From the NCBI GenBank assembly GCA_900314845.1, contig OMWV01000004.1:1-64000 (forward strand): 64,000 nt of DNA, written 5' to 3'. A program made the translations under genes and the position numbers. This DNA is from an uncultured Eubacteriales bacterium (lineage in GTDB: Bacteria > Bacillota > Clostridia > Lachnospirales > Lachnospiraceae). Positions 1 to 64,000 of the stretch are shown here, in pieces. The notes under the pieces were generated by a model. That model saw nothing but the letters and a program-made list of their open reading frames with translations. It did no database searches and was not told the origin of the DNA. Within the stretch, counting starts at the first letter, position 1, and every line of letters begins with the position of its first letter.

Positions 1-1
1 A

Positions 2-121
2 ATGCTGTCAAGTTTCAAAAAATCACCTGTTGAGCAAGAAACCATCGGCTGTTACAGCATTTTTCAAGTGGGAAGTTTGAGTTACTTATTTAGTAAAATC
101 TTTGTATTCCGTAAAAAATAG
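2..121 (+). CDS. C-terminal end of a GtrA-like membrane protein (partial)
   Basis: A reading frame is open from the window edge to a TAG at 119-121 and gives about 39 residues that end in a hydrophobic stretch and a basic tail (SKIFVFRKK). This resembles the end of GtrA-family four-helix proteins, which assist export of polyprenyl-linked sugars and usually finish with an aromatic-basic motif such as WVF. A GtrB-like glycosyltransferase follows 44 nt downstream, and gtrA-gtrB pairing is common. The assignment rests on this short tail and its neighbour, so it is tentative; most of the gene lies outside the window. Confidence 0.45.
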   Translation: MLSSFKKSPVEQETIGCYSIFQVGSLSYLFSKIFVFRKK

Positions 122-165
122 TTATTAGATATTAGTGTATTTACAGAAAGAACGGGGGATATAAG

Positions 166-1134
166 TTGGACAAGATTGCTGTGTTATTACCGTGCTACAA
201 TGAGGTTAAAACAGTGGCAACGGTTGTAAAAGACTACAAAAATGTATTAGGCAAGGAAGCAGTCATATATGTCTATGATAATAATTCAACAGATGGATCA
301 GCTGAAGCCGCGGAAGAAGCGGGAGCTATTGTAAGGCATGAATATAAACAAGGTAAAGGAAATGTAGTACGGAGAATGTTCAGGGAGATCGATGCAGAAT
401 GTTATATAATGGCTGATGCTGATGATACAAATCCAGCGCAGTGCGCCCCTGAGATGGTGAATCTAATATTAGAAAAAAATGTGGACATGGTAGTTGGAGA
501 TAGACTATCTTCGACTTATTTTCAGGAAAATAAGAGGCCATTTCATAATTTTGGCAATTCTCTGGTCAGAATGTTGATTAATAAGCTCTTCGCTGCCGAT
601 ATCAAGGATATTATGACGGGACATCGTGCATTTAGCTATGAATTTGTAAAGACATTTCCTGTTATCAGCGAAGGCTTTGAAATAGAAACCGAGATGAGCA
701 TACACGCAGCAGACAAAAATATGAGTATAGCAAATGTAGTTACAGATTATCGAGATCGGCCAGATGGCAGTGAGTCAAAACTTAATACTTTTAGTGATGG
801 GTTTAAGGTGTTACGAACAATATTTCGTTTGTTAAGAACATATCGATCGATGTTTTTCTTTGGAATACTTGCATTGATCCTATTTGGGTTAGGGATTGGT
901 TTTATGATTCCCGTACTTATCAGTTATGCATATACTGGTTTGGTTGCCCGGTTTCCAACCTTGATTGTATGTGGCTTTAGTTGTCTTGCAGGAATTATCG
1001 CACTTTTTACAGGACTTATGCTGCAGACAATGAAAGTAAAAAATCGACAGGATTTTGAGAACACATTACAGAGAATACATGATATTAAATTGATAAAAAA
1101 AGAGTTATCAAAGCGGCTTTGTCCCCCGGATTAA
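166..1134 (+). CDS. GtrB/DPM1-like family 2 glycosyltransferase with C-terminal membrane helices
   Basis: The protein (322 aa) is predicted to move a sugar from a nucleotide donor to a polyprenyl phosphate at the cytoplasmic membrane. The N-terminal GT-A domain has the nucleotide-binding opening LLPCYNE (about residues 8-14), a DNNSTDGS segment near 38-45 and the acidic metal site ADADD near 82-86. Two strong membrane helices lie at roughly 230-260 and 268-290, as in GtrB and dolichol-phosphate mannosyltransferase relatives. The start is TTG at 166, preceded by GGGGG at 154-158. The gene is more AT-rich than the genes after 2224, which suggests transfer. The sugar cannot be told from sequence. 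Confidence 0.85.
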   Translation: MDKIAVLLPCYNEVKTVATVVKDYKNVLGKEAVIYVYDNNSTDGSAEAAEEAGAIVRHEYKQGKGNVVRRMFREIDAECYIMADADDTNPAQCAPEMVNLILEKNVDMVVGDRLSSTYFQENKRPFHNFGNSLVRMLINKLFAADIKDIMTGHRAFSYEFVKTFPVISEGFEIETEMSIHAADKNMSIANVVTDYRDRPDGSESKLNTFSDGFKVLRTIFRLLRTYRSMFFFGILALILFGLGIGFMIPVLISYAYTGLVARFPTLIVCGFSCLAGIIALFTGLMLQTMKVKNRQDFENTLQRIHDIKLIKKELSKRLCPPD

Positions 1135-1263
1135 GTAACTCTTAAAGCCCGGACAGGCGGCTCAATTAGGATCGGGATCATCAGTGTTTCTTTGGGAAAT
1201 ATATTATTGTTAACTCTGCATAAAAGTTATACTAACTTCGTTTAGATGTTCCACTCAAGTCCT

Positions 1264-1476
1264 TTATGGCTTGAGGAATGTCATGAGCTCATCGAAGCTC
1301 TTGCCGCCTGCAAGATAGGCTGACATGATCTGCTCCGCCTGAAGTTTCTTCTTCTGCTCCTGCAAATGCTCAAGCTTCGCTGCAGTCTGGTCATATCTGT
1401 CCTGAAGCTTCTGCAGCTGTTCCTGGACTTTGACGATCTCGGCATCAATCGTTGTCATTGATTTTATGCGTGCCAT
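1264..1476 (-). CDS. Small coiled-coil protein, mobile-element type
   Basis: This 70-residue protein is almost wholly a charged, glutamine-rich coiled coil (residues 10-48) followed by a short C-terminal segment, SFDELMTFLKP. The start codon is preceded by GGAGG at a good distance. The architecture resembles small proteins (DUF4315/ErpK-like) carried with mobilization genes on conjugative elements of Clostridia, where their role is unknown. No relaxase or other transfer gene lies nearby, so it looks like a leftover of an element. The family link is from memory of the general pattern and is not firm. Confidence 0.5.
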   Translation of the reverse strand: MARIKSMTTIDAEIVKVQEQLQKLQDRYDQTAAKLEHLQEQKKKLQAEQIMSAYLAGGKSFDELMTFLKP

Positions 1477-1479
1477 GGG

Positions 1480-1660
1480 TCAGGCCTCCTTCATGCTCTT
1501 ATCCAACAGTGACTGGTTTTTGGCCAGCAGGCCGCTGATCCTGCGTACCATACTCGATTGCCTTGTCGACCATACACCGGAACGGGGATACATCCGTGAT
1601 GGATCCCGGATACTCCTCATAGAAGAGGGGGAGCCGATTCGTCTTGGCAAAGGCAAGTAG
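1480..1660 (-). pseudogene. Decayed reading frame upstream of the coiled-coil gene
   Basis: On the minus strand two consecutive reading frames give protein-like sequence. The upstream one includes LPLFYEEYPGSITD and CMVDKAIEYG; the downstream one ends VRRISGLLAKNQSLLDKSMKEA at a TGA that overlaps the Shine-Dalgarno site of the next gene. The two pieces fit one ancestral gene broken by a frameshift near 1545-1560. I do not recognise the family. The tight overlap with the coiled-coil gene argues that both once formed an operon. Confidence 0.3.
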
Positions 1661-1680
1661 GAGAAACGAAAAAGTCAGGG

Positions 1681-2183
1681 GAAAAATTAAAGTACTGGCA
1701 GCAGTTTTACTTTAATTATAATAAAATCAATCGCAGATCTGCATTTGGGAAAATATATCACCGATTTTTATTATTTTTCCAGATGCTGCTGCATGTCAAT
1801 AAATTAAAAAGATATCATTTTGATCTTACTCTTTACCAAGGATCGGAATGAGTGGATCTGTCCATGGATGCGATACACTACTTACTGGGCTTCATAAAAA
1901 GCATCCGGAGGTTTTGAAGGTATTTAAAACTTCATTCTGTTCAGATGAATTTTTGATTCAGACCATCTTATGCAATAATGAAAAGATGCGAAAGAGGATT
2001 GTGCAGGATTACCACCGATATATTGTCTGGGAACACAGAGATGGCAATTATCCGGCGGTATTAGATGAACGTGATTTTGACCAGATAATTGCGGGTGACT
2101 ATCATTTTGCAAGGAAGTTTGAGTTCCCCAAGTCGCGAGAACTTGCCTCTCAATTGGAGAAATACTATCGTTTTCATGATTGA
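1681..2183 (+). pseudogene. Broken GT14 (core-2/I-branching type) glycosyltransferase
   Basis: The last 111 codons (from 1848) encode a clear C-terminal half of a core-2/I-branching-type glycosyltransferase, with CSDEFLIQTIL, RYIVW and FARKF, the typical spacing of this family. The preceding part of the protein is readable in another frame from about 1681 (KYWQQFYFNYN, then NKLKRYHFD and LYQGSE). It is cut by a TGA at 1849-1851, where the family usually has tryptophan, and then by a frameshift near 1895-1905. With a stop, a frameshift and no N-terminal third, it should be inactive. It probably once served a surface polysaccharide. Confidence 0.65.
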
Positions 2184-2223
2184 CATGATTGGGAAAAGAC
2201 AGGATCAATAATATTTTTGTGTT

Positions 2224-3180
2224 ATGATAATACTAGTAACCGGCGGTGCCGGTTTTATCGGCAGCAATTTTATTCTTTATGAACTGGAAAGGTATCCAAG
2301 GGACAGGATCATCTGCCTGGATGCTCTGACCTATGCCGGCAGCCTTTCGAATCTGGAATCTGCTCTGCAGAAAGACCAGTTTCAGTTTATCAAGGCGGAT
2401 ATCTGTGACCGGCAGAAGGTTTATGATGTCTTTCGCAGGGAAAGGCCGGATATCCTGGTCAATTTTGCTGCAGAGTCGCATGTAGACCGGTCTATAGAGG
2501 ATCCGGCTGTATTTTTCAGGACAAATATTGAGGGAACGGCTGTGCTCCTGGATGCCTGCAGAAGATATGGGATCCGGCGTTTTCATCAGATCTCCACGGA
2601 TGAGGTCTATGGGGATCTTCCTCTGGACGGGGAGGATCTTTTGTTTAATGAAGAAAGCCCACTGCGTCCGTCTAGTCCCTACAGTGCGTCCAAGGCGTCT
2701 GCAGACCTGATCATTCAGTCTTATGTGCGGACATATGGACTGCCGGTCAGTATAAGTCGTTCTTCCAACAATTATGGACCCCGCCAGTTTCCGGAGAAGC
2801 TGATACCTCTGATGATCAGAAAGGCGGCAGCGGAAGAAAGGCTTCCTGTGTACGGAGATGGAAGCAATGTGCGGGACTGGGTCTATGTGGAGGACAACTG
2901 CCGGGCTGTTGATTTCATTATCCGAAAGGGGAGAGCGGGGCAGACTTACAATGTGGGCGGGAACTGTCAGATCAGCAACATTCATCTTGTCAAAATGATC
3001 TGTGACCATCTCGGGAAGCCCTATAGTCTGATAGAGTATGTGAAAGACCGCCCGGGCCATGACAGAAGGTATGCCCTGGACAGTTCAAAGATAAGGGATG
3101 AGCTTGGCTGGGAGCCGCAGGTGAGTCCCTCGGATGGGCTGAGGAGAACGATTTCCTGGTACACAGACAGAAAACGATAA
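2224..3180 (+). CDS. rmlB: dTDP-glucose 4,6-dehydratase
   Basis: The enzyme converts dTDP-D-glucose to dTDP-4-keto-6-deoxy-D-glucose, the second step toward dTDP-L-rhamnose and related deoxysugars, in the cytoplasm. The 318-residue extended short-chain dehydrogenase has the NAD site TGGAGFIGSNF at residues 6-16, the STDEVYG segment with catalytic acid near 124-130, and the YSASK catalytic Tyr-Lys motif near 151-155. NNYGPRQFPEKLIPLM and RDWVYVEDNC are RmlB signatures. The other rml genes are absent here, so they must lie elsewhere or the product feeds another deoxysugar. It lies 20 nt before the acyltransferase gene and is probably co-transcribed with it. Confidence 0.93.
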   Translation: MIILVTGGAGFIGSNFILYELERYPRDRIICLDALTYAGSLSNLESALQKDQFQFIKADICDRQKVYDVFRRERPDILVNFAAESHVDRSIEDPAVFFRTNIEGTAVLLDACRRYGIRRFHQISTDEVYGDLPLDGEDLLFNEESPLRPSSPYSASKASADLIIQSYVRTYGLPVSISRSSNNYGPRQFPEKLIPLMIRKAAAEERLPVYGDGSNVRDWVYVEDNCRAVDFIIRKGRAGQTYNVGGNCQISNIHLVKMICDHLGKPYSLIEYVKDRPGHDRRYALDSSKIRDELGWEPQVSPSDGLRRTISWYTDRKR

Positions 3181-3200
3181 ATGGTGAAAGGACAAAAATC

Positions 3201-3767
3201 ATGAAGGAAAAATTATTGATCGTCGGCACGGGCGCCCTGGGCAGGGTCGTCCTGGAGTATCTTTCCGATAAATACGACTGCAGTTTTGTGGATGATACCT
3301 ATGAGGAGGGCCAGGAGATAGGCGGGGCCAGGGTCGTGGGGAGCACGGCGAGGCTGGAGGATCTGCATAAGGATTTCCGGAGGATCGTTGTCGCCCTGGA
3401 TGATAATGTGCTGAGACAGATGATCAGCGAGAGGGCAAAGATCGTCGGCTACTATTTGGTCAGTGTCATATTTGATTCGGCTTATGTGAGCCCGGACGCC
3501 AAGCTGGATGACGGGGCTATCGTGCTGAACAATGCTCTTGTCCAGACGGGGGCTGTCATCGGCTGCGGGGCGGTCATCTGCCCGGGAGCTGTCGTACAGC
3601 CGGACACAAATATTGATATTTACAGTCTGGTCGGGACGAATTCGGTGGTGCGCACCTATTCCTATGTGGGAAAGAGGGTGCGGATCGGGTCCGGCTGCGT
3701 GATCTGCAGCAGGGTGGATGTACCCGATGACACGCTGATAGATGACGGCACGGCCCTGAGGCTGTAA
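3201..3767 (+). CDS. NeuD/PglD-like sugar O/N-acyltransferase
   Basis: The protein (188 aa) has the two-part architecture of NeuD/PglD acyltransferases: a Rossmann-like N-terminus starting LLIVGTGALGR (residues 5-15) that binds the sugar nucleotide, then a left-handed beta-helix of hexapeptide repeats (about 95-180) that binds acetyl-CoA. The histidine usual in the PglD active site is not evident in the helix, so catalysis or acceptor may differ. The position directly after rmlB suggests acetylation of a dTDP-linked amino or deoxysugar. The start has an upstream GAAAGG. Confidence 0.7.
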   Translation: MKEKLLIVGTGALGRVVLEYLSDKYDCSFVDDTYEEGQEIGGARVVGSTARLEDLHKDFRRIVVALDDNVLRQMISERAKIVGYYLVSVIFDSAYVSPDAKLDDGAIVLNNALVQTGAVIGCGAVICPGAVVQPDTNIDIYSLVGTNSVVRTYSYVGKRVRIGSGCVICSRVDVPDDTLIDDGTALRL

Positions 3768-3806
3768 AAGCCGCCCTGGACTGACGCTGATTTTGGAGGA
3801 ATATGA

Positions 3807-5072
3807 ATGAAGATAGAATTTGACAGGCAGGAGATGGCTAGGCGTTTTATCCGCTATGCGTCCATCTGTACCCAGTCGGAGGAGGGAGCGGCTGATACGC
3901 CTTCGACGGACCATCAGAGGGAGCTGGCCGCTCTTTTAGCAGGCGAGCTTGAGGAGATGGGAGCGGAGGATGTCTTTTACGACCGGGAGAAATGCTATGT
4001 TTACGCATCTGTCCCGGCCTGGCCGGCGAGCGCAGATGTTCCCTGTCTTGCCCTGATCGCTCATATGGATACGTCAAATGCGGTCTCGGCTGATCAGGTG
4101 CATCCCAGGTTGATACCGGACTACGACGGCGGGGTCATCGTTCTGGACGGGGAGAAGAAGATCGTCTCTGATCCGGAGAATTTTACAGATCTGAAGAAGC
4201 AGGTCGGGAAGATGCTTGTGGTCACGGACGGCCATTCTGTCCTGGGCGGGGACGACAAGGCAGGAGTCGCCGAGATCATGGAGTGCGCGAAGTATTTTCT
4301 GGAACATCCGAAAGTTCCCCACGCCGGGATCCGGATCATGTTTACGCCGGATGAGGAGGTGGGGAATGGTCCACTGAACGCAGATCTTGACCGCCTGGGG
4401 GCGGATTTTGGCTACACCCTGGACGGGGGAGACGCCGGCCAGCTGGAGTATGAGAATTTTAACGCGGCCTCGGCTCACGTGACTGTGGAGGGGGTCAGCA
4501 CCCATCCCGGTTCGGGCAAGGATCTGATGCAGAACGCTCTGCTCATGCTGATAAAGTTTAATGACCTGCTGCCGGCAGATCAGATCCCGGCCCGGACAGA
4601 GGGCTATGAGGGCTTTTATCATCTGACAGACATGAGCGGAGACTGTGAGAGTGCCCAGGCCCATTACATCATCCGCGACCATGACAGGGGAAAGTTTGAG
4701 GAGAGAAAGCGCCTCATGGAGGAAGCTGCGGACAGGATAAATAAGCACAATGGACGGTCTGCGGTTTCCCTTGAGATCCGCGACAGCTACTACAACATGG
4801 AGGAGAAGATCCGGCCTCACATGCACATCATCCGGACGGCGGAGAAAGCCATCCGGGAGACAGGCCTTGAGCCGATCATAGACCCCATCCGCGGGGGCAC
4901 GGACGGCTGCGTATTTTCCTACAGGGGGCTGCCCTGCCCGAATCTTGGGACCGGGGCTTATCACTTCCACAGCCGCTATGAGTATGTCTGCGTGGAGGAG
5001 ATGGTCCAGGCGGCCCAGATCGCGGTCCGGATCGCCGCGGCTTACGCAGGCAAGGGCGGGAAAAGAGAATAA
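3807..5072 (+). CDS. pepT: Peptidase T (tripeptide aminopeptidase)
   Basis: A cytoplasmic M20B metallopeptidase that removes the N-terminal residue of tripeptides, using two zinc ions. The 421 residues match the family length. Metal-binding and catalytic motifs are in order: HMDTS near 91-95, GGDDKAG near 147-153, TPDEEVG near 184-190 and TLDGG near 211-215. The dimerization segment with STHPGSGK follows, and the final metal histidine is in the YHFHSRYEYV segment. A Shine-Dalgarno GGAGG precedes the ATG. A strong hairpin lies just after the stop. Confidence 0.93.
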   Translation: MKIEFDRQEMARRFIRYASICTQSEEGAADTPSTDHQRELAALLAGELEEMGAEDVFYDREKCYVYASVPAWPASADVPCLALIAHMDTSNAVSADQVHPRLIPDYDGGVIVLDGEKKIVSDPENFTDLKKQVGKMLVVTDGHSVLGGDDKAGVAEIMECAKYFLEHPKVPHAGIRIMFTPDEEVGNGPLNADLDRLGADFGYTLDGGDAGQLEYENFNAASAHVTVEGVSTHPGSGKDLMQNALLMLIKFNDLLPADQIPARTEGYEGFYHLTDMSGDCESAQAHYIIRDHDRGKFEERKRLMEEAADRINKHNGRSAVSLEIRDSYYNMEEKIRPHMHIIRTAEKAIRETGLEPIIDPIRGGTDGCVFSYRGLPCPNLGTGAYHFHSRYEYVCVEEMVQAAQIAVRIAAAYAGKGGKRE

Positions 5073-5084
5073 AAAGATGAAAAA

Positions 5085-5114
5085 AGGAGCTCTGATGTCT
5101 TGCACAGAGCTCCT
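5085..5114 (+). terminator. Hairpin after pepT
   Basis: A perfect 10-bp stem, AGGAGCTCTG / CAGAGCTCCT, encloses a 10-nt loop directly after pepT. It lies between convergent pepT and the minus-strand OhrR-like gene. The 3' side is pyrimidine-rich on the plus strand and an A-rich run precedes it, so it could end transcription from both sides. Confidence 0.65.
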
Positions 5115-5174
5115 CCTGATATCCTGCTTTCAGTTTTTATAGCATGGTTAATATTTAAGCAGGTACCGGGCAAT

Positions 5175-5606
5175 TTAATCGGCCAGAAAATCATAAAGGA
5201 TCGAGTAGAGATTCTCAGCCTTGTTGGCGGGAAGGTCTACGCAGCTGCCGACCTGCGCCGGGATGCCGCGGGCCTTTTCCTTCATATCGCGTCCCTTCTG
5301 CGTGAGCCGGATGCTCACGGATCTTTCGTCATCCCTGCGCCTTTCGCGGGTAATATAGCCGGACGCTTCCATCTTCTTGAGCAGGGGCGTGAGCGTGCCG
5401 TTATCCAGGTGCAGGCGGGCTCCCAGCTCGCCTACTGAAATATCGTCCTGCTCCCAGAGCACCATAAATGCAATGTACTGGGTGTATGTGATCCCCAGCG
5501 GCTTTAAGATCGGCCGGTAGATTCCTATCATCTTTCTTGCCGCCGCGTAAAGGGGAAAACAGAGCTGATTGTCCAGCCGGAGCAGTTCGTCGGAATCAAA
5601 GTTCAT
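5175..5606 (-). CDS. OhrR-like MarR-family redox regulator
   Basis: A winged-helix MarR protein (143 aa). Cys16 in the N-terminal LCFPLYAAARK segment sits where OhrR proteins carry the peroxide-sensing cysteine. The HTH spans about 55-80 and the wing RRRDDERSVSI about 88-98. OhrR proteins repress peroxidase genes until this cysteine is oxidised by organic hydroperoxide. It lies 20 nt downstream of a glutathione peroxidase gene on the same strand, so it probably controls its own operon. Further cysteines are not conserved in the pattern of two-Cys OhrR proteins, so the one-Cys mechanism is more likely. Confidence 0.82.
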   Translation of the reverse strand: MNFDSDELLRLDNQLCFPLYAAARKMIGIYRPILKPLGITYTQYIAFMVLWEQDDISVGELGARLHLDNGTLTPLLKKMEASGYITRERRRDDERSVSIRLTQKGRDMKEKARGIPAQVGSCVDLPANKAENLYSILYDFLAD

Positions 5607-5626
5607 AGTTTATCGCTCTCTTATTC

Positions 5627-6169
5627 TTATAATAATTTTTCAACAGCGGCCCTTACGTTCTTCATATCCTCTGTGGGCTCGAAACGGCTTACAACATTCC
5701 CCTGCCTGTCTACCAGGAACTTTGTAAAATTCCACTTGATGGCGGGACTTGTCTTATAATTCTTATCTATAGTCTTCAGCATAGCGCTCATGGCAAATGC
5801 CTTAGGCCCCTTGCCAAAGCCTTCAAAGCCCTTCTGGCTCTTGAGATAAGTGTAGAGGGGCAGCTCATTCTCCCCGTTCACATCTGATTTTGTCATCTGG
5901 GGAAATTCCGTATTGTACTTGAGAGTGCAGAACTCGTGGATCTCTTCGTCGGTCCCCGGCGTCTGGCCGGCGAACTGATTGCAGGGAATATCTATGATCT
6001 CAAGACCCTTCTCATGAAGATCGGCATACATCTGCTCCAGATCCGTGTACTGGGGCGTGAAGCCGCAGCCGGTCGCTGTGTTCACGATCAGAAGGACCTT
6101 CCCTTTATAGTTGGCAAGTGATATCTCATCCCCCTGCGGGGTCTTTAATGAATAATCGTATACGCTCAT
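5627..6169 (-). CDS. Glutathione peroxidase family thiol peroxidase
   Basis: A 180-residue thioredoxin-fold peroxidase of the glutathione peroxidase family (BtuE/BsaA type), reducing hydroperoxides in the cytoplasm, usually with thioredoxin in bacteria. The active cysteine is Cys35 in NTATGCGFTPQ, where mammalian enzymes carry selenocysteine. The catalytic partners are in PCNQFAGQ and in WNFTKFLVD. The start at 6169 was preferred over an upstream in-frame codon because GGAGAA lies 6 nt before it and MSVYDYSLKT is the usual N-terminus. It heads a two-gene operon with the OhrR-like regulator, as expected for a peroxide-induced defence unit. Confidence 0.88.
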   Translation of the reverse strand: MSVYDYSLKTPQGDEISLANYKGKVLLIVNTATGCGFTPQYTDLEQMYADLHEKGLEIIDIPCNQFAGQTPGTDEEIHEFCTLKYNTEFPQMTKSDVNGENELPLYTYLKSQKGFEGFGKGPKAFAMSAMLKTIDKNYKTSPAIKWNFTKFLVDRQGNVVSRFEPTEDMKNVRAAVEKLL

Positions 6170-6545
6170 GTTCTTTCTCCTTAATTTAATACAGCTGCAG
6201 ACAGTGAAATTGTGCACTTTATCGCTGCCTGCAGCCGTAATAGATAGATAGCAAACAACATGTTACAGGAGGCCTTTCGGCTGTGAAAAGGTAACAAAAA
6301 TGAAAAATACTGCCTTAACTATAGCAAAACTATAATTACTGCATTTATATTGTATCATACATAAATTTTAATTCAACGGGTTTTGTAAAGATTTTTGACT
6401 AAATATGTCAAGAAAATATTAAGATATCTTGCGTGTTATGATATTTTTATTTCCCTTATCCTATTATAACTGCATCCTATTCTTTTCATCGTCAGGTAAT
6501 CAATACAAATGTTCCAGATAATAATATCTGTTAAGGAGGATATCA
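6170..6545. other. Intergenic region between divergent gpx and recombinase genes
   Basis: This 376-nt AT-rich stretch contains the likely gpx promoter (minus strand) and the recombinase Shine-Dalgarno site AAGGAGGA at 6533-6540. Two short inverted repeats are visible: TGTTAC/GTAACA at about 6259-6298, and TATAG/CTATA at about 6320-6333. Either could be a regulator site, for example for the OhrR-like protein, but neither matches a strong known operator consensus. No gene longer than a dozen codons is seen. Confidence 0.4.
6349..6376 (-). promoter_or_regulatory. Possible sigma-A promoter of the gpx-ohrR operon
   Basis: On the minus strand, TTGAAT (6371-6376) and TACAAT (6349-6354) are 16 nt apart, a reasonable -35/-10 pair reading toward the peroxidase gene. 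The implied leader is about 170 nt, which is long, so another promoter closer to the gene cannot be excluded. Confidence 0.4.
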
Positions 6546-7149
<604 letters not shown>

Positions 7150-7161
7150 ATCAGTGCAAAA

Positions 7162-7205
7162 CAGGCGTTTTTACAATAAAGTGTACATTATTGTAAAAAC
7201 GCCTG
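7162..7205. repeat. 18-bp perfect inverted repeat after the recombinase
   Basis: CAGGCGTTTTTACAATAA (7162-7179) and its exact reverse complement (7188-7205) flank an 8-nt spacer that is largely the palindrome TGTACA. It lies 12 nt after the recombinase stop. It could be a transcription terminator whose stem contains the T-tract, or a recombinase binding or crossover site. No second copy was noticed in the window. Confidence 0.75.
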
Positions 7206-7765
7206 ACCTATCAATTTGTATATATCATACCATAGGATATCCATCTTGACAAGTCTATTTATGTAAATTGGTGAAAGCGCATAATAATTTGTATCCTAAA
7301 TACCACCAAAGTTCACAGCAAACTTCTTGTATACACTTCATTTTGGTTATTATGTCAAAAAATAGAAATTATTCTTAATATGAGTAAAAAAGTACACCTT
7401 TTTGAAAGGAAAAGAGTAAAAGTTTTTCGAATTTTACTTAAATTCTCAAGGTGACGCCGACATCGTAGCGAATCTCAAAAGGGTAAGGGAAATGTTTTAT
7501 GGGAGGATGCTTGCAGATAATTTTCTGACGATAACGATAATAATGGATTAACAATATTAAGCGCAACGGATAACAACTAGGGATAGGAAAAATGCGCTTA
7601 TAGAAAATGTTAAACCAATCGGGAAGGAGAAAATTTACAGGGGGTGAGAATGGGAATGCGGTGCTGCAGCAAACGTATATTCAGAATCCCTGGCCTTCTT
7701 GAGATCCAATCCCGCATAAAGGAGTTAACAACAGAAAAACCAAGATAACTATGGGAGGATTTGAA
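7206..7765 (+). other. Long leader region before the TRAP operon
   Basis: About 560 nt precede dctP without a clear gene. There is an inverted repeat TAAGCGCA (7558-7565) / TGCGCTTA (7593-7600), a 10-bp palindrome TGCTGCAGCA at about 7663-7672, and a possible 32-codon open frame at 7650-7748 behind GGGGGTGA, ending 17 nt before the dctP start. Another stretch, about 7420-7551, reads as protein-like (GDADIVANLKRVREMFYGRM) but has no start and may be a gene remnant. No clear promoter was found; the operon promoter and any regulator site should be within this region. Confidence 0.4.
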
Positions 7766-8884
7766 GTGAAAAAGAAGACTGTGAAAGTGATTGTTGCATT
7801 GGCAATGAGTTTAACAATGGCACTAACATGTGCTGCTTGTGGAGGCGGTAAGTCAGGCGGCGGTACTGTGGCAAAGGAATCAGGTGCTGCATCAGCCGCT
7901 GCTCCTTCCGCCGGTTCTAAGGCGGATGGTAAGACCTATGAACTTACATGGGCAGGCATTGGTTCTACAGACGCTATAGACACCTGGATCGGTAATGAGA
8001 TATCCGCTCGTGTTGCCAAGGCGACGGATGATAAGGTTCAGATTAAGGTATATCCTGCCAGCCAGCTGGGCGATCTGAGCCAGGCTTACGATGAGGTTAT
8101 CAGCGGTTCGATAGATATGGGATTTTTCACGATCTATGGAAATTATGATATCAACACTGAGGCAGTTTATACTCCTTATCTGACAACAAATTATGATGAG
8201 TTCAGGACACTGTACAGCAAGGATGGATTCCTCTATAAGAGCATAGATAAGATTCAGCAGGATAGAGGGGTAAAGCTTTTGGGATTTTGGCCTTCCGGTT
8301 ATCTGGGCATCGGATTTACAAAGCTTACGACTCCGGAAGATAAGCTCTTTGACTTTACAACAAAGAAGGATGAGCTGATCCGTGTGCCTTCCATGGATAC
8401 CATGATGGCTTCCGCAAAGGCTATGGGCTTTAAGACGACAACTATTAATTATTCTGATGTTTATACATCTCTTCAGACGGGTGTCTGCGATGGATCGTGG
8501 AACGGCGGTGCGTACGCGAACTATCAGGGCTTCAGAGATGTCCTTAAATATTATGTTGATTACAAGGTCTGCAACGATGTTTATTCATGCGTAATGAATA
8601 GCAACAAGCTTGCATCACTTCCTCAGGAATATCAGGATGCCATCATTAAGATTTCTGATGAGGTTATCAATGAGGGAACAGAAAAAATTGCTGAACAGGA
8701 AGAGAAATCAAAGAAGGATATGGCTGACTACGGTATTAAGGTCATAGAACCTACAGACGAGCAGCGTGCCGAGATGCAGAAGTATTTCTTTGAAAAGGTA
8801 CTCCCTGGCTTCTCTCAGTATTACGGCGAGGACTTTATGAATCAGCTTCTTGAAGAGGCTAAGAAAGTTGATGCGAAACAGTAA
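7766..8884 (+). CDS. TRAP transporter solute-binding lipoprotein (DctP family)
   Basis: This is the extracytoplasmic receptor of a tripartite, ion-gradient-driven carboxylate importer. The start is GTG 7766 with GGGAGG 7 nt upstream. A signal peptide ends in the lipobox CAAC (Cys25), so the mature protein is lipid-anchored, as expected in a Gram-positive cell. After a glycine/alanine-rich linker the DctP domain runs from about residue 57 to the end. Arg206 in LIRVPSMD sits at the position of the conserved arginine that binds the ligand carboxylate in this family, followed by SDVYTSLQTGVCDG. The ligand is therefore probably a carboxylic acid, identity unknown. It is first in the operon. Confidence 0.9.
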   Translation: MKKKTVKVIVALAMSLTMALTCAACGGGKSGGGTVAKESGAASAAAPSAGSKADGKTYELTWAGIGSTDAIDTWIGNEISARVAKATDDKVQIKVYPASQLGDLSQAYDEVISGSIDMGFFTIYGNYDINTEAVYTPYLTTNYDEFRTLYSKDGFLYKSIDKIQQDRGVKLLGFWPSGYLGIGFTKLTTPEDKLFDFTTKKDELIRVPSMDTMMASAKAMGFKTTTINYSDVYTSLQTGVCDGSWNGGAYANYQGFRDVLKYYVDYKVCNDVYSCVMNSNKLASLPQEYQDAIIKISDEVINEGTEKIAEQEEKSKKDMADYGIKVIEPTDEQRAEMQKYFFEKVLPGFSQYYGEDFMNQLLEEAKKVDAKQ

Positions 8885-8928
8885 TCAAAGATATCTGCAA
8901 TGTGGTTATCAATCTGAGAGGAGAGAGA

Positions 8929-9456
8929 ATGAAACCAATCGAAAAGACTGCGATATGGAAGATTCTGGACAAGGTCATGTCTATTATTCTTGTCGTGTTT
9001 GGTCTGTGTCTAATTGTAGTCATTGGAGCAGCAGTTGTAGTGCGATATATCATGCACTCTGCCCTGTTCGGAAATGAGGAGATCCTCGCACTACTTGCTA
9101 TATGGGTCTATTGGATAGGTGGAGCTTATGGAAGTTATACCGATACGCATATTTCTGCTGATATGACTGATCTTTTCTTCAAAAACGAAAAGCTTAAGCA
9201 TTCAGTCAGAGTTGTTATTAGAGCAGTCACGGTATTTATTACAGGTTGTTTTGCCTACTGGTCAATATTCAAGTATGCAATTCCGAACCTTGTTCATCCA
9301 ATTTACACAACAGGTCTTCGTATCCCTAAATACACGAGCCAGTTGGCTATGACGATAGCATTTTGCCTGATGTTTTTTTACGCGATCTACCATTTTATCA
9401 GAACGATACACCCTATGAAAGAAGATGCGGCTGAGACAGGAGGTGGTGCTGCATGA
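8929..9456 (+). CDS. TRAP transporter small permease (DctQ family)
   Basis: The protein (175 aa) has four predicted membrane helices, at about residues 18-40, 48-66, 88-108 and 130-150, with the family segment EEILALLAIWVYWIGGAYG in the second. It bridges the binding protein and the large permease. The start at 8929 was chosen over an upstream codon because AGGAGAG precedes it and MKPIEK fits family N-termini. Its stop overlaps the start of the large permease by 4 nt (ATGA), implying translational coupling. Confidence 0.88.
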   Translation: MKPIEKTAIWKILDKVMSIILVVFGLCLIVVIGAAVVVRYIMHSALFGNEEILALLAIWVYWIGGAYGSYTDTHISADMTDLFFKNEKLKHSVRVVIRAVTVFITGCFAYWSIFKYAIPNLVHPIYTTGLRIPKYTSQLAMTIAFCLMFFYAIYHFIRTIHPMKEDAAETGGGAA

Positions 9457-10763
9457 TACTTGCAATAACATTTATTATCCTTGTGGCGCTGCTGCTTCTT
9501 GGAGTACCTGTTCCTTTCAGTTTTGGAGGAGCAACGATTTTCTTGATTGCTGTATTCGGATTTGATCCCGCTGCAATTTTTGCCACCAGCTTTACTCAGC
9601 TGAGTTCTATTACTTTGCTTGCTATTCCTCTTTTCATAATAGCTGGCGGCATTATGGAGAAGGGGCATATTGGAGAAGCTCTGATTAACTGGGTAAATGT
9701 ATTTGTCGGCCGGTCAAAGGCTGGACTTACATGGGTTACAAGTATTGCATCTGCAATTTTTGGTTCAATCTGCGGCTCCGGCGCTGCCACACTTTCCTGT
9801 ATTGGATCGATCGTAGCACCCATGATGAAGGAAAAGAAGTATCCCGTAGGAATAGCGGCTGCGTGCGCTTGCTGTACTGCACCGCTTGGCCTATTAATCC
9901 CTCCTAGCGCAATGCAGATCCTGGTTGCCTGGACTCTTAACATATCGGTGCTTGCATGCTTCTTATCAACAGTTATACCGGGCATCGTACTTACAATATT
10001 GTTAGGCGTGGTTTCCCAGGTTCTGCTGCGCAACCATCACGAGATAGAAACTGAGCCCAAGGTTACCAGAAAAGAGTTTGGAAAGCTCTTTGCAAACCGC
10101 ACAAAGACAGCCATTCCTGCGCTGATCATGCCCGTTATCATTCTTGGCGGTATATATTCCGGTGCCATGACAGCTACAGAGTCAGCTGGTATTGCGGTCA
10201 TTTATTCAATCCCTGTTGCTATGTTCATTTATAAAAAACTGAATGGGCGCGGACTTGCAATGACCATCCGCGAGGGCGCTGTCTCAACAGGTGTTGTTAT
10301 GTGTATGATCGGTATCGTAATGATGATGAGCCGTATTCTTACACAGGTGGGTCTGCCTCAGCAGATCTGCAATATGCTTCTCAGCGTATCCAGCAATAAA
10401 TATGTAATTCTGCTCATGGTCAACATTTTCATGGTTATTCTGGGAATGATCATGGATGATACAAGTGCTACTCTGCTTGCAGCTCCGATACTTTTCCCGG
10501 TGATGCAGCAGATCGGCGTTTCCCCTTATCAGTTTGCAGCAATCATGGGCGTAAACATTGGTATGGGAAACATTACTCCTCCGAGCGCACCTTTCCTTTA
10601 TCTGTCTGCACGTATATTCAAGACATCTGCAGATAAGATCATGAAGCCTGCACTCTGCATGATTTTAGGAGCATATCTGCCGACACTCATTCTTACAACG
10701 ATGATACCTGATTTTTCACTGACACTGCCGAGGCTTATTCTTGGCGCAAAGCTTGGTATCTGA
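9453..10763 (+). CDS. TRAP transporter large permease (DctM family)
   Basis: The 436-residue channel subunit of the TRAP importer has about 12 hydrophobic segments. Typical DctM features are the N-terminal LLLGVPVPFSFG, SICGSGAATLSCIG around residues 103-116, the LIPPSAMQ loop near 147-154 and NITPPSAPFLYLSARI near 369-384. The repeated PPSA motifs mark the two re-entrant hairpins of the IT superfamily transport sites. It moves solute together with sodium or protons. It lies 100 nt before the flavoprotein gene, which suggests that the enzymes downstream act on the imported compound. Confidence 0.92.
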   Translation: MILAITFIILVALLLLGVPVPFSFGGATIFLIAVFGFDPAAIFATSFTQLSSITLLAIPLFIIAGGIMEKGHIGEALINWVNVFVGRSKAGLTWVTSIASAIFGSICGSGAATLSCIGSIVAPMMKEKKYPVGIAAACACCTAPLGLLIPPSAMQILVAWTLNISVLACFLSTVIPGIVLTILLGVVSQVLLRNHHEIETEPKVTRKEFGKLFANRTKTAIPALIMPVIILGGIYSGAMTATESAGIAVIYSIPVAMFIYKKLNGRGLAMTIREGAVSTGVVMCMIGIVMMMSRILTQVGLPQQICNMLLSVSSNKYVILLMVNIFMVILGMIMDDTSATLLAAPILFPVMQQIGVSPYQFAAIMGVNIGMGNITPPSAPFLYLSARIFKTSADKIMKPALCMILGAYLPTLILTTMIPDFSLTLPRLILGAKLGI

Positions 10764-10863
10764 TGATTTGTCTTTTTTACGAAATGCTTTGAAATTACTG
10801 GAGGGAGAACCTCAAGTACATAAACTGTCGACATTATTTTTTGAAAGAAAAAGGAGATTTGCT

Positions 10864-12321
10864 ATGGCACTGAAAACTGGAGCACAGTACATTGCTGAGA
10901 TGAAGAAGATGCGTCCCAATGTATATAAATGGGGCAGGTTGATTGAAGATGTTACTACGGATCCGGCTACTGCAGCACATATAAAGAATGTTGCTATGTG
11001 GTACGACAAGAGTAATGATCCAAAGACACAGGATCTGTATACGACGATTTCTGCTTTATCTGGCAAGAGAGCTCATCGGTGGAACACATTGATGACATGT
11101 CCTGAAGACGTTAGAGGCAATGAGGACATGAAGAGAGATGGCTATCGCAGCTGCGGTTCCTGCATGGGACCTGTATGCGCTGGCTGGACTGTTATGAATG
11201 CTGCATATGGTCCCACCTATGATATGGATGTCGAGCTTGGTACAAATTATCATGAGCGTCTGAAGAACTTCATGATGTTTGCTGAGGAGCATGCACTTTC
11301 CATGGCTGGAGCACTTACAGATGCAAAGGGCGATCGTTCAAAGAAGCCAAATGAGCAGGAAAATGATGATGTATATCTTCATGTTTCTAAGCAGGATGAG
11401 AAAGGTGTTTATCTCTCCGGTTATAAGATTCAGATCTGTGGAACAGCGGGTGCTCAGTATGTTATGGTAATGCCTACGTCAGGTCTTAAGCCTGGCCAGG
11501 AAAAATATGCTATTGTTGCAGCTATTCCCAGAGACGCAGAGGGCCTGACTATCGTAGAGACAAGACGTCCTTCCGACTGCCGTGTCGAGGAAGAAGGCTG
11601 GGATGGTATCAAATCAGGAACGACACAGGGATTCCTGCTGTTCGATAATGTTTTTGTTCCCCATGAGCATGTTTTCTTAAATGGTGAAGTTAAGTACGCA
11701 GGAGCAATACTGGGCAACTTTACATCAATATATCGTGCGGCTATAGGCGGATGTGTTGCCGGCCAGGGCGATGTCATGATTGGTGCAGCTCTTGGAATGG
11801 CACGTGCAAATGGTCTTACACAGAAAGCTTTCCAGGATAAGCTGACCCAGATGGCAATAAACAATGAGACAACGTATGCAGGCGGTCTTGGTGCTATTTA
11901 CGCCGGGAAACAGCATCCGGCAGGTGCATGGTATCCGAATGCGCTCCTTGCACATGTTAACAAGATCCATGTGGCACTTTTACCCTGGCAGACAAAGCAG
12001 CTTGCTCAGGAAATTTCCGGTGGTGTAACAGAGACAGGATGTATGCCTTCCTATAAGGATATGATGAATCCTGAATATGGCCCTAAGCTTATAGAATCCA
12101 TGTCCGCGGCAGTAGGTGGAGAAGACAGGACAAAGATGGCACGTCTTGTTGAGTGGCTGACAGTCGGCAGCGGTATCCCTGGATGTATGCATGGCGGCGG
12201 CTCACCGGATACAGCAAAAGCTGTTGTTAAGGGAGCTACTAAGTGGGATACTTATGTCGATTATGCGAGAAATTTAGCAAACGTTGAAGCTCCGCTCAAG
12301 GAAGAAAAGAAAAAAAGATAA
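10864..12321 (+). CDS. HpaB/4-hydroxybutyryl-CoA dehydratase superfamily flavoprotein
   Basis: The 485-residue protein belongs to the acyl-CoA-dehydrogenase-like superfamily that contains 4-hydroxyphenylacetate 3-hydroxylase (HpaB) and the FAD/[4Fe-4S] 4-hydroxybutyryl-CoA dehydratase/isomerase (AbfD). In an anaerobic setting the dehydratase or isomerase type is more plausible than an oxygenase. FAD-site segments such as SGYKIQICGTAGAQ (about 185-198) and FDNVFVPHEHVF (260-271) are present. The cluster region is unusual: Cys97, Cys100 and Cys105 lie in SCGSCMGPVC, Cys297 in AIGGC, and Tyr290 stands where AbfD has its ligand histidine. No CoA-transferase gene is nearby. The substrate is unknown. 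The start has GGAGA upstream. Confidence 0.82.
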   Translation: MALKTGAQYIAEMKKMRPNVYKWGRLIEDVTTDPATAAHIKNVAMWYDKSNDPKTQDLYTTISALSGKRAHRWNTLMTCPEDVRGNEDMKRDGYRSCGSCMGPVCAGWTVMNAAYGPTYDMDVELGTNYHERLKNFMMFAEEHALSMAGALTDAKGDRSKKPNEQENDDVYLHVSKQDEKGVYLSGYKIQICGTAGAQYVMVMPTSGLKPGQEKYAIVAAIPRDAEGLTIVETRRPSDCRVEEEGWDGIKSGTTQGFLLFDNVFVPHEHVFLNGEVKYAGAILGNFTSIYRAAIGGCVAGQGDVMIGAALGMARANGLTQKAFQDKLTQMAINNETTYAGGLGAIYAGKQHPAGAWYPNALLAHVNKIHVALLPWQTKQLAQEISGGVTETGCMPSYKDMMNPEYGPKLIESMSAAVGGEDRTKMARLVEWLTVGSGIPGCMHGGGSPDTAKAVVKGATKWDTYVDYARNLANVEAPLKEEKKKR

Positions 12322-12341
12322 TTAACATTCCTTTCTCTTTC

Positions 12342-12383
12342 TCATAGGATGTTTGTTGTCTGCAAGCAATAGGCATCCTATGA
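12342..12383 (+). terminator. Hairpin between flavoprotein and oxidoreductase genes
   Basis: TCATAGGATG (12342-12351) pairs exactly with CATCCTATGA (12374-12383) around a 22-nt loop, and a T-rich stretch (TTTATTTTTTAG) begins shortly after. It may be a partial terminator or a processing site that separates the expression of dctPQM and the flavoprotein from the downstream enzymes. Confidence 0.5.
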
Positions 12384-12430
12384 TAATCAGATTTATTTTT
12401 TAGAACATTATTATCAGGAGGATGAAAAAA

Positions 12431-12991
12431 ATGCTTGAAGTAAGATGGCATGGGCGTGGAGGCAATGGAGCATTTACAGCTGCAAAGCTTCTTGGCTACG
12501 CCGCTTCGGTAAAAGGGGGAAAATATGCGCAGGCTTTCCCTTCATTTGGACCTGAACGCCGAGGCGCACCGGTACAGGGATTTACCAGGATTAGTGATGA
12601 GGTCATTACAGATCATTCACAGGTCTATACCTGTGACAGCGTTATCGTGCTTGATGACACACTTTGTGATGTTGTTGATGTTACGGCTGGTCTGAAAGAA
12701 AACAGTACTCTTATCATTAACAGTTTACAGAGTAAGGAAGAGTTTATGGCTCGTCCGAATTTTAAAAATGTAAAAAATCTTTACATTATCGATGCAACAG
12801 ACATCGCTCTCAAGATTTTAGGTGCTCCTATTGTTAACACAGTCATGCTTGGTGCAGCTGTCGGAGTGACAGGTATGGTATCTATTGAGGCAATTGAGGG
12901 TGCGGTTGATGGAATGATGGCTCCTAACCTTCGTGAGAAAAATAAAAAAGCGATCCGCTGTGCATATGATCTTATGAAAGGAGCTAAATGA
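12431..12991 (+). CDS. 2-oxoacid:ferredoxin oxidoreductase, gamma subunit
   Basis: This 186-residue protein is the catalytic gamma domain (PorG type) of a multisubunit 2-oxoacid:acceptor oxidoreductase, which converts a 2-oxoacid and CoA to acyl-CoA, CO2 and reduced ferredoxin. The start has the family's WHGRGGNG motif (residues 6-13) and AFPSFGPERRGAPVQGF (about 36-52), both close to CoA/TPP contacts. The start was moved to 12431 because AGGAGG at 12416-12421 abuts the earlier in-frame ATG. The order gamma-delta-alpha-beta is that of pyruvate:ferredoxin oxidoreductases of the four-subunit type. Confidence 0.9.
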   Translation: MLEVRWHGRGGNGAFTAAKLLGYAASVKGGKYAQAFPSFGPERRGAPVQGFTRISDEVITDHSQVYTCDSVIVLDDTLCDVVDVTAGLKENSTLIINSLQSKEEFMARPNFKNVKNLYIIDATDIALKILGAPIVNTVMLGAAVGVTGMVSIEAIEGAVDGMMAPNLREKNKKAIRCAYDLMKGAK

Positions 12992-12992
12992 T

Positions 12993-13295
12993 ATGAGTAA
13001 GCCCAAGGTAGGTTCAAATGTTCATATTCCTACTTCTTATGATTCTATGTTCTTTGGAGCCAGCAATGGCGTAGGATGTTTGCCCACAGTAAACTCCGGA
13101 TTCCGGACATTTCATCCGGTATTTGATTATGATACCTGCATTAATTGCAATATGTGCTGGATTTACTGTCCAGAGGGATGTATTGACAGATCATCCGGCA
13201 GGATGGAAGTCGATATGGATTACTGCAAAGGCTGCGGTATATGCGCCCATGAGTGCCCCAAGAAATGCATAACAATGGTAAGGGATGGTGAATGA
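12993..13295 (+). CDS. 2-oxoacid:ferredoxin oxidoreductase, delta (ferredoxin) subunit
   Basis: A 100-residue PorD-type subunit carrying two [4Fe-4S] clusters that pass electrons from the catalytic core to ferredoxin. Both cysteine motifs are complete: CINCNMCWIYCPEGC, starting near residue 49, and CKGCGICAHECP, starting near 78. The tryptophan inside the first motif is typical of PorD. The start lies 1 nt after the stop of the gamma gene, and the stop overlaps the region before the alpha start by design of a tight operon. Confidence 0.92.
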   Translation: MSKPKVGSNVHIPTSYDSMFFGASNGVGCLPTVNSGFRTFHPVFDYDTCINCNMCWIYCPEGCIDRSSGRMEVDMDYCKGCGICAHECPKKCITMVRDGE

Positions 13296-13296
13296 T

Positions 13297-14463
13297 ATGA
13301 GCAAAGATTTCCTTTCTGCAAATGAAGCTGCTGCATACGGCGTATTACTTTCTCGCCCCAAGGTAGTCTCTGCTTATCCTATCACTCCGCAGACTACACT
13401 GGTTGAAAAACTGGCTGATTTCCTTGCACAGGGAAAAGGTCATTTTAAGTACATGATGGTTGAGAGCGAGCATAGTGCTATGGCTGCCGCACTTGGTGTA
13501 TCCATGATGGGTGCTCGAGTATTTACGGCGACATCCTCTCAGGGTCTCTTATATATGTGTGAAATGCTTCACTATGTCAGTGGTGCACGTCATCCTATCG
13601 TTATGGTGGATGCAAACCGTTCTACAGCTACTCCCTGGAATATTTACGGTGATCAGCGTGACGTTTATGCAATGCGTGATGCAGGATGGATCATGCTTTT
13701 TGCAGAAAGTGGCCAGGAGGCGCTTGATACTGTAATTCAGGCTTACAGGATAGCAGAAGATCCTACGGTAATGACGCCGGTAATGGTAAATCTTGACGGA
13801 TTTACCCTGACGCATACCTATGATCTGGTGGATATACCGGACCAGGAACTGGTTGATAAGTACTTACCTCCACTTAATACTACTAACAAAATGGATCCGA
13901 ATGATCCCAAGACTCTTTGTATGACAGTTGGTCCGGATTTCCACTCAGAGGGACGTTACCTGCAGCAGAAGGCTTTTGAGAATGCTGCTGAGGTAATTGT
14001 AAAGGCAGATAAAGAATATGCAGCACTGACAGGCCGTTCATACGGTGGCATGATCGAGGAGTACAGATGCGAGGATGCGGAACTTGTTCTTGTAGCAACA
14101 GGAAGTGTAGCTGGAACAACACGTATTGTCGTTGATGGACTTCGTGCTCAGGGCAAGAAAGTTGGACTTGTAAAAGTCAGATGTTATCGTCCATTCCCGA
14201 AGGCATATTTTGCTGGACTTGAAAACAGGTTTAAGGGTGTTGGCGTTATTGACCGCAGTATTTCGTTTGGTTTTGACGGCACTCTCTTCTCAGAAGTTAA
14301 ATCGGCTATGTACGGATCTGGCGCTAAGGTACAGGATTATGTAGTTGGTCTGGGTGGACGTGATATTCCGAAGGAATTGATAGCGCAGATGTTTGAAAAA
14401 ATTGAGAAGCGTGTTGAAGGCGTTCAGGAAGATGAAGTTCAGTTCTTAGGAATGAGGTGGTAG
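13297..14463 (+). CDS. 2-oxoacid:ferredoxin oxidoreductase, alpha subunit
   Basis: The alpha subunit (388 aa) holds the pyrimidine-binding side of the TPP site and the transketolase-like C-terminal domain. YPITPQT (27-33) is the family signature, with ESEHSAMAAALGVSMMGARVFTATSSQGL following as separate conserved blocks around 60-85. The length and the absence of fused ferredoxin domains match PorA rather than indolepyruvate or fused pyruvate enzymes. The start at 13297 is preceded by GGTGA and avoids the longer frame that overlaps the delta gene. The 2-oxoacid used cannot be fixed from sequence alone; pyruvate or a short-chain relative is favoured by gene order. Confidence 0.9.
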   Translation: MSKDFLSANEAAAYGVLLSRPKVVSAYPITPQTTLVEKLADFLAQGKGHFKYMMVESEHSAMAAALGVSMMGARVFTATSSQGLLYMCEMLHYVSGARHPIVMVDANRSTATPWNIYGDQRDVYAMRDAGWIMLFAESGQEALDTVIQAYRIAEDPTVMTPVMVNLDGFTLTHTYDLVDIPDQELVDKYLPPLNTTNKMDPNDPKTLCMTVGPDFHSEGRYLQQKAFENAAEVIVKADKEYAALTGRSYGGMIEEYRCEDAELVLVATGSVAGTTRIVVDGLRAQGKKVGLVKVRCYRPFPKAYFAGLENRFKGVGVIDRSISFGFDGTLFSEVKSAMYGSGAKVQDYVVGLGGRDIPKELIAQMFEKIEKRVEGVQEDEVQFLGMRW

Positions 14464-14465
14464 TC

Positions 14466-15371
14466 ATGGCAATTAATCTTAAAAATCTGCCTGAGGATGA
14501 AATATTTTATGGTGCTAAGACCTGTCAGGGATGCGGCGGTCTGATGGCATGCCGTATGGTTATGAAGGTTATCGGTCCGAAATCATGTATAGCGATTCCT
14601 GCAGGCTGTATGTCAGCTACTACTACTGTTTATCCTCAATCATCACTTTTTGTAAATAACACAGTTACCGCATTCCCTGGCCTTGCTTCTACGATTGCCG
14701 GTATGTCAGTTGGCGGCGAAGTAATGGGATGGGATGAGGATACAACTTATGTAGCATTCGGCGGTGATGGCGGTACCGTTGATATCGGTATTCAGGCACT
14801 GTCCGGAGCAGCAGAAAGAAATGACAATATTCTTTATGTCTGCTACGACAATGATGCTTACATGAATACAGGCAATCAGAAATCAGGAAGTACTCCCGAA
14901 TATGCCTGGAGTACGACCACTCCTACGGGACCCTGTTCAAAGGGTGCAAAAAATAAGTACAGGAAGAGCCTGATTGAGATTGTGGCTGCCCATAGAGTTC
15001 CTTATGCGGCTACTGCAAGTATCGCGTTCCCTATGGATCTGCTTCGCAAGGTTGAAAAGGCAAAGCAGTATCGTGGATGTAGAGTTCTTCATATTATGTC
15101 ACCTTGTCCTACAGGTTGGGGTTATGACCCTTCCAAGACGGTAGAACTTGCAAAGCTCGCCGTTGAGACAGGTATGTGGTGGCTTGGAGAGTATGAGAAT
15201 GGAGAATTCAGACTTACCTATAAGCCGAAGAAACTTCATGAATCCACAGAGGCATATTTTAAGGGTCAGCGTCGTTTCCGTCATCTGCAGCCTGAAGATA
15301 TTGCAGAAATTGACAGGAATCGTGATAACGAATGGAAGCGTCTGAAGCGCGTTTTCAATATAAACGAGTAG
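14466..15371 (+). CDS. 2-oxoacid:ferredoxin oxidoreductase, beta subunit
   Basis: The TPP-diphosphate/magnesium subunit (301 aa). GDGG at 100-103 with the downstream NDAYMNTGNQ segment is the TPP signature. Four cysteines in the PorB arrangement (Cys20, Cys23, Cys48 and Cys213 in SPCPTGW) should bind the proximal [4Fe-4S] cluster. The start at 14466 follows GAGGTGG inside the end of the alpha gene; the two genes are separated by 2 nt. Together with the three preceding genes it gives a complete oxidoreductase. Confidence 0.92.
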   Translation: MAINLKNLPEDEIFYGAKTCQGCGGLMACRMVMKVIGPKSCIAIPAGCMSATTTVYPQSSLFVNNTVTAFPGLASTIAGMSVGGEVMGWDEDTTYVAFGGDGGTVDIGIQALSGAAERNDNILYVCYDNDAYMNTGNQKSGSTPEYAWSTTTPTGPCSKGAKNKYRKSLIEIVAAHRVPYAATASIAFPMDLLRKVEKAKQYRGCRVLHIMSPCPTGWGYDPSKTVELAKLAVETGMWWLGEYENGEFRLTYKPKKLHESTEAYFKGQRRFRHLQPEDIAEIDRNRDNEWKRLKRVFNINE

Positions 15372-15400
15372 TGAAAATCAATCACAGAAAGGAGAAAATT

Positions 15401-16627
15401 ATGAATGATTTAAGCTATTTGAAAGATTATCCCATTGCAATTTTGGGAGCAGGTGCTGTTGGCAAGACTGTAGGTGCTGATTGTGTATTAGCAGGACAGA
15501 AGGTTCATATTTGTGATCTTCCCCCGTTTTCAGAATCTACGCTGAAGGATCTGGATAAGACAGGCCTTACGATCGAAGGTATGCAGACAAACCGTTTTGC
15601 TTTTTATCGCGGCGGTACTGCTCATTTCGATCTTATTACCGATGATGTTGCTGAGTGTGTTAAGGGCTGCAAGCTCGTTGTTGTTTGCACACCGGCTGTA
15701 GGTCATAAGTTCTTCTTTGAAAAACTTATCCCTGCTCTTGAGGATGGTATGATTGTCCATATGATCCCTGACAACTTTGGATCACTTCTTCTTCGCAAGA
15801 TGATGCGTGAAGCTGGCTGTGATAAGAAGATTATCATTGGCGGATGGTCATCAGCTCCTTATGGAACTCGTTTTGTAACAGAGGGCGGACTTCCTATGCC
15901 TAAGGTGGCTCCTATCTATAGAGCAATCACTCTCCGTGGTGCATCACTTCCCAGCACTGATCAGGAAGTATTCCTGGAATCTTCTAAGTATATCGGCGCA
16001 TTTGATGCCATTACTCAGGGCCTTGGCGTTGAAGGCGGACATACAGTTATGGATATCGGTTTCTCCAATGTTAACCCTGTTATTCATGTTCCCGGTACTA
16101 TCCTTGGTGCTAGTACAATGGAGAACTGGGGCGTAATTTACGGCGAGAATAAGTATGATTACTCTATTTACAGCCATACATTTTCACCTTCTGTTTCAGA
16201 AGTACAGTGGGCTTTCTATAATGAAGAGAAGGCACTTGCGGATACTATGGGTGTAGGAATTCAGCCGTTCGATCGTGACATCTTCTTCCAGCGTACAAGC
16301 GTTTTAGGACCTGAATACATGGGCGACGGTGTAAATGTTCCGTTTACAGAGCAGTGGACAACCGGATATGGCACTGGTCCTTTCACCATCCAGAATCGTT
16401 ATGTGACTGAAGATGTTCCTATCGGATGCCACATGTATCATGAACTGGGAAAGAAGTTTGGTGTACCTACTCCTGTAGTAGATGCTTTCATCACTCTTGG
16501 CAGCGTTATGACAGGTAAGAATTTCTATGAGACAGGTATCACATGCAAGGATATTGGTATCGATCATATGACAAAGGAAGAGCTGCTTAAGTACCTTGAT
16601 GAGGGTATTTATACTCCGGCCAAGTAA
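15401..16627 (+). CDS. NAD(P)-dependent opine dehydrogenase family protein
   Basis: A 408-residue protein with an N-terminal Rossmann domain (GAGAVG at 16-21) and a C-terminal domain of the octopine/nopaline dehydrogenase type. NPVIH at 225-229 is the family's catalytic NPxxH motif, giving His229. Such enzymes reversibly join a 2-oxoacid and the amino group of an amino acid or amine, with NAD(P)H, to form an N-(carboxyalkyl) product. In a cluster with a 2-oxoacid oxidoreductase, the oxidative, cleaving direction is plausible: opine to amine plus 2-oxoacid. Ketopantoate-reductase-like enzymes share the first domain but lack this motif. AAGGAGA precedes the start. Confidence 0.82.
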   Translation: MNDLSYLKDYPIAILGAGAVGKTVGADCVLAGQKVHICDLPPFSESTLKDLDKTGLTIEGMQTNRFAFYRGGTAHFDLITDDVAECVKGCKLVVVCTPAVGHKFFFEKLIPALEDGMIVHMIPDNFGSLLLRKMMREAGCDKKIIIGGWSSAPYGTRFVTEGGLPMPKVAPIYRAITLRGASLPSTDQEVFLESSKYIGAFDAITQGLGVEGGHTVMDIGFSNVNPVIHVPGTILGASTMENWGVIYGENKYDYSIYSHTFSPSVSEVQWAFYNEEKALADTMGVGIQPFDRDIFFQRTSVLGPEYMGDGVNVPFTEQWTTGYGTGPFTIQNRYVTEDVPIGCHMYHELGKKFGVPTPVVDAFITLGSVMTGKNFYETGITCKDIGIDHMTKEELLKYLDEGIYTPAK

Positions 16628-16654
16628 TTGTTTAGCAGGAAGGAGTTGAAAGCT

Positions 16655-17419
16655 ATGGATAAGTGGCAAGGATATCTTCAGAATACTGATGATCTGATGA
16701 AGACCGTAGCGGTCGACGGTTCTTATGTCGGAGGTCATGCAATAGGCATTATCGCGGTAGATCTTGTCTACCCTAAATTGCCCGGAAACGTTGTAAATGC
16801 AACGACTTTCGATTTTCCGGTCTTGTATAAGAAGGTTTCTTTCGAAATAGAGCAGCTGTTCGCCGGCGACCCGGCACTCGAGAAAATGATTATTGATGCT
16901 GCCAAAGAACTGGTTGCAGATGGCGCTCGTGCAATAATCGGTGCGTGCGGATATTTTGCACATTTCCAGAAATCTGTCGCAGCTGCTGTGGACGTACCAG
17001 TTTTTATGTCCAGCTTATGCCAGCTGCCGCTGATAAAAATAGGGCTCAAATCTGATCAGAAGATTTTAGTAATGTGCGCAAGCGGTGACAGTGTCAATCA
17101 GGAATTTTTCTCAAAAGTAGGGGCAAAGGTTGAGGATTGTATAATCCAAGATGTGGGCAGTATGGATAGTTTTGCTCCGATCCGCTGGGGCAAGAAGATC
17201 TTAGATAACAAAAAGCTGACAGAAGATCTTGCTGCTTTGGCAGTCAAGGTTTGCGATGAACATCCGGAAGTTGGTTCAATTCTACTCGAATGCAGTGATC
17301 TTCCTCCATATGCCTGCGAGATTCAAAGAGCGACTGGATTGCCGGTTTATGATTTTATATCATTGATTAACTGGGTTGAACATGCTGTTGTCCAGAAGCG
17401 TTACTACGGCTTCTTCTAA
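16655..17419 (+). CDS. Aspartate/glutamate racemase superfamily protein
   Basis: A 254-residue protein with the two-cysteine plan of the Asp/Glu/hydantoin racemase and maleate isomerase superfamily: Cys98 in GACGYF and Cys213 in LLECSDLPPYA, each a potential acid/base. The second motif is close to that of hydantoin and aspartate racemases. Within this operon it could set the stereochemistry of the imported substrate before the opine-dehydrogenase-like step. AAGGAG lies upstream of ATG 16655. The actual substrate is unknown, and a decarboxylase or isomerase of the same fold is also possible. Confidence 0.75.
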   Translation: MDKWQGYLQNTDDLMKTVAVDGSYVGGHAIGIIAVDLVYPKLPGNVVNATTFDFPVLYKKVSFEIEQLFAGDPALEKMIIDAAKELVADGARAIIGACGYFAHFQKSVAAAVDVPVFMSSLCQLPLIKIGLKSDQKILVMCASGDSVNQEFFSKVGAKVEDCIIQDVGSMDSFAPIRWGKKILDNKKLTEDLAALAVKVCDEHPEVGSILLECSDLPPYACEIQRATGLPVYDFISLINWVEHAVVQKRYYGFF

Positions 17420-17456
17420 ACAATAATTTGACTTGTACTCCAAATATATATAGGCA

Positions 17457-17485
17457 GGGTCGTTTCATCTCGTATGAGACGGCCC
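17457..17485 (+). terminator. Hairpin before the EutH-like gene
   Basis: GGGTCGTTTCAT (17457-17468) pairs with ATGAGACGGCCC (17474-17485), 12 bp including two G-U pairs, around a 5-nt loop. Only a weak T-run follows, so read-through into the permease gene 60 nt downstream is likely. Confidence 0.5.
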
Positions 17486-17545
17486 TTCCACATTATTTGG
17501 GTATAAGCCGATGTTTATCTTTCGGTATCCGGGGAGAGAAATGTT

Positions 17546-18784
17546 ATGTTTGATGAATTGATTCACGAGTTAACAAATGTATCAGATTTCACAGCAAGTC
17601 TTCATGAATATATCACCCACCTTTCATTTAATACTGTTATCGTCACGATAATGATGATATTTATGATCGTGGGTGCAGTAGATAAAGCACAGGGAAATAA
17701 GCGTGGTTATGGTCAGGCTTTTGACCAGGGTTTTCAGGCAATGGGGCCTCTTGCGATCTCTATGGTAGGAGTCATTGCGGCAGCGCCCGTCCTGGGTATG
17801 GTTTTTGAACCAATCGTTGGTCCCATATATAAGGCTATCGGTTCATCGCCTGCCATTTTTGCTACTACTCTGCTTCTGGCTGATTCAGGCGGTTATCCTC
17901 TTGCTGTGGAAATGGCAGGAGACGATGTTGCTATGGGTCAGTTTGCAGGTATCATTGTTGGATGTACAATGGGCTGCATTCTTCTTTTTGATATTCCTGT
18001 CGCCCTTACTCTTATCAATAAAAAAGATCGTCCGCTTTTGGCATGTGGCATTCTTGTAGGTGTTATCACTGCCCCTGTTGGATGTATAGTTGGTGGAATC
18101 GTCATGTCATTGACTACAGAGTATCATATGGCTTTTGGACGCATGATCTGTGCCCTGCTTCCGGTAATTATCGTAGCGGCAATATTGGCTGTTGGTCTAT
18201 GGTTTAAGCCTATTGCCCTCATGAATGGATTTTCAAAGTTTGGAGCTTTTGTAACAGCATTGATAGGGATTTTTGTGGCAATTGCTGTTTTTCAGTATGA
18301 GACAGGGATCCGGTTCCCCCTTTTTCAGCTGATGGTTGAACCGAATTCAGAGGGTATCTCTCCTTTGGCAAATAGTGTGGAGATACTTGGCGATATTTCT
18401 TTTATCTTGATTGGAGCTTTCCCGATGGTTGAATGGGTAAAACGGCATTTTGGACCGCTGCTTGCTAAGATAGGGAAGAAGATCGGACTGGATGAGACTG
18501 CATCCGCCGGCATCGTAGCGACGATAGCCAATAATATTCCGACGTTTTCCATGCTGAAAGATATGAACCCCAAGGGAAAGCTTATGAATGTCGCATTTGC
18601 CTCCTGCGCAGCTTTTATGTTTGGCGACCACCTGGGATTTACAGCAGGGGTGAATTCTACCATGATCCTGCCCATGATCTTTGCGAAGTTAGCCTGCGGA
18701 CTCAGTGCTCTGGCTCTTGCAAATATTCTTTCCCCTCAGCTTTTGGCCAAGGCGGAGCATGCAGTGGATGACATGGCGGAATAG
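17546..18784 (+). CDS. EutH-like permease
   Basis: A 412-residue membrane protein with about ten hydrophobic segments. Its early sequence (FMIVGAVDKAQGN, QAMGPLAISMVGV, FATTLLLADSGGYPLA) closely follows the pattern of EutH, the ethanolamine permease of eut operons. No ethanolamine ammonia-lyase, shell protein or other eut gene is present, so the transported amine may be another one. As the last gene of the catabolic block, it may import a related amine or export the amine released by the opine-dehydrogenase-like enzyme. GGGGAGAG precedes the start. Confidence 0.8.
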   Translation: MFDELIHELTNVSDFTASLHEYITHLSFNTVIVTIMMIFMIVGAVDKAQGNKRGYGQAFDQGFQAMGPLAISMVGVIAAAPVLGMVFEPIVGPIYKAIGSSPAIFATTLLLADSGGYPLAVEMAGDDVAMGQFAGIIVGCTMGCILLFDIPVALTLINKKDRPLLACGILVGVITAPVGCIVGGIVMSLTTEYHMAFGRMICALLPVIIVAAILAVGLWFKPIALMNGFSKFGAFVTALIGIFVAIAVFQYETGIRFPLFQLMVEPNSEGISPLANSVEILGDISFILIGAFPMVEWVKRHFGPLLAKIGKKIGLDETASAGIVATIANNIPTFSMLKDMNPKGKLMNVAFASCAAFMFGDHLGFTAGVNSTMILPMIFAKLACGLSALALANILSPQLLAKAEHAVDDMAE

Positions 18785-18949
18785 ACAATTTTTATTATTT
18801 ACCGCCGATTTGTGGGAATACCCGGTAATTGAATGGAATTGGACTGAATTTTGTACAATTTTCCCTCGCAGAATGTGCTATTCTATGTGTAGTAGAACAT
18901 GCAATGTTCTGCTTTCGTAAGCCCCTTGGACCACCTGATTGCAATTTAT

Positions 18950-19048
18950 CTTTCGCGGGAGGATTGCCAGGGAGGCATGCGATGTTTCCTTCCAGCGCCC
19001 CAGGCATAAGGACGTACGATATTGAAGTCGGGCAGGACCCGCAGAAAG
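18950..19048 (+). promoter_or_regulatory. Structured leader RNA before ctc (candidate L25 autoregulatory leader)
   Basis: CTTTCGCGGG (18950-18959) pairs with CCCGC-A-GAAAG (19038-19048) to make a 10-bp closing stem with one bulged A. Inside, TGCC (18965-18968) can pair with GGCA (19031-19034) across a small internal loop, and GGGAGG with CCTTCC forms a hairpin at about 18970-18992. The 3' strand of the closing stem abuts the ctc Shine-Dalgarno AGAGG, so folding could hide it. A separate small hairpin, AGAACAT/ATGTTCT, lies at about 18895-18911. The pairing was found by eye; autoregulation by L25 is inferred. Confidence 0.5.
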
Positions 19049-19058
19049 AGGTATAGTA

Positions 19059-19649
19059 ATGGAAACATTAAAGGCAGCCAAGAGAGATATGAGTATCAAG
19101 GCAAAGAAGCTCAGGAAGAGCGGATTTGTCCCTGCATCCGTTACAGGAAGAGAGATGAAGGAATCTCTTAACATTTCCATCAGCGAGAAGGATGCGGAGA
19201 TGTTCATGAAGAAGAACGTCATCGGAAGCAAGGCAGTTCTGGATGTAGAGGGAACCGTTTATAATGTTCTGCTCAAGAGTGCCGATTTCGATCCGCTTAA
19301 GCACAGATTTTTGGAGATGACCTTCCAGCAGCTGGTAGCAGATGAGAAGATAAAGTCCCAGGCGGAGATCATTTTCGAACATGAAGATCTGGCGAAGGGA
19401 TTTATCACAAGAACAGTATCCGAGATAGAGTATAAGGCTTATCCCAAGGATATGGTCGATAAGATCGTCATTGATCTTTCTCAGTATCCGATCGGTACAA
19501 GCCTGACGGTTGCGGATCTTGACCTGGCGAAGAATCCGGATGTCGATATCCTTACATCGCTTGAAGGCACAGTGCTCCATGTGGCTGAACATTCAAAGGA
19601 TGCGGCAGAAGCTGAGGAAGAGGAAACTGAGGCTGAGCCTCAGGCCTGA
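19059..19649 (+). CDS. ctc: 50S ribosomal protein L25/general stress protein Ctc
   Basis: The protein (196 aa) binds 5S rRNA in the large ribosomal subunit. Residues 1-90 form the L25 domain, with the characteristic GFVPASVTGR-like loop (22-31) and LLKSADFDPLKHRFLEMTFQ; residues about 98-180 form the TL5/Ctc beta-domain, and the tail is a run of glutamates and alanines. The two-domain length is typical of Ctc. It is monocistronic, with a structured leader before it and a strong terminator after it. Confidence 0.93.
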   Translation: METLKAAKRDMSIKAKKLRKSGFVPASVTGREMKESLNISISEKDAEMFMKKNVIGSKAVLDVEGTVYNVLLKSADFDPLKHRFLEMTFQQLVADEKIKSQAEIIFEHEDLAKGFITRTVSEIEYKAYPKDMVDKIVIDLSQYPIGTSLTVADLDLAKNPDVDILTSLEGTVLHVAEHSKDAAEAEEEETEAEPQA

Positions 19650-19688
19650 TCCGGAGATATCCGGACAGTTTATATTGAAATTTCAAAA

Positions 19689-19721
19689 ATGCAGGTACCC
19701 GGGTGGTGCCTGTATTTTTTT
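19689..19721 (+). terminator. Rho-independent terminator after ctc
   Basis: ATGCAGGTACC (19689-19699) pairs with GGTGCCTGTAT (19705-19715), including two G-U pairs, around a CGGGT loop, and is followed directly by a T-tract. This is a textbook intrinsic terminator for ctc. Confidence 0.85.
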
Positions 19722-19793
19722 CGGAAATGCAAGAGCATTTCTGCGGTTTATAAAAAAGGGGTTGAATGTTATAATAGATTCAGGTGATTTTTC

Positions 19794-20618
19794 ATGGACA
19801 GATTTACGAAGGAAGAAATAGAGAAATTAAAGGATCAGGCGGCGGCTACGGCCGGGAAGAGCATCACATGGGGGATCCGGCAGACCAGAGAACTCAGGTT
19901 TTACCTTTTCAAATTTGCCTGCAGGCTGGCGATTTTTATCAGCATATTTGTCCTGTATCTGACTCACAGGGAGATCATGATCTCCTTTATGAACGCCCCT
20001 TTTTTCTATCAGTTTACCCTTTTTCACCTGATCTGGATGGTCTTCATGGTCATCATGATCGCCCATCTGATCCCCAACAACAGGCTGAGCATGGCCTGGC
20101 GCAAGGCAAGGGAGAACGAGTACAGGCCGGTGGAGGGCTATGACAGGTTAAGGCTCCTGGAATTTGTCCAGCGCATGAATATAGGGGCCTGGAAGGTTCT
20201 GCTTGTCTGGCTCTGCTTTAACGCCTTCTTCGCGGTGCTCTATCTGACGGATGTGATAAAGGCGGGGGATCTGATGATGCTGTCAGTCTTTTATTTTCTG
20301 AGCGATTACATCTGCATCCTCTATTTCTGCCCCTTCCAGTCATTTCTCATGAAGAACAAATGCTGCATCAATTGCAGGATCTACGACTGGGGGCATTTTA
20401 TGATGTTCACGCCCATGCTTTTCATAAAGAATTTTTACAGCTGGAGCCTGTTTTTTACATCTCTTATCGTCCTCATCCACTGGGAGATCGTCTACGCGGC
20501 GCATCCCGAGAGGTTCTGGGAGGGCTCGAACAAGACTCTGCAGTGCAAAAACTGCCGGGAGAAGACCTGCCAGATCAAGAGAAAGATCACGAAGAAACCA
20601 TTAGCGGAGAGAAGCTGA
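19794..20618 (+). CDS. Uncharacterised membrane protein with two cysteine clusters
   Basis: I do not recognise a named family. The 274-residue protein has about five membrane helices (roughly 40-62, 72-95, 135-155, 160-180 and 212-235). A cytoplasmic-looking loop near 188-200 contains KCCINCRIYDWGH, and the C-terminal tail has CKNCREKTC near 250-258, followed by a basic stretch. The Cys/Asp/His content could bind metal or an Fe-S cluster. The gene follows ctc's terminator and precedes the Enzyme I-like gene by 16 nt, so it may share that transcript. The Shine-Dalgarno site is weak. Confidence 0.6.
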   Translation: MDRFTKEEIEKLKDQAAATAGKSITWGIRQTRELRFYLFKFACRLAIFISIFVLYLTHREIMISFMNAPFFYQFTLFHLIWMVFMVIMIAHLIPNNRLSMAWRKARENEYRPVEGYDRLRLLEFVQRMNIGAWKVLLVWLCFNAFFAVLYLTDVIKAGDLMMLSVFYFLSDYICILYFCPFQSFLMKNKCCINCRIYDWGHFMMFTPMLFIKNFYSWSLFFTSLIVLIHWEIVYAAHPERFWEGSNKTLQCKNCREKTCQIKRKITKKPLAERS

Positions 20619-20634
20619 TACAGGAGGCGGCGCT

Positions 20635-21432
20635 ATGAAGACCATATCAGGCATTTGCGTATGCGCAGGGATAGCAGCAGGGCTTGTCCGATGGGAAGAA
20701 GGCCATATTCCCGCTGCAGGAGGTGGGGAACCAGCCGGCAGTCAGGAGGAACTCAGGCGTTTTGAGGAGGCTGTCTGTAAGGTCGAGCAGGAGAGGATAA
20801 AGCTGTGTGATGATGTCCTTAAAATGTCGGGCGAGGAGACGGCTGCCATATTTCAGGCTCACGCGATCATGCTCAGGGACGAGATTCTGGCAGGTCCTGT
20901 CCGCGGCTGCATTTCTTCCGGCTGCAGCGCGGCTCAGGCTGTCCGGCTTTCTTTTGGGGAGGCTGCCGCGATATTTGATCAGATGGATGATGAATATATG
21001 AAGGCCAGGGGCGATGATATCAGAGATCTGGAGAAGGCCCTTCTCAGGGCAATGAGCGCAGACCAGCCTGATCCGGCTCCGGCACGGACAGGCAAAGAGG
21101 CAGGTCCTGTCCTGATAGCCGCCGTGGACTTCTCCCCTTCTGAGATTGCTTCTATGGACAGGGAGAATGTCCTGGGCATCATCCTGCAGAAGGGAAACAC
21201 GAGCGGCCATGCCGCCATAATCGCCAGGGCCATGGGCATACCCATGCTGGTCCGCTGTCAGGAGATCGATGAAAGCTGTCAGGGCAGGCGGGCAGTCCTT
21301 GACCCGGAGAAGGGCATCCTGTATCTTGACCCGGATGAGGATCTTTTTGAAAATGCACAAAAGCAGATGGCTGTGAGGCTGGAAAAGAGAAATGGCCAGA
21401 GTCAGGAGCCTGGCTCTGGCCGGGAGCGCTGA
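20635..21432 (+). CDS. Stand-alone N-terminal domain of PTS Enzyme I
   Basis: The 265-residue protein covers only the HPr-binding and phosphohistidine part of phosphoenolpyruvate-protein phosphotransferase. An SGICVCAGIAAG start (residues 5-16) and a helical section (38-140) are followed by the swivelling domain, with His192 in NTSGHAAIIAR, the equivalent of the phosphorylated histidine of Enzyme I (near 189 in E. coli). The C-terminal PEP-binding barrel of about 300 residues is absent, and there is no sign of it downstream, where a convergent gene begins 4 nt later. It might take phosphate from another protein, or regulate. Full-length Enzyme I must be elsewhere if the PTS works. Confidence 0.75.
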   Translation: MKTISGICVCAGIAAGLVRWEEGHIPAAGGGEPAGSQEELRRFEEAVCKVEQERIKLCDDVLKMSGEETAAIFQAHAIMLRDEILAGPVRGCISSGCSAAQAVRLSFGEAAAIFDQMDDEYMKARGDDIRDLEKALLRAMSADQPDPAPARTGKEAGPVLIAAVDFSPSEIASMDRENVLGIILQKGNTSGHAAIIARAMGIPMLVRCQEIDESCQGRRAVLDPEKGILYLDPDEDLFENAQKQMAVRLEKRNGQSQEPGSGRER

Positions 21433-21435
21433 TGA

Positions 21436-21876
21436 TCAGCAGTTCAGCTCATAGATGTCGAAATTTATGCAGTCCGCTGTCATATTCCTGTTCATGGTAA
21501 ATCCCAGACTGCGATAGAGAGCAAGGGCTGTCTCATTGTCAGGGCGGACTTTGAGTATAAATCTGTGCCAGCCGTCCTGCGTCAGCGTTGTGATGGCGTG
21601 TTCCAGCATGGCGCGTGCGATGCCGCAGCCCTGCATGCGTGTCGTGACACATACATTGGAGATCCAGACATGCTCGGGTGTCTTTCGCATGGTACAGACT
21701 CCGGCTATCTTCCTGTCCTCGTCCTGGGTCGTTACCGCTACAAAATTTTTCTTATACCGGTTTCTGAGTGACGCGCGAAATGCCGTGACGGAGAGCGGGT
21801 GCTCAAATGCCTCATGTTCGAGTCTTCCCACGGCATCAAGATCTTCTAATACCATTTCTCTTATTGTTACGTCCAT
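21436..21876 (-). CDS. GNAT-family N-acetyltransferase
   Basis: The 146-residue protein has the GNAT fold, with the acetyl-CoA pyrophosphate loop TRMQGCGIARAML around residues 80-92 and ALALYRSLGF near 118-127, both typical of RimI-like acetyltransferases. The longer open frame upstream was rejected because its N-terminus is hydrophobic and lacks a ribosome site; ATG 21876 (MDVTIREM) follows GAGG. The acceptor is unknown and may be a protein N-terminus or a small amine. Confidence 0.78.
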   Translation of the reverse strand: MDVTIREMVLEDLDAVGRLEHEAFEHPLSVTAFRASLRNRYKKNFVAVTTQDEDRKIAGVCTMRKTPEHVWISNVCVTTRMQGCGIARAMLEHAITTLTQDGWHRFILKVRPDNETALALYRSLGFTMNRNMTADCINFDIYELNC

Positions 21877-22031
21877 TCCATATACCTCATCAAATATGTT
21901 TGCATATTTTGACAGATAAATGATACAACTTTTCTGAAAAATATTCAATAATAAGGGCCCTGTAATGATATAATGAAGTCCGGCGGCGATGGATATTTCG
22001 CACGCCGGGATTTTTTGAATAAGGAGCACTT

Positions 22032-22571
22032 ATGAATATCACGGTTTATCTGGGAGCGATGGAAGGGTTAGACCCCGACCTGAAGGCGGCAGTCCGGGAG
22101 CTGGGCAGCTGGATCGGTCAGAGCAAGAACGCCCTGGTCTACGGGGGTTCCAGGACAGGACTCATGGGGGAGCTGGCGGACAGCACCCTGAAGGCAGGAG
22201 GCAGAGTGACGGGGGTGGAGCCCGAATTTTTCATAGAGAGCAATCTGCAGATGGAGGGGCTTTCGGAGCTGATCGTCACGAAGGATATAGCGGCCAGGAG
22301 GAAAAAGATGATAGAGCTGGGCGATGCCTTTATCGCCTTTCCCGGGGGAACGGGGACTCTGGAGGAGATATCAGAGGTCATGTCGATGGTCTCTCTTGGT
22401 CAGCTTAAGGCGCCCTGTATCCTCTATGACCTGAAGGATTACTACGCCGGCCTTAAGGCCCAGCTGGAGCATATGATCGAGCTGGGACTTTCCAGCAGAC
22501 AGAGGCAGGAGGGAATCTGCTTCGCGAAAGATCTGGATCAGATAAAAGAGATTATAAACCGGTGCGTTTGA
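22032..22571 (+). CDS. LOG-family nucleotide phosphoribohydrolase
   Basis: A cytoplasmic LOG-family enzyme (179 aa; TIGR00730 type), which hydrolyses the N-glycosidic bond of nucleoside 5'-monophosphates, best known for releasing cytokinin bases. The diagnostic motif is complete: PGGTGTLEE near 104-112, with the second arginine-containing segment ARRKKMIELGD near 87-97. Another conserved block, YGGSRTGLMG, lies near 37-46. In Firmicutes its physiological substrate is uncertain. GGAG lies upstream of the ATG. It precedes argC by 14 nt. Confidence 0.88.
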   Translation: MNITVYLGAMEGLDPDLKAAVRELGSWIGQSKNALVYGGSRTGLMGELADSTLKAGGRVTGVEPEFFIESNLQMEGLSELIVTKDIAARRKKMIELGDAFIAFPGGTGTLEEISEVMSMVSLGQLKAPCILYDLKDYYAGLKAQLEHMIELGLSSRQRQEGICFAKDLDQIKEIINRCV

Positions 22572-22585
22572 AAGTGAGGGAAAAT

Positions 22586-23521
22586 ATGAAGACAAAAGTA
22601 TATATTGACGGTCAGAGCGGGACGACAGGCCTGCAGATCTATGACAGGATCGGGGCCAGGGATGACCTGGACCTGCTCAGGATCGATGAGGATAAGAGGC
22701 ATGATATGGCTGAGAGGAAGAAGTTCTTAAACAGCGCGGATATCGTTTTTCTCTGCCTGCCGGATGATGGGGCCAGGGAGGCGGTCTCTCTCATTGAAAA
22801 TGAGCATGTGCGCGTTATAGACGCTTCGACTGCCCACAGGACGGCTCCGGGCTGGACTTACGGTTTTCCTGAGCTTTCCCGGGATCAGAGAGAAGAGATC
22901 TCTAAGAGCAGCCGGGTGGCGAATCCGGGCTGCCACGCGACAGGACTGATCTCAACTACGGCCCCTCTTGTGCGTCTTGGCGTGCTTCCTGATGATTATC
23001 CTCTGACCTGCTATTCTCTGACCGGTTATTCGGGCGGCGGCAAGAAAATGATCGCTGATTACGAGGCGGATGATAAGCCCCAGGAGCTTTTTGCGCCCGG
23101 CATCTATGGGCTTAACCTTAAGCACAAGCACATACCGGAGATGCAGAAGGTCTGCGGCCTTAAGTATGCCCCGGTCTTCATGCCGGTCGTTGACGATTAT
23201 TATAAGGGCATGGCGGGCACGATCATGCTCCATAACAGGCTCCTCACGGGGCAGCCCACGGCTCAGGATATCTGCGGCATGCTTCAGGAATACTATGAAG
23301 ATGAGCATTTTGTAAAAGTTCACGATTTTGGCGATCACGGCAAGAAGATCTACGCAAATGCTCTGGCGGGCACGAACGAGCTGCATATCATCGTCTGCGG
23401 CCACGAGGACCAGACGAGCGTGACGGCTCTTTTCGATAATCTGGGCAAGGGCGCTTCCGGGGCGGCTGTCCAGAACATGAATATCATGCTGGGTCTTGAC
23501 GAGACGACAGGTCTGGAATAG
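22586..23521 (+). CDS. argC: N-acetyl-gamma-glutamyl-phosphate reductase, type 2
   Basis: This NADPH enzyme reduces N-acetylglutamyl phosphate to the semialdehyde in arginine biosynthesis. At 311 residues it matches the short type 2 form, whose N-terminus reads DGQSGTTGLQI (residues 6-16) instead of the usual type 1 nucleotide loop. The catalytic cysteine is in NPGCHATG, near residue 115. The start at 22586 was chosen for its GAGGG site and family length. The other arg genes are missing here, so argC is detached from its pathway, but an M20 deacylase gene follows it. Confidence 0.9.
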   Translation: MKTKVYIDGQSGTTGLQIYDRIGARDDLDLLRIDEDKRHDMAERKKFLNSADIVFLCLPDDGAREAVSLIENEHVRVIDASTAHRTAPGWTYGFPELSRDQREEISKSSRVANPGCHATGLISTTAPLVRLGVLPDDYPLTCYSLTGYSGGGKKMIADYEADDKPQELFAPGIYGLNLKHKHIPEMQKVCGLKYAPVFMPVVDDYYKGMAGTIMLHNRLLTGQPTAQDICGMLQEYYEDEHFVKVHDFGDHGKKIYANALAGTNELHIIVCGHEDQTSVTALFDNLGKGASGAAVQNMNIMLGLDETTGLE

Positions 23522-23530
23522 AGAGGGCTT

Positions 23531-24733
23531 ATGGATAAGAAGACTGAGAGGGGAGAGCGGCTGAATTTTGCCGCCCAGGCTAAGCGGCTGCAGGCAGATA
23601 TTGTCAGAGACCGCCGCTATTTCCACCGGCACCCGGAGCTTTCCTTCCAGGAGAAGGAGACGAGCGCCTATATAGGGGCAAGGCTGAAGGAGATGGGGCT
23701 TACGCCCCATACCTTTGAAGATTATTACGGCCTTTACGCGGACGTCGGCCGGGGAGAGAGAATGATCCTTTTGCGGGCGGATATCGATGCTCTGCCTGTC
23801 TGTGAGAAGACGGGGGCCGATTATGCCAGCCAAAATGAGGGCGTCATGCATGCCTGCGGCCACGACGCTCATGCGGCTATGCTGCTGGGGGCGGCAAGGC
23901 TTTTGGCCGACCACGCAGACCAGCTGGGCGGCAGGGTCCGTCTGCTTTTCGAGTCGGCGGAGGAATCCTGCTATGGGGCCCGTTACTATGTGGAGCAGGG
24001 CATAGCAGACGGGGCTCTGGCCGTCTTCGGCCAGCATGTCTGGGGAGACCTTAACGCGCCGGGCATCAACATAGAGGCCGGCCAGAGGATGACCAGCTGT
24101 GATAATTTCACGATCAAGGTGAGCGGGAAAAGCGCTCACGCCTCGGCCCCGAATGACGGCGTCGACGCGATCGTGGCAGCTGCCGGCCTTATCACGGCCA
24201 TTCAGACTATCGTTTCCAGAAAAAACGATCCCCGAAACAGTCTTGCCATCAGCATAGGAGAGATCCACGGCGGACAGAGATTTAATATCATAGCAGATAC
24301 GGTCGTGATGAAGGGAACCGTGCGCACTCATTCTCCCGAGACCCGCGCCAGGGTCGAGGGCTGGCTGAGAGAGGTCGTGGAATCCACCGCCTCCGTCTAT
24401 GGGGCGGCGGGAGAGCTGGAATACGAATATTTTCCTTCCCCTGTCATAAATGACGAGCATTACACCCACCTGGCTCAGAAGGCAGCAGTCAGCCTCTTTG
24501 GCCCGGACTGTCTTCTTCCCATGGAAAAGACCATGCTCAGTGAAGATTTTTCTTATTATGAGCAGAAGGCGCCCGGGGTGTTCGCCTTTATAGGGGCCAG
24601 AAATGAGAAGACCGGCATGGTCTACAAGAATCACAATGAAAGATTTGAAGCCGATGAGGAAGGACTCTGGCGGGGGGCAGCCCTCTATGCCCAGTTTGCT
24701 TACGATTGCCTGAATGAGAAAGATAGATCATAA
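23531..24733 (+). CDS. M20D amidohydrolase (N-acyl-amino acid/hippurate hydrolase type)
   Basis: A 400-residue dinuclear metallohydrolase of the M20D group, which removes acyl groups from amino acids such as N-acetyl or benzoyl derivatives. FHRHPELSFQE near 30-40, HACGHDAHAAMLLGAA near 108-123 and the glutamates in LFESAEE near 140-146 are metal and catalytic sites; SAHAS near 201-205 marks the dimerization domain. It starts 9 nt after argC. Deacetylation of N-acetylornithine or an N-acetyl amino acid would fit this neighbour, but general peptide or hippurate scavenging is equally possible. Confidence 0.87.
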   Translation: MDKKTERGERLNFAAQAKRLQADIVRDRRYFHRHPELSFQEKETSAYIGARLKEMGLTPHTFEDYYGLYADVGRGERMILLRADIDALPVCEKTGADYASQNEGVMHACGHDAHAAMLLGAARLLADHADQLGGRVRLLFESAEESCYGARYYVEQGIADGALAVFGQHVWGDLNAPGINIEAGQRMTSCDNFTIKVSGKSAHASAPNDGVDAIVAAAGLITAIQTIVSRKNDPRNSLAISIGEIHGGQRFNIIADTVVMKGTVRTHSPETRARVEGWLREVVESTASVYGAAGELEYEYFPSPVINDEHYTHLAQKAAVSLFGPDCLLPMEKTMLSEDFSYYEQKAPGVFAFIGARNEKTGMVYKNHNERFEADEEGLWRGAALYAQFAYDCLNEKDRS

Positions 24734-24761
24734 AAAGAGCACAGCTTTATCTGAAAAAAAG

Positions 24762-24800
24762 ATACGTCCATTTGGCCAAATCAAGCCAAAATGGACGTAT
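24762..24800. terminator. Bidirectional terminator
   Basis: ATACGTCCATTTGGC and GCCAAAATGGACGTAT form a 15-bp stem with one bulged base between the convergent M20 gene and the minus-strand lipoprotein gene. A-rich and T-rich flanks on the two sides fit termination in both directions. Confidence 0.75.
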
Positions 24801-24830
24801 AAAATCCCATAAGGGATTCGTTTTCCCTTG

Positions 24831-25457
24831 TCAGGAGTTTGTTTCCGTTTCCCCTGTGCTGCCTTCCACCTTCAGATGGTCCGCTATGTAGGAAAATGTG
24901 TCCGCATACTTGCTTTCCTGGGTGGAGCTGAGGAAGTCAAGGACAAAGATGTTTTTCTCATCCAGAGGGATAATGTAGGAAAAATGGTAGTAGCCGCTGG
25001 ACTTGAACTGGAGTTTCGTGCAGTCATAGCCGCTTGCTTTGCCGTCTGTCACATAATAGTAGGAATTTTTCTTTGTGTTCTTCTTGGCGTTGTCTATCAT
25101 TTTTTCGACAGACGTTTTGCTGGGGTCTATCTTGTTGTAGGAGACATAGAAACTGTCTTCCTTATCGTTCGTTCCGTAGAGTAGAGAGCCATTCTCCTGT
25201 TTGGACATCTTCCAGCCGACAGGAACCTTGTATGTTACATTCTCCATGGTCGCGTCTGTCAGCTTTAAGAGCCCGCTGCTGTCTTTTATGACCTCTGTCT
25301 CACCGCCCTCGCCGGTGACGGCGCTTTCTGTCTCGCCCTGGGCGGGACCGGGCACTTTTATGCCTCCGTCGTCACAGCCGGTCAGCACAGCTGCCAGGGC
25401 CAGGGCAAGCAGGCCGATGAGCAGGGTTCTTTTGCGAAATTTCATTTTTTTCTTCAT
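24831..25457 (-). CDS. Uncharacterised lipoprotein
   Basis: The roughly 208-residue protein begins with a basic n-region and hydrophobic core ending in the lipobox LTGC, followed by acidic and glycine-rich linker sequence, so it should be anchored outside the membrane. The rest (about 65-200) looks like a compact beta-rich domain including VTYKVPVGWKMSKQENG, similar in general pattern to small lipoproteins of Clostridia without known function. The start at 25457 is the second of two adjacent ATGs and has GGAGG 6 nt upstream. Confidence 0.7.
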   Translation of the reverse strand: MKKKMKFRKRTLLIGLLALALAAVLTGCDDGGIKVPGPAQGETESAVTGEGGETEVIKDSSGLLKLTDATMENVTYKVPVGWKMSKQENGSLLYGTNDKEDSFYVSYNKIDPSKTSVEKMIDNAKKNTKKNSYYYVTDGKASGYDCTKLQFKSSGYYHFSYIIPLDEKNIFVLDFLSSTQESKYADTFSYIADHLKVEGSTGETETNS

Positions 25458-25483
25458 CATTATCCTCCAATTATTTATTTCCT

Positions 25484-25501
25484 GCGGCCTGCGCAGGCCG
25501 C
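25484..25501. repeat. 18-bp perfect GC-rich palindrome
   Basis: GCGGCCTGCGCAGGCCGC is its own reverse complement and lies between the TDT permease and lipoprotein genes, both on the minus strand. It could form a hairpin at the end of the permease transcript, but no T-run follows on that strand, so termination is uncertain. Confidence 0.5.
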
Positions 25502-25532
25502 TCCGAACGAGGTTCAGACTCAGGTCGTACGT

Positions 25533-26630
25533 TCAGGTATCTTCCGTATCGCGCATAAGCGGAGTGCCAAGGAAAAGGCTTCCGTTCCCGATCCCGATCA
25601 GGGTATTGGCAAATATGTAGACCCAGAGCACTGCCAGCAGGATGGTCAACAAGAGCGCCAGGCCGAAGGTGAGGGCGCAGGGGTAAGCCGCGCTGACTTT
25701 CAGGCCCGCGATCGTGTAAGCGGCCAGCGGGAAGGTAAAAGCCCACCAGCTCAGCTTAAAAGGCATGCCTTCATGTTTTGCATGGTAGATGCAGACGATG
25801 AATATGATGCCGATGATCCAGAGGCCGAAGCCCCAGATGGCCGTGCTGAGCAGATAGATGAGATCTGCCGACGAGAGCAGGTGCAGAGAAACTGCATTTT
25901 CCCCCAGGTCGTGGAGCGTGCCGGAGGCCAGGCCGACAGCACTTAAAAATATGCCGAATGTGGGCGTTGTCGCCGGTGAGGAGATCTGGGCCATGACAAA
26001 TCTTGAGTGGACGAAGGCGCTGACAAAGATAAAAAGGAAGAATCCCGATCCGAAGAAGAGGGTATTCACCACAAATATCGTCAGCGACAGGTCCGGCGCG
26101 AACTCAAGCGACATGTTAAATACCGGGCAGCCTGCCAGCTGTACCGCCATGTTGGCGATAGGGGCCATAAGCCAGGCAAAGTTTATCATCTGCGGGTCAT
26201 AGGCTCTGTGCGCCAGATAATGGCGCGAGGTGATATAAAATGTGCAGAGCACGACGATAAGGCACGATATGATCCACAGGGTCAGACAGACTCCGTACAC
26301 CTGAGAGGGTTTCATCCAGGTTGACCAGATATTGGATACATTTGTTGCGATGATGACGGTGGAGATCCCTGTCGTCACATAAAAGTTAGAAGCAATCGGA
26401 TCGTGCAGGTCGCGGACTGCGTAGCCCGTGTACCTTGCCCATCGGATCAGCCAGATTATCGTTATGATCACATAGGAAACGAGCGCGATCGCGGCAAGCA
26501 AAATGGCCCCGTAACGGGCAGGTAAGAAATTTTGCTGCCACTTCCACAGGATGTTTCCCAGTCCTCCGGTTCCCATGACCAGTGCAGGCCAGCTTGGTGC
26601 GAAATACTTAATAGGATGTTTTTCCTGCAT
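25533..26630 (-). CDS. TDT/SLAC1-family permease (TehA-like)
   Basis: A 365-residue membrane protein with ten predicted helices, the plan of the tellurite-resistance/dicarboxylate transporter family that also includes plant SLAC1 anion channels. The N-terminal APSWPALVMGTGGLGN is characteristic. Members transport anions or C4-dicarboxylates; which one is used here is unclear. A separate aminotransferase gene lies 25 nt upstream on the same strand, so the two may be co-transcribed. Confidence 0.8.
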   Translation of the reverse strand: MQEKHPIKYFAPSWPALVMGTGGLGNILWKWQQNFLPARYGAILLAAIALVSYVIITIIWLIRWARYTGYAVRDLHDPIASNFYVTTGISTVIIATNVSNIWSTWMKPSQVYGVCLTLWIISCLIVVLCTFYITSRHYLAHRAYDPQMINFAWLMAPIANMAVQLAGCPVFNMSLEFAPDLSLTIFVVNTLFFGSGFFLFIFVSAFVHSRFVMAQISSPATTPTFGIFLSAVGLASGTLHDLGENAVSLHLLSSADLIYLLSTAIWGFGLWIIGIIFIVCIYHAKHEGMPFKLSWWAFTFPLAAYTIAGLKVSAAYPCALTFGLALLLTILLAVLWVYIFANTLIGIGNGSLFLGTPLMRDTEDT

Positions 26631-26655
26631 GGTTATTCTTCTTTCTGTTTAATTT

Positions 26656-27831
26656 TTAGAGTTTTGCCGTAAAATCCGCTATGCGGTCGACGGCGATTTT
26701 CAGGTTCTCGAGTGACGTTGCATAGGAGAGTCGGAAATGCCCTTCTCCGTATGCCCCGAATGAGGTTCCCCAGGCTGCGGAGACGCCGGCCTCCGTCATC
26801 AGCCTCTCACAGAACTCCTTGCTCTTTATCCCGAAGCTGGATATGTTGGGGAAGGCGTAAAATGCTCCTTTTGGCGTGCGGCAGCTGATGCCGGGGATAG
26901 AGTTAAGGGCAGTGACGAGCCAGTCGCGGCGCTCGCGAAAGGCATCCCGCATGATCTTTACGGAATCCTGGGGCCCTTCCAGAGCTGCCTTGGCTGCCAT
27001 CTGGGTGAAGGCTGCCGTGCAGGAGTTTGAATTCACCTGAAGGCGGGCCACTTTGGCTGCCAGGTCGGGGTGCATGACCCCATAGCCGATGCGCCAGCCG
27101 GTCATGGCATAGGTCTTGGAAAATCCGTCCAGGATGATGGTCCTGTCCTGGAATCCGGGCACGCTTGCTATCGAGCGGACCTGGCCGTCGAATACCAGCC
27201 GGTCATAGATCTCATCGGAGAGGATGAAGATATCCGGCCTGTCCCTTAAAATGTCTGCCATGGCAAGAATATCGCTCTCGCTGAAAGCACCGCCTGTGGG
27301 ATTGGACGGATTCGTCAGGATGACGAGCTTTGTCCTGGGCGTGATGCTCTTTTTGAAGGATTCCAGGTCGACCCTGAAGTCGTTCTCATCTAAGAGGGGC
27401 ATGGGCACGGGCGTGCCTCCAACAAAGTTTATGCAGGACTCGTATATGGGGAAACCCGGGTTGGGGTAGATGACCTCATCGCCCTCCTGGATCAGCATCA
27501 GCATGGTGAAAAACATGATAGGCTTGCCGCCGGGAACGATGACGATATTGTCCGGGCCGGCGTCTATATGCTTCTGCCGGCTGACATAGTCGGCGATCGT
27601 CTTCCTCACCTCCGGGTAGCCGGGTGTGGGGGCGTAGCCGGTATAGCCGTCCAGCATAGCCTTGTAAGCGGCGTCCATGATGTGTCTGGGAGTCGTAAAA
27701 TCCGGCTGCCCGATCTCGCAGTGGATGATGCTCCTGCCCTGGGCTTCCAGAGCATTTGCCTGAGCCATGATCGCAAATGCGGATTCTGTTCCCAGTCTTT
27801 CCATTCTCTTTGCAAAAGAATTCTCAAACAT
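26656..27831 (-). CDS. Class I/II PLP-dependent aminotransferase (aspartate-aminotransferase-like)
   Basis: The 391-residue fold-type I enzyme transfers amino groups between amino acids and 2-oxoacids. The PLP-lysine is in FSKTYAMTGWRIGY near 233-246, NPSNPTG near 167-173 binds the cofactor, and SDEIYD near 200-205 contains the aspartate contacting the pyridine ring. IGQPDF near 40-45 is typical of aspartate aminotransferase subgroup I-gamma and of MalY-like relatives. The substrate cannot be set from this. The start has GGAGAA upstream. Confidence 0.88.
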   Translation of the reverse strand: MFENSFAKRMERLGTESAFAIMAQANALEAQGRSIIHCEIGQPDFTTPRHIMDAAYKAMLDGYTGYAPTPGYPEVRKTIADYVSRQKHIDAGPDNIVIVPGGKPIMFFTMLMLIQEGDEVIYPNPGFPIYESCINFVGGTPVPMPLLDENDFRVDLESFKKSITPRTKLVILTNPSNPTGGAFSESDILAMADILRDRPDIFILSDEIYDRLVFDGQVRSIASVPGFQDRTIILDGFSKTYAMTGWRIGYGVMHPDLAAKVARLQVNSNSCTAAFTQMAAKAALEGPQDSVKIMRDAFRERRDWLVTALNSIPGISCRTPKGAFYAFPNISSFGIKSKEFCERLMTEAGVSAAWGTSFGAYGEGHFRLSYATSLENLKIAVDRIADFTAKL

Positions 27832-28026
27832 AATTTTTCTCCTTGAAAATTAAGATGGCAGATAGATCCTGCGTCCGCGTCCCTCTGCCCTTTATGAACA
27901 GAAATATTATATCATCAGAGTATAATTCTGACAAATGCAGTCTCGGGCGGGTGGGAAAAAACTGTCACATCTTGTAAGAGTTAGTGATACAATATAAGAA
28001 ATTTACTTTTTTAGGAGGAGGGGGCT

Positions 28027-28575
28027 ATGGAGCACAGACAAGCCGCTGAGTACGCAGAGGACCTGGTAAGAGAAAATTACAGAAAGCTGACAGAGCTGCT
28101 GATCGGCCGCGGCCTTACGATCACGACCATGGAGAGCATAACAGCCGGCCAGATCGCTTCCCTGATCACGGACACGGAGGGATCTTCCGCGGTTCTGGAG
28201 GGAGCCTTTGTCACGTACTCAAACAGGGCCAAGATCATGCAGGGAGTGCCTGGGGAGATCATAGACCGCTTCAGCGTTTACTCAGAGCAGACAGCCTGTG
28301 CCATGGCTCAGGCCTGCAGAGATGCCTACGGGGCGGATATCGGCATCGGGACCAGCGGGACGGCCGGAAATATAGACCCGGCCAATCCGGAAGTTTCCTC
28401 TGTAGGCCGGCTGTATTTTGCCATCAGCATGGGTGAGGAGACGAGGGCATATTCTGCATTGCTCCCGCCCATGAAAAACAGGCTGGCCTACAAGCTGGCG
28501 GCTGCTCAGGAGGTTTACCTGGCTCTTATGAGTCTGCTTGCCGGTGAGAATATATATTTATCAGAGGAGAAATGA
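28027..28575 (+). CDS. CinA C-terminal-type nicotinamide-nucleotide amidase
   Basis: The 182-residue protein is a stand-alone CinA C-terminal domain, which in PncC converts nicotinamide mononucleotide to nicotinic acid mononucleotide and ammonia for NAD recycling. The block TTMESITAGQIASLITDTEGSS (residues about 34-55, written here in parts as MESITAGQ and TDTEGSS) and FVTYSNRAK match, and the GTSGTAGN segment near 110-117 is the second conserved site. The N-terminal CinA domain is absent. A purine-rich AGGAGG precedes the ATG. Confidence 0.82.
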   Translation: MEHRQAAEYAEDLVRENYRKLTELLIGRGLTITTMESITAGQIASLITDTEGSSAVLEGAFVTYSNRAKIMQGVPGEIIDRFSVYSEQTACAMAQACRDAYGADIGIGTSGTAGNIDPANPEVSSVGRLYFAISMGEETRAYSALLPPMKNRLAYKLAAAQEVYLALMSLLAGENIYLSEEK

Positions 28576-28578
28576 GAC

Positions 28579-29541
28579 ATGCTTAAGAGAAGAAAAATTG
28601 CTGTGATAGGAGTCGGAGCTGTGGGTAAGAATACGGCCTATGCTCTCTGCCTGAGAGGCCTTACGGATGACCTGGTGCTTGTAGATAAGAAAATAGAGAA
28701 GGTCGAGGCTGAGGCTCAGGACCTGAGGGACGCCATGACATACTGCCCGCATCCGGTGCATGTGACGACTGCCGGTTACGGCGACCTGGGGGACTGCGAT
28801 ATCATCGTGAATGCAGTGGGTGATATGGGCCTTATGTGGAAGACTCTGAACCGGCTGGATGAGCTGAATTTTAACATAGCCCAGGTCAACGACTTTATCC
28901 CCAGGATCATGGCAGGCGGATTTAAGGGCATATTTATCAATATCTCGAATCCCTGCGATATCATCACATCCCAGGTGGCAAAGCTGTCCGGCCTTCCCAG
29001 GGGCCATGTCTTCGGGACAGGCACAGGCCTGGATTCCTCGAGGCTGATCGCTCTGCTCTCGGCAAAGACCGGCATCGCCCACAGGTCCATCGGAGGATTT
29101 ATGATGGGTGAGCACGGGGCCTCCATCATGGTGCCCTGGTCGCAGATCACATTCTACAGCAAGCCTCTGTCTGAGCTTGAGAAGTCGGGAGACCCCAGAT
29201 TTCAGATCGATCACGCGGCCTTCCGCAAGCAGGCGGAGGGCAATGCCTATATGGTCCTTTCCGGCAAGCACAGGACAGAATACGGGATCTGCACAACGGC
29301 TGCCAGGGTCGTTGAACTTGTCGTCCACGACCAGAAGGCAATCATGCCTGCCAGCATAGGCCTTGAAGGCCAGTACGGTGTGGACGGCGTCAACGCGGGT
29401 GTTCCCTGTGTCATAGGGGCAGGCGGCGTGGAAGATATCATGGAGTACGACCTGCCGGAAGATGAGCTTATGGAATTTCGCCGGTGCTGCGAGAATATAA
29501 AGAAAAATATGACGCTCAATGACGCGGTGATCAGAGATTGA
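28579..29541 (+). CDS. L-2-hydroxyacid dehydrogenase, hydroxyisocaproate type (LDH/MDH family)
   Basis: A 320-residue NAD-dependent dehydrogenase of the lactate/malate family. The Rossmann motif GVGAVGKNTA is at 11-20 and the catalytic histidine is in GEHGAS near 177-182. SNPCDIIT and GTGTGLDSSR match L-2-hydroxyisocaproate dehydrogenase rather than ordinary LDH, and the substrate loop (GDMGLMWKTLNRLDEL) lacks the LDH glutamine. It should reduce branched or bulky 2-oxoacids to L-2-hydroxyacids, a typical branch of amino acid fermentation. It follows the amidase by 3 nt. Confidence 0.8.
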   Translation: MLKRRKIAVIGVGAVGKNTAYALCLRGLTDDLVLVDKKIEKVEAEAQDLRDAMTYCPHPVHVTTAGYGDLGDCDIIVNAVGDMGLMWKTLNRLDELNFNIAQVNDFIPRIMAGGFKGIFINISNPCDIITSQVAKLSGLPRGHVFGTGTGLDSSRLIALLSAKTGIAHRSIGGFMMGEHGASIMVPWSQITFYSKPLSELEKSGDPRFQIDHAAFRKQAEGNAYMVLSGKHRTEYGICTTAARVVELVVHDQKAIMPASIGLEGQYGVDGVNAGVPCVIGAGGVEDIMEYDLPEDELMEFRRCCENIKKNMTLNDAVIRD

Positions 29542-29545
29542 AATC

Positions 29546-29584
29546 AAAAAGGGCGAAGCATAAGTAAAATGTTTCGCCCTTTTT
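29546..29584. terminator. Bidirectional terminator
   Basis: AAAAAGGGCGAAGCAT pairs with ATGTTTCGCCCTTTTT around a 7-nt loop (one mismatched position), with A and T tracts at the two ends. It lies between the convergent hydroxyacid dehydrogenase and serine hydrolase genes and should serve both. Confidence 0.88.
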
Positions 29585-29593
29585 AATGAAATC

Positions 29594-30589
29594 TTAGCGG
29601 ACCATATCATTGTGGGCATAGTCAAGGGCCCTGACCAGGGGCCTCAGCTTTGCCATGTCCGAGGGGACAGAGCTCATGATCACGATGATGTAGGAGCCCT
29701 TTTTGGAATAGACGATCCCGGCGTCATTTGTCACATTGAATCGGCCGCCTGCCGCGATCCAGCCGGCCTTTGAGCGAGTGGTGTATTTGCCGCCGAGACT
29801 GCTGTGGATGGCGGATACGGCGGGGTGCTGGAACATTTTTCCCAGCTTCCTGCCGGTTTTGTCTGTCCGGAAGTATTCATAATTGCTGACCCAGATCTTT
29901 GCCATATTCTTTGCTGTAAAATATCCGTAGCAGCGGTTGCCTTTTGTTCTCTTGTAGACGGCGCCGGATTTCTTTACCCAGCTGTTGAAAGAGCCGAAGC
30001 CGTATTTTTTTGCAAAACCGATATAGGCATTGTTGTCGGAGTATTTTAAGATCTGGTTTATCGTGGATCTCCTGCTTTTCAGAAGATAGGGGCGTTTTCT
30101 CACGGCACTGACCACGTAGGGCCCCTTTATCGCGCTGGCTGAGTAGTACCTTCTTCCGGCATTGTAGGAGACGCCCTTCATAGTCTTCACATCCATGACA
30201 ACAAAGCTCACGTCCCTGCCGCCTCTCCTGACAGACTTTATGGCGGCATTCAGCTTTTTCTTTGCCGCTTTTCCCGGCTTGTATCCGTTTATGCCTGTTA
30301 TTTTCCGGGAAGAAGAGGCCTGCCCGGTGTATTTGAGCAGTTTTTTATAGCTGTACTTTTCTTTTCTTTCTTTTGTTTTTTTCTTTTTGGATGAATCGGA
30401 CTTATCCTTGTCATCAGATGTCGTCTGATTGAAAGATTCCGGCTGATCTGTTACATCGGCGGCGTGGGCGGTGAGACAGGGAGAGGTAAGTGGCAGCAGG
30501 CTGAGTGTCAGGGCAAATGCGCAGGCGGCTCTGAAAAATTTTCGCAGGAAAATACGGGAGGGTATGTTATCTGTATTTATCTTTTTCAT
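29594..30589 (-). CDS. Exported serine hydrolase, class A beta-lactamase-like fold
   Basis: The 331-residue protein has a signal peptide (basic start, hydrophobic core to about residue 43, AHA cleavage site), a lysine/serine-rich linker (about 50-80) and a beta-lactamase/PBP-like domain. SAIK is the SxxK nucleophile motif, YSDNN supplies the SDN motif, and KAG replaces the usual KTG near the C-terminus. The Glu166 region of true beta-lactamases is not apparent, so a cell-wall hydrolase or inactive-lactamase relative is more likely than antibiotic resistance. The many Lys/Arg residues suggest binding to wall polymers. Confidence 0.72.
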   Translation of the reverse strand: MKKINTDNIPSRIFLRKFFRAACAFALTLSLLPLTSPCLTAHAADVTDQPESFNQTTSDDKDKSDSSKKKKTKERKEKYSYKKLLKYTGQASSSRKITGINGYKPGKAAKKKLNAAIKSVRRGGRDVSFVVMDVKTMKGVSYNAGRRYYSASAIKGPYVVSAVRKRPYLLKSRRSTINQILKYSDNNAYIGFAKKYGFGSFNSWVKKSGAVYKRTKGNRCYGYFTAKNMAKIWVSNYEYFRTDKTGRKLGKMFQHPAVSAIHSSLGGKYTTRSKAGWIAAGGRFNVTNDAGIVYSKKGSYIIVIMSSVPSDMAKLRPLVRALDYAHNDMVR

Positions 30590-30726
30590 AAAGCTGATCC
30601 TTTCTATTCAGAAGATGAATGGTTTTCCCTTTTATAATAGCACCTGGCAGGGCAAAGGAATAGAACATTTTCCCCTGATATGCTAAGATGGAGGAAAATA
30701 ACGAGACGGGAAGGAGATGAGGCGTT

Positions 30727-31416
30727 TTGCTGAATATTTCTTTTGGAAATCCGGATCTGATAACTGTCTTTGTCAGACTTGTGCTGGCCCTTGTGTGCGG
30801 GGGCGTCGTGGGACTTTTCAGGAGTATAAAGAGGAGGGGAGCCGGATTTCGGACTCATGGACTGGTCTGTGTCGGTTCCTGCCTCGTGTCCATGACGGGC
30901 ATATACCTTTATTATGCCTTTGGTCAGAACGCGGGGGATGTGACCAGGCTGCCGGCTCAGGTCATCACCGGAGTCAGCTTCCTTGGAGTCGGCACGATCA
31001 TAGTAATGGGCGGCAGGCATATCAAGGGGCTGACGACGGCTGCCGGGCTCTGGGTCTGCTCCGGGATCGGAGTGGCGCTTGGCGTAGGATTTTACAGCGC
31101 TGCCATCCTTTCTGTGCTTATCATCATCAGCCTTTACGTTCTTCTGCCCAATATTGACCAGGCAGTCTACAGCCATTCCAGGATCCTGGATCTGTACATA
31201 GAATTCCAGAACAGGAAGGCGGTTGGCAGCTTTATCCGCTATGTAAAGGGCAGGGGCGGCCGGCTCGTTATGATGGAGACGGACAATAATAAGGGGAGCA
31301 GGGAGGAGCTTTTCTGCGTGATCGTAGAGCTGGAGATAAAAAAAGGGCGTCTGCACGAAGCGGTCGTTTCCGAGATCATGCAGATGCCGGAAGTAGCCTA
31401 TGTAGAGGAGATCTGA
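30727..31416 (+). CDS. MgtC/SapB-family membrane protein
   Basis: A 229-residue protein with four to five N-terminal helices (about 10-140) carrying the MgtC hallmarks GGVVGLFRSIKRRGAGFRTHGLVCVGSCL as separate blocks around 24-52, and GVSFLGVGTI near 85-94. The C-terminal soluble domain (about 150-229) resembles an ACT-like regulatory fold. MgtC proteins are linked to magnesium limitation and to inhibition of ATP synthase; their exact role in commensal Firmicutes is unclear. The start is TTG 30727 behind AAGGAGATG. Confidence 0.85.
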   Translation: MLNISFGNPDLITVFVRLVLALVCGGVVGLFRSIKRRGAGFRTHGLVCVGSCLVSMTGIYLYYAFGQNAGDVTRLPAQVITGVSFLGVGTIIVMGGRHIKGLTTAAGLWVCSGIGVALGVGFYSAAILSVLIIISLYVLLPNIDQAVYSHSRILDLYIEFQNRKAVGSFIRYVKGRGGRLVMMETDNNKGSREELFCVIVELEIKKGRLHEAVVSEIMQMPEVAYVEEI

Positions 31417-31536
31417 AGGCGGCGCGCAGTCTTGCTAAGCAGAGGAAATTGTTGTATGATGTAAATATTGTCTAATGATGGAGCCGGGATCAGGGGGCGA
31501 GACGATACCGGCCCAAACAAAATGAGGGTATAGATT

Positions 31537-32661
31537 ATGGGGAAGAAGAACGATAACGAGAAAACGTATATACCTTGGGATCAGACGAGGAATTTTATGA
31601 TTGACGCCTTTGCGGGCTATGGCGTGCCCAGGGAGGATGCGGCCATCTGTGCCGACGTTCTGCTTGAGGCTGAGCGAAGAGGAATAGAAAGCCATGGCTG
31701 CAACCGCTTTAAGCCAATCTATATAGACAGGATCCTGAACGGGACGCTTCTGCCGGTGACAAAGCTTGAGGTGCTCAAGGAGACGCCGACTACTCTTGTC
31801 ATGGACGCGCACGACGGCATGGGCATGGTCGCCAGCTATCATATGATGAAGAAGCTGATAGAGAAGGCGAAGAAGTACGGCATGGCGGGAGGAGCCATCA
31901 GGAATTCTACCCACTACGGCATAGCAGGCTACTGGACGGGTATGGCCTCCGACGAGGGAATGATCGGTCTTACCGGAACGAATGCCAGGCCGTCCATAGC
32001 GCCTACATTCGGCGTTGAGAATATGATGGGAACGAATCCGCTTACGATTTCGCTGCCGACGGATGAAGAGTTTCCCTTCTGTATAGACTGTGCCACATCC
32101 ATCGTTCAGAGGGGCAAGATAGAGGTCTATGCAAGAGAGGGAAAGCCTACTCCTGCGGGAACGGTCATATCGCAGGATGGGGAGGCGCTGACGGACAGCG
32201 CTGAGATCTTGAAGGATCTTGTGGCAGGGAAGGCTGCCCTTGCCCCTCTGGGAGGCATAGGGGAAGAACTTGCCGGCTATAAGGGCTACAGCTATGCGGC
32301 TGTCGTGGAGATCCTCTCGGCTGCCCTTTCCGGAGGGAGTTTTATGAAGGCGCTCACGGGCGTGGATGAGAACGGGAATCCCAGGATGTATCATCTGGGC
32401 CATTACTTCTTTGTGGTCGACCCGGATGCCTTTATGGGGCGGGATGTCTTCCGGAAGACGGCAGGCGATATCTGCCGCCAGCTGCGTGCTTCCAAGAAGG
32501 CGCCGGGCTGCAGCAGGATCTACACGGCAGGGGAGAAGGAGTATCTTGCCTGGCTTGACAGAAAGGACAAGGGGATTCCTGTGGGCAGGAGCGTGCAGAA
32601 AGATCTTATCAGCGTGAGAGATGCCCTGGGCCTTGACTACCATTTTGCATTTGAAGATTAA
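31537..32661 (+). CDS. Malate/L-lactate dehydrogenase of the LDH2/YlbC family
   Basis: A 374-residue NAD(P)-dependent oxidoreductase of the LDH2 family, unrelated in fold to classical LDH. Family blocks are RGIESHGCNRF near 48-58, the catalytic-histidine segment RNSTHYGIAGYW near 126-137, and GTNPLTISLPT near 168-178. Members act on malate, sulfolactate, ureidoglycolate, 2,3-diketogulonate or cyclic imino acids, so the substrate is open. It precedes the UDP-galactopyranose mutase gene by 24 nt but has no clear functional link with it. Confidence 0.85.
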   Translation: MGKKNDNEKTYIPWDQTRNFMIDAFAGYGVPREDAAICADVLLEAERRGIESHGCNRFKPIYIDRILNGTLLPVTKLEVLKETPTTLVMDAHDGMGMVASYHMMKKLIEKAKKYGMAGGAIRNSTHYGIAGYWTGMASDEGMIGLTGTNARPSIAPTFGVENMMGTNPLTISLPTDEEFPFCIDCATSIVQRGKIEVYAREGKPTPAGTVISQDGEALTDSAEILKDLVAGKAALAPLGGIGEELAGYKGYSYAAVVEILSAALSGGSFMKALTGVDENGNPRMYHLGHYFFVVDPDAFMGRDVFRKTAGDICRQLRASKKAPGCSRIYTAGEKEYLAWLDRKDKGIPVGRSVQKDLISVRDALGLDYHFAFED

Positions 32662-32685
32662 TGTTTTTGGATAAGGAGTTTTCTT

Positions 32686-33852
32686 ATGTATGATTATCTG
32701 GTGATAGGAAGCGGACTTTACGGGGCTGTATTTGCCCATGAGGCGGCAGAAAAGGGCAAGTCTGTGCTTGTTGTCGACAAGCGGCCCAATATAGGCGGGA
32801 ATGTCTACACGGAAGATATTGCCGGCATCCATGTACACAAGTACGGCGCCCATATTTTCCATACAAACGATAAGAAGGTGTGGGAGTATGTCAACAGGTT
32901 CGCGGATTTTAACAGATTTACGAATTCTCCGGTAGCCAACTACCGCGGTGAGCTCTACTCCCTGCCCTTTAATATGTACACATTTAATAAGATGTGGGGC
33001 GTTGTGACTCCCCAGCAGGCTCAGGAAAAGATCAGGCAGCAGAAGGAAGCTGCCGGGATCAAAGAACCCCGCAACCTGGAGGAGCAGGCGATAAGCCTTG
33101 TCGGCACGGATATCTACGAGAAGCTTGTCAAGGGCTATACACAGAAGCAGTGGGGCAGGCCCTGCAGAGAGCTTCCCGCCTTTATCATAAAGAGGCTCCC
33201 TGTCCGCTTCACATTTGACAACAATTATTTCAATGCTCTCTATCAGGGCATTCCCATAGGCGGTTATACCAGGATGATCGCGGCTATGCTGGGCTGCACA
33301 GAGGAAGGAAAGCCCGCGGCTGATGCCCCGGCCGGTCAGAAGGGAAGGATAGATATCCGTCTGGGGGTCGATTATTTTGACCACAAGGAGGAACTGGACG
33401 CTCTTTCCGGCAGGATCGTCTACACAGGCCCCATAGACGCCTGGTTCGGCTATAAGCTGGGCACGCTGGAGTACCGGTCTGTCCGCTTTGAGACTGAGCT
33501 TTTGGATATGCCCAATTTCCAGGGAAACGCGGCGGTCAATTACACGGACAGCGAGACGCCCTGGACCCGCATCATAGAGCACAAGTGGTTTGAATTCGGC
33601 AAGGATGAACAGGGCAATGAGCTGCCTCAGACTGTGATAAGCCGGGAGTACTCTTCTGAGTGGAAGCCCGGGGATGAGCCCTATTATCCGGTAAATGATG
33701 AGAAGAACGGAAAACTTTACGCCCAGTACAAGGAGCTGGCGGATGGTCAGAAGAATGTGATATTCGGCGGCAGGCTGGGCGAGTATAAGTACTACGATAT
33801 GGATCAGGTCATAGCCGCTGCCCTTGACCTGTGCGAGAAGGAACTGGCCTGA
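32686..33852 (+). CDS. glf: UDP-galactopyranose mutase
   Basis: The flavoenzyme converts UDP-galactopyranose into UDP-galactofuranose, the donor for galactofuranose-containing surface glycans. The 388-residue protein has the FAD motif VIGSGLYGAVFAHEA at 5-19 and VVDKRPNIGGNVY near 28-40, then HKYGAHIFHTND near 50-61, with the family active-site arginine and tyrosines further on. It heads a tight plus-strand group of polysaccharide genes and suggests that their product contains galactofuranose. Confidence 0.93.
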   Translation: MYDYLVIGSGLYGAVFAHEAAEKGKSVLVVDKRPNIGGNVYTEDIAGIHVHKYGAHIFHTNDKKVWEYVNRFADFNRFTNSPVANYRGELYSLPFNMYTFNKMWGVVTPQQAQEKIRQQKEAAGIKEPRNLEEQAISLVGTDIYEKLVKGYTQKQWGRPCRELPAFIIKRLPVRFTFDNNYFNALYQGIPIGGYTRMIAAMLGCTEEGKPAADAPAGQKGRIDIRLGVDYFDHKEELDALSGRIVYTGPIDAWFGYKLGTLEYRSVRFETELLDMPNFQGNAAVNYTDSETPWTRIIEHKWFEFGKDEQGNELPQTVISREYSSEWKPGDEPYYPVNDEKNGKLYAQYKELADGQKNVIFGGRLGEYKYYDMDQVIAAALDLCEKELA

Positions 33853-33861
33853 AGGAGGATC

Positions 33862-35178
33862 ATGAGCAAGAGGAAGGAAACATATGAGACCGGGGCCCCG
33901 GCAGGAAGATATCTGTGGCCCCTTATCCTGGTTCTCTTTTTTGCGGGGATCTTCCTGCTGCCGGTTCAGCTGAGGTACGTGCTTTTCTACAGCAGGGCAG
34001 GCTATTATGCATGGATGAATCTTATCATGACAGGGGCCCTGCTGATCCTGTTCGCCTTAAAGCGCAGATATACGCTGATAGAGATCATATTGACTGTCGT
34101 ATGGCTGCTGCTTCTGATCCCTATGTTCCTGTCCAATATAGAAGGCGGGGTCGAGTCGTCCAAGATGGCGGCCACGGTCGTCAACACCTGGCTTCCCCTT
34201 TTCCTCCTTTTTCACAGGATGGGCACAGATTACAGGAAGAAGGTCATACAGGCCTTTCTGATCATTTTTGACCTGATCGTCATTGCCTTTTTGCTGCTGG
34301 CGGTCCATGAGAAGATGACACAGGGCGGATGGCTTGCGGATTTTGACCGGTGGTTGGGGCAGAAGGGATATGACAGCATAAGGGATATGAAACTTTATGT
34401 CACTTTTATGCATGCCTCACCCTTCAGATTCTGCTCCTTATGGGGCCATGCTCTGACAAACTGCGCCTTTTTTAACGGCTTTTTCATCCTGAACGATATC
34501 TATTTCAGGAGCCTGGGAAAACGTTATCCCAAGCTGTTATTTTTCCTTATCGCGCTTGCGGGCGTTCTGCTCTGCGTGGGCAAGACGGCCATTGTGACTC
34601 TTCTTGTCTACCTTGTCATTTCCAACTGGAGACACAAGAAGTGGTTTATCGTCTACGCCGCCGCGGTGCTTGTCATGTACCTGTCGGGATTTTTTGAGTC
34701 TATCATAAACCGTTTCACGACGGGAAGTCTTACAAGCGGCAGGGTAGACGCGATTATCGCATATTTTGGGGGCAATGTTTATCCCCTGAAGACCTGGACC
34801 GGCTACGGGGCAGGTACGGCTTATCTGAAAGGGATGGCGCCCCTTCGGCCGGCCTTTGAATTCCCGCCCCTTATGTATGCCCTCAATTATGGGATCGTAT
34901 TTTCCGGGATCATACTTGGCACGATCGTTTTTTATGTTTCATGGCAGATGTTAAGCCGCAGGCAGATCGCTTCCTGGATGGGCGCGGGTCTTTTCTTTCT
35001 GCAGATGAACACCTATAACGGCATAGCCCTGTGCAGTCAGGATATGTTCTGGTATACCATGTTTTTCCTCATGATGGCCATAAACTGCGTGGGCATGACG
35101 GATTATCTGCCAAAGAAGGAGCCGGCCCCGGTTCAGGGCTTTAAGGGAATGCTTATTCATATTATCTGTTGTGAATAA
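33862..35178 (+). CDS. Wzy/O-antigen-ligase-like polysaccharide membrane protein, copy 1
   Basis: A 438-residue protein with about eleven membrane helices and a larger outside loop near 250-320, the general plan of Wzy polymerases and O-antigen ligases. No short motif is diagnostic, so the call rests on topology and on its place between glf and other glycan genes. It shares length, N-terminal pattern (basic tail, WPL start of helix 1) and loop placement with the next gene, so the two are probably a tandem duplication. AAGGAGGA precedes the ATG. Confidence 0.65.
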   Translation: MSKRKETYETGAPAGRYLWPLILVLFFAGIFLLPVQLRYVLFYSRAGYYAWMNLIMTGALLILFALKRRYTLIEIILTVVWLLLLIPMFLSNIEGGVESSKMAATVVNTWLPLFLLFHRMGTDYRKKVIQAFLIIFDLIVIAFLLLAVHEKMTQGGWLADFDRWLGQKGYDSIRDMKLYVTFMHASPFRFCSLWGHALTNCAFFNGFFILNDIYFRSLGKRYPKLLFFLIALAGVLLCVGKTAIVTLLVYLVISNWRHKKWFIVYAAAVLVMYLSGFFESIINRFTTGSLTSGRVDAIIAYFGGNVYPLKTWTGYGAGTAYLKGMAPLRPAFEFPPLMYALNYGIVFSGIILGTIVFYVSWQMLSRRQIASWMGAGLFFLQMNTYNGIALCSQDMFWYTMFFLMMAINCVGMTDYLPKKEPAPVQGFKGMLIHIICCE

Positions 35179-35201
35179 TTTTAATAGAGGGAGGATGCTG
35201 G

Positions 35202-36497
35202 ATGTTAAGTGACAAGGTCAGTGAAAGGAGAAGGGCCTCTGTATGGCCCCTCGCTTTGCTATTGCTTTTTCTGGGGATCGCGCTGACGCCGATCGGACCC
35301 CGCAGGGCCATTATTATGAAGCTGTTCGACCCGGGATCTTTGGGCTGGGTGAATTACCCGGCTGTTGTGGCGGCGGTTTTGATGATCGTCTGGGGATTTA
35401 TCCACAGAAAAGAATATGACAGGTTTGACATATTTCTCATGTACCTGGGTCTTGTCCTGTTGATCCCCATTACAGTCTCAGATGGAGATGTCTATTTCCG
35501 GAAATACTGCGCGGCCCTTCTGAATGTTGCCCTGCCTTTCTTTGTGATATTTCAGACCATGGACAGGGACAGAAGAAGGATCTGGCTGGGAAGGAATGTG
35601 AAGGTTCTCTATGTCCTGTCCTTTATCCTGCTTATCTTTGGGGTCATAGAGATGATAAGCGGCGGAGCCCTGGTCAGGATCGTGAACAGCCTGTTCAACG
35701 CCCACGGCATGAAGATCGGCCAGTATGATTCCTTCATAGAGGCTCTTGACGGGGGGAAGAGAAGATTTTACTCCTTCTGGGGTGGAGCTATGTTTAATTC
35801 CCTGATATTTATGGGGATATTTATCATAAATGATATCTATTACAGGAGTATTGGCAGGACATACAGGAAGATGCTGCTTGCCATCGTTACGGCGGCAGGG
35901 ATCGTCCTCTGCCTGGACCAGGCAGCCATGATCCTTTTTGGGATCTATCTCCTTCTGTCCTGTTTTGCCCAGATGAAGGCAGGAAAAGAGGCAGAAGAGA
36001 ACGGACTCAGCCTTATCGTATGCCTGGCTGTCGGCGGCCTTCTGATCATTGGCGGGGGTCTGATGCAGATCTTTGGGATCCTGGACTATCCCCCTGTATC
36101 AAGGGACATGCTTAACGAGCTTCGGGATTACAGGGCAAATTCCGTCGACTCCCTTCTGCTCTATAAGGGATATGGGACGGCGACGATCTACAATTCAAAT
36201 TTTGCGGATTACGGGGATGCCTTTGGTCTGGCGGCCCTTATGATGTCGCTCGACTACGGCATCGTATTTGCTCTTGTCTTCACGCTGGCCTATTTTGCCT
36301 TTTTTACCTGGAAGGTGCTGATCCGCAAAAAGCGCTTTGTATGCTGGGCAGGAATTACAGCCTTCTTCATCCAGGTCAACCTTTTCAGCGGCTTTGGAAT
36401 GATAAATTACGATGTCAGCTGGATAACATCTGTCTTTATCATGCTGGCAGTAAACGCTGTCTATGCGCGCTATGATCAAGAGGCTTTCAATGGCTGA
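35202..36497 (+). CDS. Wzy/O-antigen-ligase-like polysaccharide membrane protein, copy 2
   Basis: A 431-residue protein with eleven or so hydrophobic helices and the same arrangement as the preceding gene, including the VWPLALLLLFLGIAL first helix and RRFYSFWGGAMFNSLIF corresponding to RFCSLWGHALTNCAFF in copy 1 (aligned in parts). It probably polymerises or ligates a glycan repeat. Divergence between the copies is large, so they may act on different acceptors. Its stop overlaps the start of the YfhO gene by 8 nt. GGGAGG lies upstream. Confidence 0.65.
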   Translation: MLSDKVSERRRASVWPLALLLLFLGIALTPIGPRRAIIMKLFDPGSLGWVNYPAVVAAVLMIVWGFIHRKEYDRFDIFLMYLGLVLLIPITVSDGDVYFRKYCAALLNVALPFFVIFQTMDRDRRRIWLGRNVKVLYVLSFILLIFGVIEMISGGALVRIVNSLFNAHGMKIGQYDSFIEALDGGKRRFYSFWGGAMFNSLIFMGIFIINDIYYRSIGRTYRKMLLAIVTAAGIVLCLDQAAMILFGIYLLLSCFAQMKAGKEAEENGLSLIVCLAVGGLLIIGGGLMQIFGILDYPPVSRDMLNELRDYRANSVDSLLLYKGYGTATIYNSNFADYGDAFGLAALMMSLDYGIVFALVFTLAYFAFFTWKVLIRKKRFVCWAGITAFFIQVNLFSGFGMINYDVSWITSVFIMLAVNAVYARYDQEAFNG

Positions 36498-39102
36498 TAA
36501 GAGGGATCGCAGACAGGAAAGGGTTGTGAACAGTGTGGCGGTATATTATCTGATATATACCGCTGTTTTTGCTGTATTCGCAGCCCTTGTCTTCTTCCCT
36601 TTCTGGTCTCAGGACAAGAGCTTCGTCTTCCGTACGGACGGTATGGTCCAGCACTATACAGCTCTGCGCTATTACGGCACCTGGCTCAGGAAGATCGCAT
36701 CCGGCCTTGTTCAGACTCACAGGCTGACCATCCCCCTCTGGGATTCTTCCATAGGATACGGGGCTGACGTTCTTACGACTCTGTCCTACTATGTCATCGG
36801 CGACCCGCTGGCCCTTACCTCGGCCTTTGTCCCCGAGAGCTATACGGAGCTTTTATATGACGGTTTGGTCCTGCTGAGATTTTATCTGGCAGGGGCGGCC
36901 TTCTCGGCATACTGCCTGAGCAGGGGCAAGGGCAGGGCAGCTTCCCTGGCAGGGGCTGTGACCTATACATTCTGTACCTATGCCGTTTACGCAGGGGTCA
37001 AGCATCCTTTTTTCCTCAACCCCATGATCTATTTTCCCCTGCTGCTGATCGGGGCAGAACGGGTTCTTAAGAAGAAAAAGCCGGGGCTTTTTGTCTTCAT
37101 GGTCTTTATCTCGGCCCTCAGCAATTTTTATTTCTTCTACATGATCGTCCTGGGGACCATCATCTACCTGATATTCCGCTATTTCAGCCTGGATGGGAAA
37201 AGAACTTTGCGAGGCTTTCTGTCCATGATCCTGCATTTCCTGCTGTACGGAGTCATAGGGACTCTGATGAGCATGGCCCTCTTTCTGCCGACGGTGCTCC
37301 TTTTTAAAGGAACTCTGCGCTCGGAGGCGGTAAGTCCCCTCATGCTCCTTTACCCGGCATCCTATTACAAGGGATTTCTCATTGGATTTCTGTCTGTGCA
37401 GACAGGGACTGACATGTACTGGACCCTTTTGGGCTACACATGGCCTGTCGTGCCCGCCCTGATCACTCTCTTTGTCAGAAACAGGAAAAAGGATATGAGG
37501 CAGAGGGAGGGAAGAGTTCTGGGCGCGGCATTTATCACGCTGACCATCATGCTGATGCTGCCGGTCTTTGGCAGGATATTCAATGGCTTTGCCTATGTCA
37601 GCAACCGGTGGGTATGGATCTACTCTGCTCTGATCGCCTTCATACTGGCGGATAGCTGGGATCATATGGCTGAATTTCTGCGCAGGAGGAATGTTTATTC
37701 CGGCGCCTTTGTGCTGGGCATCTTTATCCTCATGGGGACCCAGCTTGGCCTCAACAGCTTCTTCCAGTATGACAGCCATTTCGGGGACAGGATCAGCCTC
37801 TATCTGGAAAATGGAACAGCCACCGAAAGAATGGATAAGGAGCAGCTGCCCATCCTGAGCGATCTGGCAGCCGAGAGCGGAGCGGAAAATTTCTGGCGCT
37901 ATGAAAAGAGCACATATGAGGTGGAAAATGAGACTCTGCTCAGCGGTCAGAGAGGGCTTCAGTATTATTGGAGCCTGGCGGCAGCTTCTCCCTCTGTTTT
38001 TCAGCTTGATCTGCAGCTCAATCCCATGTGCACCTATAATTACATGGGCCTGGGCGGCAGGACATTTTTGGATGAGCTGGCGGGAGTCCGCTATTACTGC
38101 GCAGCCCCCGGGGGCAGCGCTCCTTTCGGTTATAAAAAGCTGATGGATGCGTCTGAGAAGACCGGCGGCTACCGGATCTACGAAAATAAGTATGCCCTGC
38201 CCATGGGCTATACCTATAGCGGCTATGTATCTCAGTCCAGGTGGAAAGCCCTGGATCCCTTAAAGAGAGCTCAGACTATGATGCAGGCGGCTGTCATTTC
38301 CGACGAGGACGCGAAGAGCTTTAAGGATCAAAAGGCTCAGCTTAAGGAGACGGAGCCAAAGGCGGACAGCATAGAGGTTCCCTGCAGCGTGAGCTCGGAT
38401 AAAGGCGGGAAAAAGAAGGGTGCCAATACCTATCAGTGCAGGGAGAACCGCTATGCCATCCGGGTGGATTTTCAGGGGAAGGAAAAGTGCGAGACATACC
38501 TGCTCATAAAGGGTCTCAAGGCTGAAACAAAGGAGGAAGCCCCTATCATCCGGATAAAGGTCAGGGGGAAAAAGACAGTAAAGACTTATCTTGTTCAGGC
38601 CCAGAGCCGCAGCTATTACGGGCAGGATGACATTCTGGTGAATCTTGGCTATTATGAGAAGGCTCAGGATAGGGCCCGGATAAGATTTAACGCCGCCGGC
38701 AGCTACTCATTTGACAAGATCCAGGTATTGTGCCAGCCGGTAAATTCCTATGAGGGCTATGTAAAAGCTCTTAGCAATGATACAATGGACGCAAAAGAAG
38801 GAGTAAATGAGATATCAGGCTCTATCCATCTTGACAGAGGCAGGCTGCTTTGCCTGGCTATTCCTTATGTTGACGGCTGGAAGGCTCAGGTTGACGGCAA
38901 GCCTGCCCGGCTGATACAGACAAATGATATGTTCACGTCCCTCTATCTGCCGTCGGGAGACCACGAGGTGAAGCTGACGTATTTCACTCCCGGACTTAAG
39001 GCGGGGATCATAGTCTCTGCCGGCGGATGGGCGGCTTTTCTTGCCCTTCTTGTCCTGGCTTATCAGAAAAGGCACAGGACTAAGGATTTGGAGGTAATTT
39101 GA
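36490..39102 (+). CDS. YfhO-family membrane protein
   Basis: A large (870-residue) polytopic protein: about a dozen membrane helices to residue ~430, a long extracellular beta-rich region (about 440-830) and one last helix near 840-860. FVFRTDGMVQHYTALRYYGTW early on is the YfhO signature block, with the aspartate typical of GT-C glycosyltransferases. In Bacillus and Listeria, YfhO proteins add sugars to lipoteichoic acid or wall polymers outside the cell. The start at 36490 has AAGAGG 6 nt upstream; the earlier in-frame codons overlap the previous gene more deeply. Confidence 0.85.
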   Translation: MADKRDRRQERVVNSVAVYYLIYTAVFAVFAALVFFPFWSQDKSFVFRTDGMVQHYTALRYYGTWLRKIASGLVQTHRLTIPLWDSSIGYGADVLTTLSYYVIGDPLALTSAFVPESYTELLYDGLVLLRFYLAGAAFSAYCLSRGKGRAASLAGAVTYTFCTYAVYAGVKHPFFLNPMIYFPLLLIGAERVLKKKKPGLFVFMVFISALSNFYFFYMIVLGTIIYLIFRYFSLDGKRTLRGFLSMILHFLLYGVIGTLMSMALFLPTVLLFKGTLRSEAVSPLMLLYPASYYKGFLIGFLSVQTGTDMYWTLLGYTWPVVPALITLFVRNRKKDMRQREGRVLGAAFITLTIMLMLPVFGRIFNGFAYVSNRWVWIYSALIAFILADSWDHMAEFLRRRNVYSGAFVLGIFILMGTQLGLNSFFQYDSHFGDRISLYLENGTATERMDKEQLPILSDLAAESGAENFWRYEKSTYEVENETLLSGQRGLQYYWSLAAASPSVFQLDLQLNPMCTYNYMGLGGRTFLDELAGVRYYCAAPGGSAPFGYKKLMDASEKTGGYRIYENKYALPMGYTYSGYVSQSRWKALDPLKRAQTMMQAAVISDEDAKSFKDQKAQLKETEPKADSIEVPCSVSSDKGGKKKGANTYQCRENRYAIRVDFQGKEKCETYLLIKGLKAETKEEAPIIRIKVRGKKTVKTYLVQAQSRSYYGQDDILVNLGYYEKAQDRARIRFNAAGSYSFDKIQVLCQPVNSYEGYVKALSNDTMDAKEGVNEISGSIHLDRGRLLCLAIPYVDGWKAQVDGKPARLIQTNDMFTSLYLPSGDHEVKLTYFTPGLKAGIIVSAGGWAAFLALLVLAYQKRHRTKDLEVI

Positions 39103-39103
39103 A

Positions 39104-40345
39104 ATGGAAGATGGCATAAAGGTTTCGGTCGTTATTCCGGTCTACAACTGTGCTCCCTATCTGAGACAGTGCCTGGACAGTGTAGTCGGACAGACCCTGA
39201 AGGAGATAGAGATCATCTGCGTGGATGACGGGTCTACAGACCAGTCGCCCCAGATCCTGCAGGAATACGCAGACAAGGATAACAGAGTCCGGGTCCTTAC
39301 CCAGAAGAATCTGTACGCGGGCGCTGCCAGGAATAACGGCCTGGAGCACGCGGGGGGAGAGTATATCATATTCTGGGATTCCGATGACTATTTTGATCTT
39401 GACGCCTTAAAGCTCATGTATGACCGGGCAATCTCTCTGGACGCGGACCTTTGCGTGTGCAATGCCCAGAACTTCGATTCCCAGACCGGAAATTTCCTGG
39501 CCCATTCCTATGTGAGAAAACCCTATCCCCAGACGGATGTATTTAACATAAATGACTGCAAGGACAGGATCTACACATTTACGTCCACGGTTACATGGAA
39601 TAAGCTGGTGCGCCGCAGCTTTATGATGGAGCAGCAGATCCGTTTTCAGCAGCAGCAGCATATCAACGATGTGCTGGCTTCCCTTTTGATCCTTTCCCTG
39701 GCAAAAAGGATCTGCATCTGCGATAAGAGGCTGATCTATTACCGGATGAACAGGAAGGGAAGTCTCATGGAATCCTACGGCGAGAAGCTGGATTCCGTTA
39801 TGTCTGCCTATGAGGAGACAGGCCGGGAGCTGAAAAAAAGAGGGCTTCTGGAGGATCCTCAGATCCTGCAGAGCCTCGTGGATAAGGCGGTCGGCGTTTA
39901 TTTCTTTACCATGCCCTATGTAGACAGCTATGACCAGTATCTGGCCTATTTTGATCGCATGACCCGCCAGGACAGCTTCCTTATCCTGGGCAGGGACAAT
40001 ATAAACGGCAATAAGAATATGCAGCGCTATCTTGATATGAAGAAGATGAGCCCGGGTGATTTCCTTTTCAGCGAATACAGACGCCTGACCGGGCAAAATG
40101 AGGAAAAGCAGCAGAAGATCGGTGCCCTCAAGAGGGAAGCCTCAGCGGAGAAGAAGGCTGCCGCGGCGAATCTTAAGGCTGCGAACAAGGAGACAAAAGC
40201 GGCAAGAGAAGACCTGCAGAAGACGAAAAATGAGTGCGAACAGCTCCGCGGGCAGCTGTCCCAGAAGGATAAGCTGCTCAGCCTGAGGTCTGTGAGGGCG
40301 GCTCTTTCTGTCAGCAGATTCCTTGGCAGAGCCCGCCAAAAGTGA
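39104..40345 (+). CDS. Family 2 glycosyltransferase with C-terminal coiled coil
   Basis: The 413-residue protein starts with a GT2 GT-A domain: VVIPVYNCAPYLRQCLDSV near 7-25 (in parts), VDDGSTD near 44-50, and the metal site WDSDDY near 88-93. The last 90 residues are a charged coiled coil (about 325-395) ending in a basic tail, a build seen in wall-teichoic and capsular transferases that bind membrane or partners. It follows YfhO by 1 nt, so the two are presumably translated together and act in the same glycan pathway. Confidence 0.87.
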   Translation: MEDGIKVSVVIPVYNCAPYLRQCLDSVVGQTLKEIEIICVDDGSTDQSPQILQEYADKDNRVRVLTQKNLYAGAARNNGLEHAGGEYIIFWDSDDYFDLDALKLMYDRAISLDADLCVCNAQNFDSQTGNFLAHSYVRKPYPQTDVFNINDCKDRIYTFTSTVTWNKLVRRSFMMEQQIRFQQQQHINDVLASLLILSLAKRICICDKRLIYYRMNRKGSLMESYGEKLDSVMSAYEETGRELKKRGLLEDPQILQSLVDKAVGVYFFTMPYVDSYDQYLAYFDRMTRQDSFLILGRDNINGNKNMQRYLDMKKMSPGDFLFSEYRRLTGQNEEKQQKIGALKREASAEKKAAAANLKAANKETKAAREDLQKTKNECEQLRGQLSQKDKLLSLRSVRAALSVSRFLGRARQK

Positions 40346-40359
40346 GAAGGAGGCCGGAT

Positions 40360-41022
40360 ATGGATATCAATAAACCTCAGATCCCTTTTTTGGATATGAT
40401 CAGTCAGGAGGAGTGGGAAGACATCGTTTGCGCAGGCCTTACCAGGGTCAGGGAATATAAGAAAAATGACCAGATCCTGCAGATGGGAGAGACGACCCGG
40501 GAGATGGGGATCCTTTTATCGGGAAGCGTAAATATTGAAAATATCGATATCTGGGGGACCCGCACCATCCTGAGCAATATAGAGGCCGGGCATGTCTTCG
40601 CGGAGACCTATGCCATCACCGGCCAGGTCATGATGGTAGGGGCAGCGGCGGCGGCTCCCTGCAGGGTGCTTTTTCTTAATGTAAAAAAAATGCTTTCCCC
40701 TGCCTTTGGCCAGAAGAGCTGGCGGATAAAAGCAGAGAGAAAGCTTCTGATGATCTGCGCCCGGAAGAATCTTGTCTTATCCCGCAGATTTTTCTACACG
40801 ACTTCAAAGAGTATCCGGGGCAGGCTTATGATGTATTTTTCAAATGTGAGCACGGACTGCAAGAGCCGGGAATTCGATATTCCCTTTAACCGCCAGCAGC
40901 TGGCAGAATATCTGAACCTGGACCGGAGCGCCTTGTCAAAAGAGCTGGGCAGGATGCGGGACGAGGGCATGATCGAGTTCCACAAAAATCATTTTATCTT
41001 AAAGGAAAGCATGGAAGTCTGA
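40360..41022 (+). CDS. Crp/Fnr-family transcription regulator
   Basis: The 220-residue protein has an N-terminal cyclic-nucleotide-binding-like beta-barrel (about 15-125, with MGILLSGSVNIENID) and a C-terminal winged helix with FNRQQLAEYLNLDRSALSKELGRMRDEG in parts around 177-205 as recognition helix. The cysteines needed for an FNR-type [4Fe-4S] cluster are not in a tight N-terminal set, so the ligand is unknown. Its gene follows the glycan block closely, with AAGGAGG upstream, and it may control that block. Confidence 0.87.
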   Translation: MDINKPQIPFLDMISQEEWEDIVCAGLTRVREYKKNDQILQMGETTREMGILLSGSVNIENIDIWGTRTILSNIEAGHVFAETYAITGQVMMVGAAAAAPCRVLFLNVKKMLSPAFGQKSWRIKAERKLLMICARKNLVLSRRFFYTTSKSIRGRLMMYFSNVSTDCKSREFDIPFNRQQLAEYLNLDRSALSKELGRMRDEGMIEFHKNHFILKESMEV

Positions 41023-41034
41023 ACTATTCCTGGC

Positions 41035-42699
41035 TTATTTTGTCAGCTTTTTGTACATATCATCGTAGGAAAGACCGATCATGGACGTATCATCGACCTT
41101 GTCCCAGATCTTTGTGTCCCCTGTCGGGCTGCTGTAGAGCAGTACGCTTGAGAGCCGGTCAAAACCGTCCGAAAATGCCTGGGATCCTTCCTGGGCACTT
41201 ACTTCTTTCCCATTGTCCGTGAATGTGCCGCTGCTGTATGCAGAGAGGGCGTCTGTCTTCTCCCCTCCCTGACCGCTGTAGTCATCGTAATCATCATAGG
41301 ACCCGTCGTCATAGTCTCCATCATCATAAGATCCGTCGTCGTAGGATCCGTCATCATAGTCTCCGCCGTCGTAAGACCCATCGTCATAGTCTCCGTTATC
41401 ATAAGACCCGTCATCGCCGGATCCATCATCGTAAGATCCATCATCGTAGGCCCCGTCATCGTAAGACCCATCATCATAGGACCCGTCATCGTAAGAACCG
41501 TCATCATATGTCGTTGTGAGAGGAAGGCGGACCAGCTCACTGGTCAATCCCCCGGCGGATGCGGTCTGGGAGTCCTGGGTCATCTTCAGAGTTTTCGTCT
41601 CTTTCAGACTTCCGTCAGATTCCAGCTCATACCGGCTGAGATAATAGCTGACGGCGCCGTCGCCGTGCCTTCTGTATATCCAGATGGAATCCTTGTCCTT
41701 GTCCTGGTAAATGACATAGGAGGTGCCGGTGCCCGTGTTTTCATCCGTAAACATGAGGCTTTCATCGCTCCCGTCCGATATGGACTTAAATGGATATTCT
41801 ACTTCCACAGCCTTCTTGTTCCGATATGTGTAGATGTGGAGGATGCCGGGACCGTCGTCATCCTTCGATGTGAAGAAGAAGAGCTCCTTTGTCCCGTCTC
41901 CGTTTATATCACACAGGGCAGTCGGCCTTGTGTGGGCGGAATACTCCCAGTTATATCTGTCAATGTCATCCTTATAGTAGGAGAGGATGCCTGCGTAGGC
42001 GGCAAATGAACTGCCTCCGGTATCCAAAAGGTAGTTTTCTGATGTAAATCCCGACTTCTGGGTCTCATTGTAGATGCCGCAGAATGTCAGCGTCTTGGGG
42101 AGCCCGTCATAGAGCTTCCTGGAAGTCTTTATGATATCCCTGAATGTCTTCGGCAGGGAAGATGTCTTAAAACCGGGCATGTAAAGGGTGAGGCTGTCTC
42201 CCTGGTCCAGCCCGTAGGCATTTGTCGTGATAGTGCGGACTTTTTTGCTGATTGTTTCCTGACCCGGATTCTTCTTGAGAGTCAGATCGTCCAGCTTCAG
42301 CTTATAGGTCAGCTCATCTTTTCTTCCCAGAACGGAAACTCTGCCGGAAAAACTGCTCTTGTAGACAGTTCCCTTGGGATATTTCTTCCCGGTCATATTC
42401 TCTTCTTTGTCCCGGTAGCTGCCGGTAAAAGTTCCGTCGCCTCCGAACAGGATGGAAGTCGTCCAGCTTCCGCCGCCTCCGGAATAGGTAAACCTGACCC
42501 CGTCAAGAGACTTGAGAAGCTCTGTGGGATCTACAGCTTCTATCCGGACAGACTCGGTCTCGGTCACAGCAGAAGAGCCAGTCTCCTCTGTCTGGAAGCC
42601 GCTGCCCTTATCTGACCGGGTGCAGCCGCCAAGTCCCAGAGCGGCAGCAGACGCCACTGCTGAAAAGAGAATGAGATTCTGCCTGATTCTGAACTTCAT
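41035..42699 (-). CDS. Lipoprotein with pentapeptide YDDGS repeats
   Basis: A 554-residue secreted lipoprotein. A signal peptide ends in the lipobox LGGC. Residues about 50-390 have no family I recognise but include beta-rich segments and a DINGDGTKELFFF block that resembles FG-GAP/EF-hand-like calcium loops. Then come 14 repeats of YDDGS with small variants (nt 41299-41508), strongly acidic and probably flexible or calcium-binding, and a C-terminal segment of about 75 residues. The role is unknown; surface display and cation binding are reasonable guesses. Confidence 0.7.
   Translation of the reverse strand: MKFRIRQNLILFSAVASAAALGLGGCTRSDKGSGFQTEETGSSAVTETESVRIEAVDPTELLKSLDGVRFTYSGGGGSWTTSILFGGDGTFTGSYRDKEENMTGKKYPKGTVYKSSFSGRVSVLGRKDELTYKLKLDDLTLKKNPGQETISKKVRTITTNAYGLDQGDSLTLYMPGFKTSSLPKTFRDIIKTSRKLYDGLPKTLTFCGIYNETQKSGFTSENYLLDTGGSSFAAYAGILSYYKDDIDRYNWEYSAHTRPTALCDINGDGTKELFFFTSKDDDGPGILHIYTYRNKKAVEVEYPFKSISDGSDESLMFTDENTGTGTSYVIYQDKDKDSIWIYRRHGDGAVSYYLSRYELESDGSLKETKTLKMTQDSQTASAGGLTSELVRLPLTTTYDDGSYDDGSYDDGSYDDGAYDDGSYDDGSGDDGSYDNGDYDDGSYDGGDYDDGSYDDGSYDDGDYDDGSYDDYDDYSGQGGEKTDALSAYSSGTFTDNGKEVSAQEGSQAFSDGFDRLSSVLLYSSPTGDTKIWDKVDDTSMIGLSYDDMYKKLTK
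41299..41508 (-). repeat. 14 tandem 15-bp repeats (YDDGS codons)
   Basis: Fourteen consecutive 15-bp units, 210 bp in all, encode YDDGS with variants YDDGA, GDDGS, YDNGD, YDGGD and YDDGD. Codon use differs between units at third positions, so the array is not a fresh expansion throughout. Unit length keeps the frame whatever the copy number. Confidence 0.92.
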
Positions 42700-42773
42700 C
42701 TGAGAAAGACCTCCGCATTATCATTGATTCCTACAAAAATTAATTATAGCATGAAAGAATAACGGTATCCATA

Positions 42774-43595
42774 TTAAAGGCAGTTATTCTCTATAAATTC
42801 CGCCACCCCGTCCTGGTCGTTGCTCAGCGTGACGAACTGAGCGGATGCCTTGAGCTGGTCAGAGGCATTCCCCATGGCTATGCCGGCGCCGGCATATTCT
42901 ATGAGTTCCAGATCGTTGAGACTGTCCCCGAAAGCCGCTGTCTCCTCCCGGCTCGTTCCCAGCCGGTCCGTCAGAAAATCAAGGGCTGCCGCCTTGCTGA
43001 CAGAGCCGTCTGCTATCTCCAGGTAATAGGGGGTAGAAGCTGTTATGTACAGATCGCCTGCCTGGGCGACCTGGCGGCGGGTCCTCTCCTTGAGGGCCTG
43101 ATCCGCGATCAGCATGAATATGCCCTCTATCTCGCAGCTGTGATCCCGGATAAATGCATACATATCGTCAATGGGTGTCCGGGTCGCCTGTACATATTCC
43201 CGCATATGGACAGGAATGCCGAAGAGGGTCGGATCCTCAAAGTAGGCGCGGGGCGTGTAGCATCTGCCCCCTATAGCCGCTTCACAGGGAAAGTCAGCTC
43301 CCTCTATCAGAGGCAGGAGCTTTCTGATACTGGCACTGTCTATGTCGTTGGCGTATATCCTTTTCATATCCGGCAGATGGAAGATACTGGAGCCGTTGGA
43401 TGTGATGGCATAGCTGATCCCCTCTATCTCAAGTACTTCCTGAGGGAGAGCGCTTTTTGGGCGTCCGCTGGCGATCACGATCCGGATCCCTCTGTCCATG
43501 GCCTGCCTGAGAGCTGCCCTGTTCCTGACGCTGACATGTTTGGCAGAGTCGAGCAGGGTGCCGTCAAGGTCAAGTGCTATAAGTCTTATACTCAT
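42774..43595 (-). CDS. Cof-type HAD-IIB sugar-phosphatase-like hydrolase
   Basis: A 273-residue HAD hydrolase: the nucleophile motif DLDGTLLDS at 8-16, IASGRPKSAL near 40-49, the IIB-type cap with beta-sheet (about 85-185), and the metal-binding FGDSLNDLEL near 222-231. This is the Cof subgroup, cytoplasmic phosphatases for sugar phosphates, FMN or pyridoxal phosphate. The substrate is not predictable from sequence. The start has GAGG upstream. Confidence 0.88.
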   Translation of the reverse strand: MSIRLIALDLDGTLLDSAKHVSVRNRAALRQAMDRGIRIVIASGRPKSALPQEVLEIEGISYAITSNGSSIFHLPDMKRIYANDIDSASIRKLLPLIEGADFPCEAAIGGRCYTPRAYFEDPTLFGIPVHMREYVQATRTPIDDMYAFIRDHSCEIEGIFMLIADQALKERTRRQVAQAGDLYITASTPYYLEIADGSVSKAAALDFLTDRLGTSREETAAFGDSLNDLELIEYAGAGIAMGNASDQLKASAQFVTLSNDQDGVAEFIENNCL

Positions 43596-43858
43596 TGAGC
43601 CACCTCATTTTGTAAGGATTATACGATGATTTTATCAGTTTTGCCCATACCCTTCAACTCTTTTTCCAATTGGGAGATGAATTGTCCGATAATATGTAAA
43701 ATGTAGACAAAGTTTCGTATAACAGCCGTCACCCGCCTTTAAAAAAAGCGGATACAAGTATATAATATACAATATAGGCATCAGAGCAGGGGAAAATGGC
43801 TCTGCGTGTCTATGAAAGATATTATGCTATGTAAATGTTTTTTCAGGGAGGGTATAGA

Positions 43859-45592
43859 ATGGATTATAAGGAAAAGTATGAGCAGTGGCGTGACGACCCC
43901 TATTTTGATGAAGAGACCAGGCAGGAGCTGAAGGCGATAAGCGCGGATGACAATGAGATAAAGGAAAGGTTTTATCAGGATCTGGAGTTCGGAACCGCCG
44001 GCCTTCGAGGGATCATCGGCGCCGGCACGAACCGCATGAATGTCTACGTTGTCAGGAAGACGACCCAGGGACTTGCCAATTATATCATTTCTCAGAATGG
44101 TCAGGACAGGGGAGTAGCCATATCCTATGATTCCAGACATATGTCGCCGGAATTCGCGCAGGAAAGCGCGCTCTGCCTGGCAGCCAACGGCATCAGGGCT
44201 TATATATTCGACGAGCTCAGGCCGACACCGGAGCTTTCCTTCGCCGTCAGACAGCTGGGATGCATTGCCGGCATCAATATAACGGCAAGCCACAATCCCT
44301 CCAATTACAATGGCTACAAGGTTTACTGGGAAGACGGCGCCCAGATCACTCCTCCTCATGACACGGGCATCATGGCCCAGGTAAAAGCTGTTACGGACTT
44401 TGCCAATGTCCACACGATGGCAAAGGAGGAGGCGGTGAAAGCCGGCCTTTACAAGGTGATCGGCTCCGAGATAGATGACGTCTATATTGAGCAGCTCAAG
44501 AAACAGGTAAAGAATCCCGAGATTATAAAGGATTACGCAGACCAGATCAATATCGTCTATACGCCTCTGCACGGCACAGGCAATAAGCTGGCCCGCCGGA
44601 TCCTGAAGGAGATTGGTTTTAAGAATGTACATGTCGTGCCCGAACAGGAGCTGCCGGACGGAGATTTCCCCACAGTCTCCTATCCGAATCCCGAGGCTGA
44701 GGAAGCATTTGAACTGGGACTTTCCCTGGCAAAGAAACTGGACGCGGATCTTGTCCTTGCCACGGATCCCGACGCAGACAGACTTGGCTGCCGGGTAAGG
44801 GATTCTCAGGGCGTTTATCATACCCTGACCGGCAATATGTCCGGCTGCCTCCTGGCTGAGTACACGATAAGTCAGATAGCGGCAAAGCAGGGCCTTCCCG
44901 CCGACGGCGCCCTGATAAAGACGATCGTTACGACAAATATGGCTGACGCCATCGCCAGGAATTACGGGATCGATCTGATAGAATGCCTGACGGGATTCAA
45001 GTATATCGGCCAGCAGATCCTGAAGTTCGAGACGACAGGGAAGGGGACATATCTCTTTGGATTTGAGGAGAGCTACGGCTGCCTGATCGGGACTCATGCC
45101 CGCGATAAGGATGCCATCGTAGCTGTCATGGCCCTGGCTGAGGCGGCTGCTTACTATAAGTCCAAGGGGATGAATCTCTGGGATGCCATGCTTGCCATGT
45201 ATGAGAAGTACGGTTACTACAAGGATGATATAAAGTCTGTCTCCATGTCCGGAATCGCAGGACAGCAGAAGATCCAGTCTATCATGGATACTCTGAGGCA
45301 GAATCCCCCGGCTCAGATCGGTGGATACAAGGTGACGGCTGTAAGAGACTACAAGAAGGATATCATTACCGATACGGCTTCCGGTCAGACAAGGTCTACC
45401 GGCCTTCCCACATCCAACGTTCTCTACTATGATATGGAAGATGACGCCTGGGTATGTGTAAGACCTTCCGGTACGGAGCCTAAGGTAAAGTTCTATTATG
45501 GGATAAAGGGAAGCTCCCTCGAGGACGCGGACGCAAAGTCCGAGGCTCTCGGAAGCGCAGTCCTTGCCATGATAGACACCATGGGCATCTGA
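43859..45592 (+). CDS. Phosphoglucomutase/phosphomannomutase (PgcA-like alpha-D-phosphohexomutase)
   Basis: The 577-residue enzyme interconverts glucose 1- and 6-phosphate (and perhaps mannose phosphates), feeding UDP-glucose and other nucleotide sugars. The phosphoserine loop TASHNPSNYNGYK is near 142-154, the magnesium loop DPDADRLG near 304-311, the sugar-specificity loop GFEESYG near 398-404 and the phosphate-binding RPSGTEPKVKFY near 533-544. The extra length at the N-terminus matches Firmicutes PgcA. The start 43859 follows GGGAGGG. Confidence 0.92.
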   Translation: MDYKEKYEQWRDDPYFDEETRQELKAISADDNEIKERFYQDLEFGTAGLRGIIGAGTNRMNVYVVRKTTQGLANYIISQNGQDRGVAISYDSRHMSPEFAQESALCLAANGIRAYIFDELRPTPELSFAVRQLGCIAGINITASHNPSNYNGYKVYWEDGAQITPPHDTGIMAQVKAVTDFANVHTMAKEEAVKAGLYKVIGSEIDDVYIEQLKKQVKNPEIIKDYADQINIVYTPLHGTGNKLARRILKEIGFKNVHVVPEQELPDGDFPTVSYPNPEAEEAFELGLSLAKKLDADLVLATDPDADRLGCRVRDSQGVYHTLTGNMSGCLLAEYTISQIAAKQGLPADGALIKTIVTTNMADAIARNYGIDLIECLTGFKYIGQQILKFETTGKGTYLFGFEESYGCLIGTHARDKDAIVAVMALAEAAAYYKSKGMNLWDAMLAMYEKYGYYKDDIKSVSMSGIAGQQKIQSIMDTLRQNPPAQIGGYKVTAVRDYKKDIITDTASGQTRSTGLPTSNVLYYDMEDDAWVCVRPSGTEPKVKFYYGIKGSSLEDADAKSEALGSAVLAMIDTMGI

Positions 45593-45611
45593 CAGGGAAT
45601 TTATCCTATGA

Positions 45612-45647
45612 AAATGGCTGCCTCCCGGTGAGGGCTGGCAGCCATTT
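45612..45647. terminator. Hairpin after phosphoglucomutase
   Basis: AAATGGCTGC (45612-45621) and GCAGCCATTT (45638-45647) make a perfect 10-bp stem with a 16-nt loop between the convergent phosphoglucomutase and minus-strand lipoprotein genes. T-runs are short, so the efficiency is uncertain. Confidence 0.65.
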
Positions 45648-45670
45648 CTGTGATGCTGTGAAAAAGTATA

Positions 45671-46366
45671 TTATTTCAGAGGAAGGATCAGGTCGAAGAC
45701 AGCCTTGATCTGGTCCGGGTCGGCGGTGTAGAGACCCTTATCATTCTCCTTATAGACGAGGTTTTTTTCGACCGCGTCTCCGGTCCGGATATCTCCCAGG
45801 TGATCCCTGAGTATGGACATGACGCCCTGCAGGTAAGTATCAGCGTACTGGGTGCTGGTCTTATCCTTATACTTGTGGGCGTTGTTCTTTTTGTTAAAGG
45901 AATCCGTGAACTTCTGGATATCTGATGAGCAGTCGGAGAAGATCAGGATAGGGCTGACTGAGACGATGGCTCCTGCCTCATCTTCTGCCCCGCTGCCTTC
46001 GCCGGTCTGGGCTGTGGCCCGGGGATCCGATACTGTATACACAGCCTGTTCATAGAGCATGTTTATGAAATTCCGGATATCTTCTCTGCAGGCGGAGGAT
46101 GGCCGCAGATTGCCGTACATGGCTATCAGCGTGTCGACCTTCTCGTCTATGAGGTCTTCTCTCTGGGCGGAGAGATCAGCTGTGGTGACTCCGGTGAATT
46201 CGGAATAATCTGTATAGTCGGCCTTGCAGACAGAATCGAGCAGGGCACCGGTAAAGGCCGGGGCGCTGAATGTCTTCCCGCAGCCGGAAACAAAAAGGAG
46301 ACTGGCAAGCAGTGCCAGTATACTGATCCTGCAAAATTTTATCTTAAAAAGTATAATATTTTTCAT
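45671..46366 (-). CDS. Uncharacterised lipoprotein
   Basis: The protein (231 aa from ATG 46366) starts with a basic segment and a hydrophobic core ending in the lipobox VSGC. The mature part is mostly helical (for example DLSAQREDLIDEKVDTL and DIRNFINMLYEQAV, parts of one long helical region) and I do not recognise it; similar DUF-type lipoproteins are common in Lachnospiraceae. Earlier in-frame starts exist at about 46378 and 46408; 46366 gives the most normal signal peptide, but the ribosome site AAAGGTG is not ideally spaced for any of them. Confidence 0.6.
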   Translation of the reverse strand: MKNIILFKIKFCRISILALLASLLFVSGCGKTFSAPAFTGALLDSVCKADYTDYSEFTGVTTADLSAQREDLIDEKVDTLIAMYGNLRPSSACREDIRNFINMLYEQAVYTVSDPRATAQTGEGSGAEDEAGAIVSVSPILIFSDCSSDIQKFTDSFNKKNNAHKYKDKTSTQYADTYLQGVMSILRDHLGDIRTGDAVEKNLVYKENDKGLYTADPDQIKAVFDLILPLK

Positions 46367-46515
46367 AACATCTATCATATCACCTTTTGCCTTGAACTTC
46401 TTCAACAAAAATCTACGATAATTACAAAATCAATGGTCATTTCTTACAATTTGCGATTAATTCGTATACGAAATATCATCAAAACAGAGAAAAACGGGTG
46501 AAAATACTGTGCAAA

Positions 46516-46544
46516 TTGACATTTCGTTGACAATGTTGTATAAT
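46516..46544 (+). promoter_or_regulatory. Consensus sigma-A promoter of veg
   Basis: TTGACA at 46516-46521 and TATAAT at 46539-46544 are both perfect and separated by exactly 17 nt. A second TTGACA at 46527-46532 overlaps the spacer. The arrangement predicts strong constitutive transcription of veg, which is known for a strong promoter in Bacillus. Confidence 0.9.
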
Positions 46545-46596
46545 ATATTCAGTTCACTGCAGTATTTTCTGCTGAAGTTTGAAAGAGGTGGTACTT

Positions 46597-46851
46597 TTGC
46601 AGAAGAGCGATATTATCAATGTAAGGCGTGCCGTTGATGCCAACATTGGGCGCAGGGTACGTGTGAGAGCTAATAAGGGAAGACATAAGTTTGCCATAGC
46701 CGAAGGCGTGATCACCAAGAGCTATCCCAGCATATTTACCGTAAGGCTTTTTGATGACGGAGATCTCTCTGACAGGATGGTTTCCTACAGCTACACAGAT
46801 GTTCTTACGAAGGATGTTCAGCTTGTGATATGTGAGTCGCAGCCTATCTGA
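46597..46851 (+). CDS. veg: Veg family protein
   Basis: The 84-residue protein matches Veg: SDIINVRRAVDANIGRRV and GRHKFAIAEGVI as consecutive conserved blocks, then YPSIFTV and SYSYTDVLT. In Bacillus subtilis Veg affects biofilm matrix gene expression and spore outgrowth; its biochemical role is unclear. The start is TTG 46597, with AAAGAGGTGG upstream; an earlier TTG lies before that ribosome site. A consensus promoter precedes it and a terminator follows it. Confidence 0.93.
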   Translation: MQKSDIINVRRAVDANIGRRVRVRANKGRHKFAIAEGVITKSYPSIFTVRLFDDGDLSDRMVSYSYTDVLTKDVQLVICESQPI

Positions 46852-46872
46852 GACTGGTATTGCGAATTAGGC

Positions 46873-46916
46873 AGCCGTATATGGATCCGTAATCTGGGGT
46901 CTGTATACGGCTTTTT
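46873..46916 (+). terminator. Rho-independent terminator after veg
   Basis: AGCCGTATA (46873-46881) pairs with TATACGGCT (46904-46912), followed by TTTT. The loop is 22 nt. It lies 22 nt after the veg stop. Confidence 0.8.
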
Positions 46917-46987
46917 GCTTGTGTTAGACATTTTTCCCCATTGCGTGTATACTTTATGATAAATAATATTATTTTCCGGAGGTAATC

Positions 46988-48565
46988 ATGACCGAAGAGT
47001 TAAGGCATCACAGGCCCAGATATTCAGGCATCCTTCTGCATCCGACTTCTCTGCCGGGCAGGTATGGAATAGGGGATCTGGGGCAGGAAGCCTATGATTT
47101 TGTGGATTTTCTTGACAGGGCCGGGCAGAGCCTGTGGCAGGTGCTGCCGCTGGGGCCGACGGGGTTCGGCGATTCCCCTTACCAGCCTTATTCTGCCTTT
47201 GCAGGCCAGCCCCTGTTCATCAGTCCGGACAGGCTCTATGAGAGGGGCCTGATCAGGAAGAGGGATCTGCTCTTCAAAGAGAAGGCCTATGCCCTGACCA
47301 GGTACAGGGAGCCGAATTTTAATCGATACAGCGTAGATTATGACCAGGTAAGAGAATATAAGGAGTCCATCCTGAGGAGCGCTTATGTAGGATTTTTGTC
47401 AGACAGGCATGGGCTGGGACAGGAGTTTGATGCTTTTTGTCAGAGTCAGGCTTACTGGCTCGACGATTACGCCCTTTTCATGGCCCTGAAGGCTCAGCAC
47501 AGGGGAGCCCCCTGGACCAGCTGGGATAAGTCTTGCCGCAATATGGACGGACAGGCCAGGAAGGAAGCTTTAAGGAGCCTGGGAGACAGGGCGGATTATT
47601 TCAGATTCGAGCAGTTTCTTTTCTTCAGACAGTGGAAGGCTCTGAAGAAGTACGCGAACGGGAAAGGCATTTCCATTATAGGAGATATTCCCATATTTGT
47701 TTCCCCGGACGGAGCGGATGTCTGGGCAAATAAAGAACTCTTCCGGCTGGACAGGGATTATCTTCCCAGGGAGGTGGCGGGTGTGCCCCCGGATTACTTT
47801 TCCGAGACCGGCCAGCTCTGGGGGAATCCCCTCTATCAGTGGAATGTCCACAGAAAGACTGGCTACAGCTGGTGGATCGCGCGGATCAGAAAGCAGCTGG
47901 AGCTGGCGGATATCCTGAGGATCGATCATTTCAGAGGCTTTGAGGCCTACTGGGCCGTGAAGAGGGGGAGCGAGACCGCTGTGGGCGGCCGCTGGATAAA
48001 GGGGCCCGGAGCGTCATTTTTCAGGGCTCTGAAGAAGGAATTCGGAGATCATCTCCCCATTATCGCTGAGGACCTGGGAGTGATAACGCCTGCCGTGGAG
48101 AAGCTCAGAGACCGATTCGGTTTCCCGGGCATGAAGATCCTCCAATTTGCTTTTGAGAGCGGTGAGGAGAGCGATTATCTTCCTTATCTCTATGATGAAA
48201 ACTGTGTCTGCTACACGGGGACGCATGACAATGATACAGCTCTCGGCTGGTATCTGAGCACAAGTGAAGAAAACAGGAGCAGGGCCCGCCGATATATGAT
48301 GTGCAGCGGAGATGATATCAGCTGGAACTTTATCCGGACGGCGGTCTCCTCCACTGCCAGATATGTGGTATTTCCCATGCAGGATGTGCTGGGCTACGGC
48401 GGAGACTGCAGGATGAACACGCCCGGGACGCCCTCGGGCAACTGGAGATGGCGCTGCACCCGGGAGGCTTTGAATCCTCAGACGGCGGATGGGCTGAGAA
48501 GCCTCTGCCGCATATACGGGCGCGATAAGGACAGGCTATTGCATATTTTGGAGGAGAGTAAATGA
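46988..48565 (+). CDS. malQ: 4-alpha-glucanotransferase
   Basis: A 525-residue GH77 enzyme that moves maltodextrin segments between glucans in maltose and glycogen metabolism, in the cytoplasm. Signatures run in order: the N-terminal GILLHPTSLPGRYGIGDLG region (in parts near 14-32), SPYQPYSAFAGQP near 65-77, the nucleophile aspartate in ILRIDHFRGFEAYW near 311-324, the acid glutamate in IIAEDLGVITPAV near 358-370, and CYTGTHDNDT near 411-420. GGAGG lies 6 nt before the ATG. It overlaps plsC by 4 nt. Confidence 0.94.
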   Translation: MTEELRHHRPRYSGILLHPTSLPGRYGIGDLGQEAYDFVDFLDRAGQSLWQVLPLGPTGFGDSPYQPYSAFAGQPLFISPDRLYERGLIRKRDLLFKEKAYALTRYREPNFNRYSVDYDQVREYKESILRSAYVGFLSDRHGLGQEFDAFCQSQAYWLDDYALFMALKAQHRGAPWTSWDKSCRNMDGQARKEALRSLGDRADYFRFEQFLFFRQWKALKKYANGKGISIIGDIPIFVSPDGADVWANKELFRLDRDYLPREVAGVPPDYFSETGQLWGNPLYQWNVHRKTGYSWWIARIRKQLELADILRIDHFRGFEAYWAVKRGSETAVGGRWIKGPGASFFRALKKEFGDHLPIIAEDLGVITPAVEKLRDRFGFPGMKILQFAFESGEESDYLPYLYDENCVCYTGTHDNDTALGWYLSTSEENRSRARRYMMCSGDDISWNFIRTAVSSTARYVVFPMQDVLGYGGDCRMNTPGTPSGNWRWRCTREALNPQTADGLRSLCRIYGRDKDRLLHILEESK

Positions 48566-49299
48566 TAAGAACGATCATAGCCCTTTGTTATCTGGCCTTT
48601 TATTTTATCATCAGCTTTCCCATGTTCCTTGTGGAGAAGATCGTAAGATCCGTATCCGGCTCTGAAAAGAGCATGGGGATGGCCTGCTCTTTTATCTCCT
48701 GGGGTTTTTTGTGCGTAAAAGCCATAGCCGGGACCAGGCTGACGGTGATAGGGAAGGAGAAAGTGCCGGAGGATGAGGCAGTCCTTTACATCAGCAATCA
48801 CAGGAGCATTTTTGATATCGTGCTTCTCTTTCCCCTCCTCAATAACCCGACTGCCATTCTGGCCAAGAAGTCTATAGAGAAGGTTCCTGTGATAAGCAGA
48901 TGGATGAAGGTGGTCCGCTGCCAGTTCCTGGACAGGAATGACATCAAGCAGGGGCTGCAGTGTATCCTTAACTGCATCCGCTTTGCAAAAGAGGGAGAGT
49001 CCGTTCTCATCTTCCCGGAGGGGACAAGGTCCAAGACCCGGGATATGGGAGAGTTCAAGGACGGAAGCTTTAAGGTCGCCCAGAAGTCGGGCTGCAGGAT
49101 CGTCCCTGTCGCCGTGACAAACACAGATCAGATATTCGAGGCTCATCTGCCCTGGCTGGCTGCGCAGAATGTAACGATAGAGTTCGCGGAACCCATAGAT
49201 ATGAAAGAGCTGCCTGCCGAGGAGAAGAAACACATCGGGGAGTATGTCCATAAGCTTGTTGAGGATATGTATATCAGGAACAGGGACGCAGTGAATTAA
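48562..49299 (+). CDS. plsC: 1-acyl-sn-glycerol-3-phosphate acyltransferase
   Basis: A membrane-associated acyltransferase (245 aa) that acylates lysophosphatidic acid in phospholipid synthesis. An N-terminal hydrophobic region (about 5-55) precedes the catalytic HX4D motif NHRSIFD near 75-81 and the second motif FPEGTRSK near 151-158. ATGA overlap with malQ implies translational coupling, although the functions are unrelated. Confidence 0.92.
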   Translation: MIRTIIALCYLAFYFIISFPMFLVEKIVRSVSGSEKSMGMACSFISWGFLCVKAIAGTRLTVIGKEKVPEDEAVLYISNHRSIFDIVLLFPLLNNPTAILAKKSIEKVPVISRWMKVVRCQFLDRNDIKQGLQCILNCIRFAKEGESVLIFPEGTRSKTRDMGEFKDGSFKVAQKSGCRIVPVAVTNTDQIFEAHLPWLAAQNVTIEFAEPIDMKELPAEEKKHIGEYVHKLVEDMYIRNRDAVN

Positions 49300-49370
49300 T
49301 TGTGGACAAGTTGCCGGAAAAATGCTAAACTATTACGGCAGTATTTAATTTTTTGTGAGGAGGATGTATC

Positions 49371-49838
49371 GTGTCATTATTTCCTGTGGCAGCAATATCA
49401 ACGCCTACCATTGTGCTGCTGATCGTAATCGCGGCTATGGTTGTGGTGCTTATCGTTTTGACAGTGGTCGGCAACAAGGAGAAGAAGAAAGCTGACGAAG
49501 CGCAGGCCCAGCTGGAAGAAGCGGCTATGCCGATGTCGATGCTTGTCATAGATAAGAAGAAGATGAGGATGAACGAGTCGGGACTGCCCAAGATGGTGAT
49601 AGATAACGTCCCCAAGCGTTACCGCCGCAATAAGGTCCCCATCGTCAAGGCCAAGGTCGGCCCCAAGATCATGTCTTTCATGTGCGATGAGAAGCTGTTT
49701 GATATGGTCCCTGTGAAGAAGGAGATAAAGGCCATGGTCAGCGGCATCTATATCATCAGTGTAAAAGGAATGAGGGGAGCCGTGATAGCACCCCCCAAGA
49801 AGAAGACAGGATTCTTCAGCCGGTTCAGGAAAAAGTAA
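49371..49838 (+). CDS. Uncharacterised single-pass membrane protein
   Basis: A 155-residue protein with one N-terminal helix (about 10-35), a short helical charged segment (38-52) and a lysine-rich soluble domain (about 55-140) including MVPVKKEIKAMVSG and ending in KKKTGFFSRFRKK. I know no function; the pattern of a membrane anchor with a basic cytoplasmic domain occurs in Lachnospiraceae. The start is GTG 49371 with GAGGAGGA upstream. It stands alone between plsC and the convergent cca gene. Confidence 0.65.
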   Translation: MSLFPVAAISTPTIVLLIVIAAMVVVLIVLTVVGNKEKKKADEAQAQLEEAAMPMSMLVIDKKKMRMNESGLPKMVIDNVPKRYRRNKVPIVKAKVGPKIMSFMCDEKLFDMVPVKKEIKAMVSGIYIISVKGMRGAVIAPPKKKTGFFSRFRKK

Positions 49839-49843
49839 GAAAA

Positions 49844-51211
49844 CTACATCTTAAAGTTCTCCAGAGGACTGAACACGTTCGGATCCTCCTTGAGCTGCAT
49901 AGCCAGTTTGAGGAGGATTTTTTTGTCGTTCAGAGACTGATCATCTATTACTCTTTCCGTAAGTTTTTCCAGGATTGCGCCAAAGAGAGGACCGGGCCGG
50001 ATGCCCGCCCGGATCAGGTCGCTCCCGTTTATATCCAGGGAAGATGTCTTGTAGCACTGCCCTTCGCGCAGGACTTTCCGGTAAACGGCTTCCTTCTGGC
50101 TGAGCAGGTCAAGTTTGCCGGGTATGATAGAAGGATTCTTGCCCAGGATATCGGCTCTCTGCACTTTTATGAAGTCCTCGAATATATCATCCCCTACGCG
50201 GTTTAAGGCCCGCCGGACGCTGGCCTGTCTGGGGAAATATTTCAGCCCGTGCCAGCGGACAAGGCGGACTGCCTTCTCTCTGGAATGATTGTCGAACTTC
50301 AGACGTCTCATGATCTCTTCCGCATGGCGGGCGCTTGCCTCCGGATGGCCATAGAATATATCCCTGCCGTCCGACCGTGTTTTCCTCACGTCAGGCTTTC
50401 CCATGTCGTGCATGAGCATGGTCATGCGCAGGACAGGGTCAGGGTCTATGTTCTCCATGGTGAGAGTCGTATGCTTTTCCACGTCGTATATGTGATTGGC
50501 TGTGTGCTGGGAGACACCCCTCATCCTGTCGAATTCAGGCAGGATGACCTCCGTGATCCCCATGTCGCAGGCCAGAGAGATCAGTTGGGGGTGATCAGAA
50601 CAGATCAGCTTGACAAGCTCTGTGCGGATCCTCTCCGCGCTCACCCTGCTAAGATTCCCTGCCCGTTCCCTCACGGCAAGAGCTGTGGCGGGGTCTATCT
50701 GAAAGTCCAGCTGGGCGGCAAAGCGGACTGCCCTCATCATGCGCAGGGCGTCCTCATCAAATCTTTCTCCGGGATCGCCTACGCAGCGGATCAGGCGGCG
50801 CCCCAGATCCCGCACTCCACCAAAAAGATCCACAAGCCCCTGGCTGGGGTTGTATGCCATGGCATTTATCGTGAAATCGCGGCGCCTTAGATCCTCCTCA
50901 AGACTTCTGGTGAATGTTACCCGGTCCGGATGGCGTCCGTCAGAGTAGGACCCGTCTATCCGGTATGTAGTGACTTCATAGCCGGTTTTGCCTGACATGA
51001 CGGTCACAGTCCCGTGCTTTATCCCTGTATCTATCGTTCTTTTGAAGAGACTTTTTGTCTGTTCCGGGAGTGCCGATGTTGTAATATCCCAGTCGTCAGG
51101 CTCCCGGCCCATGATGCTGTCGCGCACACACCCCCCCACAACCCAGGCTTCATAGCCTGCCTGCCGGAGTTTTTCCAAAATATATGCAGCTCCATCCGGA
51201 ATATTGATCAT
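49844..51211 (-). CDS. cca: CCA tRNA nucleotidyltransferase
   Basis: The enzyme adds or repairs the 3' CCA end of tRNAs. The 455-residue protein has the class II polymerase-beta-type head: WVVGGCVRDSIMGREPDDWDITT (in parts near 19-41), with DDWD as the metal-binding DxD, the ALRMMRAVRFAAQL motif near 157-170, and an HD-type domain (about 235-330) with MHDMGKP, the form that also has phosphatase or phosphodiesterase activity in some families. It is the last gene of a minus-strand run from ispE. Confidence 0.92.
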   Translation of the reverse strand: MINIPDGAAYILEKLRQAGYEAWVVGGCVRDSIMGREPDDWDITTSALPEQTKSLFKRTIDTGIKHGTVTVMSGKTGYEVTTYRIDGSYSDGRHPDRVTFTRSLEEDLRRRDFTINAMAYNPSQGLVDLFGGVRDLGRRLIRCVGDPGERFDEDALRMMRAVRFAAQLDFQIDPATALAVRERAGNLSRVSAERIRTELVKLICSDHPQLISLACDMGITEVILPEFDRMRGVSQHTANHIYDVEKHTTLTMENIDPDPVLRMTMLMHDMGKPDVRKTRSDGRDIFYGHPEASARHAEEIMRRLKFDNHSREKAVRLVRWHGLKYFPRQASVRRALNRVGDDIFEDFIKVQRADILGKNPSIIPGKLDLLSQKEAVYRKVLREGQCYKTSSLDINGSDLIRAGIRPGPLFGAILEKLTERVIDDQSLNDKKILLKLAMQLKEDPNVFSPLENFKM

Positions 51212-51240
51212 ATGTACCGCATTCCTTTCGCAAACAGATT

Positions 51241-51867
51241 TTATTCAGATAATTTTATGCGTGCATAATCACAGATCAGGTCTGCCGTTTTTTCTTCTCC
51301 CAGTTTGCCGCTGTTTATGACAAGATCGTAGGAACTGCAGGCCCGCCAGTCGCGCCCTGAGTAATAGCCGTAGTAGTTTGTGCGCCGCCTTTCCATGGCC
51401 TTTATTCTCTTCTCGGCCTCAGCCTTTTTGACATTCTCCCGCTTCATGACAGTTTCTGTCTTATAATCCATGTCTGCCGTGATAAAAACGGATATCATGT
51501 CGGGATCATCCCTCAGAATATAATTCCCGCACCGGCCTATGATGATGCAGCTGCCCTGATCGGCAAAGTTTTTGATCACATCGGACTGCACATTGAAAAG
51601 CCGGTCGCTGGAGAGGGATTTCTGGAAAGAACCGACGGAGGGGAGCATGGAAAATGTATTGTTGGCGATCATGAATAGCAGGCTGTCCGTGGGCTTTTCA
51701 TCCACTCTCTGGAAATGATTTTCATCGATGCCGCTGTATTCGGACGCGAGACCGACGATATCATCCCCGTGGACCGGAATGCCAAGCCTTTTGCCTGTCT
51801 CAATGCCTATGACCCTTCCGTTGCTGCCGTACTCCCTGTTTATCGTTATGATCACGCGATGTTTCAT
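51241..51867 (-). CDS. Cytidylate kinase-like protein
   Basis: A 208-residue P-loop-type kinase related to cytidylate kinase. The N-terminus INREYGSNGRVIGIETGKRLG carries a modified Walker A (GSNGRVIG rather than GxGKST), which is usual for this cytidylate-kinase-like family of Firmicutes. GRCGNYILRD near 118-127 corresponds to the nucleotide-binding GR motif. Its natural substrate is not established. It is 2 nt from the DUF3783 gene. Confidence 0.82.
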   Translation of the reverse strand: MKHRVIITINREYGSNGRVIGIETGKRLGIPVHGDDIVGLASEYSGIDENHFQRVDEKPTDSLLFMIANNTFSMLPSVGSFQKSLSSDRLFNVQSDVIKNFADQGSCIIIGRCGNYILRDDPDMISVFITADMDYKTETVMKRENVKKAEAEKRIKAMERRRTNYYGYYSGRDWRACSSYDLVINSGKLGEEKTADLICDYARIKLSE

Positions 51868-51869
51868 CT

Positions 51870-52268
51870 TCAGCTGTCACCTTCCTTTTTCTGGCTCCAC
51901 ATATACTCGTGTTCCTTGCTGATCTCCTCGTGAAGAGTGACGGAATCCCATTCCTGGTTGTGATCTGTGATCACGGCCTTCAGGGCGACGGGTCTTACCT
52001 TGGCCTGACGGAAACTGTTTAAAAACGCGTCAAGGTCCCGCCCGGTAAAGCCGTCAAGAACAAGCATCTCATCTGTAAAAGAGCTGCCATCGTAAATCGC
52101 CTTGTCCATAGAATATCCTGCGTGTCCGGCAAGGGCTCCCAGTTTCTGCCCGTATTCGGAAGGGGCGACAGTTCTGACAGATGCTCCTGCCTTTACGCAA
52201 AGAGGCAGTATCTGACGCTGCCTCTCCTTTGATATATTATATAAAAATACTTTTCCTCTGTTCTTCAT
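51870..52268 (-). CDS. DUF3783-family protein
   Basis: The 132-residue protein has the DUF3783 domain in its second half (about 70-120), with MLVLDGFTGRDLDAFLNSFR and VALKAVITDHNQEW in order. The function is unknown in any organism I know. The start at 52268 (MKNRGKVFLYNI) was chosen because the longer frame overlaps the upstream gene and lacks a ribosome site. It lies in the ispE-cca minus-strand run. Confidence 0.75.
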   Translation of the reverse strand: MKNRGKVFLYNISKERQRQILPLCVKAGASVRTVAPSEYGQKLGALAGHAGYSMDKAIYDGSSFTDEMLVLDGFTGRDLDAFLNSFRQAKVRPVALKAVITDHNQEWDSVTLHEEISKEHEYMWSQKKEGDS

Positions 52269-52296
52269 CTTATTCCTGGCCCTCCAAAGCCGGATG

Positions 52297-52743
52297 TCAC
52301 TGACCGGAAAATGCTGAGCCAAAGCTCTGCGTGGGCTTTGCCGAGATATCAAGAGTTATATGGCCCACATATACGTTGTTGAGGGTCAGCCCGTATCGGA
52401 TCACTGCCCCGAAATTCTCAGCTTTCGGCCTTACGGATACCTCCTCTGTGCTGATGAGCATGGTCATATCGCCTGCCGGGGTGGGGTAGGATGTGATGCT
52501 CTTTTCCCCGCTTTTAAAGGCCATATATATCTTCTTTGAACTTTTTCTCATTACGTCTGCCCTGCCGTCGGATATCCTCATGACATTCCTTACTATGTTG
52601 CCGTCTCCGTCGTCATCGTCATAGCAGAAGTAATGTCTGCCGTTCTTTATATAGTGCTGGGCGGCGGCGATCATCTCCGTCTCATTTTTTTCTCCGTCAT
52701 TTTCCTGCCTGCTCAGTATGCTGAGCAATACGTTGTCTGCCAC
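52297..52743 (-). CDS. DUF1934 (YwiB-like) beta-barrel protein
   Basis: A roughly 148-residue protein with the small calycin-like beta-barrel pattern of DUF1934, as in Bacillus YwiB: YIKNGRHYFCYDDDDGDG, VMRISDGRADVMR, then LISTEEVSVRPKA and the C-terminal VYVGHITLDISA. Structural relatives bind hydrophobic ligands, but no function is established. GTG 52743 sits 8 nt after GGAGG; a GTG at 52752 overlaps this site and the gntR stop. Confidence 0.72.
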   Translation of the reverse strand: MADNVLLSILSRQENDGEKNETEMIAAAQHYIKNGRHYFCYDDDDGDGNIVRNVMRISDGRADVMRKSSKKIYMAFKSGEKSITSYPTPAGDMTMLISTEEVSVRPKAENFGAVIRYGLTLNNVYVGHITLDISAKPTQSFGSAFSGQ

Positions 52744-52748
52744 GGATA

Positions 52749-53480
52749 TCACCTCCGGCTGCCCTTGCCGGCGGACCGGGCAGAAGATTCGGCTGAGGAT
52801 CCGTCATCCTGAAGCTGCAGTTTTTCAATGACGCCCAGTTCCTGGTAATAAATATGCTTCTCTACAAGCTCGGCTGCCTTTATCTTATCCCGCCTGATGA
52901 TGGCGTCCATGATCGCGTCGTGGTTGTCTGCCAGCTGTTCATGCGTATTCCTGTCCTTGAGGAATTCCAGCCTGTAGCGGTACATCTGCTCGCGCAGATT
53001 ATTCAGGAGCTGGATCAGCCGGGCATTCTTTGTCGCTCCAAATATGACATCGTGGAAATCCACATCCTTCTGGGCCAGCACGGTTATTTCTATGGTCTTG
53101 TCGGCTATCGCCTTCCGGAAGATGCGGGCCTTTTCCTTGAACTGGTCTATCTCCTCGGCGGTTATCCGCTCGCAGGCAAGTTCTGCTGCCAGCTTTTCCA
53201 GGGAAGCGCGCACTTCAAGTACATCTCTTAAGTCTTTTTCTGTTATCCTGGCGACCTCAGCGCCCTTTCTGGGGATCATGATAACAAGCCCCTCCAGCTC
53301 CAGCTTGCGGATCGCTTCCCGGATGGGAGTCCTGCTCACGCCCAGCTTGTTGGCAAGAGCAATCTCCATAAGTCTTTCGCCCGGCTCCAGCTCTCCCTTG
53401 AGAATAGCTGAGCGGAGAGTATTGAAAACAACGTCTCTGAGCGGCAGATATTCATTCATCTTTACATCAAAATTCTTCAT
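52749..53480 (-). CDS. GntR-family regulator, FadR (FCD) subgroup
   Basis: The 243-residue protein has the GntR winged helix at about 10-75 (LANKLGVSRTPIREAIRKLELEGL in parts) and an FCD helical domain (80-225) with the metal-binding or effector pocket residues usual in this group, including FHDVIFGATKNARL. FCD regulators respond to organic acids or sugar acids. Its setting between ispE and conserved genes suggests that it may regulate distant targets rather than neighbours. AAAGG lies upstream. Confidence 0.87.
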   Translation of the reverse strand: MKNFDVKMNEYLPLRDVVFNTLRSAILKGELEPGERLMEIALANKLGVSRTPIREAIRKLELEGLVIMIPRKGAEVARITEKDLRDVLEVRASLEKLAAELACERITAEEIDQFKEKARIFRKAIADKTIEITVLAQKDVDFHDVIFGATKNARLIQLLNNLREQMYRYRLEFLKDRNTHEQLADNHDAIMDAIIRRDKIKAAELVEKHIYYQELGVIEKLQLQDDGSSAESSARSAGKGSRR

Positions 53481-53537
53481 CTATCTTAAGAAACCTCCAA
53501 TAATCTTGTAATTACCCGATACCCTGGCCAATATTTT

Positions 53538-54431
53538 TTATTCCGCCTGCTTTTCGAAATCCACGGGACTTGTCAGAAATACCTGCTGCACGAGACCTGA
53601 ATCTCTTATGATATCGTACGCTGCTCTTGCTTTGCCTTCGTCGTCAAATATACCGAAAACTGTCGGCCCGCTGCCGCTCATCAGGGCGCCGAGCGCACCG
53701 GCGCTCATGATATTTTTTTTGATATCTGCTATGACAGGATGCATGGAGATGGTGACGCTCTCCAGCACATTGCCCAGCCTTGACACAACCCCCGGGAGGG
53801 ATCCTGTCTTCATGGCCCGGGCCATGCCGTCTATATCAGGATGAGGGGTATCCCTGTCCAGGATAAGACTCTGGTAGACCTGCCCTGTCGACACGCTCAC
53901 CGGTGGTTTGGCGATCAGGATATGACAGGGGGCGATCGGGGGGAGAGGAGTCAGGACCTCGCCTATGCCCTCGGCCAGAGCCGCCTGTCTCAGCAGGCAG
54001 TAGGGTACATCAGCTCCCAGGGACAGGCCGATCTTCATCAGTTTTTCCTGCCCAAGTCCCAGAGAAAAAAGCTGGTCCATTCCATAGAGAACGGCTGCGC
54101 AGTCTGTGCTTCCGCCGGCCATGCCGGCAGCGACGGGGATATGCTTTTCTATAGATATCTTTACCCCGCCGTCAATATGAAAATCCTCCAGCATCCGCCG
54201 CGCCGCCTTATAGGCGATATTGCGTTCGTCTGTCGGAAGGAAAGGAAGATTTGTCCTGAGTGAAATGCCCGGCTGCGGCGTGCTTTCGATGTCGATCCTG
54301 TCATAGAGCCTGATGGACTGCATGATCATCCTGACATCGTGGTAGCCGTCAGGACGTTTTCCTATGACATCAAGGCCGAGGTTTATCTTGGCCATAGCGT
54401 TCAGTCTGATCGTATCCAGAGTACTCACCAT
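53538..54431 (-). CDS. ispE: 4-diphosphocytidyl-2-C-methyl-D-erythritol kinase
   Basis: A 297-residue GHMP kinase of the non-mevalonate isoprenoid pathway, phosphorylating the CDP-methylerythritol intermediate with ATP. NAMAKINLGLDVIGKRPDGYHDV (in parts near 11-33) and PVAAGMAGGSTDCAAVL near 103-119 (the ATP loop) are diagnostic, and GSGPTVFG near 261-268 is the third GHMP motif. It heads the minus-strand run through cca. A GTG start 3 nt later is also possible. Confidence 0.94.
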   Translation of the reverse strand: MVSTLDTIRLNAMAKINLGLDVIGKRPDGYHDVRMIMQSIRLYDRIDIESTPQPGISLRTNLPFLPTDERNIAYKAARRMLEDFHIDGGVKISIEKHIPVAAGMAGGSTDCAAVLYGMDQLFSLGLGQEKLMKIGLSLGADVPYCLLRQAALAEGIGEVLTPLPPIAPCHILIAKPPVSVSTGQVYQSLILDRDTPHPDIDGMARAMKTGSLPGVVSRLGNVLESVTISMHPVIADIKKNIMSAGALGALMSGSGPTVFGIFDDEGKARAAYDIIRDSGLVQQVFLTSPVDFEKQAE

Positions 54432-54646
54432 CTTTTCTGTCTTGTGATTGTATTTTTATGTATACAATTCAATAATAAAATACAATGCCTGCTTTTTCAA
54501 GTCTTTTGAGCGTTTTTATTTTGCCGGGAGAGAAGAATATATTCGAAGCTTCCGCCGGGGGACCATTTCCGTTTTACATGCCGCTAAGATTGTGATAAGA
54601 TTATGGTCACATAGAATAGTTTTTTTCATGTTCCGGAGGACATTTG

Positions 54647-57178
54647 ATGTTCAATATAAAAAGGATCGCAGCCGTGATCATATCGTATCTTGCGGTATTT
54701 GCGGGGACACTTGCCATATATGGATATATACAGAATTCAGGTACTGTCAGCGGCAGCCTTCAGGAGAATTCCGCGGCGCTGCCGCTTCTCTATGTTCAGT
54801 CAGGCGGAAGTCTGATCAACGAGATGCACGGATATGTTTCTGATATAGACGGGGGTTATCTGAGGGATACGATGACGCCGGTCGATGACAGCCGGACGGT
54901 CAATCTGGTCATTAGAGATTTCAAGGACCACGTTTCGTCTGCCTCCTATGAGCTTTACAATGATCAGAATGCAAAGCTTGTGGAGAAAGGCGCCTGCAGC
55001 GATATCGTGAAGAATGATTCAGACAAGGACTGCCGGATAAAATTTGCGGGTTCCCTGAAGACAAACTGCGAGTATGTTCTTAGAATAAAACTCAAGACGT
55101 CAGGCGGGAAGAAGATCACATATTATACAAGAGTCAGATACGGCCCCGAACTGAAGATAGACGAGAAACTCAGATTCGTGCTGGATTTTAATGAGAAGAC
55201 ATTCAGCAAGGATAACGCTTCCGCCTTGCAGAATTATCTTGAGTCATCGACAGGATCCGTATCAACGGGACTTGACCATGTAGATGCCTACTCTCCTGTG
55301 AATGATGTGACATGGAGGGATCTTTCCCCCAGAAGATCCAGCGATATCTCCATCCGGCTGAAGGAGATCAATACGGAAACCGCCTCATTTACCCTGTCTT
55401 ACAGCGTAAGGGCCAAGACAGACAGTGTCAAGAATTTTTACAGGATCAATGAATATTACAGAATCCGCCTGGGGGATGAGAAGATCTATCTTCTGGATTT
55501 CCGCAGAGATATGCAGCTGGAACCCGAGCTTAAGTCCGCGCAGATACAGAGCGGCAAGCTGTGGCTGGGGCTGGGAGACGGCAGTGATACCCGGCTGACA
55601 AATTTCGGAACAGGTAATCAGAGCTACAGCTGTATCTGCAGGGGGAACTCTCTCTGGCTCTATGACAGCACGAGCAATATTCTGACAAATGTCTACAAGG
55701 ATACGGATATCAGCCATAACTGCGGGCATATGTACGACCAGGGCATCCGGGTGATCCATACGGATGCGGGTACCGGGGATATCTATTTCGCCCTCTATGG
55801 CTATATCCATACCGGAAGATATGAGGGCAGTGAAGGGGTAATGATCTATCACTTCTCCTATGCGGATGACAAGCTGGAGGAATTGCTCTTTGTTCCCTAT
55901 AAGAGAGGCTTCCATCAGCTTGAGGAGGGCATAGAGTCAGTTGCCTGCAAGACGGGAGATTCTATCTATTTCAGGATAGAAGATAAGATATATAGGTATG
56001 ATATCAGCACAAGCCGGATGACGACTGCCCTGAAGGGGGCGGACAGGGCATCCTGTGCTTCTTCCGACAGCGGCCAGGTCGCCGTATCCCATGAACCTGT
56101 CTCCGGCACCGGAGCGGGAGACAAGATTACTGTCGAGTATCTGGGCACGAGCCGGAAGAAAACGATAAAAGAAGATGGCATGCTCGTGATGCCTCTGGGT
56201 TATCTGGGAGAGGATCTTGTTTACGGGACTGTGAACAGGGCAGATATCGCTGAGGATTCCACAGGCACTCTTCAGATCCCGGTCAGCCAGGTGCATATCG
56301 TGGATAAGGATCTGAAGGAAATAAAAACATACTCCAAGAGCGGCAAGTGTATCATGCGCACAGATATATCTGATGGGATGATAAATTTCACACTCGGGAA
56401 GAAGAAAAAGAACGGCAGCTTTACAGACTATGAAGATGCCGGCAGTGACTATATCGTCCACAACGCAAAGAAAGAAGAAGAGGAGGTCAGCCTGGCAGTA
56501 CAGTCAGACGGCAGCTTTGGAAAGCTGTATTATCTGCAGCTGACGGGAACCAGGAGTTTCGTTCCCGTGACCCAGACGGCAAGAAAGCTGGATCCCGGTT
56601 ATGACATTTCCAGGGAATATGATCCTCAGAAGTATCCGGATGTCAGGTATTATGTCTACACAAGGGGAGGCCTGGCAGCAGATTTCGCCACTATAAAGGA
56701 AGCAGTCGATTATGGCAATGACAATGCGGGAACGGTCATGACCAGCCGCAAACAGATCGCCTGGCAGAGAGCCGGACGGGCCTATGTGTGGGATCTGGGG
56801 ATAGAAACGATTGACAAGGCAAAGAACAACGGCCAGTACGGAGTCCTGCTCTCGGCTATCGCCTCCTACGAGGGCTGGGAGGCCCCTTCGGATGTTTCCG
56901 AGAGCTCACCCCTTTATGCTCAGATGGAGGAGAAGCTGAAGGGGCAGACGGTCAACCTGACCGGTATGGAACTGACAGATGTACTTCATTTTGTATACAG
57001 AGACCGTCTGGTGGCAGCCAGGACAGGGAAAGATTCCTACTGTCTGATCACCGGATACACGAATGACAGGATAAGGATCGCCGATGTAAGCAAAGGCGAA
57101 GTCAGCAGTATTTCCTGGGACGAAGCCAAGAAGACTTTTGAAGAGCAGGGGAATGTATTTTACAGCTATTTTGACTGA
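54647..57178 (+). CDS. Large membrane-anchored protein with degenerate C39-like C-terminal domain
   Basis: The 843-residue protein begins with one uncleaved-looking membrane helix (about 5-28) and is otherwise outside the membrane. Residues about 30-280 are beta-rich; about 290-640 look like a beta-propeller-type repeat region with many Tyr/Gly/Asp turns. The last 150 residues (GTVMTSRKQIAWQRAG through LITGYTNDRIRIAD) follow the C39 cysteine-peptidase-like fold but lack the cysteine and histidine, so this domain is probably a binding domain. I do not recognise the whole. The start at 54647 has GGAGGA 6 nt upstream. pfkA begins 13 nt after the stop. Confidence 0.65.
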   Translation: MFNIKRIAAVIISYLAVFAGTLAIYGYIQNSGTVSGSLQENSAALPLLYVQSGGSLINEMHGYVSDIDGGYLRDTMTPVDDSRTVNLVIRDFKDHVSSASYELYNDQNAKLVEKGACSDIVKNDSDKDCRIKFAGSLKTNCEYVLRIKLKTSGGKKITYYTRVRYGPELKIDEKLRFVLDFNEKTFSKDNASALQNYLESSTGSVSTGLDHVDAYSPVNDVTWRDLSPRRSSDISIRLKEINTETASFTLSYSVRAKTDSVKNFYRINEYYRIRLGDEKIYLLDFRRDMQLEPELKSAQIQSGKLWLGLGDGSDTRLTNFGTGNQSYSCICRGNSLWLYDSTSNILTNVYKDTDISHNCGHMYDQGIRVIHTDAGTGDIYFALYGYIHTGRYEGSEGVMIYHFSYADDKLEELLFVPYKRGFHQLEEGIESVACKTGDSIYFRIEDKIYRYDISTSRMTTALKGADRASCASSDSGQVAVSHEPVSGTGAGDKITVEYLGTSRKKTIKEDGMLVMPLGYLGEDLVYGTVNRADIAEDSTGTLQIPVSQVHIVDKDLKEIKTYSKSGKCIMRTDISDGMINFTLGKKKKNGSFTDYEDAGSDYIVHNAKKEEEEVSLAVQSDGSFGKLYYLQLTGTRSFVPVTQTARKLDPGYDISREYDPQKYPDVRYYVYTRGGLAADFATIKEAVDYGNDNAGTVMTSRKQIAWQRAGRAYVWDLGIETIDKAKNNGQYGVLLSAIASYEGWEAPSDVSESSPLYAQMEEKLKGQTVNLTGMELTDVLHFVYRDRLVAARTGKDSYCLITGYTNDRIRIADVSKGEVSSISWDEAKKTFEEQGNVFYSYFD

Positions 57179-57191
57179 GTGGAGGTAGGAT

Positions 57192-58166
57192 ATGAGCGAT
57201 ATCAAGACCATAGCAGTACTCACGAGCGGAGGAGACGCTCCCGGCATGAACGCCGCTATCCGTGCGGTCGTGCGGACGGCTGTTGCCGGTGGGATGAATG
57301 TAAAAGGTGTCATGAGAGGATATACCGGCCTTCTGGGAGGGGAGTTCATAGACCTGAGCAGAAGGAGCGTATCTGATATAGCAAGACTTGGCGGGACGAT
57401 CATCTACACGGCAAGGTGTCCCGAGTTCATGACACAGGAAGGACCGGCCAAGGCGGCAAGGATCCTGAAGGATGCCGGTATAGACGGCCTGATCGTCATA
57501 GGCGGGGACGGATCATTCAGAGGGGCCCAGGCTCTGGCGGCCAACGGGGCTAATGTGATCGGCATACCGGGAACCATAGATCTTGATATAGGATGCACGG
57601 ATTATACGATCGGTTTTGACACGGCTGTCAACACGGCTGTTTCTGCCATAGACAATATAAAGGATACCTCTATGTCCCATGAGCGCTGCAGCATCATAGA
57701 AGTCATGGGCAGGAACGCCGGCTATATCGCTCTCTGGTGCGAGATAGCCAACGGCGCCGACGGCATCCTTATCCCCGAGAAGGATGAGTTCGATGAGCAG
57801 GACCTGATAGACAACATCCTGTCCAACAGGAAAAAGGGCAAGACGCATCATATTATCATAAATGCGGAAGGGATCGGCAATTCCACAAGGCTTGCCAAGA
57901 GGATAGAGAACGCGACGGGAATAGAGACAAGGGCGACAGTCCTGGGCCATATCCAGAGAGGCGGCACTCCGTCTGCCAAGGACAGAGTTTATGCTGCTAC
58001 AATGGGCGCCTACGCGGTGGATCTTCTCGCCGGAGGCGCAAGGAACAGGATCATCGCCTATAAAGATGGGAAATTTACAGATTTTCCCATAGACGAAGCG
58101 CTGAAGATGAAGAAGACGATAGATGAGTATCAGTTTATGATCAGCAGACTGATTGCCATGTACTAG
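57192..58166 (+). CDS. pfkA: ATP-dependent 6-phosphofructokinase
   Basis: The enzyme phosphorylates fructose 6-phosphate in glycolysis. The 324-residue protein has TSGGDAPGMNAAIRA near 10-24, GGDGSFRGA near 103-111 (glycine where pyrophosphate enzymes have aspartate, so ATP-type), and PGTIDLDIGCTDYTIGFDTA with the catalytic aspartate. The usual TIDND here reads TIDLD. VMGRNAGYIA and GHIQRGGTPSAKD are also present. GGAGG lies 6 nt upstream of the ATG, and the gene follows the large membrane protein closely. Confidence 0.94.
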   Translation: MSDIKTIAVLTSGGDAPGMNAAIRAVVRTAVAGGMNVKGVMRGYTGLLGGEFIDLSRRSVSDIARLGGTIIYTARCPEFMTQEGPAKAARILKDAGIDGLIVIGGDGSFRGAQALAANGANVIGIPGTIDLDIGCTDYTIGFDTAVNTAVSAIDNIKDTSMSHERCSIIEVMGRNAGYIALWCEIANGADGILIPEKDEFDEQDLIDNILSNRKKGKTHHIIINAEGIGNSTRLAKRIENATGIETRATVLGHIQRGGTPSAKDRVYAATMGAYAVDLLAGGARNRIIAYKDGKFTDFPIDEALKMKKTIDEYQFMISRLIAMY

Positions 58167-58186
58167 ACCGGGGAAATTTCTGCAGG

Positions 58187-59128
58187 CTACATGATGTCCG
58201 CATAGGGATCAAAGCCTATGATGTCGCTGATCAGCTCATCGCGGTTCATGCCCCAGGATATGCAGCTGTCAAGAGATTCCAGCAGGTGAAGACTGCTTGC
58301 GATGGCTTCCTCATATATCACGTGGAAGCCTGAGTGCAGCGCCCTGGAACAGCCGGCGCAGGGGAGCCAGGGACGGCCTTCTGTGTTCATATAATCATGC
58401 TCGTCAGGGATAAAATCTATATAGATCCTCTTTACAGACAGGGGAAGGATCTTTGTCACGCTGCCGATCAGGACCTTGCGAAAACCGGTATTCTGCTGCA
58501 GGCAGATGATGCTTCTCCGAAGATTGCGCAGGCCTGTGGCCAGCTCTGAGGAGGAGATCTTGTAGTGATAGGTAGACCGGACGGCATAGCGCAGGAGTTT
58601 CTCAATCTCTGCCAGATCCCGCCGGCTTATGAATGTAAGCGCCTCGAAGTTGAGCTGAGAAGGTTCCATATGGCAGTTTGTCCTCAGGAGGACGGTATCT
58701 AGCACGGCCTCTATCTCCAGCCTGCGCAGATATTTTTCCTTACGGCTGCTCCCTGCGGGAGTCATGTGTCCCGCAAAATATGAGATGTAAGGACGTGCGG
58801 CCTGGTTGAGCGCGTAATAGCACAGAAAGCCGGCCATGTAGGATACGCATGCGCTGCGCTCACGGCCCTGGAGATTCTCTATGTGATCCAGCATGCTGTT
58901 TATGAGGGCTCCGTATTCCTGCCCCCGGACACCGCTTGCGGTCTGATAGGACAGGCCGCGTTTTGATATCGTATGCGGGTTAAATGAGAAGAGATCATAG
59001 CCCTGCAGGCCGATCAGAAACGGATGATTATTTTCCTGGATGACATTTTTTATATAATTTTCCGGAAGCTTCTCGAATGATTCCATTCCGAACAGATATT
59101 GTGTTAGAAAACCAGCCAATGCAGTCAC
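58187..59128 (-). CDS. Zinc-dependent phospholipase C-like family protein
   Basis: The protein (about 313 aa from GTG 59128) matches the bacterial zinc-dependent phospholipase C-like family at its start: LTQYLFGMESFEKLPENYI, then FLIGLQGYDLFSF, where the aspartate is a likely metal ligand. The family normally has histidine in place of the glutamine in TQYLFG, so one ligand may be lost. Later blocks include SYMAGFLCYYALNQAARPYI. Most relatives are intracellular with unknown substrate. The start is uncertain; an upstream TTG-type start at 59194 adds a cysteine-rich N-terminus unlike the family. Confidence 0.65.
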   Translation of the reverse strand: MTALAGFLTQYLFGMESFEKLPENYIKNVIQENNHPFLIGLQGYDLFSFNPHTISKRGLSYQTASGVRGQEYGALINSMLDHIENLQGRERSACVSYMAGFLCYYALNQAARPYISYFAGHMTPAGSSRKEKYLRRLEIEAVLDTVLLRTNCHMEPSQLNFEALTFISRRDLAEIEKLLRYAVRSTYHYKISSSELATGLRNLRRSIICLQQNTGFRKVLIGSVTKILPLSVKRIYIDFIPDEHDYMNTEGRPWLPCAGCSRALHSGFHVIYEEAIASSLHLLESLDSCISWGMNRDELISDIIGFDPYADIM

Positions 59129-59309
59129 TTCTTTCGGTCGTAAATAATAAATAGCTGCCTTTATAGTAGAGCAGATGCACTTTTTTTTCAACAAATGCCT
59201 TCTATGTTTTATAAAACTTTAATGATTCTATAAGGCCGGGCAGGCAAATAAATTGTGGATTTTTGTCTTATCTGCTGTTAATATATGATGTGTACAGGAG
59301 GATATTCAG

Positions 59310-60332
59310 TTGAGAAAGATACTGACTTTCGCGGTTCCCTGCTATAACTCGGAATCGTATATGCGAAAATGTATTGATTCTCTGCTGCCGGGCGGCAGCA
59401 GTGTTGAAATTTTGATCATAGATGACGGTTCTACAGACAGCACCCCGCAGATCGCCGATGAATATGAGGCCAGGTATCCCGGCCTGTGCAGGGCGATCCA
59501 TCAGGAAAATAAAGGTCACGGAGGCGCTGTCAATACAGGAATAGAGAATGCGTCCGGCATGTATTTCAAGGTAGTCGATTCCGATGACTGGGTCGATTAT
59601 GACAGCTACATGAAGATCCTGGACAGGCTGGAGATCATGAGGACTCAGCGTCAGTATACGGATATTTTCATAGCAAATTATGTCTATGAGCATGTAAATG
59701 ACGGCAAGTCGCATACGATAGGCTATAAGCATGTGCTCCCTGAGGACAGGCTTTTCGGCTGGAGTGAGACCAGACATTTCCGGGTAGATCAGAACCTGCT
59801 CATGCACGCGGTGATCTACAGGACAAAGGTGCTTCATGACTGCAATCTAAAGCTGCCGGAGCATACATTTTACGTCGACAATCTTTTTGCCTACATCCCT
59901 CTTCCTTTTGTGTCGAGAATGTACTATATGGATGTCGATTTTTACAGATATTTTATCGGGCGGGATGATCAGTCTGTCAATGAGAAGGTCATGATCGGCC
60001 GCATCGACCAGCAGATCCGGGTGAACAAGATCATGATAGACGCCTATTGTCTGCCCAAGGATGTGAGCAACAGGCATCTGGCCCGGTATATGCTTAATTA
60101 TCTGGCTATGATCTGCTTTATCACATCTGTTATGCTGATCATATCGGGGACAGAAGAGAACCTTGCCAAGAGAAAAGAACTCTGGCAGTATTTCAGGAAA
60201 AAATATCCCAGCATGTACTGGAGAGTCCGGCTGGGCGGCAGGGGCATCATCAGCAATCCCCCCGGAAAGATCGCTTACGGTGTGATCAAGAGGGGCTACC
60301 GGATGGCAAGAAAGATCTACAAGTTTAATTAG
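59310..60332 (+). CDS. Family 2 glycosyltransferase
   Basis: A 340-residue GT2 enzyme: FAVPCYNSESYMRKCIDSLL (in parts near 7-26), IIDDGSTDSTPQIADEY near 36-52, NKGHGGAVNTGI near 66-77 and the metal site VVDSDDWVD near 88-96. There is one hydrophobic segment near 263-283 and a basic C-terminus, so it probably works at the inner face of the membrane. Acceptor and donor are unknown. The start is TTG 59310 with CAGGAGG upstream. Confidence 0.87.
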   Translation: MRKILTFAVPCYNSESYMRKCIDSLLPGGSSVEILIIDDGSTDSTPQIADEYEARYPGLCRAIHQENKGHGGAVNTGIENASGMYFKVVDSDDWVDYDSYMKILDRLEIMRTQRQYTDIFIANYVYEHVNDGKSHTIGYKHVLPEDRLFGWSETRHFRVDQNLLMHAVIYRTKVLHDCNLKLPEHTFYVDNLFAYIPLPFVSRMYYMDVDFYRYFIGRDDQSVNEKVMIGRIDQQIRVNKIMIDAYCLPKDVSNRHLARYMLNYLAMICFITSVMLIISGTEENLAKRKELWQYFRKKYPSMYWRVRLGGRGIISNPPGKIAYGVIKRGYRMARKIYKFN

Positions 60333-60408
60333 CGGCTGTCTGTCCGGGCAGCAGATGATCCGGCAGGCAGGAACATGTTTTTTATCATAACAGAGGAGAA
60401 AACAGCAA

Positions 60409-61395
60409 ATGGCAGTTTCTGATATAGGGATAGATCTGGGCACATCCAGTGTCCTTGTGTATGTAAGAGGCAAGGGCGTTGTTCTCAAAGAGCCTTCCGT
60501 TGTCGCCTATGACAATGACACAAATGAGATCCTTGCGGTGGGCGAGGATGCCAGGAATATGATAGGGCGTACGCCGGGCAATATCTCGGCGGTGCATCCA
60601 TTAAGGCGGGGCGTTATCTCAGATTATACGATCACGGAGAAGATGCTCAGGCATTTTATCCAGAAGGCCATAGGCAGAAGGACACTGAAAAGGCCAAAGG
60701 TGTGTATCGGCGTTCCCGGCGGGGCAACACAGGTGGAGAAGAATGCTGTCTGGCAGGCTGCCCTGGAAGCGGGCGCCAGGGATGTTACGGTCATAGACGA
60801 ACCTATAGCCGCCGCTCTGGGATCAGGTATCGATATATCCCGGGCCTGCGGAAATATGATCGTGGATATTGGAGCCGGCTCGACGGATATCGCTGTCATT
60901 TCTCTGAGCGATACGGTCGTCGGCAAGTCCATATCGACGGCAGGAGACAGTTTCGACGAGGCAGTTCTTGGATTTCTCCAGAAGGAGCATGAACTGCTGA
61001 TCGGCAGCCGGACAGCGGAAGAAGTGAAGATAAAGGTGGGCGGCGTTTATCAGAGACTTGACGTTGTCTCAGTAGACGTTCAGGGAAGAGACCTGCGGAC
61101 AGGATTTCCCAAGACAGTCAATGTGACAAGCGAGGATCTCCTCCAGGTCTTTGAGAGCAGGGCACAGAAGATCCTCGATGCTGTCCATGACGTCCTTGAG
61201 AATACACCGCCGGAGCTTTCCGCGGACATTGCGACCCGCGGCATCCTGCTGACAGGAGGAGGGAGCCTTCTCTACGGCATGGATACGCTGATAGAAGAAA
61301 CAACGGGAATACAGACGATCACGGTGGACGACCCCCTTTCCGCGGTAGCTATAGGGACCGGCCGCTATGAAGAGTTCATGCTGTCGAAGGAGTAA
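60409..61395 (+). CDS. mreB: Rod shape-determining protein MreB/Mbl
   Basis: A 328-residue actin homolog that guides lateral wall synthesis. ATPase phosphate motifs are present: IGIDLGTSSVLVYV near 5-18 and NMIVDIGAGSTDIAV near 147-161, with PLRRGVISDY and LTGGGSLLYGMD near 284-295. The PxxAVA-type tail matches MreB and Mbl; the two cannot be told apart here. GAGGAG precedes the ATG. It lies alone, away from mreC and mreD, which suggests an Mbl- or MreBH-like paralog. Confidence 0.92.
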   Translation: MAVSDIGIDLGTSSVLVYVRGKGVVLKEPSVVAYDNDTNEILAVGEDARNMIGRTPGNISAVHPLRRGVISDYTITEKMLRHFIQKAIGRRTLKRPKVCIGVPGGATQVEKNAVWQAALEAGARDVTVIDEPIAAALGSGIDISRACGNMIVDIGAGSTDIAVISLSDTVVGKSISTAGDSFDEAVLGFLQKEHELLIGSRTAEEVKIKVGGVYQRLDVVSVDVQGRDLRTGFPKTVNVTSEDLLQVFESRAQKILDAVHDVLENTPPELSADIATRGILLTGGGSLLYGMDTLIEETTGIQTITVDDPLSAVAIGTGRYEEFMLSKE

Positions 61396-61423
61396 AGATC
61401 TGCCGCGGTCAGGGAGTGATTGT

Positions 61424-63640
61424 ATGGTCAGTGTCACCGGTATGGTGGATCACATAATATACAGGAATGAGGAGAACGGATATACGGTCTTCATCATGAA
61501 ATCCGGCTCTAAGGAGCTTACATGCGTCGGCACGGCGCCTGATATCAGTGAGGGCGAATATCTCAGGGCAGACGGCGAGTATACAGAGCACCAGACCTAT
61601 GGAAAGCAGCTGAAGATCAGCGCTCTGGCTGTTGAGATACCGGAGGATGAATTTGCCATAGAAAGATATCTGGGCTCCGGCGTCATAAAGGGGGTCGGCC
61701 CTTCTCTTTCCGGGAAGATCGTTGAGAAATTTGGCAGGGATACATTCCGAATCATAGAGGAAGAACCGGAGAGGCTGGCTGAGGTGAAAGGGATCTCCGC
61801 CCGAAAGGCAGCGGATATCTATCAGCAGTTCCATGCCAGGACAGGCATGAGACAGGCCATGATGTATATGGCCAGGCTGGGGATCACAACGAATCTGTCC
61901 CTGCGCATATACAAGCAGTATGGAGAGAAGGTCTATACGATCCTGGCTCAGAATCCCTACCAGCTGGCTGAGGATATGACCGGGGTCGGCTTTAAGCAGG
62001 CAGATGAGATAGCAAAAAATGCCGGCCTGGGCCTTGACTCCGGCTTCAGGATCCGCAGCGGCATCCTGTATATCATGCAGCAGGCCGCCCAGGCAGGCCA
62101 TACCTGCCTGCCTCTGGACAGGCTGACAAAAAGGGCGGCGGATATGCTTGACGCCTCGGATCACCTGGTCGATGAGCAGCTGCAGAGCCTTGTAATAGAC
62201 AGAAAAGTTACAGTAAGAAAATATAATGGCACGGATATGGTTTATCTTGCCATTTATTATTTTATGGAGATGGACACGGCAGCCAGGCTTGCCCGCCTGA
62301 ATATCAGCTGTCAGATAGACAGGGAGGAGGCCCTCTCCCGCATCAGCAAGATAGAGAAGAATGAGAACATTCTCCTGGATGGATTTCAGAAGGATGCTGT
62401 CATAAAGGCTGCCCAGAAGGGAGTTGTTGTCATTACAGGAGGCCCGGGCACAGGCAAGACGACTACGATAAATGCCATCATAGATTATTTTGAGATGGAA
62501 GGGCTGGATATCATGCTTGCCGCGCCTACAGGGCGAGCGGCTAAGAGGATGGCAGAGGCGGCAGGCCACGAAGCCAGGACGATCCACCGCCTGCTGGAGG
62601 TTGCCGGAGCGCCCCAGGAGGAGCAGGCAGGCCCCATGCATTTTGAGAGAAATGAAGACAATCCCCTGGAGGCGGATGTCATAGTAATTGATGAGATGTC
62701 CATGGTGGATCTTGCCCTTATGCATTCCCTGCTCAAGGCCATTCCCGAGGGGACCCGGCTGATCATGGTGGGGGATGTGGATCAGCTGCCCAGTGTCGGG
62801 CCGGGCCGGGTACTGGCGGATATCATAGATTCCGGCTGCTTTGAGGTCGTCGCTCTGACAAAGATCTTCCGTCAGGCCCTTGAGAGCGACATCGTGAAAA
62901 ATGCTCATAAGATAAATGTGGGCCGGCAGATATCCCTGGATAATAAAAGCCGGGATTTTTTCTGCATCAGGCGGGATGATGTCATGAGCGTTCTGGGAGT
63001 TGTTGTCGCTCTTGTCAGAGACAAACTGCCTGGCTATGTAGGCGTTTCCCCGGGTGATATTCAGGTTCTGACTCCCATGCGCAAGGGAGAACTCGGGGTG
63101 GAGAGGCTGAACAAGGTCCTGCAGAGATATCTGAACCCGCCCTCTCCCGGCAAAAAGGAGCAGGAGATGCACCAGACCCTCTTTCGGGAGGGCGATAAGG
63201 TAATGCAGATAAAAAACAATTATCAGATAGAATGGGAGATAGAGGGAAAGTACAATATTCCCGTGAAAAGGGGCATGGGCGTCTTCAACGGTGATATAGG
63301 GGTGATCCGGTCTATCAACCATTTTGCTCAGCTTGTCACTGTCGAATTCGACGAAGGGCGGATGGTGGATTATGGATTTGCGCAGATGGACGAGTTGGAA
63401 CTGGCTTATGCCGTGACGATCCATAAGTCCCAGGGAAGTGAATATCCGGCTGTTGTCATGCCCCTCCTGGCGGGCCCTTCTCTTCTGATGAACAGAAATA
63501 TTCTCTATACAGCTGTCACGAGAGCCCGGAAATGCGTCGCGATCGTGGGCAGCCCGGATACGGTGGCCGGCATGATCGAGAATGAAAGCCAGCAGAAGAG
63601 GTATTCTACTCTGGGAGAAAGGCTGAGGGAGTGCTGCTGA
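61424..63640 (+). CDS. recD2: ATP-dependent DNA helicase RecD2
   Basis: A 738-residue superfamily 1 helicase of the RecD2 type (without RecBC), involved in replication fork and repair processes. The N-terminal OB-like region and helix-hairpin segments (RYLGSGVIKGVGPSLSGKIVEKFG in parts) precede the helicase core: Walker A GGPGTGKTTT near 344-353, motif II VIDEMSMVD near 419-427, QLPSVGPG near 446-453 and motif VI YAVTIHKSQGSEYPAV with YTAVTRARK. ATG 61424 was chosen over an upstream frame overlapping mreB. Confidence 0.93.
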   Translation: MVSVTGMVDHIIYRNEENGYTVFIMKSGSKELTCVGTAPDISEGEYLRADGEYTEHQTYGKQLKISALAVEIPEDEFAIERYLGSGVIKGVGPSLSGKIVEKFGRDTFRIIEEEPERLAEVKGISARKAADIYQQFHARTGMRQAMMYMARLGITTNLSLRIYKQYGEKVYTILAQNPYQLAEDMTGVGFKQADEIAKNAGLGLDSGFRIRSGILYIMQQAAQAGHTCLPLDRLTKRAADMLDASDHLVDEQLQSLVIDRKVTVRKYNGTDMVYLAIYYFMEMDTAARLARLNISCQIDREEALSRISKIEKNENILLDGFQKDAVIKAAQKGVVVITGGPGTGKTTTINAIIDYFEMEGLDIMLAAPTGRAAKRMAEAAGHEARTIHRLLEVAGAPQEEQAGPMHFERNEDNPLEADVIVIDEMSMVDLALMHSLLKAIPEGTRLIMVGDVDQLPSVGPGRVLADIIDSGCFEVVALTKIFRQALESDIVKNAHKINVGRQISLDNKSRDFFCIRRDDVMSVLGVVVALVRDKLPGYVGVSPGDIQVLTPMRKGELGVERLNKVLQRYLNPPSPGKKEQEMHQTLFREGDKVMQIKNNYQIEWEIEGKYNIPVKRGMGVFNGDIGVIRSINHFAQLVTVEFDEGRMVDYGFAQMDELELAYAVTIHKSQGSEYPAVVMPLLAGPSLLMNRNILYTAVTRARKCVAIVGSPDTVAGMIENESQQKRYSTLGERLRECC

Positions 63641-63664
63641 AGCCGGAGGATACAGATAAAAAAT

Positions 63665-63731
63665 GATGTGCAGAGGAAAGGGGCTTCTCTCCGCACATCT
63701 CTTCTTGACAGGGCAGGTAAAGACCCTGTCA
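63665..63731 (+). terminator. Two hairpins after recD2
   Basis: GATGTGC (63665-63671) pairs with GCACATC (63693-63699) around a purine/pyrimidine-rich loop that extends the stem, followed by TCTTCTT. A second hairpin, TGACAGGG (63706-63713) with CCCTGTCA (63724-63731), follows closely. One or both should end the recD2 transcript. Confidence 0.65.
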
Positions 63732-63827
63732 GGTTTGGGTGTAAAATGTATTGGGTTTACATGTAAATATTAACATGAAGTGCCCGATGAGTGTTCACAA
63801 AAAGAATTTATTAATGGAGGCTTTTCT

Positions 63828-64000
63828 ATGCAATATAACGAGAGACCGGGAGGCTCTGATCGGTATGTCCCCCAAAAACAGCAAAATTTTTCGGAGAAAA
63901 TATTGGATAAATTCTACATGCTGTCGGATATCCTCTATCCTCCGGTCTGCCCGGTCTGCAAAAGACCGCTTCTATTCCGGCAGGGGGGAGGGCTCATCCA
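63828..64000 (+). CDS. ComF-family phosphoribosyltransferase-like protein (start only)
   Basis: An ATG at 63828 with GGAGG upstream opens a frame to the window end (57 codons). After a variable start, LYPPVCPVCKRPLL carries the CxxC of the N-terminal zinc ribbon of ComF-family proteins, preceded by a helical segment typical of the family. The phosphoribosyltransferase-like part lies beyond the window. In Bacillus, ComF is a DNA-uptake protein; in many Firmicutes the homolog is of uncertain role. Confidence 0.75.
   Translation, partial: MQYNERPGGSDRYVPQKQQNFSEKILDKFYMLSDILYPPVCPVCKRPLLFRQGGGLI

Follow-up and report, generated by a model that had tools for sequence, protein, structure and literature searches.

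A sister group of 4-hydroxybutyryl-CoA dehydratase marked by a distinct, invariant signature in the active site

Among flavin radical enzymes, the oxygen-sensitive 4-hydroxybutyryl-CoA dehydratase (4HBD, AbfD) is the textbook example of one that works without B12, SAM or ATP. The window examined here, a stretch of 64,000 nucleotides from an uncultured Eubacteriales bacterium (contig OMWV01000004.1), encodes a flavoprotein with the fold of this enzyme. The locus raises the question whether the protein is a 4HBD, an HpaB-type oxygenase or, as a first-pass annotation had proposed, a third type in the superfamily with a new reaction. A clade that has the 4HBD scaffold and the cluster cysteines without the residues credited with radical formation offers a direct test of the origin of the radical, and it probably marks an unknown step of anaerobic acyl-CoA metabolism. 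The generic HpaB (4-hydroxyphenylacetate 3-hydroxylase) domains on its genes would mislead pathway inference in anaerobes.

Gene, fold and phylogeny

The open reading frame (Table 1) is genuine. A ribosome site, AAAGGAG, lies 8 nt upstream of the ATG at 10864, and this start agrees with the N-terminus MxLKTG of most close relatives. The product of 485 residues belongs to the HpaB/AbfD superfamily by its fold and by both Pfam domains, PF11794 (HpaB_N, 216 bits) and PF03241 (HpaB, 131 bits), each above the gathering score. Over its full length it matches the solved 4HBD structures 6VJR and 1U8V with ca 35% identity, and the AlphaFold2 model (pLDDT 89) superposes on both with a TM-score of 0.94 and an rmsd of 1.6–1.8 Å; the comparison that yields the Z values given below has 1.4–1.6 Å over 471–475 residues.

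The HpaB-type flavin monooxygenases (4-hydroxyphenylacetate 3-monooxygenase, TftD, HadA) have the same two Pfam domains and a related fold (TM about 0.76–0.85, rmsd 3.3–6.0 Å), but the identity is only ca 20%, and the structure comparison gives Z values of 34–39 for them versus about 50 for 4HBD. Unlike the protein studied here, these oxygen-dependent enzymes align without a cysteine at any position of the cluster ligands. The reading of the flavoprotein as an HpaB oxygenase was ruled out by the gene context and by the NCBIfam scores, which miss the equivalog cut-offs (HpaB-1, 118 bits vs 480; HpaB-2, 69 vs 885). No flavin reductase (the HpaC partner) was seen in the window operon (7751–18784).

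A named-genome scan and several genome samples yielded 36 distinct members of the clade, with a pairwise identity of at least 44% and a mean of 59%. For comparison, 33 canonical 4HBD sequences were used. In the phylogeny, the clade is monophyletic with a long stem, lies outside the 4HBD clade and is sister to it with a support of 100/100. Together with the signature described below, which is its own, and its separation from HpaB, this makes the proposed third type in the superfamily well supported. The hosts are Bacillota, delta-proteobacterial, Aquificota, Ignavibacterium and Thermoplasmatota genomes, the carriers being mostly anaerobes; about 1% of the genomes in the class sample and about 3% in the phylum sample carry the gene, some in two or three copies. 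No paper on the clade was found among the open-access literature, and it appears to be a widespread and previously undescribed sister group of 4HBD.

Two other branches were observed in passing. The sequences L025, L057, L058 and L059 form a further distinct 4HBD-like group, in which His292, Tyr296 and Lys300 are kept while Glu455 is replaced by Ala or Ser, and which may be another functional type. The canonical-type 4HBD relatives L050, L052 and L053 have GAGPP replacing GAGSP and constitute a separate well-supported branch.

Table 1. Features of the locus, in window coordinates; fractions refer to the 36 clade members.
Feature	Positions	Strand	Observation
TRAP transporter DctP, DctQ, DctM, upstream of the flavoprotein gene	7751..10763	+	
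AbfD/HpaB-fold flavoprotein, 485 aa, new clade	10864..12321	+	
Cys97	11152..11154	+	Cys in 6/36, Thr/Ser/Arg in the other 30; unlikely ligand
Cys100 = AbfD cluster ligand Cys99	11161..11163	+	36/36
Cys105 = AbfD cluster ligand Cys103	11176..11178	+	36/36
Cys192, at AbfD Thr190 position	11437..11439	+	28/36, Ala in the remainder
Gln255, at AbfD Glu257 position	11626..11628	+	34/36
Tyr290, at AbfD ligand His292 position	11731..11733	+	34/36; Glu once, His once
Ile294, at AbfD Tyr296 position	11743..11745	+	35/36
Cys297 (in GGC) = AbfD cluster ligand Cys299	11752..11754	+	36/36
Cys393, in clade-specific ETGC insertion (2 residues, absent from 4HBD)	12040..12042	+	36/36
Cys441 (PGC), at AbfD Ser456, replaces Glu455-Ser456 loop	12184..12186	+	35/36
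2-Oxoacid:ferredoxin oxidoreductase (POR) gamma, delta, alpha, beta	12422..15371	+	
Opine/octopine-dehydrogenase-like NAD(P) enzyme	15401..16627	+	best solved match 1BG6
Asp/Glu-racemase-family protein (PRK07475)	16628..17419	+	

The active-site signature

In AbfD, the cluster is reportedly bound by C99, C103, H292 and C299, while Y296, deprotonated by E455, is said to reduce the FAD, with E257 helping via T190. In the canonical set, T190, C99, E257, H292, Y296, C299, K300, E455 and S456 are each found in 33 of the 33 sequences. The corresponding residues of the clade were taken from the alignment on 1U8V numbering.

The first-pass annotation had read Cys97, Cys100 and Cys105 as a rearranged first set of ligands. 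All three residues are indeed in the sequence, and Cys100 and Cys105 are invariant, but Cys97 lies outside the motif, and its conservation speaks strongly against it as a cluster ligand. Nor is the AbfD pair rearranged: C99 and C103 align with Cys100 and Cys105, and the spacing is CX4C in the clade versus CX3C in AbfD because a single residue, Gly102 (35/36), has been inserted. The alignment with AbfD thus bears out the altered spacing and the Tyr in place of His292, while showing that the C99/C103 pair is still present. The distal Cys297 is kept throughout the clade, and Tyr290 occupies the position of the ligand histidine in nearly all members, both as had been noticed. Given this conservation of Cys100, Cys105, Cys297 and Tyr290, the pattern is no product of chance. 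Three of the four AbfD ligands are accordingly retained as cysteines, the fourth being changed from His292 to Tyr290.

The earlier list of ligands was also incomplete, as it lacked the clade-specific Cys393 and Cys441. Near the latter, a 4-residue deletion removes Glu455 of AbfD. Position 290 is Glu in L070 and His in L093, both of which retain Cys100, Cys105, Cys297 and Cys393, and Thr is found at position 441 in L068/L086. Since positions 290 and 441 vary while Cys393 never does, the latter is a better candidate for the fourth ligand than Tyr290 or Cys441. The model supports Cys100, Cys105 and Cys297 as the three shared ligands; its pLDDT is about 80 in the Cys393 block and below 50 in the Cys441 loop (436–440). 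On the conservation pattern, a differently bound cluster or an all-cysteine site is plausible, and we infer that the cluster would be held by C100, C105, C297 and, most likely, C393.

The difference from AbfD extends far beyond a single ligand. The relay set T190, E257, Y296, K300 and E455 is represented in the clade by Cys or Ala, Gln, Ile, Val and a deletion, respectively, the valine being Val298, which directly follows Cys297 in 36 of 36 members. With the radical relay of 4HBD replaced essentially in its entirety, the clade enzyme cannot generate a radical in the manner of 4HBD. A new reaction in the clade, as proposed, is plausible, because every known catalytic residue of 4HBD has been replaced.

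Origin and gene neighbourhoods

The GC content is 39–46% in the region 6001–20000 versus about 48–56% for most of the remaining window, and the third-position GC of the operon, about 0.38–0.45, is lower than in the rest. A resolvase-like reading frame (6700–7149) adjoins this low-GC island, and at the scores used no clade member was found in any other sampled genome of the same genus or family. Taken together, the low GC, the nearby resolvase-like frame and the absence from sampled relatives fit a horizontal acquisition of the gene. Since a canonical 4HBD (L002) is present in the genome as well, the flavoprotein gene need not fill that role.

In the window, the genes for DctPQM are followed by those for the flavoprotein, the four POR subunits, the opine-dehydrogenase-like enzyme and the racemase-family protein. 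Directly 3' of the operon there is a gene of the EutH (ethanolamine permease) family (17546–18784; Pfam, 379 bits). The operon contains no acyl-CoA dehydrogenase (ACAD) or ETF and no CoA-transferase. Its own genes say little about the substrate, the best relatives of the TRAP binding protein being generic DctP/SiaP proteins and the POR matching only generic pyruvate/oxalate-type enzymes. No riboswitch was found at the gathering score, and the promoter/terminator scan gave results close to the shuffled expectation.

An 83% relative, L033 (uncultured Flavonifractor), has the same gene order from dctP to the racemase, and L034 (Bacilliculturomica massiliensis) a shuffled version of the operon with MttB and a corrinoid protein. 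ACAD and EtfBA adjoin the clade gene in L035–L037, L041, L042, L045 and L082–L086. Nearby genes for activation of acids encode a CoA-transferase (L038, L039, L076, L078), a PaaK-type ligase (L045, L080, L082, L086) or a SucCD-like ligase (L087). POR is found in the window, L033–L037, L040, L083, L084 and L090, and a thiolase lies beside the clade gene in a few loci. These neighbours, that is, ACAD, ETF, CoA-transferase or CoA-ligase and POR, point to an acyl-CoA substrate, a setting in common with 4HBD. The shared context would be one in which an organic acid is converted to its CoA ester, or the ester is made by POR, followed by flavin-linked enoyl/acyl-CoA chemistry. As the neighbourhoods vary between lineages, the clade members may use different substrates.

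Some of the neighbours are related to amines. MttB and the corrinoid protein recur in L043 and L044, RACo occurs in L087, a BCCT transporter in L079, and an ornithine-cyclodeaminase family gene in L083, with a same-looking gene in L084. The opine-dehydrogenase-like gene is shared by the window, L033, L034 and L037. The MttB neighbours are nearest to glycine betaine and trimethylamine methyltransferases, which gives no substrate assignment.

Two further recurrent neighbours were seen. One is a conserved protein of ca 460 residues (L039:3015–4385, L045:3502–4920, L080:9713–11086, and L076), which looks like a permease and has no Pfam match. The others are PrdR-like sigma-54 activators (L039:6700–8871, L035:56–1492, L038, L080 and L082).

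Possible reactions

We now consider what the enzyme might do. With moderate confidence, we take it to be an uncharacterised FAD/[4Fe-4S] acyl-CoA lyase or isomerase, sister to 4HBD, with probably an all-cysteine cluster and with Tyr290 facing the substrate. Within this reading, the binding of FAD and a [4Fe-4S] cluster and the use of a CoA thioester are very likely, and the clade enzyme probably catalyses a new type of reaction with acids that anaerobes carry as CoA esters. Tyr290, freed from its duty as a ligand, could serve as an acid/base or redox residue, and Cys441 would sit in the loop that bears Glu455 in AbfD. The acyl-CoA would undergo elimination or isomerisation at its beta/gamma carbons, involving a C−O or C−N bond, to yield an enoyl-CoA that could be consumed by the neighbouring ACAD/ETF or thiolase pathway. 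Since the tyrosine-to-FAD priming relay of 4HBD is absent, the priming electron may be external or come from Tyr290; an external source could be ETF, or else ferredoxin that the co-encoded POR has reduced. In the window operon, an imported acid would be converted to a 2-oxo acid by the OcDH-like dehydrogenase and then to an acyl-CoA by POR.

The C−N option is drawn from the amine-related neighbours, and as a special case it is attractive but unproven. A possible analogy, should the clade eliminate amines from acyl-CoAs, is BbuA, a flavoenzyme of the ACAD fold that eliminates trimethylamine from gamma-butyrobetainyl-CoA (PMC8364193). It differs in being acyl-CoA-dehydrogenase-like with ca 10% identity to 4HBD, and a cluster is not described for it in the passages considered. 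Only tentatively can one go as far as to propose a third superfamily class of flavin/[4Fe-4S] radical enzymes, with an all-Cys cluster on C100/C105/C297/C393. Either an external electron or Tyr290 would prime such an enzyme, which would then remove an amine, or some other poor leaving group, from the CoA ester of an acid derived from a compound resembling an amino acid or a betaine.

Another option considered was a two-electron acyl-CoA oxidoreductase with the ACAD fold, the sole function of its cluster being to pass electrons between the FAD and ferredoxin or ETF. The missing radical-generating relay is in line with this scenario, as is the presence of an adjoining ETF in about one third of the loci and of POR in another third. 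However, ETF is usually accompanied by an ordinary ACAD that accounts for it, and the loop carrying Glu455 is deleted, which leaves this option doubtful.

It is rather unlikely that the protein is a plain flavoprotein devoid of the cluster, with the cysteines acting as catalytic thiols or having structural roles. The loss of the ligand His292 would agree with this, and the conservation of the non-ligand residues Cys192, Cys393 and Cys441 could mean thiol chemistry, but the three cysteine ligands are invariant, their backbone positions superpose on those of AbfD, and the carriers are mostly anaerobic.

A 4HBD-type activity on 4-hydroxybutyryl-CoA/vinylacetyl-CoA, suggested by the common fold, the identity to 1U8V/6VJR and the three retained ligands, is quite improbable, considering that 36 distant relatives share one fixed pattern of replacements at T190, E257, H292, Y296, K300 and E455 and that a canonical copy is already present in the genome. 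Finally, the cluster arrangement of the first-pass annotation, on C97, C100, C105 and C297, can practically be set aside: all four residues occur in this protein, but 30 of the 36 members, while keeping everything else, have Thr, Ser or Arg at position 97.
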